Assembly (NCBI GenBank): GCA_021774875.1
Contig: JAJFIP010000214.1
Location: 1-55,087 of the forward strand
Direction of reading: 5' to 3'
Source of the DNA: Emcibacter sp.
Lineage (GTDB): Bacteria; Pseudomonadota; Alphaproteobacteria; Sphingomonadales; Emcibacteraceae
Length of the DNA: 55,087 nucleotides
In this document: positions 1-55,087 of the stretch, in pieces
Layout of the letters: every line of letters begins with the position of its first letter
How positions within the stretch are numbered: position 1 is the first letter of the stretch
Notes under the pieces: generated by a model
Told to the model about the DNA's origin: nothing
Databases searched by the model: none
The model's input: only the letters and a program-made list of their open reading frames with translations
Program-made: the position numbers and the translations under genes

Positions 1-202
1 CTTTAAAACAATGGCCAAACACCTGATCAAATTTATCCAGATTGCTTTCGTTTTTGACCAGTGTGGCCCGGCTCAGATAATAAAAATCATTGATGGCATA
101 GTTGGCAATTCCCGCCTGCATTCCTTCCATAAGCATCAGGTATTCCCGTAAGGATACGGGAACGCCATTATCACGAAGGGTCAGGAAGAAATTTGTAAAC
201 AT
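1..202 (-). CDS. VWA/CoxE-like protein, N-terminal part (cut by window edge)
   Basis: The reading frame runs leftwards from an ATG at 202 and is still open at base 1, so about 67 N-terminal residues are visible. They begin MFTNFFLTLRDNGVPVSLRE and continue with a DFYYLSRATLV segment and an NLDKFDQVF segment, the typical start of CoxE-type proteins with a von Willebrand factor A domain. The gene starts only 5 bp after the MoxR-type ATPase stop. MoxR ATPase followed by a VWA partner is a common two-gene chaperone-like unit in which the pair remodels or metal-loads a target. The VWA domain itself lies outside the window, so the family call rests on the N-terminus and the neighbour. Confidence 0.8.
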   Translation of the reverse strand, partial: MFTNFFLTLRDNGVPVSLREYLMLMEGMQAGIANYAINDFYYLSRATLVKNESNLDKFDQVFGHCFK

Positions 203-207
203 TTATC

Positions 208-1053
208 TTACCGATTTTCCCGGCGGTTCATAAACGCCAGCCGTTCCAGCATATGGACGTCCTGCTCATTTTTCAACAATGCGCCATGCAGGGGTGGGAT
301 CATGGTCTTTGTATCGCTGCTTCTGAGTACTTCAACAGGCATATCTTCGACCATAAGCAATTTCAGCCAGTCCAGCAATTCCGAAGTAGATGGTTTTTTC
401 TTCAGTCCCGGTACTTCACGCACATCATAAAATAAATTAAGGGCTTCCCGTACCAGAATATTCTGAATATCCGGGAAATGGACATCAATAATCTCGGTCA
501 TGGTATCTTTGTCAGGAAATTTGATATAATGGAAGAAACAGCGGCGCAGGAAGGCGTCGGGCAGGTCTTTTTCGTTGTTGCTGGTGATAATAACCAGCGG
601 GCGGTTCCTGGCTTGTATGGTTTCGCCGGTTTCGTAAACATTGAATTCCATACGGTCCAGTTCCTGTAACAGATCATTGGGAAATTCAATATCGGCCTTG
701 TCAACTTCATCAATAAGCAAAATCGGGCTTTTTTTGGCTGTGAAGGCCTGCCATAACTTACCTTTATTAATGTAATTCTTGATGTCGTGAACTTTTTCAG
801 AGCCTAGCTGACTGTCCCGAAGTCTGGAAACCGCATCATATTCATACAGACCCTGCTGGGCCTTGGTGGTGGATTTTATGTGCCATTCCAGAAGGTCTTT
901 ACCCAGTGCCTTTGCCACCTCATGGGCGAGGACGGTTTTTCCTGTTCCCGGCTCCCCTTTGATCAGCAGGGGGCGTTCCAGAGTGATTGCCGCATTAACC
1001 GCAATCATCAGGTCCGGAGTTGCCACATATGTATCAGTACCAGTAAATTTCAT
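208..1053 (-). CDS. MoxR-family AAA+ ATPase
   Basis: An AAA+ ATPase of about 281 residues. A Walker A motif GEPGTGKT lies at residues 33-40, a Walker B LLIDEVDKAD near 115-124, and a sensor/arginine-finger stretch ITSNNEKDLPDAFLRRC follows. These are hallmarks of MoxR-type chaperone ATPases, which work with a VWA partner to mature or activate other protein complexes. A CoxE-like VWA gene follows after 5 bp, which supports a functional pair. The ATG at 1053 is chosen over an upstream TTG at 1059. It gives the usual short N-terminus (MKFTGTDTYV). The client protein cannot be told from this sequence. Confidence 0.9.
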   Translation of the reverse strand: MKFTGTDTYVATPDLMIAVNAAITLERPLLIKGEPGTGKTVLAHEVAKALGKDLLEWHIKSTTKAQQGLYEYDAVSRLRDSQLGSEKVHDIKNYINKGKLWQAFTAKKSPILLIDEVDKADIEFPNDLLQELDRMEFNVYETGETIQARNRPLVIITSNNEKDLPDAFLRRCFFHYIKFPDKDTMTEIIDVHFPDIQNILVREALNLFYDVREVPGLKKKPSTSELLDWLKLLMVEDMPVEVLRSSDTKTMIPPLHGALLKNEQDVHMLERLAFMNRRENR

Positions 1054-1145
1054 AACCAAACATCCGTTTTATTTTGATATATATAAGGTATCTTTTAGCC
1101 TTAAAAAGGTCAAAGGATAATTTATTAGGTAATGCCTGATTACAG

Positions 1146-2831
1146 TTAGTCTGACATATTTTCAAGCTTTGTTGTCAGCCACGGCATGAATTCTTCTTCA
1201 GCAAATAGCGGCATAAAACCAGCCCAGTCCAAAGTATGTGGTTTGATGGACATTTTATAATCCGGGAATATAGGGGATTTATCATCCAGGCCAAAGGACC
1301 ACCATACATTTGAATTATAATGAATCCACCAGCAGGCGGTTCCAACCGATGCAGCTTCGACCACTGGTGTCGTGCTTGGTCCCATGACCAAATCCAGATT
1401 TTTCATCAGAGCCACCGTTCCCTCAAAATCATCCTTAAGGTCCAGTTCTTCAAAATTATGAAGTGTTATGCCACAGGTATCAAATAATTCCTTTATTTCC
1501 TGCTTGCATTCACCATATTGAACATTAATAAAATTGACTTCTTTCGCTTTCAGAACCGGGGCCCATTCCAGCAGGGTAGCATAAAACATGTCTCTTTTGG
1601 CTTGTTGCAGTCCGCTTCGCCAGGAGATGCCAATATTAAGTTTATGGGGCAGTGTGGCTAGTTTTTCTTTCCAATAGTCAATTTTTTCATCTGCTGGCTT
1701 CAGATAACCCTCACTCATATCGGGAATATCGTCAAGTGAGCGCCAACGATAGCGCAGCAATTCCATATAAAGACACATATAATCGATTTGATGTTTGTCC
1801 AATCCATCATAGAGCCTTACCCGATATCCGGCATCATGCTCTGCGGCAATATAGGGCAGGATTGTGGACGTTGGAAAACTATTCTGGTAAAGGGGAACCA
1901 GACGGGGATCGCAACCGATAATCACATGCTTTGCTTCCTGTATTACAGCAGGGTAAAGGCTGGCTAGTAATATTTCGTCACCAATTCCCTGTTCCGCGCC
2001 AATAAGGATCGTCTTTCCGTTGAGATCTTCGCCTTGCCATTTATCAATATTGTAAGGCATAAAAACTGAACCGGGTTGAGAAGCGTGGTTGTGCCATTCA
2101 AGGGCCTTAAATGCTTCTTCAAAATTACCTATGGAAAAGCTGCATTGGACGAGCGCCTGATAGCCATGTGCTGATTTAGGGGCCAGTTCAACTGTTTTTT
2201 TAGCAAATTCCAGTGATTTGTCATATTGCTGCAAGTTGGCGTAACTCAGACACAAGTTGCTTGTTACAATTGATACTGTTGGATCAAGTCGGTAAGATTC
2301 TTCATAAAATGAATGAGCGGCGGCATACCCATCACGGAAGGCAACGCCGGCAGCGACTGAATTCCATAAATATGGATTTTCGGGATAGATAGGAATGACC
2401 TCCTGCAATAGCTGAATGGATTCATCAAGTTGGCCATTTTCACGCAGGGCGGTGGCAAGATTATTATATCCGATTGGCTCTGTCGGGTTCAGCTGAATAT
2501 AGATGGTAAAAAACTTTATGGCTAATTCATTGAGATCGAACGAAAGGCACGCACTGCCTAATGATTCACATATGGCCGGATTTTCTGCACTCTGATCAAG
2601 GGCATGTTCCATTAGATTAATGGCTTTGCTTTTCATGCCTAAATTAAACAAACAACGCGCCATAAGAACAAGTATGTTGGGATCATAATTTTTATAATCC
2701 AAAGATTTTGTAAAATATTTTAAAGCTGTTGTATAATCACCTTTCTCATAATGTCCCGTACCGACACGGATTATCTTGTCATATTGTTTTTTCGTTTTTG
2801 GTGAAATAATTTTTTCAGGGTGTGAACTCAT
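1146..2831 (-). CDS. TPR-domain glycosyltransferase, FlmG-like flagellin glycosyltransferase
   Basis: A protein of about 560 residues with two parts. The N-terminal half (roughly residues 15-250) is a run of tetratricopeptide repeats. The C-terminal half looks like a GT-B glycosyltransferase: a glycine-rich loop ILIGAEQGIGDEI, a second-domain start (NIGISWRSG) and a late MGPSTTPVVEAASVG segment resembling nucleotide-sugar binding sites. This TPR plus GT layout is that of FlmG from Caulobacter, which glycosylates flagellins with pseudaminic acid. The gene is divergent from flbT-flaF-flagellin and near pseB/pseC homologues, which fits that role. The ATG at 2831 has a GGA element about 7 bp upstream. 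An in-frame ATG at 2864 would add 11 residues but has no clear ribosome site. Function is inferred from architecture and context. Confidence 0.72.
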   Translation of the reverse strand: MSSHPEKIISPKTKKQYDKIIRVGTGHYEKGDYTTALKYFTKSLDYKNYDPNILVLMARCLFNLGMKSKAINLMEHALDQSAENPAICESLGSACLSFDLNELAIKFFTIYIQLNPTEPIGYNNLATALRENGQLDESIQLLQEVIPIYPENPYLWNSVAAGVAFRDGYAAAHSFYEESYRLDPTVSIVTSNLCLSYANLQQYDKSLEFAKKTVELAPKSAHGYQALVQCSFSIGNFEEAFKALEWHNHASQPGSVFMPYNIDKWQGEDLNGKTILIGAEQGIGDEILLASLYPAVIQEAKHVIIGCDPRLVPLYQNSFPTSTILPYIAAEHDAGYRVRLYDGLDKHQIDYMCLYMELLRYRWRSLDDIPDMSEGYLKPADEKIDYWKEKLATLPHKLNIGISWRSGLQQAKRDMFYATLLEWAPVLKAKEVNFINVQYGECKQEIKELFDTCGITLHNFEELDLKDDFEGTVALMKNLDLVMGPSTTPVVEAASVGTACWWIHYNSNVWWSFGLDDKSPIFPDYKMSIKPHTLDWAGFMPLFAEEEFMPWLTTKLENMSD

Positions 2832-3028
2832 AAATAATCCATTCTGCACGCCTGTATTCAACATGAATTTGCAGGGTGATTTTATTTTTTACATGAATAT
2901 ATTGTAACTATTTTCTTATTTATACTATAGTTAATCAAGTAAGTTCATATTTTATTAACACAAAATTTGAGATAATGGCCAAGTTACAATAGTGATTTCA
3001 TGTCATCGCTCAGGTGGAGGGAAGAAAA

Positions 3029-3424
3029 ATGGCGTTAAAAATATCACTGAAGCCGGGAGAAAAAATTGTTGTTAACGGAGCTGTCATCGTTAATGGTGAC
3101 CGAAGGTCAACGCTGATTTTGCAAAATAAGGTTTCTTTGCTCAGGGAAAAAGATATTTTGCTGGCGGAAGATGTTGATACGCCCATAAAGCATATCTATT
3201 TCCCAATCATGCTGATGTATATGGATGAAAAGGGGTTTAGTAAATATCATGAGCAATATGTTTTGCGTATGACAGAACTTTTAAGCGTACTGGAAGACCC
3301 TGCTGCAAAGACAATATGCATTGCCATAAGCAAGGATGTTATGGACGGTGAATACTATAAAGCATTGCTGAAATGTAAGAAAATGTTTGAATATGAAGAA
3401 TCGAGACTGAATTATGTCCCTTAA
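3029..3424 (+). CDS. flbT: Flagellin mRNA regulator FlbT
   Basis: A 131-residue protein starting MALKISLKPGEKIVVNGAVI, which matches the FlbT family in length and in its N-terminal beta-rich segment. FlbT is an alphaproteobacterial post-transcriptional regulator that binds the 5' leader of flagellin mRNA and ties its stability and translation to completion of the hook. The ATG at 3029 is preceded by a strong GGTGGAGGGAAG ribosome site; a GTG at 3014 lies within that site region and is rejected. The flaF start overlaps its last 11 bases, so the two are translationally coupled. The next gene is a flagellin, its likely target. Confidence 0.93.
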   Translation: MALKISLKPGEKIVVNGAVIVNGDRRSTLILQNKVSLLREKDILLAEDVDTPIKHIYFPIMLMYMDEKGFSKYHEQYVLRMTELLSVLEDPAAKTICIAISKDVMDGEYYKALLKCKKMFEYEESRLNYVP

Positions 3425-3824
3425 GGCGTACCAGACGACACAGAAGGCTAATGAATCTTCAAGTCAGACCGAATATCGGCTGTTCGCCGATGTGACGAGG
3501 GCTCTGATGGATGCCAAGGGTGCGTCTAAACTTGATAAGAAAGTACATGATGCCCTGCACTGGAATAGGCAGTTATGGTCTACGCTGGCCACAGATTGTG
3601 CTGTTGAGGGTAATATGCTGCCAAAACAATTACGGGCTTCCATCATTTCCATATCGATCTGGGTAAGCAAATACAGCTCACAAGTTGCTCAGGGAGAGGA
3701 AGATGTTCAGGCCCTGATTGATATAAATAAAAATATCATGGAGGGGCTTTCCGCCCAGGCCCAGAATAATGTGGCAGAGGCGAAAGATACCAACGACAGT
3801 ACGGGCAGTAATTATTCCGTCTAA
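3414..3824 (+). CDS. flaF: Flagellin biosynthesis regulator FlaF
   Basis: A 136-residue, mostly helical protein (MSLKAYQTTQKANESSSQTE...) with the conserved stretch around LHWNRQLWSTLATDC seen in FlaF. FlaF acts with FlbT to control flagellin translation and supports flagellin secretion in Caulobacter and relatives. It overlaps flbT by 11 bp and sits directly upstream of the first flagellin gene, the classic flbT-flaF-flagellin arrangement. The last 20 or so residues are polar and poorly conserved. The ATG at 3414 is in the overlap and no better alternative is present. Confidence 0.92.
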   Translation: MSLKAYQTTQKANESSSQTEYRLFADVTRALMDAKGASKLDKKVHDALHWNRQLWSTLATDCAVEGNMLPKQLRASIISISIWVSKYSSQVAQGEEDVQALIDINKNIMEGLSAQAQNNVAEAKDTNDSTGSNYSV

Positions 3825-3860
3825 TTGTTAATTTTATTCCTTAAGATTTGTCATTTATAG

Positions 3861-3876
3861 TTAATTTTTCATTAAC
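3861..3876. promoter_or_regulatory. CtrA-like binding site upstream of first flagellin
   Basis: TTAA at 3861-3864, seven bases, then TTAAC at 3872-3876. This equals the full CtrA consensus TTAA-N7-TTAAC. It lies about 225 bp before the flagellin start and 37 bp after flaF. The region is AT-rich, so chance occurrence is possible; the alphaproteobacterial motility context makes it plausible. Confidence 0.4.
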
Positions 3877-3949
3877 CATATTATGGGATTCTAACATAAC
3901 CACATGATTCTGAATAGAGAATCAATTTCCGTATTAAAATTAATACTTG

Positions 3950-3964
3950 TTAACTAATCTTTAA
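3950..3964. promoter_or_regulatory. Second CtrA-like site (TTAA-N7-TTAA)
   Basis: TTAA at 3950-3953 and TTAA at 3961-3964 are separated by seven bases, matching the CtrA half-site spacing without the final C. It is the second such site in the flaF-flagellin gap. It is weak alone and only suggestive because the gap is AT-rich. Confidence 0.28.
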
Positions 3965-4036
3965 TAGATTACAACTTATCCTTATCGTATCAGTTAGATT
4001 GCCAGAATGGCGTATATCATTAATGCTGATGCGAGT

Positions 4037-4069
4037 GGGTTTCGACCCTTTAATAGAGCAAAATGCTCT
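4037..4069 (+). promoter_or_regulatory. Two small hairpins in the flagellin 5' leader
   Basis: GGGT-TTCG-ACCC at 4037-4048 forms a short stem capped by a UUCG tetraloop. AGAGCA-AAA-TGCTCT at 4055-4069 forms a 6-bp stem with a three-base loop. The second ends 17 bases before the ribosome site TGGAGA (4087-4092). FlbT is known in Caulobacter to act on the flagellin mRNA leader, so these are candidate targets. That link is inference. Confidence 0.5.
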
Positions 4070-4099
4070 TTGTTAGTACTCTAGAATGGAGATTATATT

Positions 4100-4942
4100 A
4101 TGGCTTTTTCAGTCAACACAAACGCAGGCGCTCTATTTGCACTGCAATCCCTCAATAAAACAAATGCACAACTTGATACTGTTCAGTCCAGAATTAACAC
4201 TGGTTTGAAAGTGGCATCTGCGAAAGATAATGCTGCGGTATTTTCGATTGCTCAAGGACAGCGGGCCGACCTAGCTGGTCTTGGTTCGGTGAAAAGCTCA
4301 CTTGATCGTGCGTCTAGCTCTCTGAATGTTGCACTAGCTGCTGCGGAAGCGGTTTCTGACCTTCTTATTGAATTGAAGGCCAAAGCTGTTGCTGCTGCTG
4401 ACCCCGGTGCTGATGCTGCGTCAAGAACTGCATTGAATGATGAATTTAAAAACTTAATTAGTCAGATTAACACAGTTGTAGATAATGCTGAATTTAACGG
4501 CGTGAATGCTGTTAAAAATGGTGGTGCTTCAGTTCAGGCACTGGTTGCAACGCCTGACGGTACTGGTACGACAGCTACCTATTCCATAACTATTGCTGCT
4601 ACTGATATTTCAGCAAGTTCTGGTCTGGCCCTGACAACGGCTCATGTTATTACATCTGCTGCTGCAGCTTCCACTGCTATCGTCACTATTACAGCGGCTG
4701 AAGCCACGCTTAGCACATTCCTGTCCAAACTTGGCGCGGGTGCGAAACGTGTTGATATTCAGAGGTCATTCACTGACAAGCTTTCTGATGCCATCGAAAT
4801 TGGTATTGGTAATCTGGTTGATGCCGATCTGGCCCGTGAAAGTGCAAACTTGCAATCATTGCAAGTGCGACAGCAGCTTGGTCTGCAAGCGTTGTCAATT
4901 GCGAATCAGGCACCTGGTTCCGTATTGGCACTATTCAGATAA
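4100..4942 (+). CDS. Flagellin (first copy, diverged)
   Basis: A 280-residue flagellin. The N-terminal D0/D1 part (MAFSVNTNAGALFALQSLNK...) and the C-terminal D1/D0 part ending LQALSIANQAPGSVLALFR are clear. The short central segment (about residues 150-200, rich in T, A and S) means there is no large surface domain. The Ser/Thr-rich middle is where glycan is attached in flagellins modified with nonulosonic acid. It ends in Arg rather than the FGN ending of the two minus-strand copies, so it is the more diverged paralogue. The ATG has a TGGAGA ribosome site 7 bases away. Preceded by flbT-flaF and followed by a FlaG-like gene. Confidence 0.96.
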   Translation: MAFSVNTNAGALFALQSLNKTNAQLDTVQSRINTGLKVASAKDNAAVFSIAQGQRADLAGLGSVKSSLDRASSSLNVALAAAEAVSDLLIELKAKAVAAADPGADAASRTALNDEFKNLISQINTVVDNAEFNGVNAVKNGGASVQALVATPDGTGTTATYSITIAATDISASSGLALTTAHVITSAAAASTAIVTITAAEATLSTFLSKLGAGAKRVDIQRSFTDKLSDAIEIGIGNLVDADLARESANLQSLQVRQQLGLQALSIANQAPGSVLALFR

Positions 4943-4946
4943 TATT

Positions 4947-5015
4947 TATATCTTATGGTTTTGGTGGGGTCATATTATCGGCTCCACCAGAATACCCCCC
5001 TTGATATAAGATATA
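4947..5015 (+). terminator. Large stem-loop after the first flagellin
   Basis: The arm at 4947-4956 (TATATCTTAT) pairs perfectly with 5006-5015. Inside it TTGGTGG pairs with CCACCAG near 4961-4990. No long T run follows, so this may be a 3' mRNA-stabilising structure rather than a simple Rho-independent terminator. It starts right after the stop codon. Confidence 0.5.
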
Positions 5016-5107
5016 TTTATCAGTCCATTTATTTAATAATATTTCATGATGAATTTTTGTATGTTTTAGAGTAATATTTAGAAAGTTGGGTATAAGTAGA
5101 GGATAAG

Positions 5108-5563
5108 ATGGTAGATGGGATTAACATAATCAGCCCACCCTTATCTGGCACCAGTGACAAAGGTGGTGCTGTGCCAAAGCCTGCAGTTACGACAAGTGAC
5201 ACTCAGGTAACACAGCCGCCAAAGACTGAAGCCGCTCAGGTAACGCGCGAAGCGACAGCAAACGCCTCATCAGTGATTGTAAAAACCACTGAGAAGCGCC
5301 TTACTGCGTTGAGTTCTGGCAATACACTGCAATTTCTGCAGGCTGCAGAAAAATTTATCGATGCGGCACTGCCAAATAAACCGCCGGGAACCAGATTACG
5401 GATTGATCTGGATAGTGATTCAGGCAGGTTCGTCTATCAGGGAGTTGACATCAAAACCGGTGATGTGGTCGTCCAGTTTCCGTCAGAGGAAATATTGAAA
5501 TTAATCGCTTTCAGCCGTGAACGTGAAGGGGTTGAAGGTATCGTAATTGACGAAGAAGCCTAA
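5108..5563 (+). CDS. FlaG-like flagellar protein
   Basis: A 151-residue protein. Residues 1-60 are low-complexity and rich in T, A, P and Q. Residues about 95-145 match the FlaG family: a two-strand segment RLRIDLDSDSGRFVYQGVD, then TGDVVVQFPSEEILKLI, comparable with the FlaG pattern of a G-R-V strand followed by a P-P/S-E-E helix. FlaG proteins affect filament length or assembly and are usually coded beside flagellin or FliD, as here. The ATG has a GAGGATAAG ribosome site. The gene is followed by a strong terminator. Confidence 0.75.
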   Translation: MVDGINIISPPLSGTSDKGGAVPKPAVTTSDTQVTQPPKTEAAQVTREATANASSVIVKTTEKRLTALSSGNTLQFLQAAEKFIDAALPNKPPGTRLRIDLDSDSGRFVYQGVDIKTGDVVVQFPSEEILKLIAFSREREGVEGIVIDEEA

Positions 5564-5590
5564 TCACAATTTGAATCATTGTGTTTTTGT

Positions 5591-5616
5591 CTGTATCCTT
5601 GATACAGGCTTTTTTT
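5591..5616 (+). terminator. Rho-independent terminator after flaG-like gene
   Basis: CTGTATC at 5591-5597 and GATACAG at 5601-5607 form a perfect 7-bp stem with a CTT loop. They are followed by G-C and seven T (5610-5616). It separates the flagellin unit from the sugar genes. Confidence 0.85.
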
Positions 5617-5632
5617 ATGGGTCAATTTAATT

Positions 5633-6370
5633 ATGACTGACAGCATTCTCTGTATATCACAGGCCCGCATGACATCAACACGTCTGCCGGGGAAAATACT
5701 TAAAACAGTCTGTGGCCGGACATTGCTTGATTATCACGTTAGCCGGTTGCTTAAAAGCCGGACCATAGACCGTCTGATCATTGCAACAACAATAAATGCC
5801 ACCGATAACCCGGTAGAGGAATTTTGCCAGACGCGGGGGGTTAAATGCACTCGCGGCAGTGAGGATGATGTTCTGGACCGTTATTTTCAGGCCGTAAAAA
5901 AATATCCGGCAGATATTATCGTACGGGTGACATCCGATTGTCCTCTAATCGATCCTGTTCTTGTGGATCAGGTGATCCGCTATTTTATCGACCATCGTGA
6001 CAGGCTTGATTATGTCAACATCAACAGTGGAAATTACCCGCGCGGCCTTGATGTGGAAGTTTTTAGCCGAACTGCATTGGAAAAAGCTCATAGCCATGGC
6101 ATGGAACCCCATCAACGCGAACATGTCACACCTTATATTTACCGCGATGGCAGTGAGTTCCGCTGTGGAACCTATCCGTCACAGGAAAATTCAGGCCATC
6201 ATCGCTGGTGTGTGGACGAACCGGCAGATTTTGATCTGATTTCCAATATTCTGACGGCTTTTGATGGCCGGGATGATTTTTCATGGCAGGAATGTCTGGC
6301 ACTTGTTGAAAAAAATCCAGACTGGTTCACCCTCAACAGCTCAGTCCGGCAAAAAACACTCACTGAGTGA
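5633..6370 (+). CDS. SpsF-like cytidylyltransferase (first copy)
   Basis: A 245-residue nucleotidyltransferase. The N-terminal nucleotide-binding motif SQARMTSTRLPGKIL (residues about 8-22) and the metal-site stretch VRVTSDCPLIDPVLVDQ are typical of SpsF / CMP-sugar synthetase-like proteins. They activate sugars with CTP or a related nucleotide, here probably for flagellin glycosylation. A paralogue of similar length lies at 9366-10127. The start at 5633 lies 17 bp after the terminator T run and has only a weak ribosome site. Family members are often auto-named glycosyltransferase; the substrate cannot be read from sequence. Confidence 0.78.
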   Translation: MTDSILCISQARMTSTRLPGKILKTVCGRTLLDYHVSRLLKSRTIDRLIIATTINATDNPVEEFCQTRGVKCTRGSEDDVLDRYFQAVKKYPADIIVRVTSDCPLIDPVLVDQVIRYFIDHRDRLDYVNINSGNYPRGLDVEVFSRTALEKAHSHGMEPHQREHVTPYIYRDGSEFRCGTYPSQENSGHHRWCVDEPADFDLISNILTAFDGRDDFSWQECLALVEKNPDWFTLNSSVRQKTLTE

Positions 6371-6475
6371 TTTTTTACGGTTTGTTAACTATGAAAAGTC
6401 TAATCTCTAAAAGAAGTTAGTGAATTTTTTTTCTTTTTCTATATAATATTTTGTTGAGTAATCAGGAGCCAGCCC

Positions 6476-7108
6476 ATGTCGCATGATGAAACGGAACAGG
6501 TCAAATTCTGGCGCGGTGATTTCGGTGATACTTATGTTGACCGAAATGCAGTTTCTCATGAACATATGAGGATGCGACTATCTATGTGGGTCAGAATATT
6601 CAAATATATGGCGGCTGATATGCCCAAATCTGTGTTGGAGATAGGACCAAATATTGGCCTGAATATCAGGGCCATGAAAATGCTCTGTGAAGCAGAATAT
6701 TTTGCGGTAGAGCCTAATGCAAAGGCGCGGCAGATATTGATCGAGGAAGCCATTCTGCCTGAGGAAAATCTTCAGGATGCTTTTGCCGGTGATTTTATTG
6801 TGCCGGAAAAACCAGTGGATCTTGCTTTCACCTCAGGCGTGTTGATCCATATCCATCATGATGATCTGCTCGCGGCCTGCGAGAATATTCACAATTCGTC
6901 AGGTAAATATATAGTCTGCTATGAATATTTTTCTGACAAGCCTGAGATAATCCAGTACCGGGGTCATGGTGATAAATTATTCAAGCGTGATTATGGGGCT
7001 TTCTGGCTGGAAAATTTCCCCGATCTGAAATGTCTCGGCTATGGTTTTGAATGGAAACATATGACCGGTATGGATAATGCAACATGGTGGGTTTTTGAAA
7101 AAAGATAA
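6476..7108 (+). CDS. Pseudaminic-acid-cluster SAM methyltransferase
   Basis: A 210-residue class I methyltransferase. Motif I is VLEIGPNIGLNIRAM (about residues 58-72), followed by an acidic residue in YFAVEPNAKAR and a motif near LAFTSGVLIHI. The length and the C-terminal WKHMTGMDNATWWVFEK match methylases repeatedly found in pseudaminic acid biosynthesis loci. The likely role is methylation of the flagellar sugar. The ATG has an AGGAGCCAGCC ribosome site and pseB starts 9 bp downstream, so both are in one operon. A TATAAT-like sequence in the 105-bp gap upstream may be its promoter. Confidence 0.8.
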   Translation: MSHDETEQVKFWRGDFGDTYVDRNAVSHEHMRMRLSMWVRIFKYMAADMPKSVLEIGPNIGLNIRAMKMLCEAEYFAVEPNAKARQILIEEAILPEENLQDAFAGDFIVPEKPVDLAFTSGVLIHIHHDDLLAACENIHNSSGKYIVCYEYFSDKPEIIQYRGHGDKLFKRDYGAFWLENFPDLKCLGYGFEWKHMTGMDNATWWVFEKR

Positions 7109-7117
7109 GGCTTTACA

Positions 7118-8152
7118 ATGAGTGAGACAATAATCCGGTCTTTTAAATCCGATCTAGGTTTTCTGGATGATGCGACCTTGATGATTACCGGTGGCACAGG
7201 TTCCTTCGGCAAGATGTTGACCCAGACATTACTGGATAATGCAAATTTAAGGCGTCTGATTATTTTTTCACGGGATGAATTAAAGCAGTATGAGATGGAA
7301 CAGTCCTTTTCGGCTCATCCCAACCACCGCAGTTTGCGATTTTTTATCGGTGATGTGCGCGACCGAAATCGGCTCGATATGGCACTTCGTGGGGTTGATT
7401 ATGTTATCCATGCGGCAGCATTAAAACATGTGCCAATTGCCGAATATAACCCCTTTGAATGTATCAAGACAAATATCTTTGGTGCGCAAAATCTGGCGGA
7501 GGCAGCCATTAGCTGCGGGGTGAAAAAGATCATTGCCCTGTCCACGGACAAGGCGGCAAGCCCGCTAAATCTTTACGGCGCATCCAAGCTTGCCTCGGAC
7601 AAGATTTTTGTCGCGGCCAATGCCCTGGGTGGCAATCAGGATTTTTCCTGTGCTGTGGTACGCTACGGCAATGTGCTAGGCTCACGCGGTTCAGTGGTGC
7701 CTTTTTTTAAGAAACTGATCGCGGATGGCACAGATCATTTGCCTATTACAGACCCGCGCATGACCCGGTTCTGGATTACTCTGCCGCAGGGTGTTGATTT
7801 TGTTCTAAGCAATCTGAATATGATGCAGGGCGGGGAAATTTATATCCCAAAAATTCCCAGCATGAAAATATTGGATATGGCCAAAAGTCTGGCCCCTGAT
7901 CTTGAAATTCGTGAAATAGGCATACGCCCCGGTGAAAAGCTCCATGAACAGATGATTACCCGGGATGATGGCCGCCAGACCATCGCTCTGGAAGACCGTT
8001 ATATCATCACCCCGCAATTCAGCTTCTGGACTGATGATTATTATATGGATCATGACGCGGTCCGGGTTCCCGAAGATTTCGATTATTCCAGTGATACAAA
8101 TGCTGAATGGCTGGATGATGCCCAGTTCCGTGAATTGTTAAAAGTAATATGA
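7118..8152 (+). CDS. pseB: UDP-N-acetylglucosamine 4,6-dehydratase (inverting), PseB-like
   Basis: A 344-residue short-chain dehydrogenase/reductase. It shows the NAD(P)-binding loop TGGTGSFGK (about residues 24-32), FSRDELKQYEMEQ, and the catalytic stretch STDKAASPLNLYGASK, all hallmarks of FlaA1/PseB inverting dehydratases. PseB converts UDP-GlcNAc to the 4-keto-6-deoxy-L-arabino sugar, the first step to pseudaminic acid. The C-terminal FRELLKVI end and length are normal. The last four bases ATGA overlap the start of the aminotransferase gene, so the two steps are translationally coupled. Confidence 0.93.
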   Translation: MSETIIRSFKSDLGFLDDATLMITGGTGSFGKMLTQTLLDNANLRRLIIFSRDELKQYEMEQSFSAHPNHRSLRFFIGDVRDRNRLDMALRGVDYVIHAAALKHVPIAEYNPFECIKTNIFGAQNLAEAAISCGVKKIIALSTDKAASPLNLYGASKLASDKIFVAANALGGNQDFSCAVVRYGNVLGSRGSVVPFFKKLIADGTDHLPITDPRMTRFWITLPQGVDFVLSNLNMMQGGEIYIPKIPSMKILDMAKSLAPDLEIREIGIRPGEKLHEQMITRDDGRQTIALEDRYIITPQFSFWTDDYYMDHDAVRVPEDFDYSSDTNAEWLDDAQFRELLKVI

Positions 8153-9360
8153 CCGGAAAGACCCCTAAATATTTGTCTTATGGTCGGCAGTTTCTGGACG
8201 AAGATGATATTCAGGCCGTGACAGATGTCTTGCGCGGCGACTGGCTGACCACGGGGCCCACGGTTCAGCTATTCGAACATAAATTACAGCAATTCGTGAA
8301 ATCCGATTATGTTCTGTCTTGTTCCAGCGGAACAGCAGCTCTTCATATGGCATATATGGCAGTGGGACTGAAAGCGGGGGACAGGGTGATTGTGCCTGCT
8401 ATAAGTTTTGTTGCTACTGCTAATGCCGTAGAATATTGCGGGGCAGATATTCTGTTCAGCGATGTTGATCCGGAAACTGGCCTGATGCGGGCGCAGGATG
8501 TCCAAAAGCTGATCGATGACCTCTCACCGGATGAGCTGGATTCAGTCGTGGCTATATCGCCAGTTAATCTCATGGGTGAAGTGGCGGAAATTGAGGCGAT
8601 CAGTAACATTGCCAAACAATATGGCTGGAAGCTGATTGTCGACAGTTGCCATGCGCTCGGCACATCTTACCCGGATAGTCACGGGCATATGAGAACAGTA
8701 GGCGACTGCCATTTTGCTCATATGGAAATATTTTCTTTTCATCCGGTCAAGACCATTGCCATGGGAGAAGGCGGGGCCATAACCACCAATGATAACGCCC
8801 TGTTTGAAAAGCTTTGTCTGTTGCGAAGTCATGGGGTGGAAAGAGATTCAGATAAATGGGAGGGGACGTTCGAGCAAAAGCCGCCCTGGTATTATGAAAT
8901 GCAGATTTTGGGGTATAATTACCGCCAAAGTGATATTCATTGTGCCCTTGGGATCAGCCAGTTGCATAAGCTACCCTCATTCATGAAAAAACGACGGCAA
9001 CTGGTTGAAAAATATAATCAATTACTGACGGGACTTTCCCCTCATGTCAAACCAGTGGCGTCAGCGGCCAATGGGTCTGTCACCCGGCATCTTTATGTGA
9101 TTCTGATTGATTTTGAGGCACTTGGCATCACGCGGATAAATTTTGTAGCAGCCCTGTCTGATCGCAATGTAGGTAGTCAGGTTCATTATATTCCCATTAA
9201 CGCGCAACCCTATTATAGGGAAAAATACGGCAGATTGACGCTGATCGGCGCGGAACAATATTACGAGCGGATTTTATCGCTGCCATTACATGTTTCAATG
9301 TCCGATAATGACGTGACCTATGTGGTTGAGCAGATTTCAGATATTGTGAGAGGTCTGTAA
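8149..9360 (+). CDS. pseC: UDP-4-amino-4,6-dideoxy-N-acetyl-altrosamine transaminase, PseC-like
   Basis: A 403-residue DegT/DnrJ/EryC1/StrS aminotransferase. SCSSGTAALHMAYMAVG binds the cofactor phosphate, VDSCHALGTSY carries the ring-stacking acid region, and the PLP lysine lies in FSFHPVKTIAMGEGG. Directly after pseB, this is the PseC position: amination of the 4-keto sugar made by PseB. It starts in a 4-bp overlap with pseB. The next gene starts 5 bp after its stop. Some StrS enzymes act on other 4-keto sugars, but the PseB coupling makes PseC the best call. Confidence 0.92.
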   Translation: MTGKTPKYLSYGRQFLDEDDIQAVTDVLRGDWLTTGPTVQLFEHKLQQFVKSDYVLSCSSGTAALHMAYMAVGLKAGDRVIVPAISFVATANAVEYCGADILFSDVDPETGLMRAQDVQKLIDDLSPDELDSVVAISPVNLMGEVAEIEAISNIAKQYGWKLIVDSCHALGTSYPDSHGHMRTVGDCHFAHMEIFSFHPVKTIAMGEGGAITTNDNALFEKLCLLRSHGVERDSDKWEGTFEQKPPWYYEMQILGYNYRQSDIHCALGISQLHKLPSFMKKRRQLVEKYNQLLTGLSPHVKPVASAANGSVTRHLYVILIDFEALGITRINFVAALSDRNVGSQVHYIPINAQPYYREKYGRLTLIGAEQYYERILSLPLHVSMSDNDVTYVVEQISDIVRGL

Positions 9361-9365
9361 GTTCC

Positions 9366-10127
9366 ATGACCGACAAGCCCCGCATCGTCGCCACCATAGA
9401 GGCCCGGATGACATCAAGCCGTCTGCCCGGCAAGGTGATGATGGAATGTCTGGGCAAAAGCATGTTGGCCCATATGGTCGAGCGGGTGAAACGTGCGAAT
9501 ATACTGGATGATATTATCATAGCGACAACCATCAATGATACGGATCAGGCAATTGCAGATGAAGCCAGCAGGCTACAGGTGAAATGCTACCGGGGCAGTG
9601 AAGATAATGTCATGAGCCGGGTGCTGGAAGCTGCGCAGCATTTTAGTGGGGATATTATTGTGGAACTTACCGGCGATTGTCCGTTGCTGGACCCGGCGTT
9701 GATAGATCATGCGGTGGATCACTATTTTTCCAGCGGTGTGGATTATCTTTCCAATCTGGAGATTAACGAATTTGAACAGGGACTTGCTCATCCTCTGGGT
9801 TTTGCGGTTCAGGTATTCAGCACTGCTGTTCTGGCCGATGCTTTCGGGCGTACTGATGATCCCCTTGATCATGAACATGTCAGCCGCCCCCTGTATCAAA
9901 CGCCGGAACGTTATTCCGTGAAATATCTGCCTACGCCAGAAGCCCAGCGCGGTCCTAATATGTCGGTAACACTTGATACGAATCAGGATTTTCAGGTTAT
10001 CTGTGCAGTGCTAAGGGCATTAAGCCCGGAAAAACCAGATTTTACCATAGAAGAAGTGGTGAGTTATCTTGCCACGCACCCTGATGTTCGCCGGATAAAT
10101 CAGGATATAGACCGGGTAAAGGTATAG
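9366..10127 (+). CDS. SpsF/PseF-like cytidylyltransferase (second copy)
   Basis: A 253-residue paralogue of the gene at 5633. The nucleotide-binding motif EARMTSSRLPGKVM and the metal-site segment VELTGDCPLLDPALIDH are intact. Its place directly behind pseB-pseC is where a CMP-pseudaminate synthetase (PseF) would be expected, but it belongs to the SpsF-like subgroup rather than to the usual PseF/NeuA type. Two such enzymes in one cluster may activate two sugars, or one sugar and its precursor. The substrate is not decidable from sequence. Confidence 0.75.
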   Translation: MTDKPRIVATIEARMTSSRLPGKVMMECLGKSMLAHMVERVKRANILDDIIIATTINDTDQAIADEASRLQVKCYRGSEDNVMSRVLEAAQHFSGDIIVELTGDCPLLDPALIDHAVDHYFSSGVDYLSNLEINEFEQGLAHPLGFAVQVFSTAVLADAFGRTDDPLDHEHVSRPLYQTPERYSVKYLPTPEAQRGPNMSVTLDTNQDFQVICAVLRALSPEKPDFTIEEVVSYLATHPDVRRINQDIDRVKV

Positions 10128-10132
10128 ATGTG

Positions 10133-11077
10133 ATGGCTAGCCCAAAGACAAAATTTTCCTCACTTGTCATTGGTTGCGGCGCGATCGCCGGGGGCTATGA
10201 TATGGAAGATATATCGGGGCCAAATATTCTGACCCATGCCAAGGCCTTTAATACCCATGACGGATTTGATCTGGTAGGCTGCCTGGATATAGACCCGGAA
10301 ATTGCCAGAAATTTCGCTGATGTCTGGAATGTGGACAGGGCCTATGACAGTCTTGATGATGCTCTGAATGACCGTGATTATGATATAATTTCTATCTGTT
10401 CCTCGACCCATGCCCATGAATATTATCTTCGGGAGTTGCAAAAATATGATGTGAGGCTTGTTTTCTGTGAAAAGCCCATCACTGATAATATAGACACAGC
10501 CCGGGAAATGGCCGCACATTATGCGGATAATATGGTGGTGAATTATCTGCGGCGTTTTGATCCCCATATCCGGCAGTTGGCGACAGAAATTAATCGGGAA
10601 ACTTACGGTAAATTTTTATCTGGAAAAGCATTATATAACAAAGGGTTATATAATAATGGCTCCCATATGATAAACCTGCTGCATATGCTGGTTGGCCCAG
10701 TGAAGGTAACGGCGGCAGACAAAATCATTGATGATTACTGGCCCGATGATCCCACCATATCCGCTCGCCTCATATCTGGTGGCAATGGGCAGATTGACAT
10801 GATTGGATCAGATGTCAGGGACGGCATGATATTCGATTTGGAACTAATCTGTGACAAGGCCCGCATCCGCCTGAGTGATTTTAGCCAGACACTGACCATT
10901 AGCCCAAATGGAGAAACTGAAAAGAAAATCAAGACTGATCTGAACCGGGGTATGCTGGCTGCTGTATCAAATATATATGATCACCTGACTCAGGGTGGCC
11001 AGTTATATTCAACGGCGGATAATGCACTTCAGGCATTGGAAACCTGTAGTGAAATCAGGAAAAAGGTGGGCTTATGA
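10133..11077 (+). CDS. Gfo/Idh/MocA-family oxidoreductase
   Basis: A protein of about 314 residues with an N-terminal Rossmann motif SLVIGCGAIAGGYD and the family hallmark FCEKPITDN, where the lysine is catalytic. A beta-sheet C-terminal domain follows. Such enzymes oxidise or reduce sugar nucleotides or sugars with NAD(P). The position between an SpsF-like gene and a GT-B-like gene points to surface-sugar modification. ATG 10133 is chosen; GTG 10130 is directly before it. The end overlaps the next start by ATGA. Confidence 0.88.
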   Translation: MASPKTKFSSLVIGCGAIAGGYDMEDISGPNILTHAKAFNTHDGFDLVGCLDIDPEIARNFADVWNVDRAYDSLDDALNDRDYDIISICSSTHAHEYYLRELQKYDVRLVFCEKPITDNIDTAREMAAHYADNMVVNYLRRFDPHIRQLATEINRETYGKFLSGKALYNKGLYNNGSHMINLLHMLVGPVKVTAADKIIDDYWPDDPTISARLISGGNGQIDMIGSDVRDGMIFDLELICDKARIRLSDFSQTLTISPNGETEKKIKTDLNRGMLAAVSNIYDHLTQGGQLYSTADNALQALETCSEIRKKVGL

Positions 11078-12063
11078 GCTGCAATATCCTGTTCATCAGC
11101 CGTGACCCCGGCGGCACCAACCAACTTGTCGGTCTGCGCGATGTTTTACTGGGGCAGGATGGAGAGGATAGAGCAGCCCTGTTTGCCCAGCTTGGATTAT
11201 CCAGCGGACCCGATATTACTTTGCTTGCCAAGGATTATGCCAAAGTGATCTGGCAGCAAAATGGGGTTGTCTATGAAGACTGGCCTAATATTGAATCCGA
11301 ACAGGAAATTATCGATTATTTGACTGATCTCGCCCCTGATCTGATCGTGACCAGCACTTGCCATGTGGATGATCGGACGGAGCAGACGGTTTGGCGTGTG
11401 GCAAGGCAGCTTGGGATAAGAACAACGGCTTTTCTGGATTGTGGACTCAATATCAGCCTGCGCTTCACCGATGATCTGGGGCAGACGGTACTACCGGACA
11501 GGGTGTACATGATTGATAAAAAGGCAACTGGCACATTGCTGTCTCTGGGGCTTCCGGCACAGGATATGTTTATTTCAGGTGACTTATATCTGACATATGC
11601 CAAGGCTAAAGGGATTGCGAAAGGCAAGCTTCGGCATGAGTGGGGGGTAATGGATGAGGAATATTTGATAGTGTTTGCCTCAGATTATATCAGTGAGATG
11701 CAGGCCATGGGGGTCAGCTTTGAGATCACGGAATTTGATTGTCTCAACTGCTTGCTGGATTTAATGAAATCCGGGGAAATATCAAAATATCTGGAGGGCA
11801 TCACCGGGCCTTATCGACTGATCATCCGCCCCCATCCAAAAGATACCGCAGGTAAATATGACAATTACCCGGATAAGAGCCATGAAAATCTTGAGATCCT
11901 GATCAGTAATAGCGGCTCGGGTGCGGATGCAATACTGTCGGCTGATATGGTGGCTGGTCTTGGCTCATCCCTTATGGGAGAGGCCAAAGTATTAGGGGTG
12001 GGTGTGCTGGAGCTGGGTTCGATTGTTACGGACGGTAAAGATCACAAAAAAACTGTTTCATAA
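11074..12063 (+). CDS. Putative GT-B-like protein of the flagellar sugar operon
   Basis: A 329-residue protein that I do not assign to a named family. Its N-terminal half has a Rossmann-like start (NILFISRDPGGTNQLVGL) and a DLIVTSTCHVDD strand. The C-terminal half has LIIRPHPKD and a late ADMVAGLGSSLMGEAKVLG segment. RPHP followed by a G-S-S loop is seen in GT-B folds such as CDP-glycerol transferases and UDP-GlcNAc 2-epimerase-like proteins. It is translationally coupled to the Gfo/Idh gene, so a sugar-transfer or epimerase/hydrolase role is likely. Its last 38 bp overlap the convergent acetyltransferase gene, so the C-terminus may be shortened. Confidence 0.6.
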   Translation: MSCNILFISRDPGGTNQLVGLRDVLLGQDGEDRAALFAQLGLSSGPDITLLAKDYAKVIWQQNGVVYEDWPNIESEQEIIDYLTDLAPDLIVTSTCHVDDRTEQTVWRVARQLGIRTTAFLDCGLNISLRFTDDLGQTVLPDRVYMIDKKATGTLLSLGLPAQDMFISGDLYLTYAKAKGIAKGKLRHEWGVMDEEYLIVFASDYISEMQAMGVSFEITEFDCLNCLLDLMKSGEISKYLEGITGPYRLIIRPHPKDTAGKYDNYPDKSHENLEILISNSGSGADAILSADMVAGLGSSLMGEAKVLGVGVLELGSIVTDGKDHKKTVS

Positions 12064-12709
12064 CCTCGGTTTTGTTTTCTCCGGTCTTTTCCTTTAGCAG
12101 GTCACTAAGGGATTCAGTGCAGATATTGCCGCCCCGCTTTTCCTGTAGGTCATAAAATCTTGTCGATGTGATAGCATAGTTGGCAATATCATATTTCTCG
12201 CCATTTCGTATGCCGTAATTTTCAGAATATCCTTCCAACTGATAGCCAATCAGTTCCAGACTATTCATCCATTGCCACAGATCCGTATGTTGACCGCCGT
12301 AAACCCGGGCAAGATTTAATCGGTCAAAGGCATGTTTGGTCAACAGAGCCACAGATTCCAGGGCTGCCCCTTTGATGCTCCGGTCACCAAAGACAATACT
12401 CAATGCTGCCGAGCGTAAGGTGAGATTGATAAATTTCAGGGCAACCACACCAATATGCCTGGATGTTTTTTTGTCTATAACCACCAGCAGTAAAGATGTG
12501 GGATCGGCCATTTCCCCGGCGACAATTTCGACCTGCTGTTCCCGGTTTACCGGAAAGACGCCATGAACCAGATATTGTGTAGTGACCGGATCATTGAACC
12601 AGCTATGCCACGGACCCTGCATAACATCTTTTTCAATGACAGGCTGACGTAGGGCGACTATCTCACCCTCCAGAAAAATGTCGTCATCTTGTGGATTATG
12701 ATCTGCCAT
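12026..12709 (-). CDS. GNAT acetyltransferase, PseH-like
   Basis: A 227-residue RimJ/RimL-type GNAT protein. The core runs from VALRQPVIEKDV through LLLVVIDKKTSRHIGVVAL to LTKHAFDRLNLARVYGGQHTD, the strand-helix pattern of the acetyl-CoA fold. It lies 58 bp behind two tandem flagellin genes on the same strand and converges on the pseB-pseC operon. PseH N-acetylates the 4-amino sugar made by PseC and belongs to this superfamily, so the role is a reasonable inference. The 3' end overlaps the convergent gene by 38 bp. A role in acetylating another sugar or protein cannot be excluded. Confidence 0.68.
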   Translation of the reverse strand: MADHNPQDDDIFLEGEIVALRQPVIEKDVMQGPWHSWFNDPVTTQYLVHGVFPVNREQQVEIVAGEMADPTSLLLVVIDKKTSRHIGVVALKFINLTLRSAALSIVFGDRSIKGAALESVALLTKHAFDRLNLARVYGGQHTDLWQWMNSLELIGYQLEGYSENYGIRNGEKYDIANYAITSTRFYDLQEKRGGNICTESLSDLLKEKTGENKTEVMKQFFCDLYRP

Positions 12710-12767
12710 GATATTTCCGCTCTTATGTTGCCAGACAGGGTATCATAGACATCAAAAAAGAAAAGGC

Positions 12768-13598
12768 CTAGTTTCCAAAGATACTTAAGATCGATTGCGG
12801 GGCCTGATTGGCAATGGACAGGGCCTGTATGCCAAGCTGCTGTTTGACCTGAAGTGCCTGCAGGTTGGCACTTTCCTTGGCCATATTGGCATCCACCAGA
12901 TTACCAATCCCTACCTCGATGGTATCGGAGATCAAATCGGCAAAAACGCGCTGGGATTCAAGGGCTTTACCACCTGATCCTAATTTGGTCAGAACCGCAT
13001 TCACATTGGCAAGGGTCGTATCCACATCTGTTAAAGCTGCCACCGCCAGAGTTTCGGTTGCAATAGTCTGCGCCGCCGTGATCAGGACATTACCGCCACC
13101 CAAGGTCAAATTCTGATGGGCGATAGTAATGGTCTGGGTTGCACTGGGGTTTGTGATAGCCACAATAGCATTGGTGCCACCGTCGATAATATTGGTGCCA
13201 TTGAATTCTGAGTTGGCCACTATGATGGTGATTTGGTCGCGCAGGGCGGTAAAATCTTCATTCAATGCGGTCCGGCTGGTGGCATCAAGTCCGGCATCCG
13301 CTGCGGCAACAACCTTTTCTTTCATTTCAATGAGAAGATCTGAGATAGCACCCGCGGCTGCCAGAGCAACGTCGGTAGTACTGATAGACCGGTCCAGACT
13401 CTGTTTAACGGCACTATAGCCCTTCAGGTCGGCCCGCAGTTTCTGGGCGATGGAAAAAATGGCAGCATTATCTTTGGCAGTGGCAACCTTCAGGCCGGTA
13501 TTGATGGCAGTTTGCGATTTTTCCAACTGATTTGTTGTTAAATTCAGGTTGAACAGAGCCGATAATGCAATCGAATTGGTATTTACAGAAAAAGCCAT
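12768..13598 (-). CDS. Flagellin (second copy)
   Basis: A 276-residue flagellin with intact N-terminal (MAFSVNTNSIALSALFNLN) and C-terminal (LGIQALSIANQAPQSILSIFGN) coiled-coil regions and a short Thr/Ala-rich middle. It is very similar to the next copy upstream, so the two are a tandem duplication. The start has an AGGAT ribosome site. I see no sigma-54 promoter in the 140-bp gap to the upstream flagellin, so it may depend on read-through or on an unrecognised promoter. The gap contains a strong hairpin instead. Confidence 0.96.
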   Translation of the reverse strand: MAFSVNTNSIALSALFNLNLTTNQLEKSQTAINTGLKVATAKDNAAIFSIAQKLRADLKGYSAVKQSLDRSISTTDVALAAAGAISDLLIEMKEKVVAAADAGLDATSRTALNEDFTALRDQITIIVANSEFNGTNIIDGGTNAIVAITNPSATQTITIAHQNLTLGGGNVLITAAQTIATETLAVAALTDVDTTLANVNAVLTKLGSGGKALESQRVFADLISDTIEVGIGNLVDANMAKESANLQALQVKQQLGIQALSIANQAPQSILSIFGN

Positions 13599-13656
13599 TT
13601 TTTTATCCTATCTAAGAAATTCTTGCTTTAAATATTCTCACCTGAGTGATTTTACT

Positions 13657-13691
13657 GGAGGGTCTCCGGCAGCTTTTTTCCAGAACCCTCC
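13657..13691 (-). promoter_or_regulatory. Strong hairpin between the tandem flagellins
   Basis: On the minus strand GGAGGGT-TCTGG pairs with CCGGA-ACCCTCC, giving 12 bp with one bulged G and a loop of about 10 bases. No T run follows on either strand, so it is not a standard terminator. It may be an mRNA-processing or leader element of the second flagellin. Confidence 0.5.
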
Positions 13692-13738
13692 GACTTACAT
13701 GTTACTTTCAGAATGCACTCAATCTATTTTCCGTGTCT

Positions 13739-14569
13739 CTAATTTCCGAAGAGGCTGAGGATAGACTGGGGTGCCTGATTGGCAATGGACAGTGCCTGTA
13801 TGCCAAGTTGCTGCTTGACCTGCAATGATTGCAGATTGGCACTTTCCTTGGCCATATTGGCATCCACCAGATTCCCGATCCCGACCTCGATGGTATCGGA
13901 TATTTTATCGGCAAATATACGCTGGGATTCCAGTGATTTACCACCAGCACCGAATTTGGTCAGAACTGCATTGACGGTGGCCAGAGTGGTATCAATCTGG
14001 GTAAGTGCTGTCGCAGCCAGTGTCTGAGTGGTAATTGTCTGTGCTGCTGTAATAAGAATTACGCCACCACCCAAGGATAAATTCTGATGGGCGATGGTGA
14101 TGGTCTGGGTTGCATTGGGATTAGTGATCGCCACAATCGCATCCGCACCACCATCAATCAGATTGGTACCGTTGAATTCAGCATTGGCGACAATAACTGT
14201 GATTTGATCACGCAGAGCCTGAAAATCTTCATTCAATGCGGATCGGCTTGTGGCATCAAGACCGGCATCTGCGGCCGCAACTGATTTTTCTTTCATTTCT
14301 ATAAGTAGGTCAGAAATGGCACCTGCAGCAGCAAGGGCGATGTCGGTGGTACTGATGGACCGGTCCAGACTTTGCTTGACTGCACTATAACCTCTTAAAT
14401 CAGCCCGCAGTTTTTGCGCGATTGAGAATATCGCCGCATTGTCTTTTGCCGATGAAATCTTCAAACCGGTATTAATAAGAGTCTGGGTCTGTTCCAAATC
14501 CCTGGTCGTAATATTCAAATTTAGCAGGGCCGATAGGGCACTGGCATTTGTATTAACTGAGAAAGCCAT
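13739..14569 (-). CDS. Flagellin (third copy)
   Basis: A 276-residue flagellin starting MAFSVNTNASALSALLNLN and ending ANQAPQSILSLFGN, with the same compact layout as its downstream neighbour. The ATG at 14569 has a perfect GGAAGGAGAG ribosome site and gives the canonical N-terminus; the 16-residue upstream extension in frame is rejected. A sigma-54 promoter at 14642-14657 predicts a leader of about 60 bases containing a hairpin. It is probably the main, temporally controlled filament protein, followed by a second copy and a PseH-like gene. Confidence 0.96.
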   Translation of the reverse strand: MAFSVNTNASALSALLNLNITTRDLEQTQTLINTGLKISSAKDNAAIFSIAQKLRADLRGYSAVKQSLDRSISTTDIALAAAGAISDLLIEMKEKSVAAADAGLDATSRSALNEDFQALRDQITVIVANAEFNGTNLIDGGADAIVAITNPNATQTITIAHQNLSLGGGVILITAAQTITTQTLAATALTQIDTTLATVNAVLTKFGAGGKSLESQRIFADKISDTIEVGIGNLVDANMAKESANLQSLQVKQQLGIQALSIANQAPQSILSLFGN

Positions 14570-14607
14570 TCCGCTCTCCTTCCTATTGTTGCATTCTGAA
14601 CATGTTG

Positions 14608-14625
14608 TATTCCACATACGGAATA
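14608..14625 (-). promoter_or_regulatory. Hairpin in the leader of the third flagellin
   Basis: TATTCC and GGAATA form a perfect 6-bp stem around a six-base loop, between the predicted sigma-54 start (about 14631) and the ribosome site. It is a candidate FlbT-responsive leader element by analogy with Caulobacter flagellin mRNA. Confidence 0.45.
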
Positions 14626-14641
14626 TCGCAATTATAAGAAA

Positions 14642-14657
14642 TGCAAGAGGTGTGCCA
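14642..14657 (-). promoter_or_regulatory. Sigma-54 promoter of the third flagellin
   Basis: The minus strand reads TGGCAC-ACCTC-TTGCA, a perfect match to the sigma-54 -24/-12 consensus. Transcription should start about 12 bases downstream. Late flagellar genes of Alphaproteobacteria are commonly driven this way through FlbD, which FliX (21430-21855) controls. The rest of the gap to 14849 shows no gene that I can support. Confidence 0.88.
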
Positions 14658-14849
14658 GTTTATTAACCAAGGTAACATACTGATAAATAATGATAAAATA
14701 GATAGCACAGAAAGTTATCAGCTAGAACGGGTAAAATATGCCATGAGGTGGGCAAAGCCTGCAGTCTATGTAGAGAGTAAAAATAAGGCTCTTTCAGCGA
14801 TTCCCGTATTACGAGTCATCGTGACTAAGCTCAGCCGCGTGATTAATCG

Positions 14850-15554
14850 CTACAACTGAATATAGGCAATATTGGGTTCAAAATAGAATTTTTCGATTTT
14901 TATGTCATTCAGAGAGCCGCCAAAGGCTTCCAGCATGGCCATGGTTTCGCCCGGCCAGTGATCATTATTAATCTCATCAAAAGCCAGAATAGCCCCCTTG
15001 GGCATGCGCGGCAGAAGATGTTCCAGCGCAACCTTGGTTGGCTCATAAAGGTCAAAGTCCAGATACAGCAGACTGACCACCAATTGTTGGTTTTCTTTGA
15101 CAAACTCAGGGATGGTTTTAGTGGCATCGCCTTTGATAAGCTGGATTTTATCATATTGTTGGATGAATCGATTATCATCAAATTCAGCGATACATTCATT
15201 GAGTTCGTCAAGAATATTATCATGGGATGTGAAGGCGCCTTCTGTCAGTTCCGGGTAATCCTGATCACCCTTGTCCTTGTCATGGACAGAGGGAAAACCC
15301 TCGAAGGTGTCAAAACCGAATATGCGGCGGTTAAAAGCTACTGGCTCAAGGGCTGCGGACATTTTTGCCCATGCCATAACGCCGCCACCGTGATGGACGC
15401 CACACTCAATGATTGAGCCTTTAATATTCATGGATTTTTTGAACAACTCATGACGGGCCATAAAACGGGCCATGGATTGACGGCTGATATATTTCTCAAA
15501 ATTTGCCAGCTTAAGAGACATGTCATAAGGATATTTTTCAATCAGTGACGTCAT
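14850..15554 (-). CDS. TylF/MycF-type O-methyltransferase
   Basis: A 234-residue SAM-dependent methyltransferase. GSIIECGVHHGGGVMAWAKM is the SAM loop, FGFDTFEGFP follows, and YLDFDLYEPT with LAFDEINNDHWPGE carries the metal- and substrate-binding acids typical of macrocin-type sugar O-methyltransferases. It is the last gene of the minus-strand sugar operon that starts at 19102. The ATG has a GGAG site 8 bases away. The likely role is methylation of a surface or flagellar sugar. Confidence 0.85.
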   Translation of the reverse strand: MTSLIEKYPYDMSLKLANFEKYISRQSMARFMARHELFKKSMNIKGSIIECGVHHGGGVMAWAKMSAALEPVAFNRRIFGFDTFEGFPSVHDKDKGDQDYPELTEGAFTSHDNILDELNECIAEFDDNRFIQQYDKIQLIKGDATKTIPEFVKENQQLVVSLLYLDFDLYEPTKVALEHLLPRMPKGAILAFDEINNDHWPGETMAMLEAFGGSLNDIKIEKFYFEPNIAYIQL

Positions 15555-15576
15555 AATACACTCCAGTAATAAGTTG

Positions 15577-16284
15577 TTAGGTCGTAAATTTCGCGGTTGT
15601 TACGGTGCCAGCATTTATGATCAGATCACGACTGGCTGGCCCCATATTAAACAGACAATCGATGATGCTGAGATTCCCGATAAATTCCCTGCCCTGTTCA
15701 TAGAGGGGATGAGAAAAATTCTGCCAGCAGTGGCATATGCCTAAATCAGTCATCCTTTTTTCATCCACATAAGTACTACTCCCCTCATTGGACAGGTAAT
15801 GATCTGCACCCATGGCCTGACACATGGCAATCAGCATATCGGTTTTCTGTCCGGCAATAGCATACTCTTCGCTGTAAAAAAGCGGGATGTCAATTTCCAG
15901 CCAATCAAGAAACTGAATGATCAGTGCCATATTCAGTTCGCCGAGATATGTCCAGGGGCGATTTATCAGCTGTTCCAGCGCGGGAAAATAATCTTCAAAG
16001 AAAGGCCGTTTCTGATAAGCGTTTCTTATGCTGCCCAGATGTTTTCGCTTCCAGTGGTCGCCATTGATTTCAGTTTCTGAAATGGATTGGCCAAAACGCC
16101 CACTCTTCAGAACTGGAACGGTGAGGGTCAGGGTCTGATCGCCATTGCGAATAATGTTGCGGCTGTGCCAGCTTTTATTGACAAACTGGCAATGTCCGAC
16201 AAACATGAACTTGTCACTTAAGGCAATTTTATTAAAGAGTTGCAGGCTCGGCAGATATACTGGCTGATGACCGGACAGGATCAT
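15577..16284 (-). CDS. WbqC-like family protein
   Basis: A 235-residue protein starting MILSGHQPVYLPSLQLFNKI, the signature of WbqC-like proteins (H-Q-P-x-Y-x-P). These are found in O-antigen and surface polysaccharide loci beside aminotransferases. Their reaction is not well settled and some are thought to modify amino sugars. The gene starts in a 4-bp ATGA overlap with the PseG-like gene, so the two are coupled. The C-terminal LIINAGTVTTAKFTT is short and unstructured. Confidence 0.85.
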   Translation of the reverse strand: MILSGHQPVYLPSLQLFNKIALSDKFMFVGHCQFVNKSWHSRNIIRNGDQTLTLTVPVLKSGRFGQSISETEINGDHWKRKHLGSIRNAYQKRPFFEDYFPALEQLINRPWTYLGELNMALIIQFLDWLEIDIPLFYSEEYAIAGQKTDMLIAMCQAMGADHYLSNEGSSTYVDEKRMTDLGICHCWQNFSHPLYEQGREFIGNLSIIDCLFNMGPASRDLIINAGTVTTAKFTT

Positions 16285-17351
16285 ATTAAATGCTCCTCAC
16301 CAATGTTTCTTTCTTTAATAGATTGGAAAAAAAGATCCAGAGCTTCTACAGTTCGCAGCATACCTTTTCCATCGATCAATTGTCTTGCATTGCGGGAGAG
16401 TGTAAGGCGTTTCTCACGGGAATCCATCATTTTTTTAATTTTACGGCCTACAAGTTCCATATCCATACCACCATCATATTCCAAATCAATGATGCTGTTC
16501 TGTTGAGAAAAGAAATGCGCTTCCGGCGGCAGGTTTTTTTCCTGTGGAAATACTATCACTGGTAATCCGGCGGCGAGGGATTCATAAACGATCATACCGC
16601 CGGTGATCAGCCCCAGAGAATGCTGACTTAACATCTTGGCCATAGCAGGTTGATCAAGTCCCTGATGCAGGTTGATATTGCAGTCATTACAGTTTTTTTC
16701 AAGCTGCGCTATCTGGGGAAAGGCGGCCCCGACAATCATGGTTCTCTGGACAGTTTCCAGCGCTGACAGAGGGCCATCAGGGTCGGTTAGAGCTATCGCC
16801 CACGCACAGGCCCGGTCGCCGCTGCCAATCACCGTAATAAGACCTTTTTCAACCGGATCAGACCATTGAGTTTCGCCAAAACAGGGATTGATCAGGGCAT
16901 AATCACCGCCGCAGTGGATGGCTGAGTCTGTGACCATATCAGGATACTGGTGATAGGCGTTGAGGATGGTACCATTGAAAATCAAATCCGCCCGGACCGG
17001 GCCGCCTTCATCATCTATGGCTATGACAGGCAGAAATGATCTGGCAAATATATCCCATGATATTTTAGTCAAATGGGGCTGGTCAACCACAAGAATATCT
17101 GCGCCGATACGGGTAGCAGTTTCAACCACTATCAAGGCCTTTTCCTGCTCACTGGTTTCTTCAGAGGGAAGTGGGTGGATTTGTGTGCCTGAATCAAAAA
17201 AATTATCATAGTGAGACAAATTACCTATCAGGTGACATTCAAACTTTGATTTTACCAGTGAAAGTATTTTGGCTATACGGATCGCATGAGCCAACCCCAC
17301 ATGATGATCGGCATCCAGCCGGATGAGAATTGTTAAATTACTTTTGGGCAT
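16281..17351 (-). CDS. PseG-like UDP-sugar hydrolase
   Basis: A 356-residue GT-B-fold protein. The start LIRLDADHHVGLAHAIRIAKI corresponds to the PseG motif R-x-D-(5)-G-x-G-H. The catalytic-type histidine falls at residue 22. Later segments VIGSGDRACAWAIAL and GLITGGMIVYESLAAGLPVIV form the second nucleotide-sugar domain, as in MurG/PseG. PseG removes UDP from the diacetamido-altropyranose intermediate before condensation with phosphoenolpyruvate. The GxGH glycine is replaced (GLAH), so a changed substrate is possible. It overlaps the methyltransferase gene by 14 bp. Confidence 0.7.
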   Translation of the reverse strand: MPKSNLTILIRLDADHHVGLAHAIRIAKILSLVKSKFECHLIGNLSHYDNFFDSGTQIHPLPSEETSEQEKALIVVETATRIGADILVVDQPHLTKISWDIFARSFLPVIAIDDEGGPVRADLIFNGTILNAYHQYPDMVTDSAIHCGGDYALINPCFGETQWSDPVEKGLITVIGSGDRACAWAIALTDPDGPLSALETVQRTMIVGAAFPQIAQLEKNCNDCNINLHQGLDQPAMAKMLSQHSLGLITGGMIVYESLAAGLPVIVFPQEKNLPPEAHFFSQQNSIIDLEYDGGMDMELVGRKIKKMMDSREKRLTLSRNARQLIDGKGMLRTVEALDLFFQSIKERNIGEEHLI

Positions 17352-18033
17352 AAATTAACCAGGCTGCTTCCAGATATTTACCATCCATCAGTGTTGAGGT
17401 GACCTCTTCGATACGGAGGCTTGAAAAATCACTGAAATATTTGATGATTTCTGATTTTGGCAAAAGGGTCAATGTCATTCCCGCTTCATTATTCCAGGGC
17501 TGTCCTTCTGCTTTCCCGGATACTTTATACTGATGAGGCGCAGATATTTCCGCTTTCATTTTACGGACGTCGCGATCATTCTTGACCATGACAAAAGTTT
17601 TACCACCCGTCTTTAACAGGCGGTGAATTTCCCTGACTGCCTGAGTGAATTTTACAGGGCTGAGGTAATAAAGTACGCCGTAACATAAAATCCCGTCAAA
17701 GGACTGGTCCAGGAAGGGTTGTTTTTCTGCTGTCGCCTGTGAAAAAGTTATATCAAGCCCTTCTTGCGTGGCCCATTCACTGGCCTTGTCAATGGCGGTT
17801 TGGGAATGGTCAGTGGCACTAACCTGAAAGCCTTCTTTGGTCATCATGATTGCATGGCGACCCATGCCAGTACCAATGTCCAGCAGATGCGGTGGAGAAA
17901 TTTTCTGCCGCGTGAAGTTGCCAAATAACCATCGGACGGCATGACTATTGGGATAACGGGGGGCGCCAAGGCCCAGCCGGTATAAATCTTCCCACTGATC
18001 TTCGGTCTGGCTGTTCTGTTGCTCAGAGTTCAT
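17338..18033 (-). CDS. Class I SAM-dependent methyltransferase
   Basis: A 231-residue methyltransferase with LLDIGTGMGRHAIMM (motif I), ATDHSQTAIDKA (acidic loop) and FDGILCYGVLYYLSP (motif IV), the pattern of the Methyltransf_11/25 group. The start at 18033 lies in an 11-bp overlap with the upstream aminotransferase gene and gives MNSEQQ; an in-frame extension of 17 residues into that gene is rejected. The operon position suggests a sugar N- or O-methyltransferase. Substrate unknown. Confidence 0.8.
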   Translation of the reverse strand: MNSEQQNSQTEDQWEDLYRLGLGAPRYPNSHAVRWLFGNFTRQKISPPHLLDIGTGMGRHAIMMTKEGFQVSATDHSQTAIDKASEWATQEGLDITFSQATAEKQPFLDQSFDGILCYGVLYYLSPVKFTQAVREIHRLLKTGGKTFVMVKNDRDVRKMKAEISAPHQYKVSGKAEGQPWNNEAGMTLTLLPKSEIIKYFSDFSSLRIEEVTSTLMDGKYLEAAWLIYAQK

Positions 18034-19102
18034 CTGCGGCCTCCATAAGAATATCTGTGGCTTGTTTAATATGGGCCTGATCATAGTCTTTTGTCACCCA
18101 TAAATTTAATACTGTGTCACCCCAGATGTCTGATGAGGATGGCTTTCCGTTCAGATAATGGGATGGCAGTTCCCGCCACAGGGACCGGTAATTGATGCCT
18201 GCGTCTATGTTATGCTCGCGCAGGCTTTGGGCAAAATGATTGCGTCCTTTCGGTATCCGGCGGATGACACGCCATGGCACAGGCTGTTTCAGGGTTACGG
18301 GCTGCAGAATTTTATCCAGGGGGGCCAGAGCCTGATCCCAGTGGTCACGTCTTTCACATCGTCTTGCTCTGTCATTTGGGAATTGATCAAGCTTCGTCAA
18401 AAGAAGATCGACACTATTATGGTCGAACCGGAAACGGGAAAGTGCAGTTTCTGTATGGCATATCTGTTCCAGCACTTGATCGGAAGTGCCTTGCATGTTT
18501 CGTAAGCTGCGTCTTTTGAGCATAGTTTCTTCTTCCAGTACCCGTGCGCTGTCATCCAGAAGCGGATAGCTTGATACACGCCTGTCAATCACTTTTGCCA
18601 ATAGCGGGTCATTGGTGAGCAAGGCTCCTCCGCTGCCGATTTCTATGGGTTTGGCATAGCCGAAACTCACCAGAAGGGCATCGCCGAAGGGGCTTTCTTT
18701 TGATTGTATCCGAAGGCCATTGGTATCATTTTCCAGAATGAACCAGCCTTTTTTCCGGGCCAGTTTTATCGTCTGTGGATAGTCGCCCAGAAATCCATAA
18801 AGATGGGTTGGGCTGACAATGCCGGGCTTTTCTACACTGTCCATGGTACGCACGAAAGTCTGATCATCGGGCAAGCCGTTTTCTGGTGATACCGGAACCG
18901 TTATGGCAGTACCGCCGCCTGCCCGGATCGCAGTGACCAATGCCGGGCATATATTTTCCGGTATCAGAACCGGGACAGGGGTATTATCTATATCATTGAG
19001 TGTTTCAATCAGAGCCACCAGACCGGACCGTGCCCGACCCAGCATTACAGTATATTCAAAGCCAAACAGGTGGGCCAGTCTTTGCTCAAGAACAGGCATC
19101 AT
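18023..19102 (-). CDS. DegT/DnrJ/EryC1/StrS-type aminotransferase
   Basis: A 359-residue PLP-dependent aminotransferase-like protein. The PLP lysine lies in VSFGYAKPIEIGSGGALLTND, followed by the usual G-G-A-L-L-T-N-D pattern. The N-terminal GRARSGLVALIETL corresponds to the phosphate-binding region (usually G-T-x-A-L) but is diverged. First gene of the five-gene minus-strand sugar operon. The start is at the double ATG 19102/19099. The aspartate normally stacking on the ring appears as ILENDTNGL, so the fold is retained but the substrate may differ from PseC. Confidence 0.75.
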   Translation of the reverse strand: MMPVLEQRLAHLFGFEYTVMLGRARSGLVALIETLNDIDNTPVPVLIPENICPALVTAIRAGGGTAITVPVSPENGLPDDQTFVRTMDSVEKPGIVSPTHLYGFLGDYPQTIKLARKKGWFILENDTNGLRIQSKESPFGDALLVSFGYAKPIEIGSGGALLTNDPLLAKVIDRRVSSYPLLDDSARVLEEETMLKRRSLRNMQGTSDQVLEQICHTETALSRFRFDHNSVDLLLTKLDQFPNDRARRCERRDHWDQALAPLDKILQPVTLKQPVPWRVIRRIPKGRNHFAQSLREHNIDAGINYRSLWRELPSHYLNGKPSSSDIWGDTVLNLWVTKDYDQAHIKQATDILMEAADEL

Positions 19103-19224
19103 GATGTATCCTCAATGTTTCCCTTATTGAATCCTCTTTATGAGCCATAGTCAATACAGATGAGAAACAAATATTATTGGTTATCATAGCCTGACACATA
19201 TTGATGATATGTCTGCCCCACCCG

Positions 19225-19671
19225 CTAAATGGTTTGATTCAACGAGATCGAAGTGGGAGATTTACTGGCAGGTTGCGAGCCATTTGCGCCATAGTGCCTA
19301 GCCTGATTTTGACTTCTGACCACTTCATCACTGATGGCCTTGATCATATTTTCGGAAATTTTTTTCAAGGCCTTTACCAGTCTTGTGTGTCGGGAAAGAA
19401 CATTCAGGAAATTCCGGGATTCCTGTTTCAGGATGCGGACAGCAGAACCGCTACCGCTGGTCTGTAGGCCGCCACGGCTGTTTAATTCTGTCATTTCTTT
19501 TTGATAAGTGGCCATAAGTTGATTTTTGAGTGGCAAGAGTCTTTCCATTTCTTTTGGGCGACTAGTCTTAAGCAAGGCTGTTTCCTGGGAAATGAGATTA
19601 GTCAGTTCCCTGATGGTGATAATAAGCGGGTTAAGAAAATTCTGGCTTTCTGATGTTTGTTTATTTGGCAT
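19225..19671 (-). CDS. FlgN-like flagellar chaperone (putative)
   Basis: A 148-residue, strongly helical protein (ITIRELTNLISQETALLKTS...MERLLPLKNQLMATYQKEM) with the length and heptad pattern of FlgN-type export chaperones for hook-filament junction proteins. It overlaps flgJ by 11 bp in the flgI-flgJ unit, a position where alphaproteobacteria carry a FlgN-like gene. The C-terminal 30 residues are disordered and rich in S, N, Q and P. Sequence motifs are weak, so the call rests on size, helical content and context. Confidence 0.6.
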   Translation of the reverse strand: MPNKQTSESQNFLNPLIITIRELTNLISQETALLKTSRPKEMERLLPLKNQLMATYQKEMTELNSRGGLQTSGSGSAVRILKQESRNFLNVLSRHTRLVKALKKISENMIKAISDEVVRSQNQARHYGANGSQPASKSPTSISLNQTI

Positions 19672-19990
19672 TTGAATAACCCACTTCCTGTGTTTTTAAG
19701 ATTTCACGATAAACTGATTCAGAAAGACCTATCCCGCCATTTCTGGCAATATGGTTGGCCATTTCTTCGCTAAGCAGATCCTGAAAAACTTCTTCACTAT
19801 GACCACCGCCAAAAGGACCATCTGATTTCAGGCCTAGTGACATGCTTTTCAGGATTTGTGACAGGAAAACTGCTTCAAAAGTTACCGCAGTTTCCTGGGC
19901 TTTTTGCTCAAAGGCTGTAGCCTGCTGAGGCTTGCTATTTTGGAGTACGGCTTGTGGTTGAGATGGTATGTTCAGGAATTTCATATCCAT
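19661..19990 (-). CDS. flgJ: Rod-binding protein, FlgJ N-terminal domain only (CheL-type)
   Basis: A 109-residue protein matching the rod-binding domain of FlgJ: FEAVFLSQILKSMSLGL, GGGHSEEVFQDLLSEEMANHIA and GGIGLSESVYREIL. No muramidase domain follows, as is usual in Alphaproteobacteria, where the short form (also called CheL) caps rod assembly and the peptidoglycan hydrolase is separate. The ATG at 19990 shares one base with the flgI stop (TGATG) and has GAGGTGATG upstream, so it is coupled to flgI. A GTG at 19993 is rejected. Confidence 0.88.
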   Translation of the reverse strand: MDMKFLNIPSQPQAVLQNSKPQQATAFEQKAQETAVTFEAVFLSQILKSMSLGLKSDGPFGGGHSEEVFQDLLSEEMANHIARNGGIGLSESVYREILKTQEVGYSNAK

Positions 19991-21129
19991 CACATCACCT
20001 CGATTTCTGCATGAAGCGCACCGGATACTTTCAATGCCTGAAGAATGGCAATCATATCGCGGGGCCCAATGCCGAGCGCATTCAGACCGTCAACAAGCTC
20101 CTGCAGGTTCACGCCCGGCTTCAGGAGAGCAAATTTTTTGCCTTGGCCGTCTTCAATATCAACGCCGGTACGGGGTACTTCAACAGTTTCACCGCCGCCA
20201 AACGGATTAGGTTGGGATACTTGTGGTGTTTCTGTCACCCGGATGGTCAGGTTGCCCTGGGCAATAGCGACTTCGCTGACCCGCACCTCATGGCCAATAA
20301 CAATGATACCGGACCGCTCATCAACAACAACTTTGGCTTTCAGATCAGGCTCCACATAAAGTTGTTCCAGATCAGTAACAAGGCTAACCATGCTATTGGC
20401 ATAGGCCTCCGGCTTGATAACCAGGATAGTAGACGGGTCAATAGCCATTGCTGTCTTCACCTTCATTTCTTCATTAATGACCTTGGCCACGCGCCGGGCC
20501 GTTGTGAAGTCAGGGCTGTGGAGGGACAGAAGTATCTCCTTTTTCCCTACCATGGAATATCTGATTTCTTTTTCCACGATACCGCCATTGGGAATACGTC
20601 CTGCTGTTGGAACCCCCTGGGTGACACTCGATGCATCTCCACCGGCTGAGAAACCTGAAACCTGTATTGAACCCTGAGCCACGGCGTAAACTTCACCGTC
20701 CGCACCTTTGAGTGGGGTTACAATCAGGGTACCACCACGAAGATTTTCGGCATCACCGATCGAACTAACGTTAATATCAATGCGGTTTCCAGGTCGGGCA
20801 AAAGGCGGCAGACTGGCGGTCACCATAACCGCCGCAACATTTTCACCCTTCATGGTGGCCCCTCGGGTATTCACACCGAGCCGTTCCAGCATGGCAACGA
20901 TACTTTGCTCGGTATAGGGCGCATTTCTGAGTGAATCACCAGTACCATCAAGACCAACCACAAGGCCATAACCGACAAGCTGGTTTTCCCTGACACCTTC
21001 GATAGACACCAAATCCTTTATCCGGGAGGATGCCAGAGCTGGCAGGATATTTGCCACGCTGATGACGCTCATCAGTATTAAGGTGACCAACTTTTGTTTC
21101 AGGCACTGTTTTTGAGACTTTAGTCGCAT
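19990..21129 (-). CDS. flgI: Flagellar P-ring protein FlgI
   Basis: A 379-residue protein with a Sec signal peptide (basic start, hydrophobic LVTLILMSVISVANILPALA) and then the very conserved FlgI core RIKDLVSIEGVRENQLVGYGLVVGLDGTGDSL. FlgI polymerises in the periplasm around the rod at the peptidoglycan. Length and ends are normal, including ALGIGPRDMIAILQALK near the C-terminus. It heads the flgI-flgJ-flgN-like unit. A sigma-54 site lies about 50 bp upstream. Confidence 0.97.
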   Translation of the reverse strand: MRLKSQKQCLKQKLVTLILMSVISVANILPALASSRIKDLVSIEGVRENQLVGYGLVVGLDGTGDSLRNAPYTEQSIVAMLERLGVNTRGATMKGENVAAVMVTASLPPFARPGNRIDINVSSIGDAENLRGGTLIVTPLKGADGEVYAVAQGSIQVSGFSAGGDASSVTQGVPTAGRIPNGGIVEKEIRYSMVGKKEILLSLHSPDFTTARRVAKVINEEMKVKTAMAIDPSTILVIKPEAYANSMVSLVTDLEQLYVEPDLKAKVVVDERSGIIVIGHEVRVSEVAIAQGNLTIRVTETPQVSQPNPFGGGETVEVPRTGVDIEDGQGKKFALLKPGVNLQELVDGLNALGIGPRDMIAILQALKVSGALHAEIEVM

Positions 21130-21176
21130 AATTATTCCGTTTCAGAAAATTGTTACTATTCTGTCGGGTTTATCTA

Positions 21177-21192
21177 TGCGAAATTCATGCCA
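21177..21192 (-). promoter_or_regulatory. Sigma-54 promoter of flgI
   Basis: The minus strand reads TGGCAT-GAATT-TCGCA. The invariant GG and GC are 10 bases apart as sigma-54 requires, with two deviations from TGGCAC-N5-TTGCA. It lies 48-63 bp before the flgI ATG. The rest of the 300-bp flgI-fliX gap shows no gene. Confidence 0.72.
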
Positions 21193-21429
21193 ATAAAGCC
21201 TGTTAAAAACATAATATTAACTTGCTGTTCTATAAGGATATTTTTTGAAACTGCTATTGGAATCAATGATGTATTCCTGAAGAAGAAGAATATTTTTCCC
21301 TTTGTGGGCAAGGCTTACCGGGTAAAAAACGCATCCTCTATCTATCAAGCCGCGATGTGATCTGCTATATGAAGCTTGTCGATATTTGGTATTATAGCTC
21401 AGTTGATAATTTGAGAAAATGAGAAATTT

Positions 21430-21855
21430 ATGGAAATAAAAGGACCAGGACGGATCACAACGCCCGGTGTGTCACGGAAGAAAAAGGCGCGGAGCTCCGG
21501 TAAATCGGGATTCAGTAAAGCCCTTTCAACTGATGAAACCTCTGCTGCTTCCCCGTCCAGCGGCACATCACCCCTGACAACAGTTAGTTCTCTGCTGGCT
21601 TTGCAGGAAATGCCAACCAGTAGTGAAGGCAGGTCCAAGGGTTTGGTCATAGCTGAAGACTTACTGGGCCATCTGGAAGTTATCCGTCATGGGTTGCTTG
21701 CGGGTCAAATTCCACAGAGTAGATTAAAAGAGGTGGTTGCAGTTGTCACCCGCGAGCGGAATATGTCAACTGATCCGGCGCTGGAGGAACTTCTCAGTGA
21801 TATTGAGTTGCGGGTCAAGGTAGAGTTGGCAAAACTTGAAATGCTTGGTGGGTAG
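21430..21855 (+). CDS. fliX: Flagellar assembly regulator FliX
   Basis: A 141-residue protein beginning MEIKGPGRITTPGVSRKKKA, the FliX N-terminal pattern. A disordered Ser-rich linker (residues about 20-55) is followed by a helical C-terminal domain with LDHLEVIRHGLL-like LGHLEVIRHGLLAG and ELLSDIELRVKVELAKLE. FliX works with the sigma-54 activator FlbD and links class III/IV flagellar transcription to basal-body assembly. It is divergent from flgI, as in Caulobacter. Sigma-54 promoters in this window are its expected indirect targets. Confidence 0.92.
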   Translation: MEIKGPGRITTPGVSRKKKARSSGKSGFSKALSTDETSAASPSSGTSPLTTVSSLLALQEMPTSSEGRSKGLVIAEDLLGHLEVIRHGLLAGQIPQSRLKEVVAVVTRERNMSTDPALEELLSDIELRVKVELAKLEMLGG

Positions 21856-22007
21856 ATCTTAAAATATGATTTTTAATCTATTATAATTAATGGGTTATGT
21901 TGCTAATTAGCGTTGAGTGATATTTATCCTTGAATTGTAGGTTTGAGTTGAGTAGTTTGGCATCCAAAATACAACCATACTTCAGGATGATACACTAGAG
22001 GCCATTG

Positions 22008-22436
22008 ATGAAAACCAAATTGTCAGCCAAATTACCAGAAGGATATAAACCTTCCCCAGACGAAAAATTTATGAATGAAAAACAGACCATTTACTTTCAA
22101 AAAAAGCTTGTGGACTGGAAAGAAGAAATTCTGCGTGAGTCAAAGGAAACCTTAAATCATCTTCAGGAAGACAGCCAGAAAGAACCTGATATTGCCGATC
22201 GGGCCTCATCAGAGACAGACTGGTCAATTGAACTTAGAACCCGGGATCGGCAGCGCAAACTGATTACCAAGATTGATGCCGCCATAGAACGGCTCAGGAT
22301 TGGTGAATATGGGTTTTGCGAAGTCACTGGCGAACCAATAAATCTGGAACGGCTTGAAGCACGCCCCATTGCCATGATGTCACTGGAAGCCCAGGAAGAA
22401 CACGAAAAATACGAAAAAGTTCATCGTGATAATTAA
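22008..22436 (+). CDS. dksA: DksA-family RNA polymerase-binding transcription factor
   Basis: A 142-residue protein with a DksA layout: an N-terminal helix, a coiled-coil hairpin whose tip carries the acidic DIADRAS motif (about residues 62-68), and a C-terminal zinc-finger-like domain. Only one cysteine remains (GFCEVTGEPINLERLEARP), so the four-cysteine zinc site is lost. That is normal for many alphaproteobacterial DksA proteins, such as the Rhodobacter one. DksA acts in the RNA polymerase secondary channel with ppGpp. ATG 22008 is preferred to TTG 22005. It converges on flgH. Confidence 0.92.
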   Translation: MKTKLSAKLPEGYKPSPDEKFMNEKQTIYFQKKLVDWKEEILRESKETLNHLQEDSQKEPDIADRASSETDWSIELRTRDRQRKLITKIDAAIERLRIGEYGFCEVTGEPINLERLEARPIAMMSLEAQEEHEKYEKVHRDN

Positions 22437-22486
22437 TCAGTTCTGACCTCGTGGGATGAAATAAGACATTCGGAAACATCCAATTA

Positions 22487-22519
22487 AAAAGGACCGCACT
22501 CTTCTGGTACGGTCCTTTT
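22487..22519. terminator. Bidirectional terminator between dksA and flgH
   Basis: AAAAGGACCG (22487-22496) pairs perfectly with CGGTCCTTTT (22510-22519) around a 13-base loop. A-rich and T-rich flanks on both sides suit termination of both converging genes. Confidence 0.88.
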
Positions 22520-22585
22520 CTTTGTGCGGGAATAAACAGGCGAAAGATTACGCCTGCCGAACACAAGTACTAAAAAACGCAATCC

Positions 22586-23377
22586 CTAAAAAGGAAACAG
22601 GATGTCGAACAATTGGGCACCATAACGGGCCTGTTGAACATCGGTTAATTGACCGCGGCCACCATATGAAATTCTGGCTTCCGCAATTTGAGTATGTTGG
22701 ATAGTGTTGGTGGAACTTATATCTTCTGGCCGGATTACCCCGATAACGGTCAGTTCCCTGACCTCGAAATTAACCCGGACTTCCTGCCGTCCCTGTATCA
22801 CCATATTACCATTGGGCAGAACCTGGGTTACCACAGCAGCCAAGGTCAGGTCGATAGATTCACTGCGGTCAACTGTTCCGCTTCCCGCATTGGATGTTGT
22901 ACTTCCCACATCTACGAGTGAAGTGGGATCAACAGCACTGGGCAGAATATCACTCAATTTACTTTCCAGGCCCAAGAAATTAGTTGCGCCTGCCTGATCT
23001 GAACTGGTCCTTGAGCGCGTGGTCTGATTATCTATGCTTGCTTTATCGTCAACAGTTATATTGATGGTTAGAATATCGCCAGCTTTGCTGGCTCGCTGAT
23101 CCCGGAAAAAATTCTTTGAGCCAATACGCCAAAGTGAATTCCTGTTGTTATTTATCGGAGACGTCTGTTGCGTCTGAACCTGAATAGGTTTTTCTGAAGA
23201 CGGTCTTTGTTGTGGGACGACGCGAGCCGACTCAATGGGCGCGAGATCCGGGCCTTTGCCAATATCACCAATTCTGGTGATGGCTCCACATCCCGGCAGT
23301 GTCAAAACCATTGCTCCTATCAGGCATAGCATTTTTGCGAAAAATAGAGGTCTGGAAGGGTATATTCTATAAGCCAT
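22586..23377 (-). CDS. flgH: Flagellar L-ring protein FlgH
   Basis: A 263-residue lipoprotein. A signal peptide ends in the lipobox LPGC, with the lipidated Cys at position 30. The core SLWRIGSKNFFRDQRASKAGD and the C-terminal ARISYGGRGQLTDVQQARYG are diagnostic for FlgH. It forms the outer-membrane L ring. Last gene of the flgF-flgG-flgA-flgH operon, 23 bp behind flgA. Confidence 0.97.
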   Translation of the reverse strand: MAYRIYPSRPLFFAKMLCLIGAMVLTLPGCGAITRIGDIGKGPDLAPIESARVVPQQRPSSEKPIQVQTQQTSPINNNRNSLWRIGSKNFFRDQRASKAGDILTINITVDDKASIDNQTTRSRTSSDQAGATNFLGLESKLSDILPSAVDPTSLVDVGSTTSNAGSGTVDRSESIDLTLAAVVTQVLPNGNMVIQGRQEVRVNFEVRELTVIGVIRPEDISSTNTIQHTQIAEARISYGGRGQLTDVQQARYGAQLFDILFPF

Positions 23378-23400
23378 TTTACTGATCCTTAAAATTTATA

Positions 23401-24375
23401 TCATTGCGGCACATTCAATTGTGCAAGGCCATATTTTGCGCTAATAACCTGCACCTGAGCCGGGCCGGTTACTACGGCGTCTATGGTTTTGTGGGATTTA
23501 CTGTTCATCACTCTGATCACGTCACCACGACCCCCGTTTTCAATGGCTTTCCCTGTGGCAGTCAGGCTTATCTTTCCTGATTTGAAAAGGATACTGACTA
23601 TCTTGCCGCGCATTACGATTACAGGCCGCTCCAGATCGCTTGGCCTGAGTGGGGTTGAGGGGTTAAGGTTGCGCCGTGGAGTCATACCAATCAACTGATT
23701 TTCAGCCCGAATGATGTTACGGCCAATGCTAAGGGTTGGCAGCCCTACCCATGCTATATCCTGCTCAGTTATCAGTCGACCGGGAGGAATATTTCTATTT
23801 AATGCCGGAACATAGGTTATAGCGTGGGTGCGCCCACGTACTGTGGCTGTTGTATATGTATCGTCGCCAACAGGAACAGATAGCAAAGCTGAAAATTTAC
23901 CTGTCTGTTGATCTATGTCGAACTTATCAAGGGTAATATCTTCAACGGAACTGTCTTCGGGCAGGTGAAGGGTGGCATTTTTATTTTCAAATCTGATGCC
24001 ATTCTTCCGGTCTGACAGTTTCAGGACTTCTAGCTCCTGCTTGATCAGATGTTTGAGCGCTTCATGTTTAATCACTTTGCCTTTTCTGGTCACGGTAATC
24101 TGGCGGACCCCACGGCTGTTCTGCCAATAGACATTATGCTGTCGGGTAAGGTTGGCCAGATATCTTGTTGAAACAGATGTTTTTTCGCCGGGGGCAGGGG
24201 AATTCATAACCCATATATCACGGCCCGTTTCCAGATTATCGAACAAATCGCCCAAAGTTACCGTGGATTTATCCACGATAGCAGATGATTTGACTTCGGC
24301 TAGTGCCATTGCTGCCTGCGTTGTGATCACCAGAGACAGAACCAGAATTATTCCACTGTAAACTATTGATCTCAT
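23401..24375 (-). CDS. flgA: P-ring assembly chaperone FlgA
   Basis: A 324-residue secreted protein with an N-terminal signal peptide (VYSGIILVLSLVITTQAAMALA) and a C-terminal SAF-like domain. RNIPPGRLITEQDIAW, IIRAENQLIGMTPRRNLNPSTPLRPSDL and GKAIENGGRGDVIRVMN are typical of FlgA. It helps FlgI assemble in the periplasm. The long N-terminal region (about residues 30-190) is normal for alphaproteobacterial FlgA. Placed between flgG and flgH. Confidence 0.95.
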   Translation of the reverse strand: MRSIVYSGIILVLSLVITTQAAMALAEVKSSAIVDKSTVTLGDLFDNLETGRDIWVMNSPAPGEKTSVSTRYLANLTRQHNVYWQNSRGVRQITVTRKGKVIKHEALKHLIKQELEVLKLSDRKNGIRFENKNATLHLPEDSSVEDITLDKFDIDQQTGKFSALLSVPVGDDTYTTATVRGRTHAITYVPALNRNIPPGRLITEQDIAWVGLPTLSIGRNIIRAENQLIGMTPRRNLNPSTPLRPSDLERPVIVMRGKIVSILFKSGKISLTATGKAIENGGRGDVIRVMNSKSHKTIDAVVTGPAQVQVISAKYGLAQLNVPQ

Positions 24376-24385
24376 GGTTTTATCC

Positions 24386-25171
24386 TTACCTTAAGTTTGA
24401 TGTCACGCTCATCATTTCATCAGCAGTACTGATGACCTTGCTGTTCATCTCATAAGCCCGCTGGGCGGTTATGAGTGCAGTGATTTCAGATACGGAATTC
24501 ACATTGGAATTTTCCAGAAAACCCTGAAGAATAGTGCCAAATCCCGGCGTGTTGGCCACACCAATATTGGCCGTACCCGAAGCGGGAGTTTCAAGGAATT
24601 GATTATTGCCGATGCCTTCCAGTCCCGACGGATTGGGGAAGGTGACCAGTTCCAGACGGCCAACATTGGTTGGGTCAATCTGCCCATCCAGCTTGACCAG
24701 AATTTCGCCGTCAGCATTGATGGAAATATCAGTTGCGCCCTGCGGGATGGTAAGGTCTGGACCGACGATAAAACCCTCCAGAGTAACAATTTGCCCTGTT
24801 GGCCCGATTTGGAAGGAGCCAGCGCGGGTATAGCCATCATCCCCGTTTGGCAGGGTGATACGGAAATATCCATTGCCATTGACGGCAATATCAAGAGCGT
24901 TATCTGTGCCAACGAGACTGCCTTGATCCGTGATGCGGTAAACACCGCCGGTTTTGACCCCGACACCAACCTGAATACCTGCGGGGGTGATGGTTCCAGT
25001 ATCAGATGAGTTGGCTCCAATCCGTTCAATATTTTGATAGAGAAGATCCTGAAATTCAGCTCTCTGCCGCTTGAACCCCGTCGTATTCATATTGGCTATA
25101 TTGTTGGAAATAACTTCCACATTAAGCTGTTGGGCCAACATGCCTGTTGCGGCTATACTAAGTGCTTTCAT
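24386..25171 (-). CDS. flgG: Flagellar distal rod protein FlgG
   Basis: A 261-residue rod protein. The N-terminal motif ALSIAATGMLAQQLNVEVISNNIANMNTTGFK shortened here is the classical rod/hook start, with NNIANMNTTGFK diagnostic, and the C-terminal AYEMNSKVISTADEMM is the partner coiled-coil half. Length equals typical FlgG (about 260). It forms the distal rod, exported by the flagellar type III system. Second gene of the operon, 10 bp before flgA. Confidence 0.97.
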   Translation of the reverse strand: MKALSIAATGMLAQQLNVEVISNNIANMNTTGFKRQRAEFQDLLYQNIERIGANSSDTGTITPAGIQVGVGVKTGGVYRITDQGSLVGTDNALDIAVNGNGYFRITLPNGDDGYTRAGSFQIGPTGQIVTLEGFIVGPDLTIPQGATDISINADGEILVKLDGQIDPTNVGRLELVTFPNPSGLEGIGNNQFLETPASGTANIGVANTPGFGTILQGFLENSNVNSVSEITALITAQRAYEMNSKVISTADEMMSVTSNLR

Positions 25172-25200
25172 AATAAATATCCTGTATTTTCTGTTTCTTT

Positions 25201-25941
25201 TTATCCAACCTTGGCGAGTTGATTAATCGCTTTGCTCTCTGCTTCCTGCAGATTTTCCATGAGCTTTGAGGTTTGGACATAAGATCGGCTGACTAAAATC
25301 ATCCGGGTGATTTCAATGATTGGTTGAACATTTGACGATTCGGTTGCCCCCTGAATAATATGATAATCTGTTGCGGGCAGTGTGGGGCTGTCCGAGCTGA
25401 ACATATTGTCGCCGATTTTCTTTAGTTTTGAATTGTCGGTAAAGGCGACCACATTCAATTTTGCAATCTGTCCTGCCTCCGGCGAAGAAATTGTACCATC
25501 TGATGCAATTTTGATGTCAGTTACAGTGGGTGGGATTTTTATAGCCCTGCCACTTTGATCCATGATTTCTTCACCCGAAGAAGTGATCAATGTATAATCA
25601 TCGGATAGTGCAAGATGACCATTACGGCTATAGGCCATATCACCATTGTTGCGTTTGACCTGAAACATGCCATCGCCACTCAGGGCAATATCAAAAGTAT
25701 TTCCTGTGGTTTCAAAACGACCATCGGTCATATTCCGGGTAATGCCAAAATCCTGAACATAGGAGATTTGTCGGAGTGACTTTGGCAGATCGCCTTTAGC
25801 TTCTTTCAGATATTGGCCAAACATGACATTTTCCCGCTTGAAGGCGGTGGTACTCATGTTGGCTATATTATTGGCAATAATATCCATCTGGCGCCGCTTG
25901 GCGACCTGATGCGAAAGTGCGATTGCTAATATTGTGTCCAT
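25201..25941 (-). CDS. flgF: Flagellar proximal rod protein FlgF
   Basis: A 246-residue rod protein with MDTILAIALSHQVAKRRQMD, then NNIANMSTTAFKRENVMF and a C-terminal SRSYVQTSKLMENLQ, matching FlgF. It is shorter than FlgG and lies upstream of it, the usual order. First gene of the operon, with a sigma-54 promoter 44-59 bp before its ATG. Confidence 0.95.
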   Translation of the reverse strand: MDTILAIALSHQVAKRRQMDIIANNIANMSTTAFKRENVMFGQYLKEAKGDLPKSLRQISYVQDFGITRNMTDGRFETTGNTFDIALSGDGMFQVKRNNGDMAYSRNGHLALSDDYTLITSSGEEIMDQSGRAIKIPPTVTDIKIASDGTISSPEAGQIAKLNVVAFTDNSKLKKIGDNMFSSDSPTLPATDYHIIQGATESSNVQPIIEITRMILVSRSYVQTSKLMENLQEAESKAINQLAKVG

Positions 25942-25984
25942 CTAGGGTCCTTTCTGGCCGTTCGATTTTTCCCGTATATTACAA

Positions 25985-26000
25985 TGCATATGTCGTGCCA
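25985..26000 (-). promoter_or_regulatory. Sigma-54 promoter of flgF-flgG-flgA-flgH
   Basis: The minus strand reads TGGCAC-GACAT-ATGCA, one mismatch from TGGCAC-N5-TTGCA, with correct GG-N10-GC spacing. It sits 44-59 bp upstream of flgF. This places the rod/L-ring operon with the sigma-54 class. Confidence 0.82.
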
Positions 26001-26213
26001 GAAAATTAAATATAGATAAATCAAATGGTTACGACTATGTTATCTTCATATGTTCGGGGAAATGGCAGAGTTTGCCCGGTAATTTTTGCCATCTGGGATC
26101 TGGGGCTGGGCCTATAAATAATACTGACTTCACTTATTCCAATTGGAATGCTTGACTGCTATAGTGAAAAATATTAACCATAATCCGGGACAGGGTGGTG
26201 AAACGGCTAATTC

Positions 26214-26228
26214 CTAACGACTTGTTAA
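26214..26228. promoter_or_regulatory. CtrA-like site upstream of fliL
   Basis: CTAA at 26214-26217, seven bases, then TTAA at 26225-26228: one mismatch from TTAA-N7-TTAA. It lies 72-86 bp before fliL. In Caulobacter the fliLM promoter is controlled by CtrA, which makes this plausible. A small ACCCC/GGGGT hairpin (26269-26288) lies nearer the start. I see no other feature in the 358-bp flgF-fliL gap besides the sigma-54 site. Confidence 0.35.
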
Positions 26229-26299
26229 TATTAACAATTTACATTTGGTCTATGGAACGGCATTTTATACCCCCATTATAACAGGGGTGAGTTGGAATA

Positions 26300-26839
26300 A
26301 TGAGTGAAGAAAATGATCCCGAAGCGGATGAAGACGATCTGGCAGAGGGCCTGGAACAGAAAAAAACAAGCGGCAAAAAGATAATAATAATTGCCGTTGT
26401 GGCTATTCTTGTGCTTGCTCTTGGCGGTGGGGTGGCCTACTTCTTTTTGTCCGGCGATGATGATAGTGAAAATACGACCGATCTGGAACATGGCGGGCAG
26501 GAGAGTGATCTGGCAGATCAGGAGTCATCAGAACTTTTGTTTCTGGCACTGGAGCCAATGCTGGTCAACCTTGATACGGCAGGGGGAAAACCCAAATATT
26601 TGAAAATCACCATAGAGCTGGAGGTTGATAAACAGGAATCTCTTGATGATCTCACTAAAAAAATGCCCCGTATAATAGATCAGTTCCAGACTTATCTGCG
26701 CCAGTTACGTATAGAAGACCTAAACGGTTCAGCAGGGATGTTCCGGCTTAAGGAAGAATTGCTGATTAAGGTAAATGACGCGGTTTACCCGACTAGGGTG
26801 AATGATGTCCTGTTCAAAGAAATGCTTGTTAACGGATAA
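26300..26839 (+). CDS. fliL: Flagellar basal-body protein FliL
   Basis: A 179-residue single-pass membrane protein. An acidic cytoplasmic start is followed by a membrane helix (about residues 28-50, KIIIIAVVAILVLALGGGVA) and a periplasmic domain with FLALEPMLVNLDTAGGKPKYLKITIE shortened to LALEPMLVNLD here as the family signature. FliL surrounds the stator near MotB and supports torque. It is followed 8 bp later by fliM, the common pair. Confidence 0.94.
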   Translation: MSEENDPEADEDDLAEGLEQKKTSGKKIIIIAVVAILVLALGGGVAYFFLSGDDDSENTTDLEHGGQESDLADQESSELLFLALEPMLVNLDTAGGKPKYLKITIELEVDKQESLDDLTKKMPRIIDQFQTYLRQLRIEDLNGSAGMFRLKEELLIKVNDAVYPTRVNDVLFKEMLVNG

Positions 26840-26847
26840 TTCAAATT

Positions 26848-27975
26848 ATGTCAGATGAAGAAGAAATTGATGATGATGCCGTTGCCGCCGAATGGGCAGC
26901 CATGGCAGAAGAAGATGGCGAAGACGCCGAGGGCGAAACTGACATAGTCGATGATGGCGATGATGGCGATGATGGCGATGATGACATGGCCGCAGCTATG
27001 GCAGGGACCGACCGGGTTCTGGATCAGACAGAAATTGACAGTCTTCTGGGATTTGATGGCGAAGACGATGATGTGGGATCGAAATCCGGTATTCAGGCAC
27101 TGATCAGCAGTGGTTTAGTGGCTTACGAGCGTCTGCCTATGCTGGATATTATCTTCGATCGCTACGTTCGGATGATGTCAACTTCTCTGCGGAATTTTAC
27201 CTCTGATAATTTTGAAGTCTCCATTGATAACATGACCTCGATCAGATTCGGGGATTATCTGAATTCTATCCCTTTGCCAGCTATGCTGGCGGTGTTTCAT
27301 GTCGAGGAATGGGACAATTACGGGCTGATCACAATTGATAGTAATCTCATTTATTCCATAGTCGATGCCCTGCTCGGGGGACGGCGCGGGACAGCACCCA
27401 TGCGCATTGAAGGACGGCCCTATACCACCATTGAACATACGCTGGTCGAAGAAATGCTGAATGTGATGTTAAAAGACCTGTGTGATGCGTTTGAGCCTAT
27501 CAGCAAGGTGAATTTCAAACTGGACCGACTGGAGACCAACCCACGATTTGCCACCATAGCCCAGCCGACAAATGCAGCCCTTCTTATCAAGATGCGAGCC
27601 GATATGGAAGACAGGGGAGGCCGCATGGAATTGGTGCTGCCCTATGCAACCCTTGAGCCGGTCCGGGAACTGCTACTGCAACGCTTCATGGGGGAAAAAT
27701 TTGGCCGTGATTCCATTTGGGAAACCCATCTGGTGAGGGAGCTTTATAATACGGATGTTGCTCTGGAAGCCATTCTGGAGGAACATGTCATGACTTTGGG
27801 GGAAGTTTTGGGTCTGGAAGTTGGACAGACTTTGATGTTGAATGCGCAGGCAGAGAGTGAAGTGGAATTACGTTGCGGGGGGATTCCCATGGTGTCAGGC
27901 CGGGTCGGCAAACTTGGACAGCATGTGGCCGTAAAAATTGAAAAAGTTATTAATAAACACAAGGAAACGGTCTGA
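26848..27975 (+). CDS. fliM: Flagellar motor switch protein FliM
   Basis: A 375-residue switch protein. The CheY-binding motif VLDQTEIDSLLGF lies at residues 57-69 rather than at the extreme N-terminus. It is preceded by a very acidic extension with a GDDGDDGDDD run coded by 9-bp DNA repeats. The middle domain (about 85-280) contains SIRFGDYLNSIP and the conserved GGRRG. The C-terminal SpoA domain is near 295-372. FliM joins FliG and FliN in the C ring. The stop is followed 1 base later by the DUF6468 gene. Confidence 0.96.
   Translation: MSDEEEIDDDAVAAEWAAMAEEDGEDAEGETDIVDDGDDGDDGDDDMAAAMAGTDRVLDQTEIDSLLGFDGEDDDVGSKSGIQALISSGLVAYERLPMLDIIFDRYVRMMSTSLRNFTSDNFEVSIDNMTSIRFGDYLNSIPLPAMLAVFHVEEWDNYGLITIDSNLIYSIVDALLGGRRGTAPMRIEGRPYTTIEHTLVEEMLNVMLKDLCDAFEPISKVNFKLDRLETNPRFATIAQPTNAALLIKMRADMEDRGGRMELVLPYATLEPVRELLLQRFMGEKFGRDSIWETHLVRELYNTDVALEAILEEHVMTLGEVLGLEVGQTLMLNAQAESEVELRCGGIPMVSGRVGKLGQHVAVKIEKVINKHKETV
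26950..26985 (+). repeat. 9-bp tandem repeat inside fliM
   Basis: GATGATGGC occurs three times in a row (26950-26976), followed by a variant GATGATGAC (26977-26985). It encodes the Asp/Gly run ahead of the CheY-binding motif. Copy number could vary between strains by slippage without changing the frame. Confidence 0.85.
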
Positions 27976-27976
27976 A

Positions 27977-28393
27977 ATGGAACTGGCTCTTGATATAGTC
28001 ATAATTATTTTGATTGCGGTTATGATAGGCTATTCTGTCGTCCTGAATATCAAGCTCAAGACTTTCCGTAATACCCAGAATGAAATGAATGCTCTGGTTG
28101 GACAGTTGAATGAAGCTGTGTCGCGCGCGCAGACAAGCGTGGAAGAGTTAAAGAAGGCTGCGGTGACGGAGGAGGTCCGGCTAAAAGACCTGGTCTCGAA
28201 GTCCCGGCTATTGGCCGATGAACTGGAAATTATTACCCAGAGCGGTTCAAATCTGGCAGACCGGATTGAACAGGGGTTAGTTCCGGCACAAAATGCCCCT
28301 CAAAATATTCAAGAATATGAAGAATCCACCGCTGATGAAGACGCATATGATGAAGACAATGCCATGCTGGAAACCCTGAAAAAGGTACGGTAA
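27977..28393 (+). CDS. DUF6468 flagellar-associated membrane protein
   Basis: A 138-residue protein with one N-terminal membrane helix (LALDIVIIILIAVMIGYSVV), then a coiled coil (residues about 25-100) including MNALVGQLNEAVSRAQTSVEELKKA, and an acidic tail. It matches the DUF6468 family, found in Alphaproteobacteria between fliM and motE-like genes. The exact role is not known. ATG 27977 is 1 base after the fliM stop; an extension into fliM is rejected. Confidence 0.85.
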   Translation: MELALDIVIIILIAVMIGYSVVLNIKLKTFRNTQNEMNALVGQLNEAVSRAQTSVEELKKAAVTEEVRLKDLVSKSRLLADELEIITQSGSNLADRIEQGLVPAQNAPQNIQEYEESTADEDAYDEDNAMLETLKKVR

Positions 28394-28424
28394 TAGTATT
28401 TCGCCTGATATTGAAGGAAAGATA

Positions 28425-29066
28425 ATGACAAGAAAAATTAGAATTTTACCCTTAACTATTGTGGTCATGTCGATGGCTCTCGGGGTCAAGGTTGTTGATT
28501 TTTCCTTTGGTATAGAAGAGGTTTTTGCCCAGAATAGCGAGCAGGCAAATGAAGCAGCTGGTGAGCAGGAAAAAGACACAATACCTGTTGAGCAGAAGAC
28601 TGAGGAGGGGACAACGGAAAATGTCACATCCCTGCAACTCAGCAGCATCCCCACCCGTAAGGAAATTGAATATTTGCAGAAACTGACCAAGCGTCGGGAG
28701 GAGTTGGACCGCCGTTCGGCAGAATTGGATGATCGGGAAAAACTATTGAGGGCTGTGGAGTTACGTATTGTTGAACGAACAAATTCTCTGAAAAAAATTA
28801 AAGAAACCATTGAAGCCGCACTGGCAAAACATGCCAAACGGGAAAAGGCCCAGCTAGATAGTCTGGTCAAAATCTATTCTGCCATGAAACCGAAAGAGGC
28901 GGCCCAGATTTTTAATAATCTCGATGAAGATGTCCTGATTTCGATAGTAGAAAATATGAAAGAAAAAAAGATGGGGGCCATTCTGGCTAAAATGAATCTT
29001 GATAAGGCGAAAAAACTAACCGTAAGTCTTGCCACCAGAGAAAAATTACCAAAAATTGAAGGCTGA
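28425..29066 (+). CDS. motE: MotE-family flagellar protein
   Basis: A 213-residue protein with an N-terminal signal/anchor (ILPLTIVVMSMALGVKVVDF), a disordered acidic stretch and a long coiled coil (about residues 75-140). The C-terminal domain (LVKIYSAMKPKEAAQIFNNLDEDVLISIV) resembles the MgtE N-terminal domain. This is the layout of MotE, which in Sinorhizobium is a periplasmic chaperone of the motor protein MotC. It follows DUF6468 by 31 bp in the fliL-fliM operon. Confidence 0.85.
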   Translation: MTRKIRILPLTIVVMSMALGVKVVDFSFGIEEVFAQNSEQANEAAGEQEKDTIPVEQKTEEGTTENVTSLQLSSIPTRKEIEYLQKLTKRREELDRRSAELDDREKLLRAVELRIVERTNSLKKIKETIEAALAKHAKREKAQLDSLVKIYSAMKPKEAAQIFNNLDEDVLISIVENMKEKKMGAILAKMNLDKAKKLTVSLATREKLPKIEG

Positions 29067-29190
29067 ATTCAGTTTTGAATTTTTTTCTATAAAGCATTTT
29101 CTTCATGTATAAAAGGGTTTACCAGCTATTAACATCTGGAAGTTATACTTTGCCCTGAGAATTTTTGAAGTGTAATAAGATGAGGTGAAA

Positions 29191-29835
29191 ATGCAACTGA
29201 ATATGGTTTCACTTGAAGACAGAATTGAAAGTATCCGGGAAAAATTAGGTGATAAGGTCGGGGTATCCGAAATTACCTCAATCGTTGACGAAGTAATAGG
29301 ATCACTTGAGGATGACACTGATCTTCAGGGAATAAAATTCCACGATGAACTCAGGGATCTGCTGAATGTTATTGAGCAGACAAAAGTTGATCTTTCCTAT
29401 ATTCATCCAAAGCATCTCAGCGAAAATAAAATTCCCGAGGCCAGCAACCAGCTAGATCAGGTGGTTGAAGCAACAGAAGAAGCCGCCGGAAAAATAATGG
29501 ATTCCGCTGAGGAAATTTCTGAATTGGCAGAGACGTTGGATGGTGAGGTTGCGGAAAAGCTCATGAACATTTCAATGAATATTTTTGAGGCATCCAGTTT
29601 TCAGGATATTACTGGTCAGCGTGTGACCAAGGTTGTGAATACACTTAAATATCTGGAAGAAAAACTGTCCACTCTCGCCAGTGCTATCGGAGATACAGAT
29701 TCTCACATTAAAGCCAAACAGGACACTGTGGATAATGACCCTGACAGTGATGAGAATTTACTGCAGGGGCCACAATGTGCTGCGACGGGTAATGACCAAG
29801 ACGACATTGACGCCTTATTCGACAGCTTTGATTGA
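29191..29835 (+). CDS. cheZ: Chemotaxis phosphatase CheZ
   Basis: A 214-residue helical protein. ASSFQDITGQRVTKVVNTL carries the Asp and Gln corresponding to the CheZ catalytic D143 and Q147 of E. coli. The C-terminus ends DDIDALFDSFD, the short peptide that docks on CheY after an acidic disordered linker. CheZ removes phosphate from CheY-P. ATG 29191 has a GATGAGGTG ribosome site; a GTG at 29185 lies in that site and is rejected. It stands between the motE and motB-like genes. Confidence 0.9.
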   Translation: MQLNMVSLEDRIESIREKLGDKVGVSEITSIVDEVIGSLEDDTDLQGIKFHDELRDLLNVIEQTKVDLSYIHPKHLSENKIPEASNQLDQVVEATEEAAGKIMDSAEEISELAETLDGEVAEKLMNISMNIFEASSFQDITGQRVTKVVNTLKYLEEKLSTLASAIGDTDSHIKAKQDTVDNDPDSDENLLQGPQCAATGNDQDDIDALFDSFD

Positions 29836-29896
29836 TTGTATGGCTAAATTTGTATAGGCTCGGGAAGATTATGGTTAATGTCAGAAACTCGGGAAG

Positions 29897-30697
29897 ATGA
29901 ATAAAATAACTGGCAGTACAGGGATATTTGATCCCGCAGAAGTCAATAAGAAGCAGTCGGATGATACAACGGGACTTTTTGTTTCATTATATCTGATTGT
30001 ACTGGCTTTCTTCGTGGTGATGAACTCAATTTCAAATCAGGACCAGAATAAAGTTAATGCTGCAACAGAAAGTGTGACGCGGGCTTTTAGCAATCCTTAC
30101 GAACCGGAAGCTGATTTTGTTGATGTATCGGCTAATGAACAGGCCTTGACCCCCAATGATGAATTTTATGACCAGATTTTGGGCGTCTTTGCTTCTTTGG
30201 TGGGATTTGAAGGGAAATTTCCCACCAAGGGTGGGGATATTGTAAAGGTTAATTTTAAAACCAGTGACTTGTTCGAGGATGAGTCCAGTGCTTTTAGGCT
30301 ATACCAGAAAGCATTTCTACAGCAATTGGCCGATTTTCTGGCTGGGGGGCGCGACAGCGAGAAGCGGGAAATTGATATTGTAATTTCTACCGGAGAAAGT
30401 CTTCCACAGGGTCCAAAATACTGGGAAGATATCAATATCCTCAGAGCCGGAGCTTTTGTAGCCCAACTAACTGCAATGGGTGTTGAGGAAAATAAGCTGG
30501 CTATTGGGATGATAAAGGGTAAAGAAGACCGGATGTTCCTGACATTTTACACCCGCGAGCGATTGAGTGCAGTTCAGGGCCTGACCGGGCATGAAACACA
30601 AAAACTACCCCCCGAGATACTAGGCGAAACCAATAAGGAGAAACTGAATCTGAATAGCCTTCAGGATAAGAAAAATGACCGGGGTGACGACTTATGA
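29897..30697 (+). CDS. MotB/OmpA-like protein lacking the stator aspartate
   Basis: A 266-residue protein with one N-terminal membrane helix (FVSLYLIVLAFFVVMNSIS) aligned on the FFV motif of MotB, and a C-terminal OmpA-like domain (from about residue 170). Aligning FFV places Ser30 where the neighbour's proton-binding Asp23 sits, so it should not conduct ions by itself. Its OmpA domain is also diverged. It overlaps the true MotB-like gene by ATGA. It may be a structural partner of the stator or part of a heteromeric stator. That role is inference. Confidence 0.78.
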   Translation: MNKITGSTGIFDPAEVNKKQSDDTTGLFVSLYLIVLAFFVVMNSISNQDQNKVNAATESVTRAFSNPYEPEADFVDVSANEQALTPNDEFYDQILGVFASLVGFEGKFPTKGGDIVKVNFKTSDLFEDESSAFRLYQKAFLQQLADFLAGGRDSEKREIDIVISTGESLPQGPKYWEDINILRAGAFVAQLTAMGVEENKLAIGMIKGKEDRMFLTFYTRERLSAVQGLTGHETQKLPPEILGETNKEKLNLNSLQDKKNDRGDDL

Positions 30698-31434
30698 TGA
30701 TTTCACTGGATAAATCCGAGGATGAAAAAGTTGGTGAAAGCTGGCTGATAATTTTTGCCGATCTCCTGGCCTTGTTGTTAACTTTCTTCGTGCTGATGTT
30801 CTCCATGAGTTCGGTACAGGTGTCCAAATGGCAGGCCGTTGTGGAATCTTTAAGTGAAAATCTTAACCCGAACCGGGCGATGATTCAGGAAGAGGACTGG
30901 CAGAATATAGAAGCTGCAATGGTGCCACAGAAGGAAGCGCTTAGTCTGAGTTACCTGAAAAAGATATTTGAAGATAAGCTGCAATATGATCCCATTTTAC
31001 GGCGCAGTAGTGTTGCTTTGCTGGATGACAGGTTGTCGATAACCTTGCCTGCGGACCTGATCTTCGAAAAAGGCCAGTCAGAATTTTTGCAGGAAGCCCA
31101 AAATTCCATGCGCGAGCTTGGGGCCTCTCTGCAATCTATCCCCAATAAAATAACTGTTGTTGGCCATACTGATCTTGAACCGACCAGTGGTCGCTATTAT
31201 CCGACAAACTGGGAATTGTCTTTGGTTCGGGCCATATCTGTGGCCAAGCTAATTGCACAGGCAGGATACACAAGGAATATTGAAATTTTTGGTAATGGTC
31301 CGTCCCGCTTTGATGAACTTGATGAAAATATACCATTGGATGGACGCTACCTGTTGGCCCGGCGGGTGGATATTTTTATCCATCGGGAAAACAGGGACCA
31401 GCCACAGGAAAACAAGGGACGCAAAAATGAATAG
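30694..31434 (+). CDS. motB: MotB-like stator protein with OmpA domain
   Basis: A 246-residue protein. A membrane helix FADLLALLLTFFVLMFSMS carries the conserved proton-binding aspartate (Asp23). An OmpA/MotB peptidoglycan-binding domain follows, with VVGHTDLEPT, NWELSLVRAISVAKL and RRVDIFI. MotB anchors the stator to peptidoglycan and channels ions with MotA. No motA gene is in the window. Starts in a 4-bp overlap with the Asp-lacking paralogue, and the next gene starts 8 bp before its stop. Confidence 0.88.
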   Translation: MMISLDKSEDEKVGESWLIIFADLLALLLTFFVLMFSMSSVQVSKWQAVVESLSENLNPNRAMIQEEDWQNIEAAMVPQKEALSLSYLKKIFEDKLQYDPILRRSSVALLDDRLSITLPADLIFEKGQSEFLQEAQNSMRELGASLQSIPNKITVVGHTDLEPTSGRYYPTNWELSLVRAISVAKLIAQAGYTRNIEIFGNGPSRFDELDENIPLDGRYLLARRVDIFIHRENRDQPQENKGRKNE

Positions 31435-34315
31435 GAGTCCCGGTATATTCTGGTCTATAGCCATATTATTTATTGTTCTCATCAGACCAGTACCGGTCAT
31501 GGCACAGGAGGCAGTAGAGGTACGTAACGGAGATCATCCTACCTTCAGCCGGATTGTTTTTGACTGGCAGGAAATGGTGTCTTATACGCCAACTCTGACC
31601 AATGACAGGCTTGAAATCATCTTTGATAAAGCCAGTATCCCCAACTGGAATACGCTGAGAACTGAGCCATTGAAATATTTGATGGACCCGGAATATAGCA
31701 TTGATGGCGGAAATCTGATTGTCAGCTTTAAAGTAACCCGATCGGGCCGGTTAAAACATTTTCGCATTGGTACTGGAATTGCCTTTGATGTCATTGGTAA
31801 TGATTCTGATACTAATGTTCCAGATGAAACACCATTTGCCACTAAGCCAATAGCATCGGGTGATACCGGACCCACAGAGCAAGCTGTTTCTGAGCCAGAA
31901 AGTGTGAATTTAACAGATGGCGGCAGAATGAAGCTAACCGTCAGCCGCCAGTGGGATAACCTGAGACTTGGGTTTCCCTGGAAAGAAAATGTGCCGGCGG
32001 CAGCTTTTATCCGCCATAATCAGTTATGGGTAGTGTTTGAAAAGAAAAAAGTCGTGGATCAGAGTGATCTGGATCGTTTCTTCGGGCAGCGGGTTTTATC
32101 TGCGCGCCAGATTGACCATCCGACCATGACAGTTCTTATGTATGAGGTAATGCCGGGGCAGAATATCAAAACCCACAGGACTGATGCCGTTTGGTATGTA
32201 GATTTAAAAAATTCCCCAATAGCGCCAGCACTTCCTATCCAGACCAGTCATCAGCGGGCGGCAAGAAACAGGGGTGAAAATTTCTTCTTTTCGGTGGAAA
32301 AATCCGGTTCGGTACTTGTGCTGGAAGACCCGGTAATTGGTGATGAGTTGGCAATTGTGCCAGTTATGGAATCATCTCAGGGTGTGTTGCACACTCAAAA
32401 ATTTACAGAATTTGAATCTTTGTCCACGGCACAGGGAATTGCAGTGGGATTGATTGCTGATGACCTGAATATTTTGAAATTCCGTAACGGGGTCAGTGTT
32501 GCGACCGAGGGTGGTCTGGCACTATCGCGCAGTAGGCTTTCAAATAAACTTGGAATGGTAGCGGACAACGAGCAGGATTTTGGTCAGCTTGCGGGAACTG
32601 AAGAGAAGCTGGTGGATTTTGCCGCTTGGGAAGGCGGCCCGCTTGAAGAAGGGGATTATCATGCCAACAAGCATGAATTGCTGTATATGCTGTCCAATTC
32701 CACCGATTCAAACCGGAGCGAGATACGATGGAAACTTGCCAGATTTTATCTGGCCAATGGTCGCACAAGAGAAGCCTTTGGTGTGCTGAATGTAATGCTG
32801 GATGATGATTCCAGATTGATTGAAAGCCCCGAATTCAGGACAGTTCTCGGCGTTACCAATATACTGATGCGCCGGTTTGAGGAAGGGGCGAGACTTCTGG
32901 TTCACAAATCTTTGCTTGCTGAAAGGGATGTATTTTTGTGGAGTGCTGTGGCCAACAGTGCTCTGGGCAATCATAAACGGGCTTTTGATAATTATAAAAA
33001 AGGCTCGGATGTGTTGTCTTCCCATGATGCGGACAGTCAAATTCGCTTCCTGTTCGCCGCAATCCGTTCTGCTCATGAGCTGGGCGACAAGGATTTTATG
33101 GAATTCGGCCTGTCTTTTTTGCGCAGCTTGCCCCTTAATATGGCCCAACTCACGGAAGTGGATTATTGGAAGGCTTTACTTGAGCGCGATGCAGGTAATT
33201 TGCTACAGGCACAGGATATTCTTCACGGACTTGTCAAGACAGGTGTGCGTCAAACAGCGTCATGGGCAAAGTATGACTTGATTAATATGGATTTACAAAA
33301 TCAAAAAATCGATGCGACGGAGGCAGTAGATCAGCTTGAAAAACTACGTTTTGCCTGGCGTGGGGATGATTTTGAACTGGACCTTCTGTCCCGGCTTGGG
33401 GATATTTATGTGGAGCAGAATGAATTTAACATGGGGCTGCAAACATTAAAACTTGCCATAACCTTTTTTGATGGCTCAAAGAAGACGACAGAACTGACCC
33501 GGCAAATGAGCGGGATATATAGTGACCTGTTTCTCAATGGTGGTTCGAATATCCTGTCACCAGTGAAGGCTGTGGCGTTATATTCTGATTTTCAGGAACT
33601 TATTCCGCTGGGCAAGGATGGTGATACCATGACCCGGCGCCTCGCAGACCGGCTGGTGTCATTGGATCTTCTTGAAGAAGCCGCTGAGCTATTAAATCAT
33701 CAGATAAAGTTCCGTCTTAAAGGCGGGGCACAATCCGTCGTAGCGGCTCGACTGGCTATGATTTACCTGCTGGATTCAAAACCGGAATTAGCCTTGGGCA
33801 TCCTGCGGGCCACCCGGAATTCACAAATTCCTGATGATGTCCAGGATCGTCGCAAGATGATTGAAGCACGGACCCTGATTGAGCTTGGTCGGTTTGAAGA
33901 AGCCGAGATTTTAATTGATGAGTATAAAAATGCGGCGGCAGAGGATATGCGCTCCGACATATACTGGAAATCGGAAAATTGGGCAAAGTTTATCAACCAT
34001 AAAAACCGGATGCTGGGCAATCGTTATCAGGGTGATGGGGAACTGAGTGCCGAAGAGCGTCTGGCTGTGCTGCGTTTATCAGTAGCCTATGTGATCAATG
34101 ATGATCGGGCTGGAGTCAAGGCCCTACGCAATAAATATAAAGCTCATATGGACAATGGATTATATGGCGATACCTTCGAGGTCATCACGGCGGAAAGACA
34201 ATTGACGGACCTGAATCTACGCCGCCTGACCAGTTCCATCGCCAGCGTTTCAAAACTGGAAACCTTCATGCAATCCTATAAGGCAGAATTTTCCGGCGAA
34301 GTCGTCCAGAATTAA
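31427..34315 (+). CDS. Large secreted TPR protein coupled to motB
   Basis: A 962-residue protein that I do not assign to a named family. A signal peptide (IFWSIAILFIVLIRPVPVMA) is followed by a beta-rich segment (FSRIVFDWQEMVSYTPTL, residues about 37-120) like the AMIN-type region of envelope proteins. The C-terminal half has many helix pairs of TPR type (NGRTREAFGVLNVML, LERDAGNLLQAQDIL and others). ATG 31427 lies in an 8-bp overlap with motB and gives a good signal peptide; a 58-residue extension is rejected. A periplasmic motor-scaffold role is an inference from coupling with the stator genes. The stop overlaps the convergent phaC stop. Confidence 0.75.
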   Translation: MNRSPGIFWSIAILFIVLIRPVPVMAQEAVEVRNGDHPTFSRIVFDWQEMVSYTPTLTNDRLEIIFDKASIPNWNTLRTEPLKYLMDPEYSIDGGNLIVSFKVTRSGRLKHFRIGTGIAFDVIGNDSDTNVPDETPFATKPIASGDTGPTEQAVSEPESVNLTDGGRMKLTVSRQWDNLRLGFPWKENVPAAAFIRHNQLWVVFEKKKVVDQSDLDRFFGQRVLSARQIDHPTMTVLMYEVMPGQNIKTHRTDAVWYVDLKNSPIAPALPIQTSHQRAARNRGENFFFSVEKSGSVLVLEDPVIGDELAIVPVMESSQGVLHTQKFTEFESLSTAQGIAVGLIADDLNILKFRNGVSVATEGGLALSRSRLSNKLGMVADNEQDFGQLAGTEEKLVDFAAWEGGPLEEGDYHANKHELLYMLSNSTDSNRSEIRWKLARFYLANGRTREAFGVLNVMLDDDSRLIESPEFRTVLGVTNILMRRFEEGARLLVHKSLLAERDVFLWSAVANSALGNHKRAFDNYKKGSDVLSSHDADSQIRFLFAAIRSAHELGDKDFMEFGLSFLRSLPLNMAQLTEVDYWKALLERDAGNLLQAQDILHGLVKTGVRQTASWAKYDLINMDLQNQKIDATEAVDQLEKLRFAWRGDDFELDLLSRLGDIYVEQNEFNMGLQTLKLAITFFDGSKKTTELTRQMSGIYSDLFLNGGSNILSPVKAVALYSDFQELIPLGKDGDTMTRRLADRLVSLDLLEEAAELLNHQIKFRLKGGAQSVVAARLAMIYLLDSKPELALGILRATRNSQIPDDVQDRRKMIEARTLIELGRFEEAEILIDEYKNAAAEDMRSDIYWKSENWAKFINHKNRMLGNRYQGDGELSAEERLAVLRLSVAYVINDDRAGVKALRNKYKAHMDNGLYGDTFEVITAERQLTDLNLRRLTSSIASVSKLETFMQSYKAEFSGEVVQN

Positions 34316-36093
34316 TACCGTACTTTTACGTAACTTCCCGGCGCATTTTCCAATATTTCAAGAGGTTCATCTTCTGGTCTTCGGGCAGGGACTTTTGGGC
34401 CTGATTTTTTAGCGAGCCAGCCATGCCAGTCATCCCACCATGACCCGGGTTTGTTTGTGGCCCCCTCCAGCCACGCATCGGCATCATGAGGCAGGTCGTC
34501 ATTCAGCCAGTGATTATATTTATTGGCGGCTGGTGGGTTGACTACACCAGCAATATGGCCCGATCCCGCCAGCATAAATCGTTTGGGGCCGGAAAAATTC
34601 CAAGTAGCTTTATAGACAGATTTCCACGGGCAGATATGATCGCTATGGGCGGCCTGAATATAGGTGGGGATGGTAATTTTTGTCAGATCCAGCGGTGTAT
34701 CATTAAGGGTGATGGCCCCCGGCTTGACCAGTCCATTATTCAGATACATATCATTCAGATATTGCATATGGCAGCTGCGGGTCAGGCGGGTATTATCCCC
34801 GTTCCAATAGAGCAGATCAAAGGGGAAGGTGTCCTTGCCCTTCATATAATTATTGATGACAAATGACCAGATCAGATCATTGGCCCGTAGCATATTAAAG
34901 GTATTGGCCATGGTTTTGCCATCAAGATAACCTTGTTTTTCCATGGTCTGTTCCATATCCTTCATCTGTTTTTCATCGATAAAGATGCTCAATTCCCCCG
35001 CTTCGCTGAAATCAACCTGAGTAACCAGAAATGTTGAGCAACTGATCTGATCCAGTTCATCCTTTGCCGCGAGATGGGCCAGAGTACAGGACAGCAGAGT
35101 GCCGCCAATGCAATAACCAACGGTGTTGATTTTTTTCTCACCGGTGGCTTTTTTGACTGCTTCAATGGCGGAAAGCGGTCCAAGATTCATATAATCTTCC
35201 AGACCCAGATCGGACATAGTTTCGTCCGGATTGCGCCATGATATGATAAACACGCAGTAACCTTTGTCGGTCAGCCATTTGACCAGCGAGTTTTTCGGGC
35301 GCAGGTCGAGTATATAATATTTATTGATCCACGGCGGGACTATCAGCAGCGGTTTTTTATATTGCTTTTCCGTGGTAGGAGAATATTGGATCAGCTCAAT
35401 AAGTTCATTACGATAGATGACCTTGCCGGGCGTAGTCGCCACATTCCGGCCCAACTCAAACATTTCATTATCGGTCATTTGAATAGTGAATTTACCAGTT
35501 TCCGGGTTATAATCCCGGATAATATTTTCCATACCCTTAACCAGATTTTGGCCTTTGCTTTCAATGGTTTCGCGGATAACTTCAGGGTTGGTCATGGCAA
35601 AGTTTGTCGGGGACATGGCTTCGATAAATTGGCGGGTGAAAAAATTCATCTTGTCTTTTTCATGGCCACTGTCGGGATGGATATCATTTGCCGCGTCTGC
35701 CAGATGGCGGGAAGCCAGAAGATAGGATTGCTTGATAAAATCGAATATTTGATTTTCCTGCCACTCGGCATCCTTGAATCTTTTATCGCCCGCATCTGGT
35801 GTTATTAACGGCTCGACCGTATCGTCCTCGACCATTTTGCGGGATGCATTCTGCCACAGATTCATATAATCCTGCCACAGGCTCATCTGTTTTTCGATCA
35901 ATTGATCCGGGTGAGAGGAATAATATCTGGTTAGTTCAAGCAGGGTTTCCCCCATATGCATGGGGTCGGTTTCTATATCGGATTTCCGGGCATTTTGACT
36001 ATCCAGAAAATCCTGAGCCATTTTCTGAAATTCAGCGGACATTTCCAGCATATTTTCAGATATCTGTTCAATTTCAGATTTTTTTTTGTCCAT
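34312..36093 (-). CDS. phaC: Class I poly(3-hydroxyalkanoate) synthase PhaC
   Basis: A 593-residue alpha/beta-hydrolase-type polymerase. The lipase-like box is GYCIGG with the nucleophilic Cys328. The catalytic Asp lies in AAHSDHICPW and the His in GSGHIAGVVNPP, all typical of class I PhaC. It polymerises hydroxyacyl-CoA, mostly 3-hydroxybutyryl-CoA, into storage granules. Length is normal. It converges with the TPR gene (2-bp overlap at the stops) and is divergent from the alaC-like gene. Confidence 0.96.
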   Translation of the reverse strand: MDKKKSEIEQISENMLEMSAEFQKMAQDFLDSQNARKSDIETDPMHMGETLLELTRYYSSHPDQLIEKQMSLWQDYMNLWQNASRKMVEDDTVEPLITPDAGDKRFKDAEWQENQIFDFIKQSYLLASRHLADAANDIHPDSGHEKDKMNFFTRQFIEAMSPTNFAMTNPEVIRETIESKGQNLVKGMENIIRDYNPETGKFTIQMTDNEMFELGRNVATTPGKVIYRNELIELIQYSPTTEKQYKKPLLIVPPWINKYYILDLRPKNSLVKWLTDKGYCVFIISWRNPDETMSDLGLEDYMNLGPLSAIEAVKKATGEKKINTVGYCIGGTLLSCTLAHLAAKDELDQISCSTFLVTQVDFSEAGELSIFIDEKQMKDMEQTMEKQGYLDGKTMANTFNMLRANDLIWSFVINNYMKGKDTFPFDLLYWNGDNTRLTRSCHMQYLNDMYLNNGLVKPGAITLNDTPLDLTKITIPTYIQAAHSDHICPWKSVYKATWNFSGPKRFMLAGSGHIAGVVNPPAANKYNHWLNDDLPHDADAWLEGATNKPGSWWDDWHGWLAKKSGPKVPARRPEDEPLEILENAPGSYVKVRY

Positions 36094-36242
36094 ATCCAGT
36101 TCCCCTGCTTTTAGTGAAGTCTACCGTGACCTGCTCAGGATGTAAATACGACAGTTTTTTACTGGAATATAATTTCCTTTACATTATTTTGCTGTTACAT
36201 AATGGTTCTGTATAGAATTGCTGTTGTTAAAATGAGGAAAAG

Positions 36243-37460
36243 ATGGAAAAGGATTTCTACCGCATCAAAAGATTACCGCCGTATGTTTTTGCTGAAGTGA
36301 ATGCCATGAAAGCAAAAGAACGCGCGGCGGGTGCGGATATTATTGATTTTGGTATGGGAAATCCTGATCTTACCCCGCCTCAGCATGTTATGGACAAGCT
36401 GACCGAAACTCTGAAAAATCCGAAAGTGCATCGCTATTCTGCATCGCGCGGGATTCCGGGGCTGCGTAAGGCCCTGTCTGCTTATTACGGGCGGCGTTTC
36501 AATGTAGATATTGATCCTGATACGGAAACTATTGTTACCTTGGGGTCAAAGGAGGGGCTGGCTAACCTTGCTCAGGCAATTACGGCACCGGGCGACGTTA
36601 TTCTGGTACCGAACCCCAGCTATCCTATCCATCATTTCGGTTTTATCATTGCCGGGGCTACCATCCGTCATATTCCAACAGGCGACGGAAATAATTTTAT
36701 GGAAGGACTGGCTCATGCGGTCAAACATTCCATACCGAAACCGCTGGCGATCGTGATCAATTTTCCGTCAAACCCGACCGCAGAAGTGGTTGATCTGGAT
36801 TTTTATCATGAGATAGTGGCATTTGCCCGCAAACACGAAATTTATATCTTGTCCGATCTGGCCTATGCGGAGATATATTTTGATGGCAATCCGCCGCCGT
36901 CCATTCTGCAGGTTCCGGGAGCCAAAGATGTTGCTGTTGAGTTTACTTCGCTCAGCAAAACCTATTCCATGGCCGGATGGCGCATGGGTTTTGCTGTGGG
37001 TAACAAAGACCTGATTTCAGCCCTGACCCGGATGAAGTCTTACGTGGATTACGGTGCTTTTACACCCATACAGGTGGCGGCAACGGCGGCATTCAATGGC
37101 CCACAGGACTATATTGATTATGCCCGTGGAGTTTATAAATCCCGCCGTGATGTGCTGATTAAGGGATTGGCCGAGGCTGGCTGGGACGTGCCTTCTCCGG
37201 CAGCAACTATGTTCGCCTGGACCAGAATTCCTGAAATCTGGCAGGAAATCGGCTCGATGGAATTTACCAAGCAATTGCTGAAACATGCTCAGGTTGCGGT
37301 ATCGCCTGGCGAAGGATTTGGTGAGTATGGCGAAGGCTTTGTCCGCATAGCACTGGTGGAAAATGAACAGCGCATCCGGCAGGCCGTCCGCAATATCAAG
37401 AAATTCATGGCCGACAGTCCCAAATTGATCGAAGAGTTTAAAAATGGAGCCGATAAGTGA
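36243..37460 (+). CDS. AlaC-like class I/II aminotransferase
   Basis: A 405-residue PLP aminotransferase. The start RIKRLPPYVFAEVNAMK and FGMGNPDLTPP are typical of the AlaC / LL-diaminopimelate aminotransferase-like group. The PLP lysine lies in SLSKTYSMAGWRMGF. It overlaps hom by 4 bp, a conserved pair in Alphaproteobacteria, which links it to alanine/aspartate-family amino-acid metabolism. Start ATG has GAGGAAAAG as ribosome site. Substrate could be alanine or another amino acid. Confidence 0.88.
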   Translation: MEKDFYRIKRLPPYVFAEVNAMKAKERAAGADIIDFGMGNPDLTPPQHVMDKLTETLKNPKVHRYSASRGIPGLRKALSAYYGRRFNVDIDPDTETIVTLGSKEGLANLAQAITAPGDVILVPNPSYPIHHFGFIIAGATIRHIPTGDGNNFMEGLAHAVKHSIPKPLAIVINFPSNPTAEVVDLDFYHEIVAFARKHEIYILSDLAYAEIYFDGNPPPSILQVPGAKDVAVEFTSLSKTYSMAGWRMGFAVGNKDLISALTRMKSYVDYGAFTPIQVAATAAFNGPQDYIDYARGVYKSRRDVLIKGLAEAGWDVPSPAATMFAWTRIPEIWQEIGSMEFTKQLLKHAQVAVSPGEGFGEYGEGFVRIALVENEQRIRQAVRNIKKFMADSPKLIEEFKNGADK

Positions 37461-38749
37461 CTAATCCTCTGAAAATAGCAATAGCTGGTCTTGGAACTGT
37501 GGGTGTAGGCGTCATCAAAATTTTGCAGGAACACAGGAATATGATTGCGGCCCGTACCGGGCGTGTCATTGAAATTACAGCGGTTTCCGCCAGCAATCGA
37601 AGCCGGGACCGGGGCATTGATATTTCAGGCTATGACTGGGTCGATAATGTGCTGGATTTTGCCAACAGGGATGATGTTGAAATCGTGGTTGAACTTATCG
37701 GTGGGTCCGATGGTGTTGCCAGGGAACTGGCTCAGAAGTCACTGGCTAGTGGTAAATCTTTTGTCACAGCCAATAAGGCCTTGATTGCTCATCACGGGGC
37801 GGAACTGGCCCAGAATGCACAGGATAATGACGTTGCTTTGGGTTTTGAAGGTGCTGTCGCGGGTGGTATTCCGATTCTTAAATCCATCGGCGAAGGACTT
37901 GCCGCCAACAAGCTGACCAAGGTTTACGGTATCCTGAACGGTACAACAAATTATATCCTGACCCAGATGGAAGCCAAGGGTAAGGATTACGGAGAAATTC
38001 TGGAAGAAACCAAGCTGCTTGGTTATCTGGAAGCTGATCCATCCCTTGATCTGGATGGTATTGATGCAGGCCATAAGCTGGCGATCCTGAGCAGTGTTGC
38101 TTTCGGCGTAAAAACCAACTTTGATAATGTCTATATGGAGGGTATTCGCCGGATCAAGTTGGTGGATATAGAATATGCCAGAGAATTAGGCTACCGGATC
38201 AAGCTGCTGGGTATTTCCAGTCTTTCTGAAGCCGGACTGGAGCAAAGGGTTCATCCCTGTATGGTGCCAAAAACTGCCCCCATTGCAATTGTGGATGATG
38301 GCTTTAATGCCATCGTAGTCGACGGTGACTATATTGACCGGACTTTCTATGAAGGGCGCGGCGCGGGCGAGGGGCCAACGGCGTCCGCAGTGGTTGCTGA
38401 CATTATCGATATTGCCCGTGGCCATACGGGGCCAGCTTTCTTTGTACCACCCAGTGAAATGCTGGATGCCAAAGCCATCAGTATTTCAGACCGGGTTGGG
38501 CCATATTACATCAGGCTTCATGTGGAAGAACAACCGGGCGTAATTGCGGATATTACGGCGGCCCTGCGCGATGAGGATGTATCCCTTCACATCATGCTGC
38601 AAAAGGGTAGTGAACAGGACGGAACAGTGTATGTGGTTATGGTAACTCATGACACCCATGAAAAGAGAATAATGAATGCGCTTTCCCAGATTGACAGTTT
38701 ATCCTCTGTTATTGATAAACCGCTGGCAATCCGCATCGAGAATTTGTAA
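37457..38749 (+). CDS. hom: Homoserine dehydrogenase
   Basis: A 430-residue enzyme: an NAD(P)-binding start IAGLGTVGVGVIKIL, a catalytic domain with YGILNGTTNYILTQM and EADPSLDLDGIDAGHKLAIL, and a C-terminal ACT domain (YYIRLHVEEQPGVIADITAAL) for feedback control. It reduces aspartate semialdehyde to homoserine for threonine and methionine. It begins in a 4-bp overlap with the aminotransferase gene. Confidence 0.97.
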   Translation: MTNPLKIAIAGLGTVGVGVIKILQEHRNMIAARTGRVIEITAVSASNRSRDRGIDISGYDWVDNVLDFANRDDVEIVVELIGGSDGVARELAQKSLASGKSFVTANKALIAHHGAELAQNAQDNDVALGFEGAVAGGIPILKSIGEGLAANKLTKVYGILNGTTNYILTQMEAKGKDYGEILEETKLLGYLEADPSLDLDGIDAGHKLAILSSVAFGVKTNFDNVYMEGIRRIKLVDIEYARELGYRIKLLGISSLSEAGLEQRVHPCMVPKTAPIAIVDDGFNAIVVDGDYIDRTFYEGRGAGEGPTASAVVADIIDIARGHTGPAFFVPPSEMLDAKAISISDRVGPYYIRLHVEEQPGVIADITAALRDEDVSLHIMLQKGSEQDGTVYVVMVTHDTHEKRIMNALSQIDSLSSVIDKPLAIRIENL

Positions 38750-38796
38750 AATAAGACATACTTCAATTTTTTAATTAGTAATGTGGGAAGAAACAA

Positions 38797-39771
38797 ATGT
38801 CCTTTGAATCAAATATGGATCGTCTGCTGGTACTCGACCTTGTTCGGGTGACAGAGGCTGCTGCGGTTTCAGCGGCTAAACTTGTTGGACGTGGCGATGA
38901 AAAAGCTGCCGATGCGGCGGCAGTTGATGCCATGCGCGCCGCCCTGAATAAAATGGATATTCAGGGCAGGGTCGTGATCGGTGAGGGCGAGCGGGACGAA
39001 GCCCCCATGCTTTTTATCGGCGAAGAAGTCGGCACCGGCGAAGGCCCGCGGGTTGATATTGCCCTTGACCCACTGGAAGGGACCACCATTGCTGCCAAGG
39101 CCATGCAGAATTCACTGGCAGTTATTGCCATTTCCGAAGAAGATCATCTGTTAAACGCTCCTGATGTATATATGGATAAAATAGCTATTGGTCCCGGTTA
39201 CGCCGAAGGGCTGGTTGATCTGGACAAAACACCCACAGAGAATATCAAGGCGATGGCCGTTGCCAAAGGCTGTTCAGTCAGTGATATTCTGGTCTGTGTG
39301 CTGGACCGTCCGCGCCATGCTAAAATTATCAGTGAAATTCGTGAATGTGGAGCCAGGGTAAAACTGATCGGGGACGGTGATGTAGCTGGTGTTATTGATA
39401 CAACAAATCCTGAGACCAGTGTTGATATTTACATGGGGTCCGGCGGGGCACCGGAAGGTGTTCTGGCAGCGGCGGCGCTCCGCTGTATCGGGGGCCAGAT
39501 GCAGGGTCGTCTGACATTCCGAAATGATGATGAACGGGGCCGAGCCCATAAATGGGGTATTGAAGACCTTAACCGGAAATATTCCACAAGTGAGATGGCC
39601 AGTGGTGACGTTATTTTCGCTGCTACCGGCGTGACGGACGGCTATTTGCTGCGTGGGGTTCATCAGACGCCCGATGGCACTGGTTATTCCACTGAATCCG
39701 TTGTCATGCGGTCCAAAACCGGTACGGTTCGCTGGGTCAAAGGCGAACATCATCGTAATAGAAATGACTAG
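38797..39771 (+). CDS. glpX: Class II fructose-1,6-bisphosphatase GlpX
   Basis: A 324-residue phosphatase with the metal-binding motifs GEGERDEAPML and DPLEGTT and the late GGAPEGVLAAAALRC, all diagnostic for GlpX. It acts in gluconeogenesis and may also act on sedoheptulose bisphosphate. ATG 38797 has a GTGGGAAG site. The recJ start overlaps its end by 8 bp. Confidence 0.96.
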   Translation: MSFESNMDRLLVLDLVRVTEAAAVSAAKLVGRGDEKAADAAAVDAMRAALNKMDIQGRVVIGEGERDEAPMLFIGEEVGTGEGPRVDIALDPLEGTTIAAKAMQNSLAVIAISEEDHLLNAPDVYMDKIAIGPGYAEGLVDLDKTPTENIKAMAVAKGCSVSDILVCVLDRPRHAKIISEIRECGARVKLIGDGDVAGVIDTTNPETSVDIYMGSGGAPEGVLAAAALRCIGGQMQGRLTFRNDDERGRAHKWGIEDLNRKYSTSEMASGDVIFAATGVTDGYLLRGVHQTPDGTGYSTESVVMRSKTGTVRWVKGEHHRNRND

Positions 39772-41578
39772 GGACAATGGGCAGCAGCAAGATTTTCTTC
39801 TTGGTGTGGAAAAGTCGGTTACCGGGCGGGCGTGGGTACAACGTCCCGCCGAAAACAGAACTATTCAGGCCATTGCCCAGCAGCATGATCTTCCAGAAAT
39901 AGTCGCCCGTGTTGTGGCCGGGCGTGGTATTGATCTGGAACATGCCGCTGATTTTATTAATCCCACATTACGCGAAGCCTTGCCCGACCCATCCCGTTTC
40001 AAGGATATGGACAAGGCCTGCGCGCGGGTGGCTCTAGCGATAAAAGAAGGCCAAAGGATAGCTGTTTTCGGGGATTATGATGTGGATGGGGCGACCTCTT
40101 CAGCGGTGTTGAAGCGATTTTTTTCCGCTTTATCTCAGGAACTGATTATCTATATTCCTGACCGGATAAAGGAAGGCTACGGCCCAAATGCGAAGGCTCT
40201 GCTTTCCTTAAAAGAACAGGGAGTTGATTTGGTTATTACGGTGGATTGTGGCACGGTTTCTTTTGAGCCTCTGCAAGCAGCAAAACAGGCCGGACTTGAT
40301 GTGATCGTCATTGACCATCATCAGGCAGAGCCGCAACTGCCCGATGCCGTGGCGGTGATCAATCCCAATCGTATTGATGAGAAGCAAGGCTTCGGGCAGC
40401 TTGCGGCGGTGGGGGTGACATTTATCTTTGTGGTTGGCATTAATCGTCTGCTGCGGCAGGAAGGCTGGTTTTCAGATCAGCATATTGAAGAGCCAAAACT
40501 TATGAACTTGCTTGATCTGGTGGCCCTTGGCACCATCTGCGATGTGGTGCCGCTGGTGGGGGTTAATCGGGCTTTGGTGGCGCAGGGCCTGAAAGTTATG
40601 GCGGGGCGGGGCAATGTCGGTATTCGTGCGCTCGGCGATGTGGCGGGCATAAAAGAAGAGCCGGGAACCTATCATGCCGGCTTTCTCATTGGCCCCAGAG
40701 TGAATGCCGGAGGCAGGGTGGGCCGGGCCGAGGCCGGATCACTGATCCTGAGCACCGATGATGCCCATGAGGCTGCTGAACTGGCTCAAGAACTTCATAC
40801 CTATAATGCAGAACGTCAGGCCATAGAGCATATGGTGCTGGAACAGGCCATGGCACAGGTGGCGGCTAATATTGGCCCCGGCGGAGAAGTACCGCCAGTG
40901 ATCATCGCCTCATCCAAAGGCTGGCATACGGGTGTGATCGGCATTGTCGCCGGACGCCTGAAAGAATATTATCAGCGACCTTCTCTGGTCATTGGTATTG
41001 ATGATGATGGTATGGGTAAAGGCTCAGGCCGGTCCATATACGGCGTTGATCTGGGTGCGGCTGTCACTGCTGCGCGTCAGTCGGGCATATTATCAGCCGG
41101 GGGTGGTCACGCTATGGCGGCTGGTCTTACGGTTGATGAGCAGCAGATTGATAAATTAAAGACCTTCCTCACGGATAGAATGGCCAAGCTTGTAGGTGAG
41201 GCATTGAAAGCTCTGTCCCTGAAGCTGGACGGCATATTAACAGCCACAGGAGTGAGTGTGTCATTAGTTGATCAGTTAGGTAGGCTGGGCCCTTATGGTC
41301 AAGGCAATGCCCAACCCCGTTTTGCGCTGGCCAACGTGACGGTACAATATGCCGATGTGGTCGGCAAAGATCATGTGAAATGCACCCTGCAGGATGAGGG
41401 TGGGGGACGCCTTAAGGCCATGGCTTTTCGTTCGGCGAACCAGCCGCTTGGTCAATTGATTCTAAAGTCCCGGGGCAGACAAATTCATCTGGCGGGAACC
41501 CTGCGTAACAATAGCTGGAATGGCAAGGTTTCTGCGGAAATTTTTATCGATGACGCGGCAACGGTTCAGGGGGCATAG
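39764..41578 (+). CDS. recJ: Single-strand-specific exonuclease RecJ
   Basis: A 604-residue DHH-family nuclease. The DHH domain includes AVFGDYDVDGATSSAVL, TVDCG and VIDHHQAE. The DHHA1 domain has SAGGGHAMAAGLT, and an OB-like C-terminal region ends the protein. RecJ degrades 5' single-stranded ends in recombination and repair. The ATG at 39764 overlaps glpX and gives MTRDNGQQQD; a 37-residue in-frame extension inside glpX is rejected. Confidence 0.96.
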   Translation: MTRDNGQQQDFLLGVEKSVTGRAWVQRPAENRTIQAIAQQHDLPEIVARVVAGRGIDLEHAADFINPTLREALPDPSRFKDMDKACARVALAIKEGQRIAVFGDYDVDGATSSAVLKRFFSALSQELIIYIPDRIKEGYGPNAKALLSLKEQGVDLVITVDCGTVSFEPLQAAKQAGLDVIVIDHHQAEPQLPDAVAVINPNRIDEKQGFGQLAAVGVTFIFVVGINRLLRQEGWFSDQHIEEPKLMNLLDLVALGTICDVVPLVGVNRALVAQGLKVMAGRGNVGIRALGDVAGIKEEPGTYHAGFLIGPRVNAGGRVGRAEAGSLILSTDDAHEAAELAQELHTYNAERQAIEHMVLEQAMAQVAANIGPGGEVPPVIIASSKGWHTGVIGIVAGRLKEYYQRPSLVIGIDDDGMGKGSGRSIYGVDLGAAVTAARQSGILSAGGGHAMAAGLTVDEQQIDKLKTFLTDRMAKLVGEALKALSLKLDGILTATGVSVSLVDQLGRLGPYGQGNAQPRFALANVTVQYADVVGKDHVKCTLQDEGGGRLKAMAFRSANQPLGQLILKSRGRQIHLAGTLRNNSWNGKVSAEIFIDDAATVQGA

Positions 41579-41607
41579 AAAAAAGCCTTTGTTTTGCAAG
41601 AAACCTG

Positions 41608-41636
41608 TTGACCCAAGGGGTGGGAACAACTAAAAA
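41608..41636 (+). promoter_or_regulatory. Promoter of the tRNA genes
   Basis: TTGACC at 41608-41613 and TAAAAA at 41631-41636 are 17 bases apart, giving a sigma-70-like promoter about 19 bp before tRNA-Glu. The -10 element matches the consensus at four of six positions. Confidence 0.55.
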
Positions 41637-41654
41637 CACCTCACCGACCAAGAT

Positions 41655-41729
41655 GGCCCCTTCGTCTAGCGGTTAGGACGCGGCCCTTTCACGGCTGAAA
41701 CACGGGTTCGATTCCCGTAGGGGTCACCA
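41655..41729 (+). tRNA. tRNA-Glu (anticodon TTC)
   Basis: A full cloverleaf including encoded CCA. The acceptor arms GGCCCCT and AGGGGTC pair with one G-U. The anticodon loop CTTTCAC gives TTC, and the T-loop GTTCGATTC is normal. It resembles other bacterial tRNA-Glu closely. Confidence 0.97.
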
Positions 41730-41783
41730 GTTTTTGGTAGAGCTGATGATAATATTTAACATTTGGTATCATCTTGCATCCAA

Positions 41784-41860
41784 GGCGGGGTAGCTCAGCT
41801 GGTTAGAGCAGCGGAATCATAATCCGCGTGTCGGGGGTTCAAGTCCCTCTCCCGCTACCA
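41784..41860 (+). tRNA. tRNA-Met (anticodon CAT, elongator type)
   Basis: A 77-base cloverleaf with encoded CCA. The anticodon is CAT, in loop AATCATAAT. The D-arm TAGCTCAGCTGGTTAGAGCA and T-loop GTTCAAGTC are normal. The first pair is G1-U72, not the C1-A72 mismatch of initiator tRNA, so elongator Met is favoured. A lysidine-type Ile2 tRNA shares CAT and is not fully excluded. It borders the accessory region. Confidence 0.92.
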
Positions 41861-41903
41861 TTTTCCCTTTAATAGCAATCGGTTACTGATTTTCTGTTTT
41901 TAA

Positions 41904-42017
41904 GTGTAACGTGCTGCGTGGTTTAGGGTAATTATACAGTTAATTTAGGTATTCTCGAGCAGAGGCTTCAGGTGTAACGCGCCGCCTGATTTAGGGCAAT
42001 TATACAGTTAATTTAGG
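41904..42017 (+). repeat. Two 46-bp direct repeats downstream of tRNA-Met
   Basis: Units at 41904-41949 and 41972-42017 match at 41 of 46 bases, with a period of 68 bp. Both end in AATTATACAGTTAATTTAGG. No coding frame explains them. They follow a tRNA, a common integration point, so they may be scars of an integrated element. No copy of the tRNA 3' end was seen by eye. Confidence 0.8.
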
Positions 42018-42039
42018 ACAAGTTGTTTTTTGTATATCA

Positions 42040-42185
42040 AACACAGAAAAACCCGACCACTGTCATGACCGGGTTATCTGTTCTAAGACCTGGTCCCCCG
42101 GGAGCTGGTCTTTCCCCTCAGGCCTTGGAGCATGGCCCGGGCTGAACTACACTGAGTGGGAAGGGAGGATTTGAGGTCTCCCAAG
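42040..42185 (-). ncRNA. Candidate structured small RNA with its own terminator
   Basis: On the minus strand a closing stem AGACCT/AGGTCT (42174-42179 with 42086-42091) encloses a 10-bp stem with one bulge (UUCCC-A-CUCAG with CUGAGGGGAA; 42152-42162 with 42112-42121) and a GC-rich tip. It is followed by a Rho-independent terminator. The GC content is far above the AT-rich flanks. No ORF covers it. The layout, a closing stem with a long inner hairpin, is reminiscent of 6S-type RNA, but I cannot confirm a family. It lies just after the stop of the gene at 42209. Confidence 0.5.
42046..42075 (-). terminator. Rho-independent terminator, minus strand
   Basis: AACCCG and CGGGTT form a 6-bp stem, and on the minus strand the stem is directly followed by a T run (GGGTTTTTC). 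It would end the candidate RNA and/or the upstream minus-strand operon. Confidence 0.75.
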
Positions 42186-42208
42186 AATTTCTTGTCTAGT
42201 TTACCCTG

Positions 42209-42883
42209 TTAATGCTCCCCTTTAAATACCCTTAAAACATCTTTAAAGGGAACATTAATTTGCTTGTTTTGATCATATAAATGATGTTTACGTACCCTGA
42301 TTACAGGATGCTTGGGCCCTAGGTCAATCATAAGTTGATAGCGAATATAACCGGGGCTTGTCATATGCAGGCCCGCCTGTTTGCGGGGGAGTTTGCGAAT
42401 GATTTGGGCTTTATGGAGCCAATGAAGAAGCCGCCGGGCATTTTCGTATGTTTTATGGTAATCTTCAGGGTCAATGGGTACAAGTGCTAGGAGCTCACTT
42501 ATGGTTGCCGTGTTTTTAGTTCGAAGTGCTGCCCATAGATAATATATCAATGTTCCCTTATTGATTTTTTGGCATTTTCCGGTATGAGGGCCTGCTGGAC
42601 CGCTTCTGATATAATCATTATTTTCAATGGCTTTAATACCTTTGTCGGTAATGGAATAACATACCCCCGACCTATGTTTTACATATCCCTTACTATGTAG
42701 GCGGCCACGGGCCTTGATGATTTGCTTGTTTGTCAAATTATGTTTGCCCGTGCTATTCCGACAGTTTGGAGAGCACAGGTTGCACTCACTTTTAGGGCAG
42801 GGGCTGTGTATATATTTGTAATAATGTTCAAGGATAAGATTCTGATTAAAAGCCAATCCTGATTTTGATTTGATATCTAACAT
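42209..42883 (-). CDS. Hypothetical winged-helix-like protein with Cys cluster
   Basis: A 224-residue protein of unknown family. A small cysteine cluster CPKSECNLCSPNC (about residues 29-41) may bind metal. The following KQIIKARGRLHSKGYVKHRSG and YSITDKGIKAIE look like a winged helix. A second helix-turn-helix-like part follows (TISELLALVPID...ARRLLHWLHKAQII). The start ATG 42883 shares a base with the stop of the upstream frameshifted gene (TGATG), so it is translationally coupled. Likely a DNA-binding regulator of an integrated element. Confidence 0.55.
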   Translation of the reverse strand: MLDIKSKSGLAFNQNLILEHYYKYIHSPCPKSECNLCSPNCRNSTGKHNLTNKQIIKARGRLHSKGYVKHRSGVCYSITDKGIKAIENNDYIRSGPAGPHTGKCQKINKGTLIYYLWAALRTKNTATISELLALVPIDPEDYHKTYENARRLLHWLHKAQIIRKLPRKQAGLHMTSPGYIRYQLMIDLGPKHPVIRVRKHHLYDQNKQINVPFKDVLRVFKGEH

Positions 42884-43108
42884 CAATTTGTCACCACCTT
42901 TATAGGCCGCCCAGTTTTGCGACACATGAACAGGGCTTGACCGATCATATCAGCGAGACTAAGTTCTGACCGATTATTGCTAATGGCAAAGCGTTCGAAG
43001 GCTTGCAAACCTTCCTTGATTTCTCTAAGGCGCCCCTTTGTTGTCTATGGCATCAATCGCAGCAAGGAAAGCCTCACTATTTCGATTATGAACCATGAGT
43101 TTACTCAT
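42883..43108 (-). pseudogene. Small gene with one frameshift, coupled operon member
   Basis: Reads MSKLMVHNRNSEAFLAAIDA from ATG 43108, then meets a TAG because of an extra base in a four-C run at 43033-43036. Removing one base restores LREIKEGLQAFERFAISNN and so on to a TGA at 42883-42885 that overlaps the next start. The intact protein would have about 75 residues. The start overlaps the previous stop (ATGA). No family recognised. A true mutation or a sequence error would both fit. Confidence 0.6.
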
Positions 43109-43340
43109 TGCAGCAGCTCATCAATCGTTTCATGCTGGATATCAAGGGTATTCAGTAACAGGGTAAAGCTACCTGTGCCAATAAGGCTTTTTAGTTGGTT
43201 TTTATCATCCTTAGTAATATCTTTTGGATTATCAATAATCCAGCGTAGCCAATCACCGGTGTCACTAAAGACTGGGCGTATTGCTTTGTCACTATTCTTT
43301 TTTTCTGGAACAATAAGGATGCTTTCTTGTTAATTGTCAT
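43105..43340 (-). pseudogene. Small gene with A-run frameshift, first of the operon
   Basis: From ATG 43340 the frame reads MTINKKASLLFQKK, then fails at a seven-A run; one added A restores NSDKAIRPVFSDTGDWLRW and on to IDELLQ with a TGA at 43105. The intact protein would have about 79 residues. It is translationally coupled to the next small gene. No family recognised. Confidence 0.55.
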
Positions 43341-43445
43341 GCAAAAGGTGGTGTAATTTTAAATGCTTATTGACAGAATTCTATAGCATAGAGTTTGGCA
43401 AAAGTTAATGTGTTAAAGCCCGGCAAAGGGGTCAGACTGTACGCT

Positions 43446-43474
43446 TGAGCCGAATAGGCATGTTAATCGGCTCA
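43446..43474. promoter_or_regulatory. Distal operator of the Fic gene
   Basis: TGAGCCGA and TCGGCTCA form a perfect 8-bp inverted repeat with a 13-bp spacer. An identical-arm copy lies 44 bp downstream, next to the Fic start. Confidence 0.75.
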
Positions 43475-43482
43475 TAAATCAT

Positions 43483-43511
43483 TTGAATTTGAGCCGAATA
43501 GTTGGTATAAT
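43483..43511 (+). promoter_or_regulatory. Sigma-70-type promoter of the Fic gene
   Basis: TTGAAT at 43483-43488, 17 bases, then a perfect TATAAT at 43506-43511. The -10 lies inside the proximal operator. Confidence 0.75.
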
Positions 43512-43518
43512 CGGCTCA
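43490..43518. promoter_or_regulatory. Proximal operator of the Fic gene, overlapping its promoter
   Basis: Same arms TGAGCCGA/TCGGCTCA and same 13-bp spacer as the distal copy. The spacer contains TATAAT (to 43511), so a bound repressor would block the promoter. It ends 31 bp before the Fic ATG. Confidence 0.8.
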
Positions 43519-43549
43519 TGAAGGTATAAAAATAATATGAAAGCAAGAG

Positions 43550-44653
43550 ATGCAATATATTTGGCAGAGAAAAGAATGGCCTAATTTCACTTGGGATACA
43601 GATGCCGTTGAACAGAATGCATATGCTTATGCACTGGACGCCAGCAGTCTTGTCGGCGAAGTAAAACACCTGTCAGACATAGAAAAAACAGATGCTTTGA
43701 TTGACCTTATGGTCTCAGAAGCCGTGAAAACATCACAAATTGAAGGCGAAAATCTTGACAGAGAAGACGTTCGTTCATCCATCCGCAATCAGCTAGGTCT
43801 AAACAAAGAGCCTGAGACAGTCGGTGACCCTAAGGCTAACGGTGTTGCCGCATTGATGATTTCTGTCAGGGACAGCTTTTCAGAAGAGCTAACAAAGGAA
43901 CGACTTTGTCAGTGGCAGGATCAAATTATTGTTGGTCGATATGAGCGAAGTAAGATGGATGTAGGAAGATGGCGTGCTAATATTGAACCCATGCAGATTG
44001 TCTCAGGGGCGATTGGCAAAGAGAAGGTTCATTATGAAGCGCCGCCATCATCACAAGTACCAGAGGAAATGCTTCTCTTTATCAAGTGGTTTAATGACAG
44101 CAGAGATATTAAGGGGGCTGTCAGGGCTGGCATTGCACATTTGTATTTTGAGTCTATTCATCCATTTTCTGACGGCAATGGTCGTATTGGTCGCGCTATA
44201 TCTGAAATTGCCCTATCTCAGGAACTTGGTCATCCCGCACTTTTGAGTTTATCAACGACCATTCAGGGGAGGCGGCATGAATATTATGATTATCTATCGC
44301 GTGCCAGTTTGGGTGATCTTGATATAACAGAGTGGCTACTATGGTTCACAGAGCTTGTACTGGAGTCTCAGATACAGGCTAAGGATCAAATTGCCTATGT
44401 ACTTTCGAAAGTACGTTATTGGGACAGATATACAAATTTATTTAATGATCGTCAGGCAAAAGTTTTAAACAGAATGCTCCGTGAAGGGATAGAAGGGTTC
44501 AAGGGTGGTATCAGCGCGCAAAAATACATGAAAATGACAAATTGCTCAAAAGCGACAGCCACCCGTGACTTGGTTGAATTATTAAATATTGAAGCAATCA
44601 AGAAGATGGAAGGCGGCGGACGTAGTACCAGCTATGTTGTACGTCTTTTATAA
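43550..44653 (+). CDS. Fic-family protein with N-terminal inhibitory helix and C-terminal HTH
   Basis: A 367-residue Fic protein. The active motif HPFSDGNGRIGR starts at residue 204 and is intact, so AMP transfer (AMPylation) is likely. TSQIEG at 61-66 fits the (S/T)xxxE(G/N) inhibitory motif of class II Fic proteins, placed before the Fic core. The last 70 residues (SAQKYMKMTNCSKATATRDL) look like a winged helix. Two identical-arm operators before the gene suggest that the protein, or a partner, represses its own promoter. The target is unknown. Confidence 0.92.
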   Translation: MQYIWQRKEWPNFTWDTDAVEQNAYAYALDASSLVGEVKHLSDIEKTDALIDLMVSEAVKTSQIEGENLDREDVRSSIRNQLGLNKEPETVGDPKANGVAALMISVRDSFSEELTKERLCQWQDQIIVGRYERSKMDVGRWRANIEPMQIVSGAIGKEKVHYEAPPSSQVPEEMLLFIKWFNDSRDIKGAVRAGIAHLYFESIHPFSDGNGRIGRAISEIALSQELGHPALLSLSTTIQGRRHEYYDYLSRASLGDLDITEWLLWFTELVLESQIQAKDQIAYVLSKVRYWDRYTNLFNDRQAKVLNRMLREGIEGFKGGISAQKYMKMTNCSKATATRDLVELLNIEAIKKMEGGGRSTSYVVRLL

Positions 44654-44743
44654 ATATAGTTTAAATTTTTTGGCGATAGCCAAGTAAAAAACCAGACTAT
44701 CGCTATCTTTAGAAAAATAGCTACTATTAGTCCAGATACAGAG

Positions 44744-44760
44744 AATTTATCTCATAATCG
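44744..44760 (+). repeat. 17-bp direct repeat, left copy
   Basis: AATTTATCTCATAATCG recurs exactly at 46324-46340, directly next to the end of the IS6 remnant. The pair brackets the MITE and the ATPase gene. Confidence 0.7.
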
Positions 44761-44804
44761 TCGTTTGGTGATTATTTGATCTAGGGTGCCGTACGAGTAA
44801 TAAG

Positions 44805-44945
44805 GGGGCTGTCACACTAACTGCTTTTAGCCAATAATACCAGAAATGTTCAAATTCTACATTATTATTTTTAAATGACTTAAGAGATTTTAATTTCCTC
44901 CAAAATGATGAAAATAGTTGATTTTAGAGTTAATGTGACAGCCCC
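44805..44945. mobile_element. MITE-like element with 18-bp terminal inverted repeats
   Basis: Ends GGGGCTGTCACACTAACT (44805-44822) and its inverted partner at 44928-44945 match at 17 of 18 positions. The 105-bp interior is AT-rich with no ORF. A third, imperfect copy of the right end lies at 44967-44984 (15 of 18). No target duplication was seen. The rest of the 44654-45015 gap shows no gene. Confidence 0.7.
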
Positions 44946-45015
44946 GATATAAATATTGGAGCAACAAGTTAATTTGACAGTGCCTGACATACTCCTTACA
45001 AGGCCGGTTATATGG

Positions 45016-46179
45016 TCAAATTTCTGAGATAATCTTCATCATATTGTACAGGCTAACGGCTTCAACAGCATCACTCATAGGAAAGCTATCTTTGCCACTA
45101 TGTATCACAAATTTACGGTCTGGTTTCAAGTCTTCGCAAGCTGTGTAAAAACCTCTGGAAAGCTTAGGTACAGAGCTTTGTTTTATCTCTATAGCCCATA
45201 TGCCTTCTTTGTCCATATCAAGAATAAGATCAATCTCAGCGCCACCTTTGGTGCGGTAAAACCCCATTGATATCAGCTTAGGTAGCAGACCAGAGATATT
45301 TTCAATGACATAGCCTTCCCAGCTTCCGCCAGAAACGGGGTGCCCCAACAGATCATTGACGGTTTCAATATTTAACAAGGCGTGCGTTACTCCACTGTCC
45401 CGTACATATACCTTTGGTGATTTTACAAGACGTTTACCTTGATTGCTATGCCATGGCTGAAGCTTTCTAACTAACAGTAAATCAACCATAAGGTCTAGGT
45501 ATCTACCTGCTGTAGAACTACTGACATCTAGGCCACGTGCTAGCTCAGAAGCGTTAAACAAACCACTTTGCTTATGTGCCAGCATTGTCCAGAAACGCCT
45601 CAATGTTTCTGCTGGAATACGAGGGCCAAGTTGAGGGATATCGCGTTCTAAATACGTGCGGATGAAATCCTGCCGCCAGTCAAGGCTAGCTTCATCATCG
45701 GGCGCAAGAAAGCTCTCTGGAAAACCACCCCTATTCCATAATTTATGGATGTCATTTTGGTTTATTTCCTGAATGTTGAGTGGGTGTAACTCCAAATAGG
45801 ATATACGACCAGCCAGTGTTTCGCTTGATTGTTTCAAGAGTTCTATGGATGCAGACCCCAGCAACAGAAAATGACCATACTTTCGACCATTTCTACGGTA
45901 TTGATCAATAATGCCGCGTAAAGGTGCAAAAATTTCTGGAGCTTTTTGAACTTCGTCAAAAATAATCAGCTTATCTTTGTTTAATTCACAAAATCTCTGA
46001 ACATCTTTAATCTTGACAAGGTCACGAGGGTTTTCAAAATCCAGATAAACAGCGTTGCGTTTATCACCAAGCTCTCTGGCTAGTGTTGTTTTGCCAACCT
46101 GTCGAGGCCCCGTTAGAGCTACAGCAGGGTTTCTATCCAGCATTTTCTCAAGTTTTTTGTGTAATTGTCTTTTTATCAT
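45016..46179 (-). CDS. AAA ATPase with DUF4143 domain
   Basis: A 387-residue protein. Walker A GPRQVGKTT lies at residues 24-32, Walker B KLIIFDEVQ follows near 70, then LLLGSASIELL. A C-terminal DUF4143-type region (GSWEGYVIENI, KGGAEIDLILD, IEIKQS) resembles a PD-(D/E)XK-like fold. Such genes are common in mobile regions; their function is unsettled. It stands alone between a MITE and an IS6 remnant. Confidence 0.88.
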   Translation of the reverse strand: MIKRQLHKKLEKMLDRNPAVALTGPRQVGKTTLARELGDKRNAVYLDFENPRDLVKIKDVQRFCELNKDKLIIFDEVQKAPEIFAPLRGIIDQYRRNGRKYGHFLLLGSASIELLKQSSETLAGRISYLELHPLNIQEINQNDIHKLWNRGGFPESFLAPDDEASLDWRQDFIRTYLERDIPQLGPRIPAETLRRFWTMLAHKQSGLFNASELARGLDVSSSTAGRYLDLMVDLLLVRKLQPWHSNQGKRLVKSPKVYVRDSGVTHALLNIETVNDLLGHPVSGGSWEGYVIENISGLLPKLISMGFYRTKGGAEIDLILDMDKEGIWAIEIKQSSVPKLSRGFYTACEDLKPDRKFVIHSGKDSFPMSDAVEAVSLYNMMKIISEI

Positions 46180-46323
46180 ATAGCCATATTTAGCATATAA
46201 TATTAAATATGGCCAGTTAAATACTTTTAAATATTTAAAGGCTTTGGTAAAGCAAGGCCATCTGGTTAAGCATGGTGCAGGTCGTGGTACGTGGTACGCG
46301 GTAGTTTAATGACAAATTTAGGA

Positions 46324-46340
46324 AATTTATCTCATAATCG
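46324..46340 (+). repeat. 17-bp direct repeat, right copy
   Basis: Exact copy of 44744-44760. It abuts GGCATTGTC at 46341, the apparent terminal repeat of an IS6-type element. Confidence 0.7.
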
Positions 46341-46742
46341 GGCATTGTCAAAAGAAACTGAAGTTGGTCAATGAGGCGTTAATTTCAAATGATTTATGCC
46401 GCAAGAGATTGCCATGCAGTTAAAGCATCTGAACGGAATTCTTTGAAAGTATGTCGATCTATTAAGTGGCGTTCTCCGTTAAAGTGGTTGTATATTTGCG
46501 CATGAAGTGAAGTGAATTTTGCTGCTTCGCGCTGCCCTCCGGGTCTGAAGGGTCTCCTCTTTTCTAAAGCCCTGCATGGCATATTCACGTCGTCGGAAAG
46601 GTAGGTGACTATTCTTAGCTCGATTGTTTAATCGACCTCCGGCTTCTTGCTTGTTTTGGCAACCCAGTTCTTTCATGGCAGCTTTATAAGACCTGAGTTT
46701 ATCTGTGACGATAGCCGTTGGCCGTCCATAGCGCTTGATGGG
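46341..46742 (-). mobile_element. Truncated IS6-family insertion sequence
   Basis: The right end begins with GGCATTGTCAAAAG at 46341, like IS6-family terminal repeats. Only the C-terminal half of the transposase remains and similarity stops near 46742. The other end is missing. Confidence 0.75.
46394..46742 (-). pseudogene. IS6-family transposase remnant
   Basis: The first part reads IKRYGRPTAIVTDKLRSYKAAM, then LNNRAKNSHLPFRRREYAM. The second part, in another frame, reads FTSLHAQIYNHFNGERHLI to a stop at 46394. A frameshift lies near 46550. The usual catalytic Glu (NRAENSH) is Lys here. N-terminal half lost, so it is inactive. Confidence 0.85.
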
Positions 46743-46950
46743 GAACACTCCTGTATATGGACGACTTTTGGAACAAATCAGGAGACACATAGAGTTAGGT
46801 GGCGAAAGACTAAAGACACAGAATTTACCAAACGGTGAAAAATATTATCAATGGCGATTACGCACACAAACTACTCCCGCACCAAAACCAGAAGAAATTC
46901 ATCAAATATCTCATTGTCGTGAGGTTACCACCAAAACGCCTGCCGTGTCG

Positions 46951-47055
46951 GTGCAGATAGACCTTGTATTAAGTGCGTTATTTATGACGATATGGCGGCG
47001 GAAGCCCAAGTTAAAGGTAATTATTCACACCAACCAATGGGGTCCATCTCTCTGA
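46951..47055 (+). pseudogene. IS3-family transposase fragment
   Basis: About 34 residues (DLVLSALFMTIWRRKP, then KVIIHTNQWG) resemble the IS3-type OrfB core where WRRKP is followed by H-S-D-Q-G-S. The D is Asn here and the frame ends at once. A short decayed fragment. The upstream part of the same frame (46735-46950) is not recognisable. Confidence 0.5.
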
Positions 47056-47095
47056 TAGAGTCTAAACTATTACACTTTACCTCTTTACCTAAGAT

Positions 47096-47776
47096 TTATT
47101 TAAGGGTGTTTTTTTGATTTGAAGTCGTGCTAAATATATGTAGGCTAGGAACATCAGGTGTAGGTTCATTAATTTCTGTGTCAACGATACTTGCAATGAT
47201 GCCTCTGTAAAAAGCCCACACTTGTTCATTTACCCGCTCAGGAAAATTAACCTCGACAATTAAAATACCTCTTAATAAATGCAGCCCCATTTCAAGTCGT
47301 GCTCTAATATTAGCGCGTTCCACTGCTTCAGCACCATAAACGGAAATAAATAATCGGTTCATACTATCACGGACAAGTTGACCTAATTCTCTGCAAGCAT
47401 TACCCAGATGTGGATCTGTACGTCCGGCCAAATCAAGTTCAATTTGTACAAGAGCCATCTTGCCATAAACATTCTGTTTCAGAAGGTCAAATAGCGTTTC
47501 TGTAATATTTTCGGACTTTGCCCTTTTGATCAGACTTTCAATTTTTGTACAATGTTCCGTAATCAAATGCTCTAATGCTTGAACGACTAGTGACTCTTTT
47601 GACCCAAATAAATGAAGATAAGACCCTCTGCTCACACCTGAACGTCGGACTATTTCCATTGATGTGGTTCTTGCATATCCAACAGCATAAATACACTCAA
47701 TAGCAGCATCTAGGAGTTTGTACCTTGTTTCAATACTTCGCGCTTGTTGTGGCGAGGTGCCTTTTCTTATCACCAT
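47096..47776 (-). CDS. TetR/AcrR-family transcriptional regulator
   Basis: A 226-residue regulator. The N-terminal HTH reads RYKLLDAAIECIYAVGYARTT, then IVRRSGVSRGSYLHLFGSKESLV, the TetR signature. The C-terminal ligand domain is typical in length. It is divergent from the decarboxylase operon; the 319-bp gap holds the first copy of a duplicated promoter/operator segment. It probably represses that operon in response to its substrate, and perhaps the hydrolase gene at 53756 too. Confidence 0.92.
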   Translation of the reverse strand: MVIRKGTSPQQARSIETRYKLLDAAIECIYAVGYARTTSMEIVRRSGVSRGSYLHLFGSKESLVVQALEHLITEHCTKIESLIKRAKSENITETLFDLLKQNVYGKMALVQIELDLAGRTDPHLGNACRELGQLVRDSMNRLFISVYGAEAVERANIRARLEMGLHLLRGILIVEVNFPERVNEQVWAFYRGIIASIVDTEINEPTPDVPSLHIFSTTSNQKNTLK

Positions 47777-47896
47777 TTTTTACCTATGTATTTTGATTAT
47801 ATTTGATAATAAATATCCATTTGAGTGGATACAAGATAATTTTACTATATCTCAATTTGGCTTAGTAATTTCATCCCATTGATTATTGAATGTGAT

Positions 47897-48083
47897 TTTC
47901 ATATTTGTTGGGCCTGATTAAAATTATACATCATTGACTAATCACCATTGACTAATAATATATAATATTTTATAAACTTTAAAATATTGAAAATGAACGA
48001 ACATGTTTTTACTGGTTCGTTTATGCAAAAGATTCAAGTTAACGAGAATCGCTACAAACTATTAGTGAATATTGGGTGGAGAG
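47897..48083 (+). repeat. Duplicated regulatory segment, copy 1
   Basis: This ~187-bp stretch recurs at 53529-53717 with roughly nine in ten bases identical and a 2-bp length difference. It holds a promoter (TTGACT-N17-TATAAA), an AACGAAC/GTTCGTT inverted repeat (47996-48021) and GATTC-N10-GAATC around GTTAAC (48031-48050). It ends 12 bp before the decarboxylase start. Confidence 0.88.
47948..47976 (+). promoter_or_regulatory. Promoter of the decarboxylase operon
   Basis: TTGACT (47948-47953), 17 bases, TATAAA (47971-47976). A second CATTGACTAAT lies 15 bp upstream as a direct repeat. The AACGAAC/GTTCGTT dyad falls just downstream of the predicted start, a suitable repressor site. Confidence 0.7.
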
Positions 48084-48095
48084 TAAGACAAATTT

Positions 48096-48923
48096 ATGAG
48101 TTATTCTTTTTTAGGAGATCAAATTTATCGTATGCCTACTCATTTCGGAGGCTCGCTTGGTCCTCGGCAAGGGGTGGGAGGTAGAAAATTTGATTGTTTA
48201 ACTTCACCAAAACAAACTATTATAAGGGCAGCTTTTAAGGCTAATACCGCCCATTTGGCGCAGCATTTACCTTCTGGTTTTATACCTGATGGCTCGGGGA
48301 TTATTTATTATTCTTTTGTTTGCATTACAGAAATTGAATGGCTTGCTGGTCGTGGCTACAATACTTTTGGAGTATCTACGCCTGCGATATATAAGGGGGG
48401 AGAAACTGTAGCGGGGGAATTTCTTTTCGTATTGTGGGAGAATATGGCAGATCCTATTATTACAGGACGAGAGGATCTAGGTTTTTCAAAGGTTTACTGC
48501 GATTTGCCCGAGCCGTTATTTCAAGGGAATGATGTTTTATGCCGGGCTAGCTGGGACGGTCATCAATTTGCCTCTTTGCGGCTCACGGGACTAAGTTCCG
48601 CCACATCTTTTGATATTCCTGAGAATTTGTCATCTGATGGTACATTGCATTATAAATATATTCCAAAAACTGGGTGTGTAGGTGAGGCAGATGCAGCATA
48701 TCCTGTCATAACGCCAGATGGAAATACTAATTTTAAGGTCGACCAATTTCTGGTTGCTAAAGATGCAAAGTTGGATTTCTTTGAATCTAGTTGGGAACAA
48801 TTGCCTACGCTTATTCATATTGTTGATGCCTTGTCTAGCTTAGATATTGGCGAATGCGTTGGTGCGACAATAATGAGGACTAGAGGTGCAAAGGATTTGA
48901 GCGACCAGCGCATTCTTCGGTGA
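48096..48923 (+). CDS. Acetoacetate decarboxylase-family protein
   Basis: A 275-residue protein with the family start YRMPTHFGG and the active-site segment GREDLGFSK, where Lys132 corresponds to the Schiff-base lysine of acetoacetate decarboxylase. It would remove CO2 from a beta-keto acid. It is first in the operon with an aldehyde dehydrogenase and a 3-hydroxyacyl/carnitine-type dehydrogenase, so the substrate may be the beta-keto acid made by the latter. Start ATG 48096 has only a distant GGAGAG. Some family members do aldol-type chemistry instead. Confidence 0.82.
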   Translation: MSYSFLGDQIYRMPTHFGGSLGPRQGVGGRKFDCLTSPKQTIIRAAFKANTAHLAQHLPSGFIPDGSGIIYYSFVCITEIEWLAGRGYNTFGVSTPAIYKGGETVAGEFLFVLWENMADPIITGREDLGFSKVYCDLPEPLFQGNDVLCRASWDGHQFASLRLTGLSSATSFDIPENLSSDGTLHYKYIPKTGCVGEADAAYPVITPDGNTNFKVDQFLVAKDAKLDFFESSWEQLPTLIHIVDALSSLDIGECVGATIMRTRGAKDLSDQRILR

Positions 48924-48986
48924 TGTTTCTTGGGGGAGGGCATTTGGAGTATTTTTATACACAGGGTTGAATGTAGGGATTTTGTA

Positions 48987-50498
48987 ATGACAGAAAATGC
49001 TATTAATAATACGGATTGGGTATCAATGGCGGCTAGTGTCAACTTTGAAACGCGGCCATTCATTAATGGAGTTTATGTCAAGTCGCGGAGTAATGCTGAA
49101 TTCTGTACTAAAAACCCGGCAACAAGGAAGAAGTTAGCTGTTTTTGCTGATTGTGGCGTATGGGATGTGGATGCTGCGGTTGTTGCCGCCCGTTCAGCAT
49201 ATCAAGGGGAATGGCGAAAGGCTTCCCCTGAACGACGAAAGATACTGCTGCTTGCATTGGCGCACAAAGTCCGCGAAGCAAGTAGTGAGCTTGCTATGTT
49301 TGATTGTATGGAAATGGGTATGCCTATTTCTATGGCACTGCAACAGGTGAAACAAGCGGCTGATTTTATTCAATATTATGCTGAACTGGCGGATAAAATA
49401 TATGGTGAAGTAGCGCCTACGGATCATGCCAATGTATTGGCTATGACTTATATGCAGCCTAGAGGAGTTGTGGGAGTTATATCACCTTGGAATTATCCGT
49501 TGTTGACAGCAGCCTTGGCTATTGCCCCAGCTCTTTCTGCGGGAAATACAATAGTATCAAAGCCATCTGAGCAGTCACCTTCGTCAGTTTTGAAACTGGC
49601 AGAGTTGTCAATAGATGCAGGATTGCCCGCGGGTGCATTAAACGTAGTTCCCGGTTTAGGTGAACATGCGGGAGCAGCGCTTGCGAGTCATATGGATGTG
49701 GACAAAATGCATTTCACGGGTTCGACTTCTGTTGGTCGTCAACTAATGGTATATGCAGGTCAGTCTAACGGCAAGCCTGTTATGTTAGAGGCAGGCGGAA
49801 AATCTCCACAAATTGTATTTGAGGATGCCGTTGATATTGAGGGTTTGGGTGAATCTCTTGTTCAGTCGGCGTTTATAAATTCAGGACAACTGTGTGTCGC
49901 ACGGACACGTTTGATTGTGCATGAAAAAATCAAAAACCAGATTGTTGAGGAAATTTATCGCGCAGTCAAGAATGTTTTTACCATTGGCGACACGCTAGAT
50001 ACTTCTGTGAATTTTGGTCCAATTTCAAGTCAGGTTCAGTATAAACGGGTAGAAGACTATATGAAGATAGGTCAGGAAGAAAGGGCCGACCTTCAAGTGC
50101 TAGAGGTATCGGGGAATAAGCCAGAATGTGGTTATTATGTGCAGCCAGCTCTTTTTGTAAATGCACGTAACGATATGAGAGTTTCGCAAGAGGAAATCTT
50201 TGGGCCAGCAATGACTATTATTAGCTTTAAAACTGAGGTTGAGGCTGTTGCGCTAGCTAATGATGTGCGCTATGGGCTGGCCGCAACGGCCTGGACTCGT
50301 GATGTTGGCAGGGCGCGTCGTTTGGCGCGTGACTTGGAAGCGGGCAGGGTGGATATTAGGACTTCGGCCTCTTCTGGTGCCAACTTGGCAGCGCTTTCAG
50401 CGGAACCATATGGTGGATCGGGCTATGGTGTGCTTGGTGGTATTAGGGGGCTTGATCCTTATATGCGTCTCAAGGGTGTGCAGATTATTACAGAGTAG
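48987..50498 (+). CDS. Aldehyde dehydrogenase (NAD(P)-dependent)
   Basis: A 503-residue ALDH. All key residues are seen: Asn169 in PWNYPLL, Lys192 in SKPSEQ, Glu268 in LEAGGKSP and the nucleophile Cys303 in NSGQLCVA. The usual E-L-G-G is E-A-G-G. It resembles betaine-aldehyde/aminoaldehyde dehydrogenases. ATG 48987 after TAGGGATTTTG is preferred to a start 19 codons upstream. It oxidises an aldehyde to the acid; the natural substrate is unknown. Confidence 0.93.
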   Translation: MTENAINNTDWVSMAASVNFETRPFINGVYVKSRSNAEFCTKNPATRKKLAVFADCGVWDVDAAVVAARSAYQGEWRKASPERRKILLLALAHKVREASSELAMFDCMEMGMPISMALQQVKQAADFIQYYAELADKIYGEVAPTDHANVLAMTYMQPRGVVGVISPWNYPLLTAALAIAPALSAGNTIVSKPSEQSPSSVLKLAELSIDAGLPAGALNVVPGLGEHAGAALASHMDVDKMHFTGSTSVGRQLMVYAGQSNGKPVMLEAGGKSPQIVFEDAVDIEGLGESLVQSAFINSGQLCVARTRLIVHEKIKNQIVEEIYRAVKNVFTIGDTLDTSVNFGPISSQVQYKRVEDYMKIGQEERADLQVLEVSGNKPECGYYVQPALFVNARNDMRVSQEEIFGPAMTIISFKTEVEAVALANDVRYGLAATAWTRDVGRARRLARDLEAGRVDIRTSASSGANLAALSAEPYGGSGYGVLGGIRGLDPYMRLKGVQIITE

Positions 50499-50511
50499 TT
50501 GAGGAATAGAA

Positions 50512-51519
50512 ATGAAGTTTGGCGTGAAACCAGCTGAAGTAAAAAAAATTGGTCTTGTGGGTGCTGGATTGATTGGCACTGGCTGGGCTATACATTTTCT
50601 TGCGCAAGGCCTAGATGTGGTTGTAACAGACCCTAGCCCAAAGGCGGAAAATAAAATGCGTGATATGGTTTCTCGTGCGTGGCCGATTATGCAAAACTTT
50701 CCCCAAGGGGAGGGGGCGTGCCAGGAAAGATTGATTTTTTCCACGAATTTGAGGGATGCTATTGAAGATGTTGATTTTATACAGGAATCAACACCAGAAG
50801 AGGTGGTGTTAAAAAGTAAAGTGATGACTGCTATCGGTGATGTGGCACGTCCAGATGTGGTGATTGCCTCTTCAAGTTCAGGATTTATGCCAAGTAAACT
50901 ACAGGCAATGTGTAAAAACCCTGAGCGTGTTATCATTGGCCATCCTTTTCACCCAGTTTATTTGATGCCTCTTGTCGAAATAGTGGGGGGCGAGAAGACA
51001 TCCCGGAATACAATAAAATGGGCGATGGAGTTTTACGAATATTGGGGCAAGGAACCATTGTACTGTCGAAGTGAAATCGAGGGTCATTTGGGTAATCGGT
51101 TACAAGCGGCAGTTCGCAATGAGATGTTACATTTGGTTAGTGAAGGGATAGCTACGCCCGAAGAGATAGACACAGCACTTTGTAGTGCGGCTGGCCTGCG
51201 CTGGGCGCTTTTTGGTCCATCAATGATTTTTCGGTCAAATTGTGGTGATAAAGATATACGTGAGGCCCTTCAAGCTTGGGCACCGGTATTTAGATTGCCA
51301 CATAGCAAATTAGCCGCTCCAGACATGTCGAAAGGCCTTATTGATCAGATGACAAAAAGTATAAATAAACAAGTCGATGGGCACAGTGCAGAAGAAATTT
51401 GTGCAATGCGAGATGAATTTTTAGTAGGTGTACTTAAATTACGGAAGCAAATTGAAGTTAAATACGGTTTTCGACAGGGGCGGTTTCAGTCGACTGTCGA
51501 GGCAGATGTGTTTCAGTAA
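50512..51519 (+). CDS. 3-hydroxyacyl-CoA dehydrogenase family, L-carnitine dehydrogenase-like
   Basis: A 335-residue enzyme. The NAD-binding start is KIGLVGAGLIGTGWAIHFLA. The stretch IIGHPFHPVYLMPLVEIVGG is characteristic of the carnitine 3-dehydrogenase branch, with the catalytic-type His in HPFHP. The C-terminal helical domain is intact. It likely oxidises a 3-hydroxy acid to the 3-keto acid, which the decarboxylase-like protein could then use. It starts 13 bp after the aldehyde dehydrogenase. Confidence 0.82.
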   Translation: MKFGVKPAEVKKIGLVGAGLIGTGWAIHFLAQGLDVVVTDPSPKAENKMRDMVSRAWPIMQNFPQGEGACQERLIFSTNLRDAIEDVDFIQESTPEEVVLKSKVMTAIGDVARPDVVIASSSSGFMPSKLQAMCKNPERVIIGHPFHPVYLMPLVEIVGGEKTSRNTIKWAMEFYEYWGKEPLYCRSEIEGHLGNRLQAAVRNEMLHLVSEGIATPEEIDTALCSAAGLRWALFGPSMIFRSNCGDKDIREALQAWAPVFRLPHSKLAAPDMSKGLIDQMTKSINKQVDGHSAEEICAMRDEFLVGVLKLRKQIEVKYGFRQGRFQSTVEADVFQ

Positions 51520-51544
51520 ATTAGATTAAGAAATATAGAGAAAT

Positions 51545-52018
51545 ATGGCGGATATTAAGGTTGCACGGTTAGCAGATCACCCTGAATTTTTATATTTGAT
51601 TGTGCAATGGGTTCATGATCAATGGAGCAAATATAGTGGCCGTACTTATGAAGAAACGCAGGCCCAATTTGAGCATGAAGGTCGGTCGGATGAATTGCCT
51701 GTTTCTCTTATTGCGATAGAAGACGAATGTGTTATAGGGCTGATTTCTCTAAGGGAAAAAGAAACCATAGACCATGATCCCCTTGTATCCCCTTGGCTTA
51801 GTAATGTGTATGTGACAGAAGACGCCAGAGGTAAAAATGTAGCGAGTAAATTGTGTAAAGCCATGGAAGGCGTTGCCAAGGAAATGGGTTTTTACACAAT
51901 TTATCTGGGATGTGAAATCGAGAGTGATTCACTCTACCATCGTCTGGGTTATCAAGAATATAACAGAACTCATCATCAGAACCAGACTGCATATCTTCTG
52001 CGTTTGAACTTGGATTGA
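51545..52018 (+). CDS. GNAT-family acetyltransferase
   Basis: A 157-residue GNAT protein: IAIEDECVIGLISL, then SPWLSNVYVTEDARGKNVASKLCKAME (the acetyl-CoA loop is RGKNVA), and GFYTIYLGCEIESDSLYHRLGYQEY. It probably acetylates a small molecule or amine. Its place in the operon, between the dehydrogenase and the permease, suggests action on the substrate or an intermediate. Substrate unknown. Confidence 0.85.
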   Translation: MADIKVARLADHPEFLYLIVQWVHDQWSKYSGRTYEETQAQFEHEGRSDELPVSLIAIEDECVIGLISLREKETIDHDPLVSPWLSNVYVTEDARGKNVASKLCKAMEGVAKEMGFYTIYLGCEIESDSLYHRLGYQEYNRTHHQNQTAYLLRLNLD

Positions 52019-52070
52019 AAACTATCATAAATCACATAAGAAAAATAAGGGATAATGTAAAGGATGGGCA

Positions 52071-53462
52071 ATGAGCAGTAATTCAGAGTTGGGGCGCAGC
52101 CTATCGTTAACGCAGTTTTTCTCAATCTCTTTTGGGGCTGCTATAGGGGTCGGTTGGATTATGCTAATGGGAGTATGGCTTGCAAAGTCAGGTTCCTTTG
52201 GCGCAGTGCTAGCTTTTTTGATTGGCGGATTAGCCGTAGGCTGGGTAGCACTTGGGTATCTTGAACTTGCCACAGCAATTCCAAAACCGGGTGGGGAAAT
52301 GATATTTACCTTTATGGTGTTTGGACCGCGGGTGGGCTTTGTTGTCGGTTGGTTTTTGGCGGCTGGTAATGTTGCAATATCAGCCTTTGAATCTATTTCC
52401 ATTGGGTGGTTAGTATCTACTATTGTTCCCCTATCGGATGGGCATGTTATTTATAGTATTCTAGGTGAAGATGTATATCTTTTACGCGTGGTTATAGGGC
52501 TTTGTTTTCTTGTGCTTATGGGGTGGTTAAATTATCGCGGGGCTGTGTTTGCTGCGTCTGCCCAGAATATATTCGTTGTGCTATTTCTGGCGGCTGCGAT
52601 TGTTTTTATTTTTACTGGATTATTTAAAGGGGACGTTGCTAACCTTATCCCTAAATTTGGGGGAACGACAACTAAGGATGCTATTGTTGGGGTCGTCAGT
52701 ATGTTAGCCATAGCACCTTTCTTTACGCTTGGTTTTAACTATGCGTTGCAAGGTATCGCGGAACGAGCATCAGACGTAAAGCTGAAAAGTATAGCGCATG
52801 TTATCATGCTTTCTATTTTGGCCATTGTGGTGTTTTATGCTCTTGTAATTATTGCAGCGGCCATGTCAGCACCTCGTGAGATCATTTTATCAGCAGATTT
52901 ACCAACAGCAGCTGCGTTTAGAGCTTTGCTTGGAGACGGCTTTCTGGGAAAGGTTGTATTAATCGCGGGCCTTTTCGGATTGTTAACAACATGGAATGCT
53001 GTGTTGTTTGCAGCTAGCCGAATTGTTTTTGAACTTAGTGCCATGGGTTTGCTTCCTGCTGTGTTTTGTAAGGTTCATCCTAAATATGGGTCACCCCATA
53101 TTGCGGCAATATTTGTAACAATGGCCAGTTTGCCGGGTGTTTTCCTTAGCAGTGCTGCGTTATCGCCCATTGTAGGGGCCGCTAGTATATGTGCGATGTT
53201 TGCACTGTTTGTAACATGTTTAGCGGTATATGCACGTAAGAGTGACACTGACTCAGTGACGTCACAATTCCATATGCCAGGAGGGTCTTCTGGTCGTGCT
53301 ATGACAGTTGTAATTGGTGCATTGTTATTATTGATTGCTATTTTTGAGCCCTTTGTTGACGGCTCTGATTTTTATTTTCCTCTGACATGGATAATAGTGA
53401 TTGTTTGGGGGGCGTTTGGCTGGTGGTTGTGGAAACCACATAAGAGCGAAAATCAAAATTGA
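52071..53462 (+). CDS. APC-superfamily amino acid/amine permease
   Basis: A 463-residue transporter with about twelve membrane helices. The N-terminal FSISFGAAIGVGWIMLMGVW is the APC helix-1 pattern (G-A-x-I-G), followed by PKPGGEMIFTFMVFG. It probably imports the compound degraded by the operon, likely an amino acid or amine. It starts 52 bp after the GNAT gene and is the last gene before the second regulatory copy. Confidence 0.88.
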   Translation: MSSNSELGRSLSLTQFFSISFGAAIGVGWIMLMGVWLAKSGSFGAVLAFLIGGLAVGWVALGYLELATAIPKPGGEMIFTFMVFGPRVGFVVGWFLAAGNVAISAFESISIGWLVSTIVPLSDGHVIYSILGEDVYLLRVVIGLCFLVLMGWLNYRGAVFAASAQNIFVVLFLAAAIVFIFTGLFKGDVANLIPKFGGTTTKDAIVGVVSMLAIAPFFTLGFNYALQGIAERASDVKLKSIAHVIMLSILAIVVFYALVIIAAAMSAPREIILSADLPTAAAFRALLGDGFLGKVVLIAGLFGLLTTWNAVLFAASRIVFELSAMGLLPAVFCKVHPKYGSPHIAAIFVTMASLPGVFLSSAALSPIVGAASICAMFALFVTCLAVYARKSDTDSVTSQFHMPGGSSGRAMTVVIGALLLLIAIFEPFVDGSDFYFPLTWIIVIVWGAFGWWLWKPHKSENQN

Positions 53463-53528
53463 AGGGAATGTTAAATGAGTAAGCCGTTGGATTTTGAATA
53501 GCCCTCAGTTTGTTAGACACCTTTGGGC

Positions 53529-53717
53529 TTTCACATTTGTTGGACCTGTTCAAAATTATACATTATTGACTAATCATTATTGACTAATAATATATAATAT
53601 TTTATAAACTTTAAAATACTGAAAATGAACGAACATGTTTTTTACTGGTTAGTTTAATGCAAAAGATTCAAGTTAACGAGAATCGCTACAAACTATTAGT
53701 GAATGTTGGGTTGAGAG
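53529..53717 (+). repeat. Duplicated regulatory segment, copy 2
   Basis: Matches 47897-48083 closely. The promoter and the GATTC...GAATC element (53665-53684) are fully conserved. The AACGAAC dyad has a changed right arm (GTTAGTT) and one extra T. Located 39 bp before the hydrolase ATG. Confidence 0.88.
53580..53608 (+). promoter_or_regulatory. Promoter of the hydrolase gene (same as copy 1)
   Basis: TTGACT (53580-53585), 17 bases, TATAAA (53603-53608), the same elements as in copy 1. Confidence 0.7.
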
Positions 53718-53755
53718 ATGTAGTTCTTGGTTATTATTTTTGTATAATTTTAAAA

Positions 53756-55087
53756 ATGAAAAGTAGAATTAATATGGTTTCATCAAGAAATATTATAAAA
53801 GAAATTTCTGTTTTCGTAGCAGGGATAGCATTCTTTTTTTTAGGCATCTTTTTCTCTTTATCTTTGAGTATTGCGCAAAATACTCAAACAGAGAATAATT
53901 TACAGAAACTACTAGAGCAATCCCTTGTTAAAAATAACGTTGCTGGTGCGAGTGTGGCTATTTGGAAAGGCGATGAACTGCTAACGGCTGTTGCCGGAGT
54001 AGTAAATATAAACACTGGCGTACCGGTTACAACAGATACAATCATGCTTATAGGATCAATAACTAAAGTATTGACGACGACATTGGTTATGCAATTGGTT
54101 GATGAGGGTTTGATTGATATTGATAAGCCGCTGCAATATTATTTACCTGATTTTACTCTTGCGGATAAAACCGCTGCTGCGGAAATTACCGTTAAGATGC
54201 TCTTAAATCATACCAATGGCATTGATCATGAAGGAAGTATAGGCCTCAATACTGATACTCCTGATAAAGAACGCATCATTGATCTGATAAATAGAGCGCG
54301 TACATTGGGGCAGGTTCATGCTCCTGGTGAGGCACTGTCCTACAGTAATGTTGGGCTAGTTCTGGCGGGTTATCTTGTAGAACGGATTACACAAAAAAGT
54401 TGGTATGATTTGGTTCGGGAACGCATTTATAAACCCCTTGAAATGAACCATGCGATTACGCAACCAGAGAATGCTTTGTTATACCGGGCGACTATTGGGC
54501 ATTTTCTAGATCCTGATACGGGCCATAACATTCGTGCAAATGCCCCTTTTCTTAGTCCAAAATATGCACCAGCTGGTGCAACTATTATGATGTCTGCGAC
54601 TGACCTTGTTGCTTTTGGGCGGGCACATATACTTGATGGGAAGGCGCATAACGGCAAGAATTTTTTATCAGAGAATAGCGCGCAGTTAATGCGTACTGAG
54701 ACTATCAGGACGCCTTTGGCTGCCTTTGGGTTGGGCTGGGGAATATTTGAAGGCGGTGCTATTGGACACGGGGGAGGTGGAGTTGGCATATATTCTTACC
54801 TATATGTTCACCCGGAAAAAAAAGTTGTTGCAGTAGTTATGACGAATAGTGCTCATGGGTATGCCGTTATAGAAGAAGTACTGCAATCCTTATATAAGGA
54901 AATAGATGTTGTTCCAAAAGGATCCAGGAGCAAAGCTATTATTGCAAAGGCTGAAGATAAAGCGATTGATGCCTTGCCATTAGTTGGTGAATTTGAAGGG
55001 CTCGGTCATCATCATATCGTGACAGAAGAGAACGGTAAATTGATGATTTCATCAATTTGGTATAAGGCAGAAGGATCCAAGGAAAAA
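53756..55087 (+). CDS. Serine beta-lactamase-family hydrolase (S12), cut by window edge
   Basis: The frame is open for 444 codons to the last base. A hydrophobic N-terminal segment (VFVAGIAFFFLGIFFSLSLS) is a signal peptide or anchor ending near SIAQ. The three motifs of class C beta-lactamase-like enzymes are seen: SITK (Ser nucleophile and Lys), YSN, and HGGGG near residue 341. After about residue 400 an extra domain begins. Such proteins act as esterases, amidases or D-aminopeptidases. The shared promoter with the catabolic operon suggests it releases or processes the substrate in the periplasm. Confidence 0.9.
   Translation, partial: MKSRINMVSSRNIIKEISVFVAGIAFFFLGIFFSLSLSIAQNTQTENNLQKLLEQSLVKNNVAGASVAIWKGDELLTAVAGVVNINTGVPVTTDTIMLIGSITKVLTTTLVMQLVDEGLIDIDKPLQYYLPDFTLADKTAAAEITVKMLLNHTNGIDHEGSIGLNTDTPDKERIIDLINRARTLGQVHAPGEALSYSNVGLVLAGYLVERITQKSWYDLVRERIYKPLEMNHAITQPENALLYRATIGHFLDPDTGHNIRANAPFLSPKYAPAGATIMMSATDLVAFGRAHILDGKAHNGKNFLSENSAQLMRTETIRTPLAAFGLGWGIFEGGAIGHGGGGVGIYSYLYVHPEKKVVAVVMTNSAHGYAVIEEVLQSLYKEIDVVPKGSRSKAIIAKAEDKAIDALPLVGEFEGLGHHHIVTEENGKLMISSIWYKAEGSKEK

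Follow-up and report, generated by a model that had tools for sequence, protein, structure and literature searches.

Gene content of the locus

The window, i.e., the whole stretch of DNA analysed here, comprises 55,087 nucleotides from Emcibacter sp. (contig JAJFIP010000214.1, positions 1 to 55,087) and belongs to a 3.9-Mb draft genome of 398 contigs that is 99% complete. Toward its end, a catabolic operon beginning with an acetoacetate decarboxylase-like gene is flanked by a divergent tetR-family gene and by a serine hydrolase gene, with the following features:

47096..47776, − strand: tetR-family regulator gene, divergent from the operon (PF00440, E = 2.4e-11)
47897..48083, + strand: repeat copy 1, putative promoter and leader of the decarboxylase operon (alignment, BLAST, flank extension)
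47932..47958, + strand: tandem CATTGACTAATNA, 14 bp apart, over the −35 region of copy 1 (sequence)
47948..47976, + strand: promoter-like TTGACT-N17-TATAAA of copy 1, −35 at 47948-47953 and −10 at 47971-47976 (by sequence alone)
48031..48050, no strand: imperfect palindrome GATTCAAGTTAACGAGAATC (GATTC-N10-GAATC) of copy 1, candidate operator (not above shuffles)
48096..48923, + strand: acetoacetate decarboxylase-like gene, ADC family (PF06314, E = 1.4e-18)
48987..50498, + strand: aldehyde dehydrogenase (PF00171)
50512..51519, + strand: L-carnitine dehydrogenase-like 3-hydroxyacyl-CoA dehydrogenase family protein (PF02737)
51545..52018, + strand: GNAT acetyltransferase (PF00583)
52071..53462, + strand: APC-type amino acid permease (PF13520)
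53529..53717, + strand: repeat copy 2, between the amino acid permease and serine hydrolase genes (alignment, BLAST, flank extension)
53580..53608, + strand: promoter-like TTGACT-N17-TATAAA of copy 2, −35 at 53580-53585 and −10 at 53603-53608 (likewise)
53665..53684, no strand: the same palindrome GATTCAAGTTAACGAGAATC (GATTC-N10-GAATC) of copy 2, candidate operator (not above shuffles)
53774..55087, + strand: serine hydrolase of beta-lactamase fold, cut by the contig end (PF00144)

By combining a carnitine dehydrogenase-like protein with a decarboxylase, an aldehyde dehydrogenase and a transporter, the locus resembles carnitine-type/beta-keto acid catabolic clusters with ADC-family decarboxylases. 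Unlike in these, however, none of the cluster's proteins reaches the NCBIfam equivalog cut-off, the best match of the carnitine dehydrogenase-like protein being PRK07066. The serine hydrolase gene has a further in-frame ATG at 53756, upstream of the 53774 start, and the genome has many PF00144 proteins (17 matches). Just past tetR, an IS6/IS240-type transposase remnant and a DUF885 gene fragment are found (46479-46790, − strand, and 46735-47055, + strand), the IS6-type remnant showing that the region was rearranged in the past.

A duplicated putative promoter and leader region

The initial annotation had described the segments 47897-48083 and 53529-53717 as near-identical and non-coding. Pairwise alignment corroborates this, with coordinates correct to the base: 176 of 189 aligned columns are identical, and the copies, which have the same orientation, differ by 11 substitutions and two 1-base indels (BLAST E = 6e-75 in a search of the own genome). 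The longest identical run is 48 bases, and when 13 differences are placed at random, a run of at least 48 nt also arises in 26% of cases. Anchored extension past the roughly 187 bp, in both directions, does not outscore shuffled flanks; hence, the ends of the repeat are sharp. It is the only long non-coding repeat within the window, the other long repeat lying within two adjacent flagellin genes (12768-14617) that have a 300-nt stretch in common at 80% identity.

A conserved coding segment was considered and rejected. An open frame starting at 53657 in copy 2 does join that of the hydrolase, whereas the frame running through copy 1 is not that of the decarboxylase, and the two base changes within the open frame both alter residues. 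Likewise, the repeat has no Rfam match and its leader folds are ordinary (z of −1.4 and −0.6), which contradicts an RNA element.

In both copies, the TTGACT-N17-TATAAA motif claimed previously is found with unchanged −35 and −10 hexamers, as TTGACTAATAATATATAATATTTTATAAA, and may well represent the promoter of both units. Such promoter-like matches are frequent by chance in AT-rich DNA (37 found versus 23.6 expected). A tandem CATTGACTAATNA pair similar to that of copy 1 also overlaps the −35 region in copy 2 (53564-53590). Beyond the promoter, each copy holds a leader of about 100 nt; with a start about 7 bases past the −10 hexamer, the decarboxylase transcript would have a leader of about 113 nt and the hydrolase transcript one of about 140-160 nt. 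Copy 1 terminates in GGTGGAGAG, a likely ribosome-binding site 12 bases before the decarboxylase ATG at 48096, so that the repeat would span promoter, leader and ribosome-binding site. This spacing fits copy 1 only. The copy 2 counterpart is GGTTGAGAG, in which GAGAG is kept but is separated by 38-56 bases from the start codons of the hydrolase at 53756 and 53774, and translation of the hydrolase must therefore use another site.

Distribution of the repeat and of related clusters

The genome harbors exactly two copies, both in this one locus; a search for a third picked up nothing but AT-rich stretches of 16-20 bases, as expected by chance. A set of 98 further genomes of the order, including 15 from the genus itself, yielded no true copy. 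Across the class, 385 sampled genomes gave, apart from the own genome, nothing longer than AT-rich pieces of about 60 bases, most of these in small genomes. The plasmid collection gave no copy, the phage collection a single 30-base match but no true copy, and an exact match to the promoter was absent from viral contigs. Hence, a dispersed mobile repeat, which the initial annotation had named as one outcome speaking against a local regulon, is contradicted at all of these levels. The repeat, its exact ends, its restriction to two copies and the order of the genes around it are direct observations.

Related gene clusters exist elsewhere. At one locus (L017), all genes run in one direction and encode a hydrolase, a decarboxylase, an aldehyde dehydrogenase and a carnitine dehydrogenase-like protein with 46, 65, 69 and 62% identity, respectively, to the proteins of the window, the PF00144 hydrolase gene coming immediately before the decarboxylase gene in the same orientation. 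In a genome of the same genus (G011, locus L035), another PF00144 hydrolase gene precedes a decarboxylase homologue by 45 bases, again on the same strand. The roughly 187-bp repeat is absent from both relatives. As hydrolase and decarboxylase genes are adjacent in two other genomes, the operon and the hydrolase are plausibly linked in function; with 17 PF00144 matches in the own genome, part of this adjacency could be due to chance. The same-genus genome carries two decarboxylase paralogues 12 kb apart (G011:C1:535000-574999, L035 and L036), surrounded by transposase-like, peptidase, amidohydrolase and oxidoreductase genes, and one of the paralogues is followed by an apparently truncated aldehyde dehydrogenase gene.

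Candidate operators and the divergent TetR-type protein

The GATTC-N10-GAATC block, described before as fully conserved, is indeed intact in both copies, and no further site with 0 or 1 mismatch occurs in the own genome. Its conservation carries little weight, however, since the 13 differences, placed at random, would leave a 20-bp block unchanged in 23% of cases, in addition to the 26% given above for the longest run. Copy 1 alone has a perfect version of the dyad reported near the start site (AACGAAC...GTTCGTT, within 47994-48023); in copy 2, it is broken, with one arm reading GTTAGTT and a spacer one base longer. When judged against 300 dinucleotide-shuffled sequences, neither dyad was stronger than the best palindrome of the shuffles: the best one in copy 1, which is AT-rich, was matched by 26 of 300 shuffles and the best one in copy 2, the GATTC palindrome, by 136 of 300. 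Moreover, the two palindromes are copies of each other and count only once as evidence. A palindrome-like motif was not found upstream of the related decarboxylase genes.

The tetR product bears its DNA-binding domain (PF00440) at residues 21-65, and 319 bp separate the gene from the decarboxylase start. In the class sample, no relative was found at E below 1e-20; the order yielded a single weak match (32% identity), and plasmids and viral contigs gave none. At the L017 and G011 decarboxylase loci inspected, a tetR homologue was not found. Members of the TetR family are frequently regulators of neighbouring enzyme operons, and in a systematic study divergent family members less than 200 bp from a neighbour controlled that neighbour, whereas beyond 200 bp three of four tested regulators did not and the fourth was an activator; exceptions such as AtuR at 280 bp are known (PMC3511530). 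With its divergent tetR-family gene, metabolic operon and shared intergenic region, the locus is similar to tetR-tetA and to AtuR of Pseudomonas aeruginosa (PMC3511530), but differs from both in its wider gap, in an operator that is a candidate only and in having its control region repeated at a distance of 5.6 kb. The divergent protein is a natural candidate regulator at about even odds, and its control of the repeat copies is possible. The earlier proposal that it governs both copies is weak: the dyads are within chance expectation, the start-site dyad differs between the copies, the gene does not accompany the decarboxylase genes inspected elsewhere, and the gap exceeds the 200-bp range in which control is reliable.

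Origin and role of the duplication

The reading we favor, with a probability of about 0.68, is that a promoter-leader cassette of about 187 bp was copied locally and that operon and hydrolase gene are expressed together. Accordingly worded as a mechanism, a promoter-plus-leader segment would have been duplicated within the locus in the same orientation; the decarboxylase-aldehyde dehydrogenase-carnitine dehydrogenase-like-acetyltransferase-permease operon would start from copy 1, and the serine hydrolase gene after the operon from the near-identical promoter of copy 2. The duplication probably puts both units under the same control; they would be co-expressed, and the hydrolase would act in the same pathway as the operon.

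Alternatively, the repeat might be a neutral scar of rearrangement, for example of a larger tandem duplication mostly deleted since, with copy 2 having no regulatory role. The decayed transposase and DUF885 fragment adjoining tetR, the distribution of the 13 differing columns as if without constraint and the alteration of both the start-site dyad and the GGTGGAGAG site in copy 2 are in line with such an origin. Nevertheless, copy 2 lies precisely between two genes, its promoter is directed towards the hydrolase, the −35/−10 core is unchanged, and homology stops at the 187 bp, so we consider a scar the less likely origin. Sharp ends and a decayed transposase nearby would also suit a small non-autonomous mobile element (MITE-like or mobile promoter) present in two copies by happenstance; this is very unlikely, as both genomic copies lie in one locus, relatives and mobile-element collections hold none, and terminal inverted repeats or a target-site duplication, as in a MITE, were not seen when the ends were read by eye. 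Misassembly through the repeat, in a draft of 398 contigs and on a contig that ends inside the hydrolase gene, is hardly to be expected either, because copies with 13 differences and no identical run beyond 48 bases should be separated by ordinary assembly.

The local promoter-leader cassette is compatible with a more specific model, in which the divergent TetR-type protein binds both copies, at GATTC-N10-GAATC or at the dyad upstream of it, and keeps both units repressed as long as no metabolite of the pathway releases it. To this model we give somewhat less than even odds. The divergent and adjacent position of tetR, the palindrome kept in both copies and nowhere else in the genome, the habit of the family and the AtuR precedent argue for it; dyads no better than shuffled sequence, the broken upstream dyad in copy 2, two sites amounting to one copied site, the 319-bp gap, and the lack of close TetR relatives and of a similar motif at related decarboxylase genes argue against it. 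Doubtful, at a still lower level, is the full scenario of a self-contained two-unit regulon, in which a cassette of promoter, operator and leader was copied and placed a hydrolase of the pathway under the TetR-family regulator of the operon, and in which recombination between the direct repeats could also delete or amplify the 5.6-kb operon. Of the regulon originally proposed, the undispersed duplication of a promoter-leader region before two plausibly linked units stands, whereas TetR control is a reasonable conjecture.

Putative mobile promoters are promoter sequences that recur within one genome or in several. The present repeat is similar in that a promoter region near-identical by sequence precedes two non-homologous genes of one genome, but it is unlike them in having two copies that flank one operon in one locus, with no spread. 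Duplication of promoters before unrelated genes is treated as promoter propagation or mobile promoters in PMC8049555 and PMC11111574, which cite Matus-Garcia et al. (2012, Nucleic Acids Res 40:10032), reportedly a study of this subject. Thus, the principle of promoter reuse by duplication is already known, and the locus adds a modest new example of a local, two-copy kind. If both copies are active, a gene would have joined a pathway through duplication of an entire control region instead of evolving a promoter anew. Recombination between the direct repeats may also lead to loss or amplification of the operon.

Further upstream, between tRNA genes and the IS remnant, the region 43550-46179 encodes a protein with a Fic-like central motif recognized by eye (HPFSDGNGRIGR) and an AAA/DUF4143 ATPase, and is possibly an island. 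Near the tRNA genes, short non-coding direct repeats are present at 41899-42017 and 43445-43522 (51 nt at 86% and 34 nt at 79% identity).
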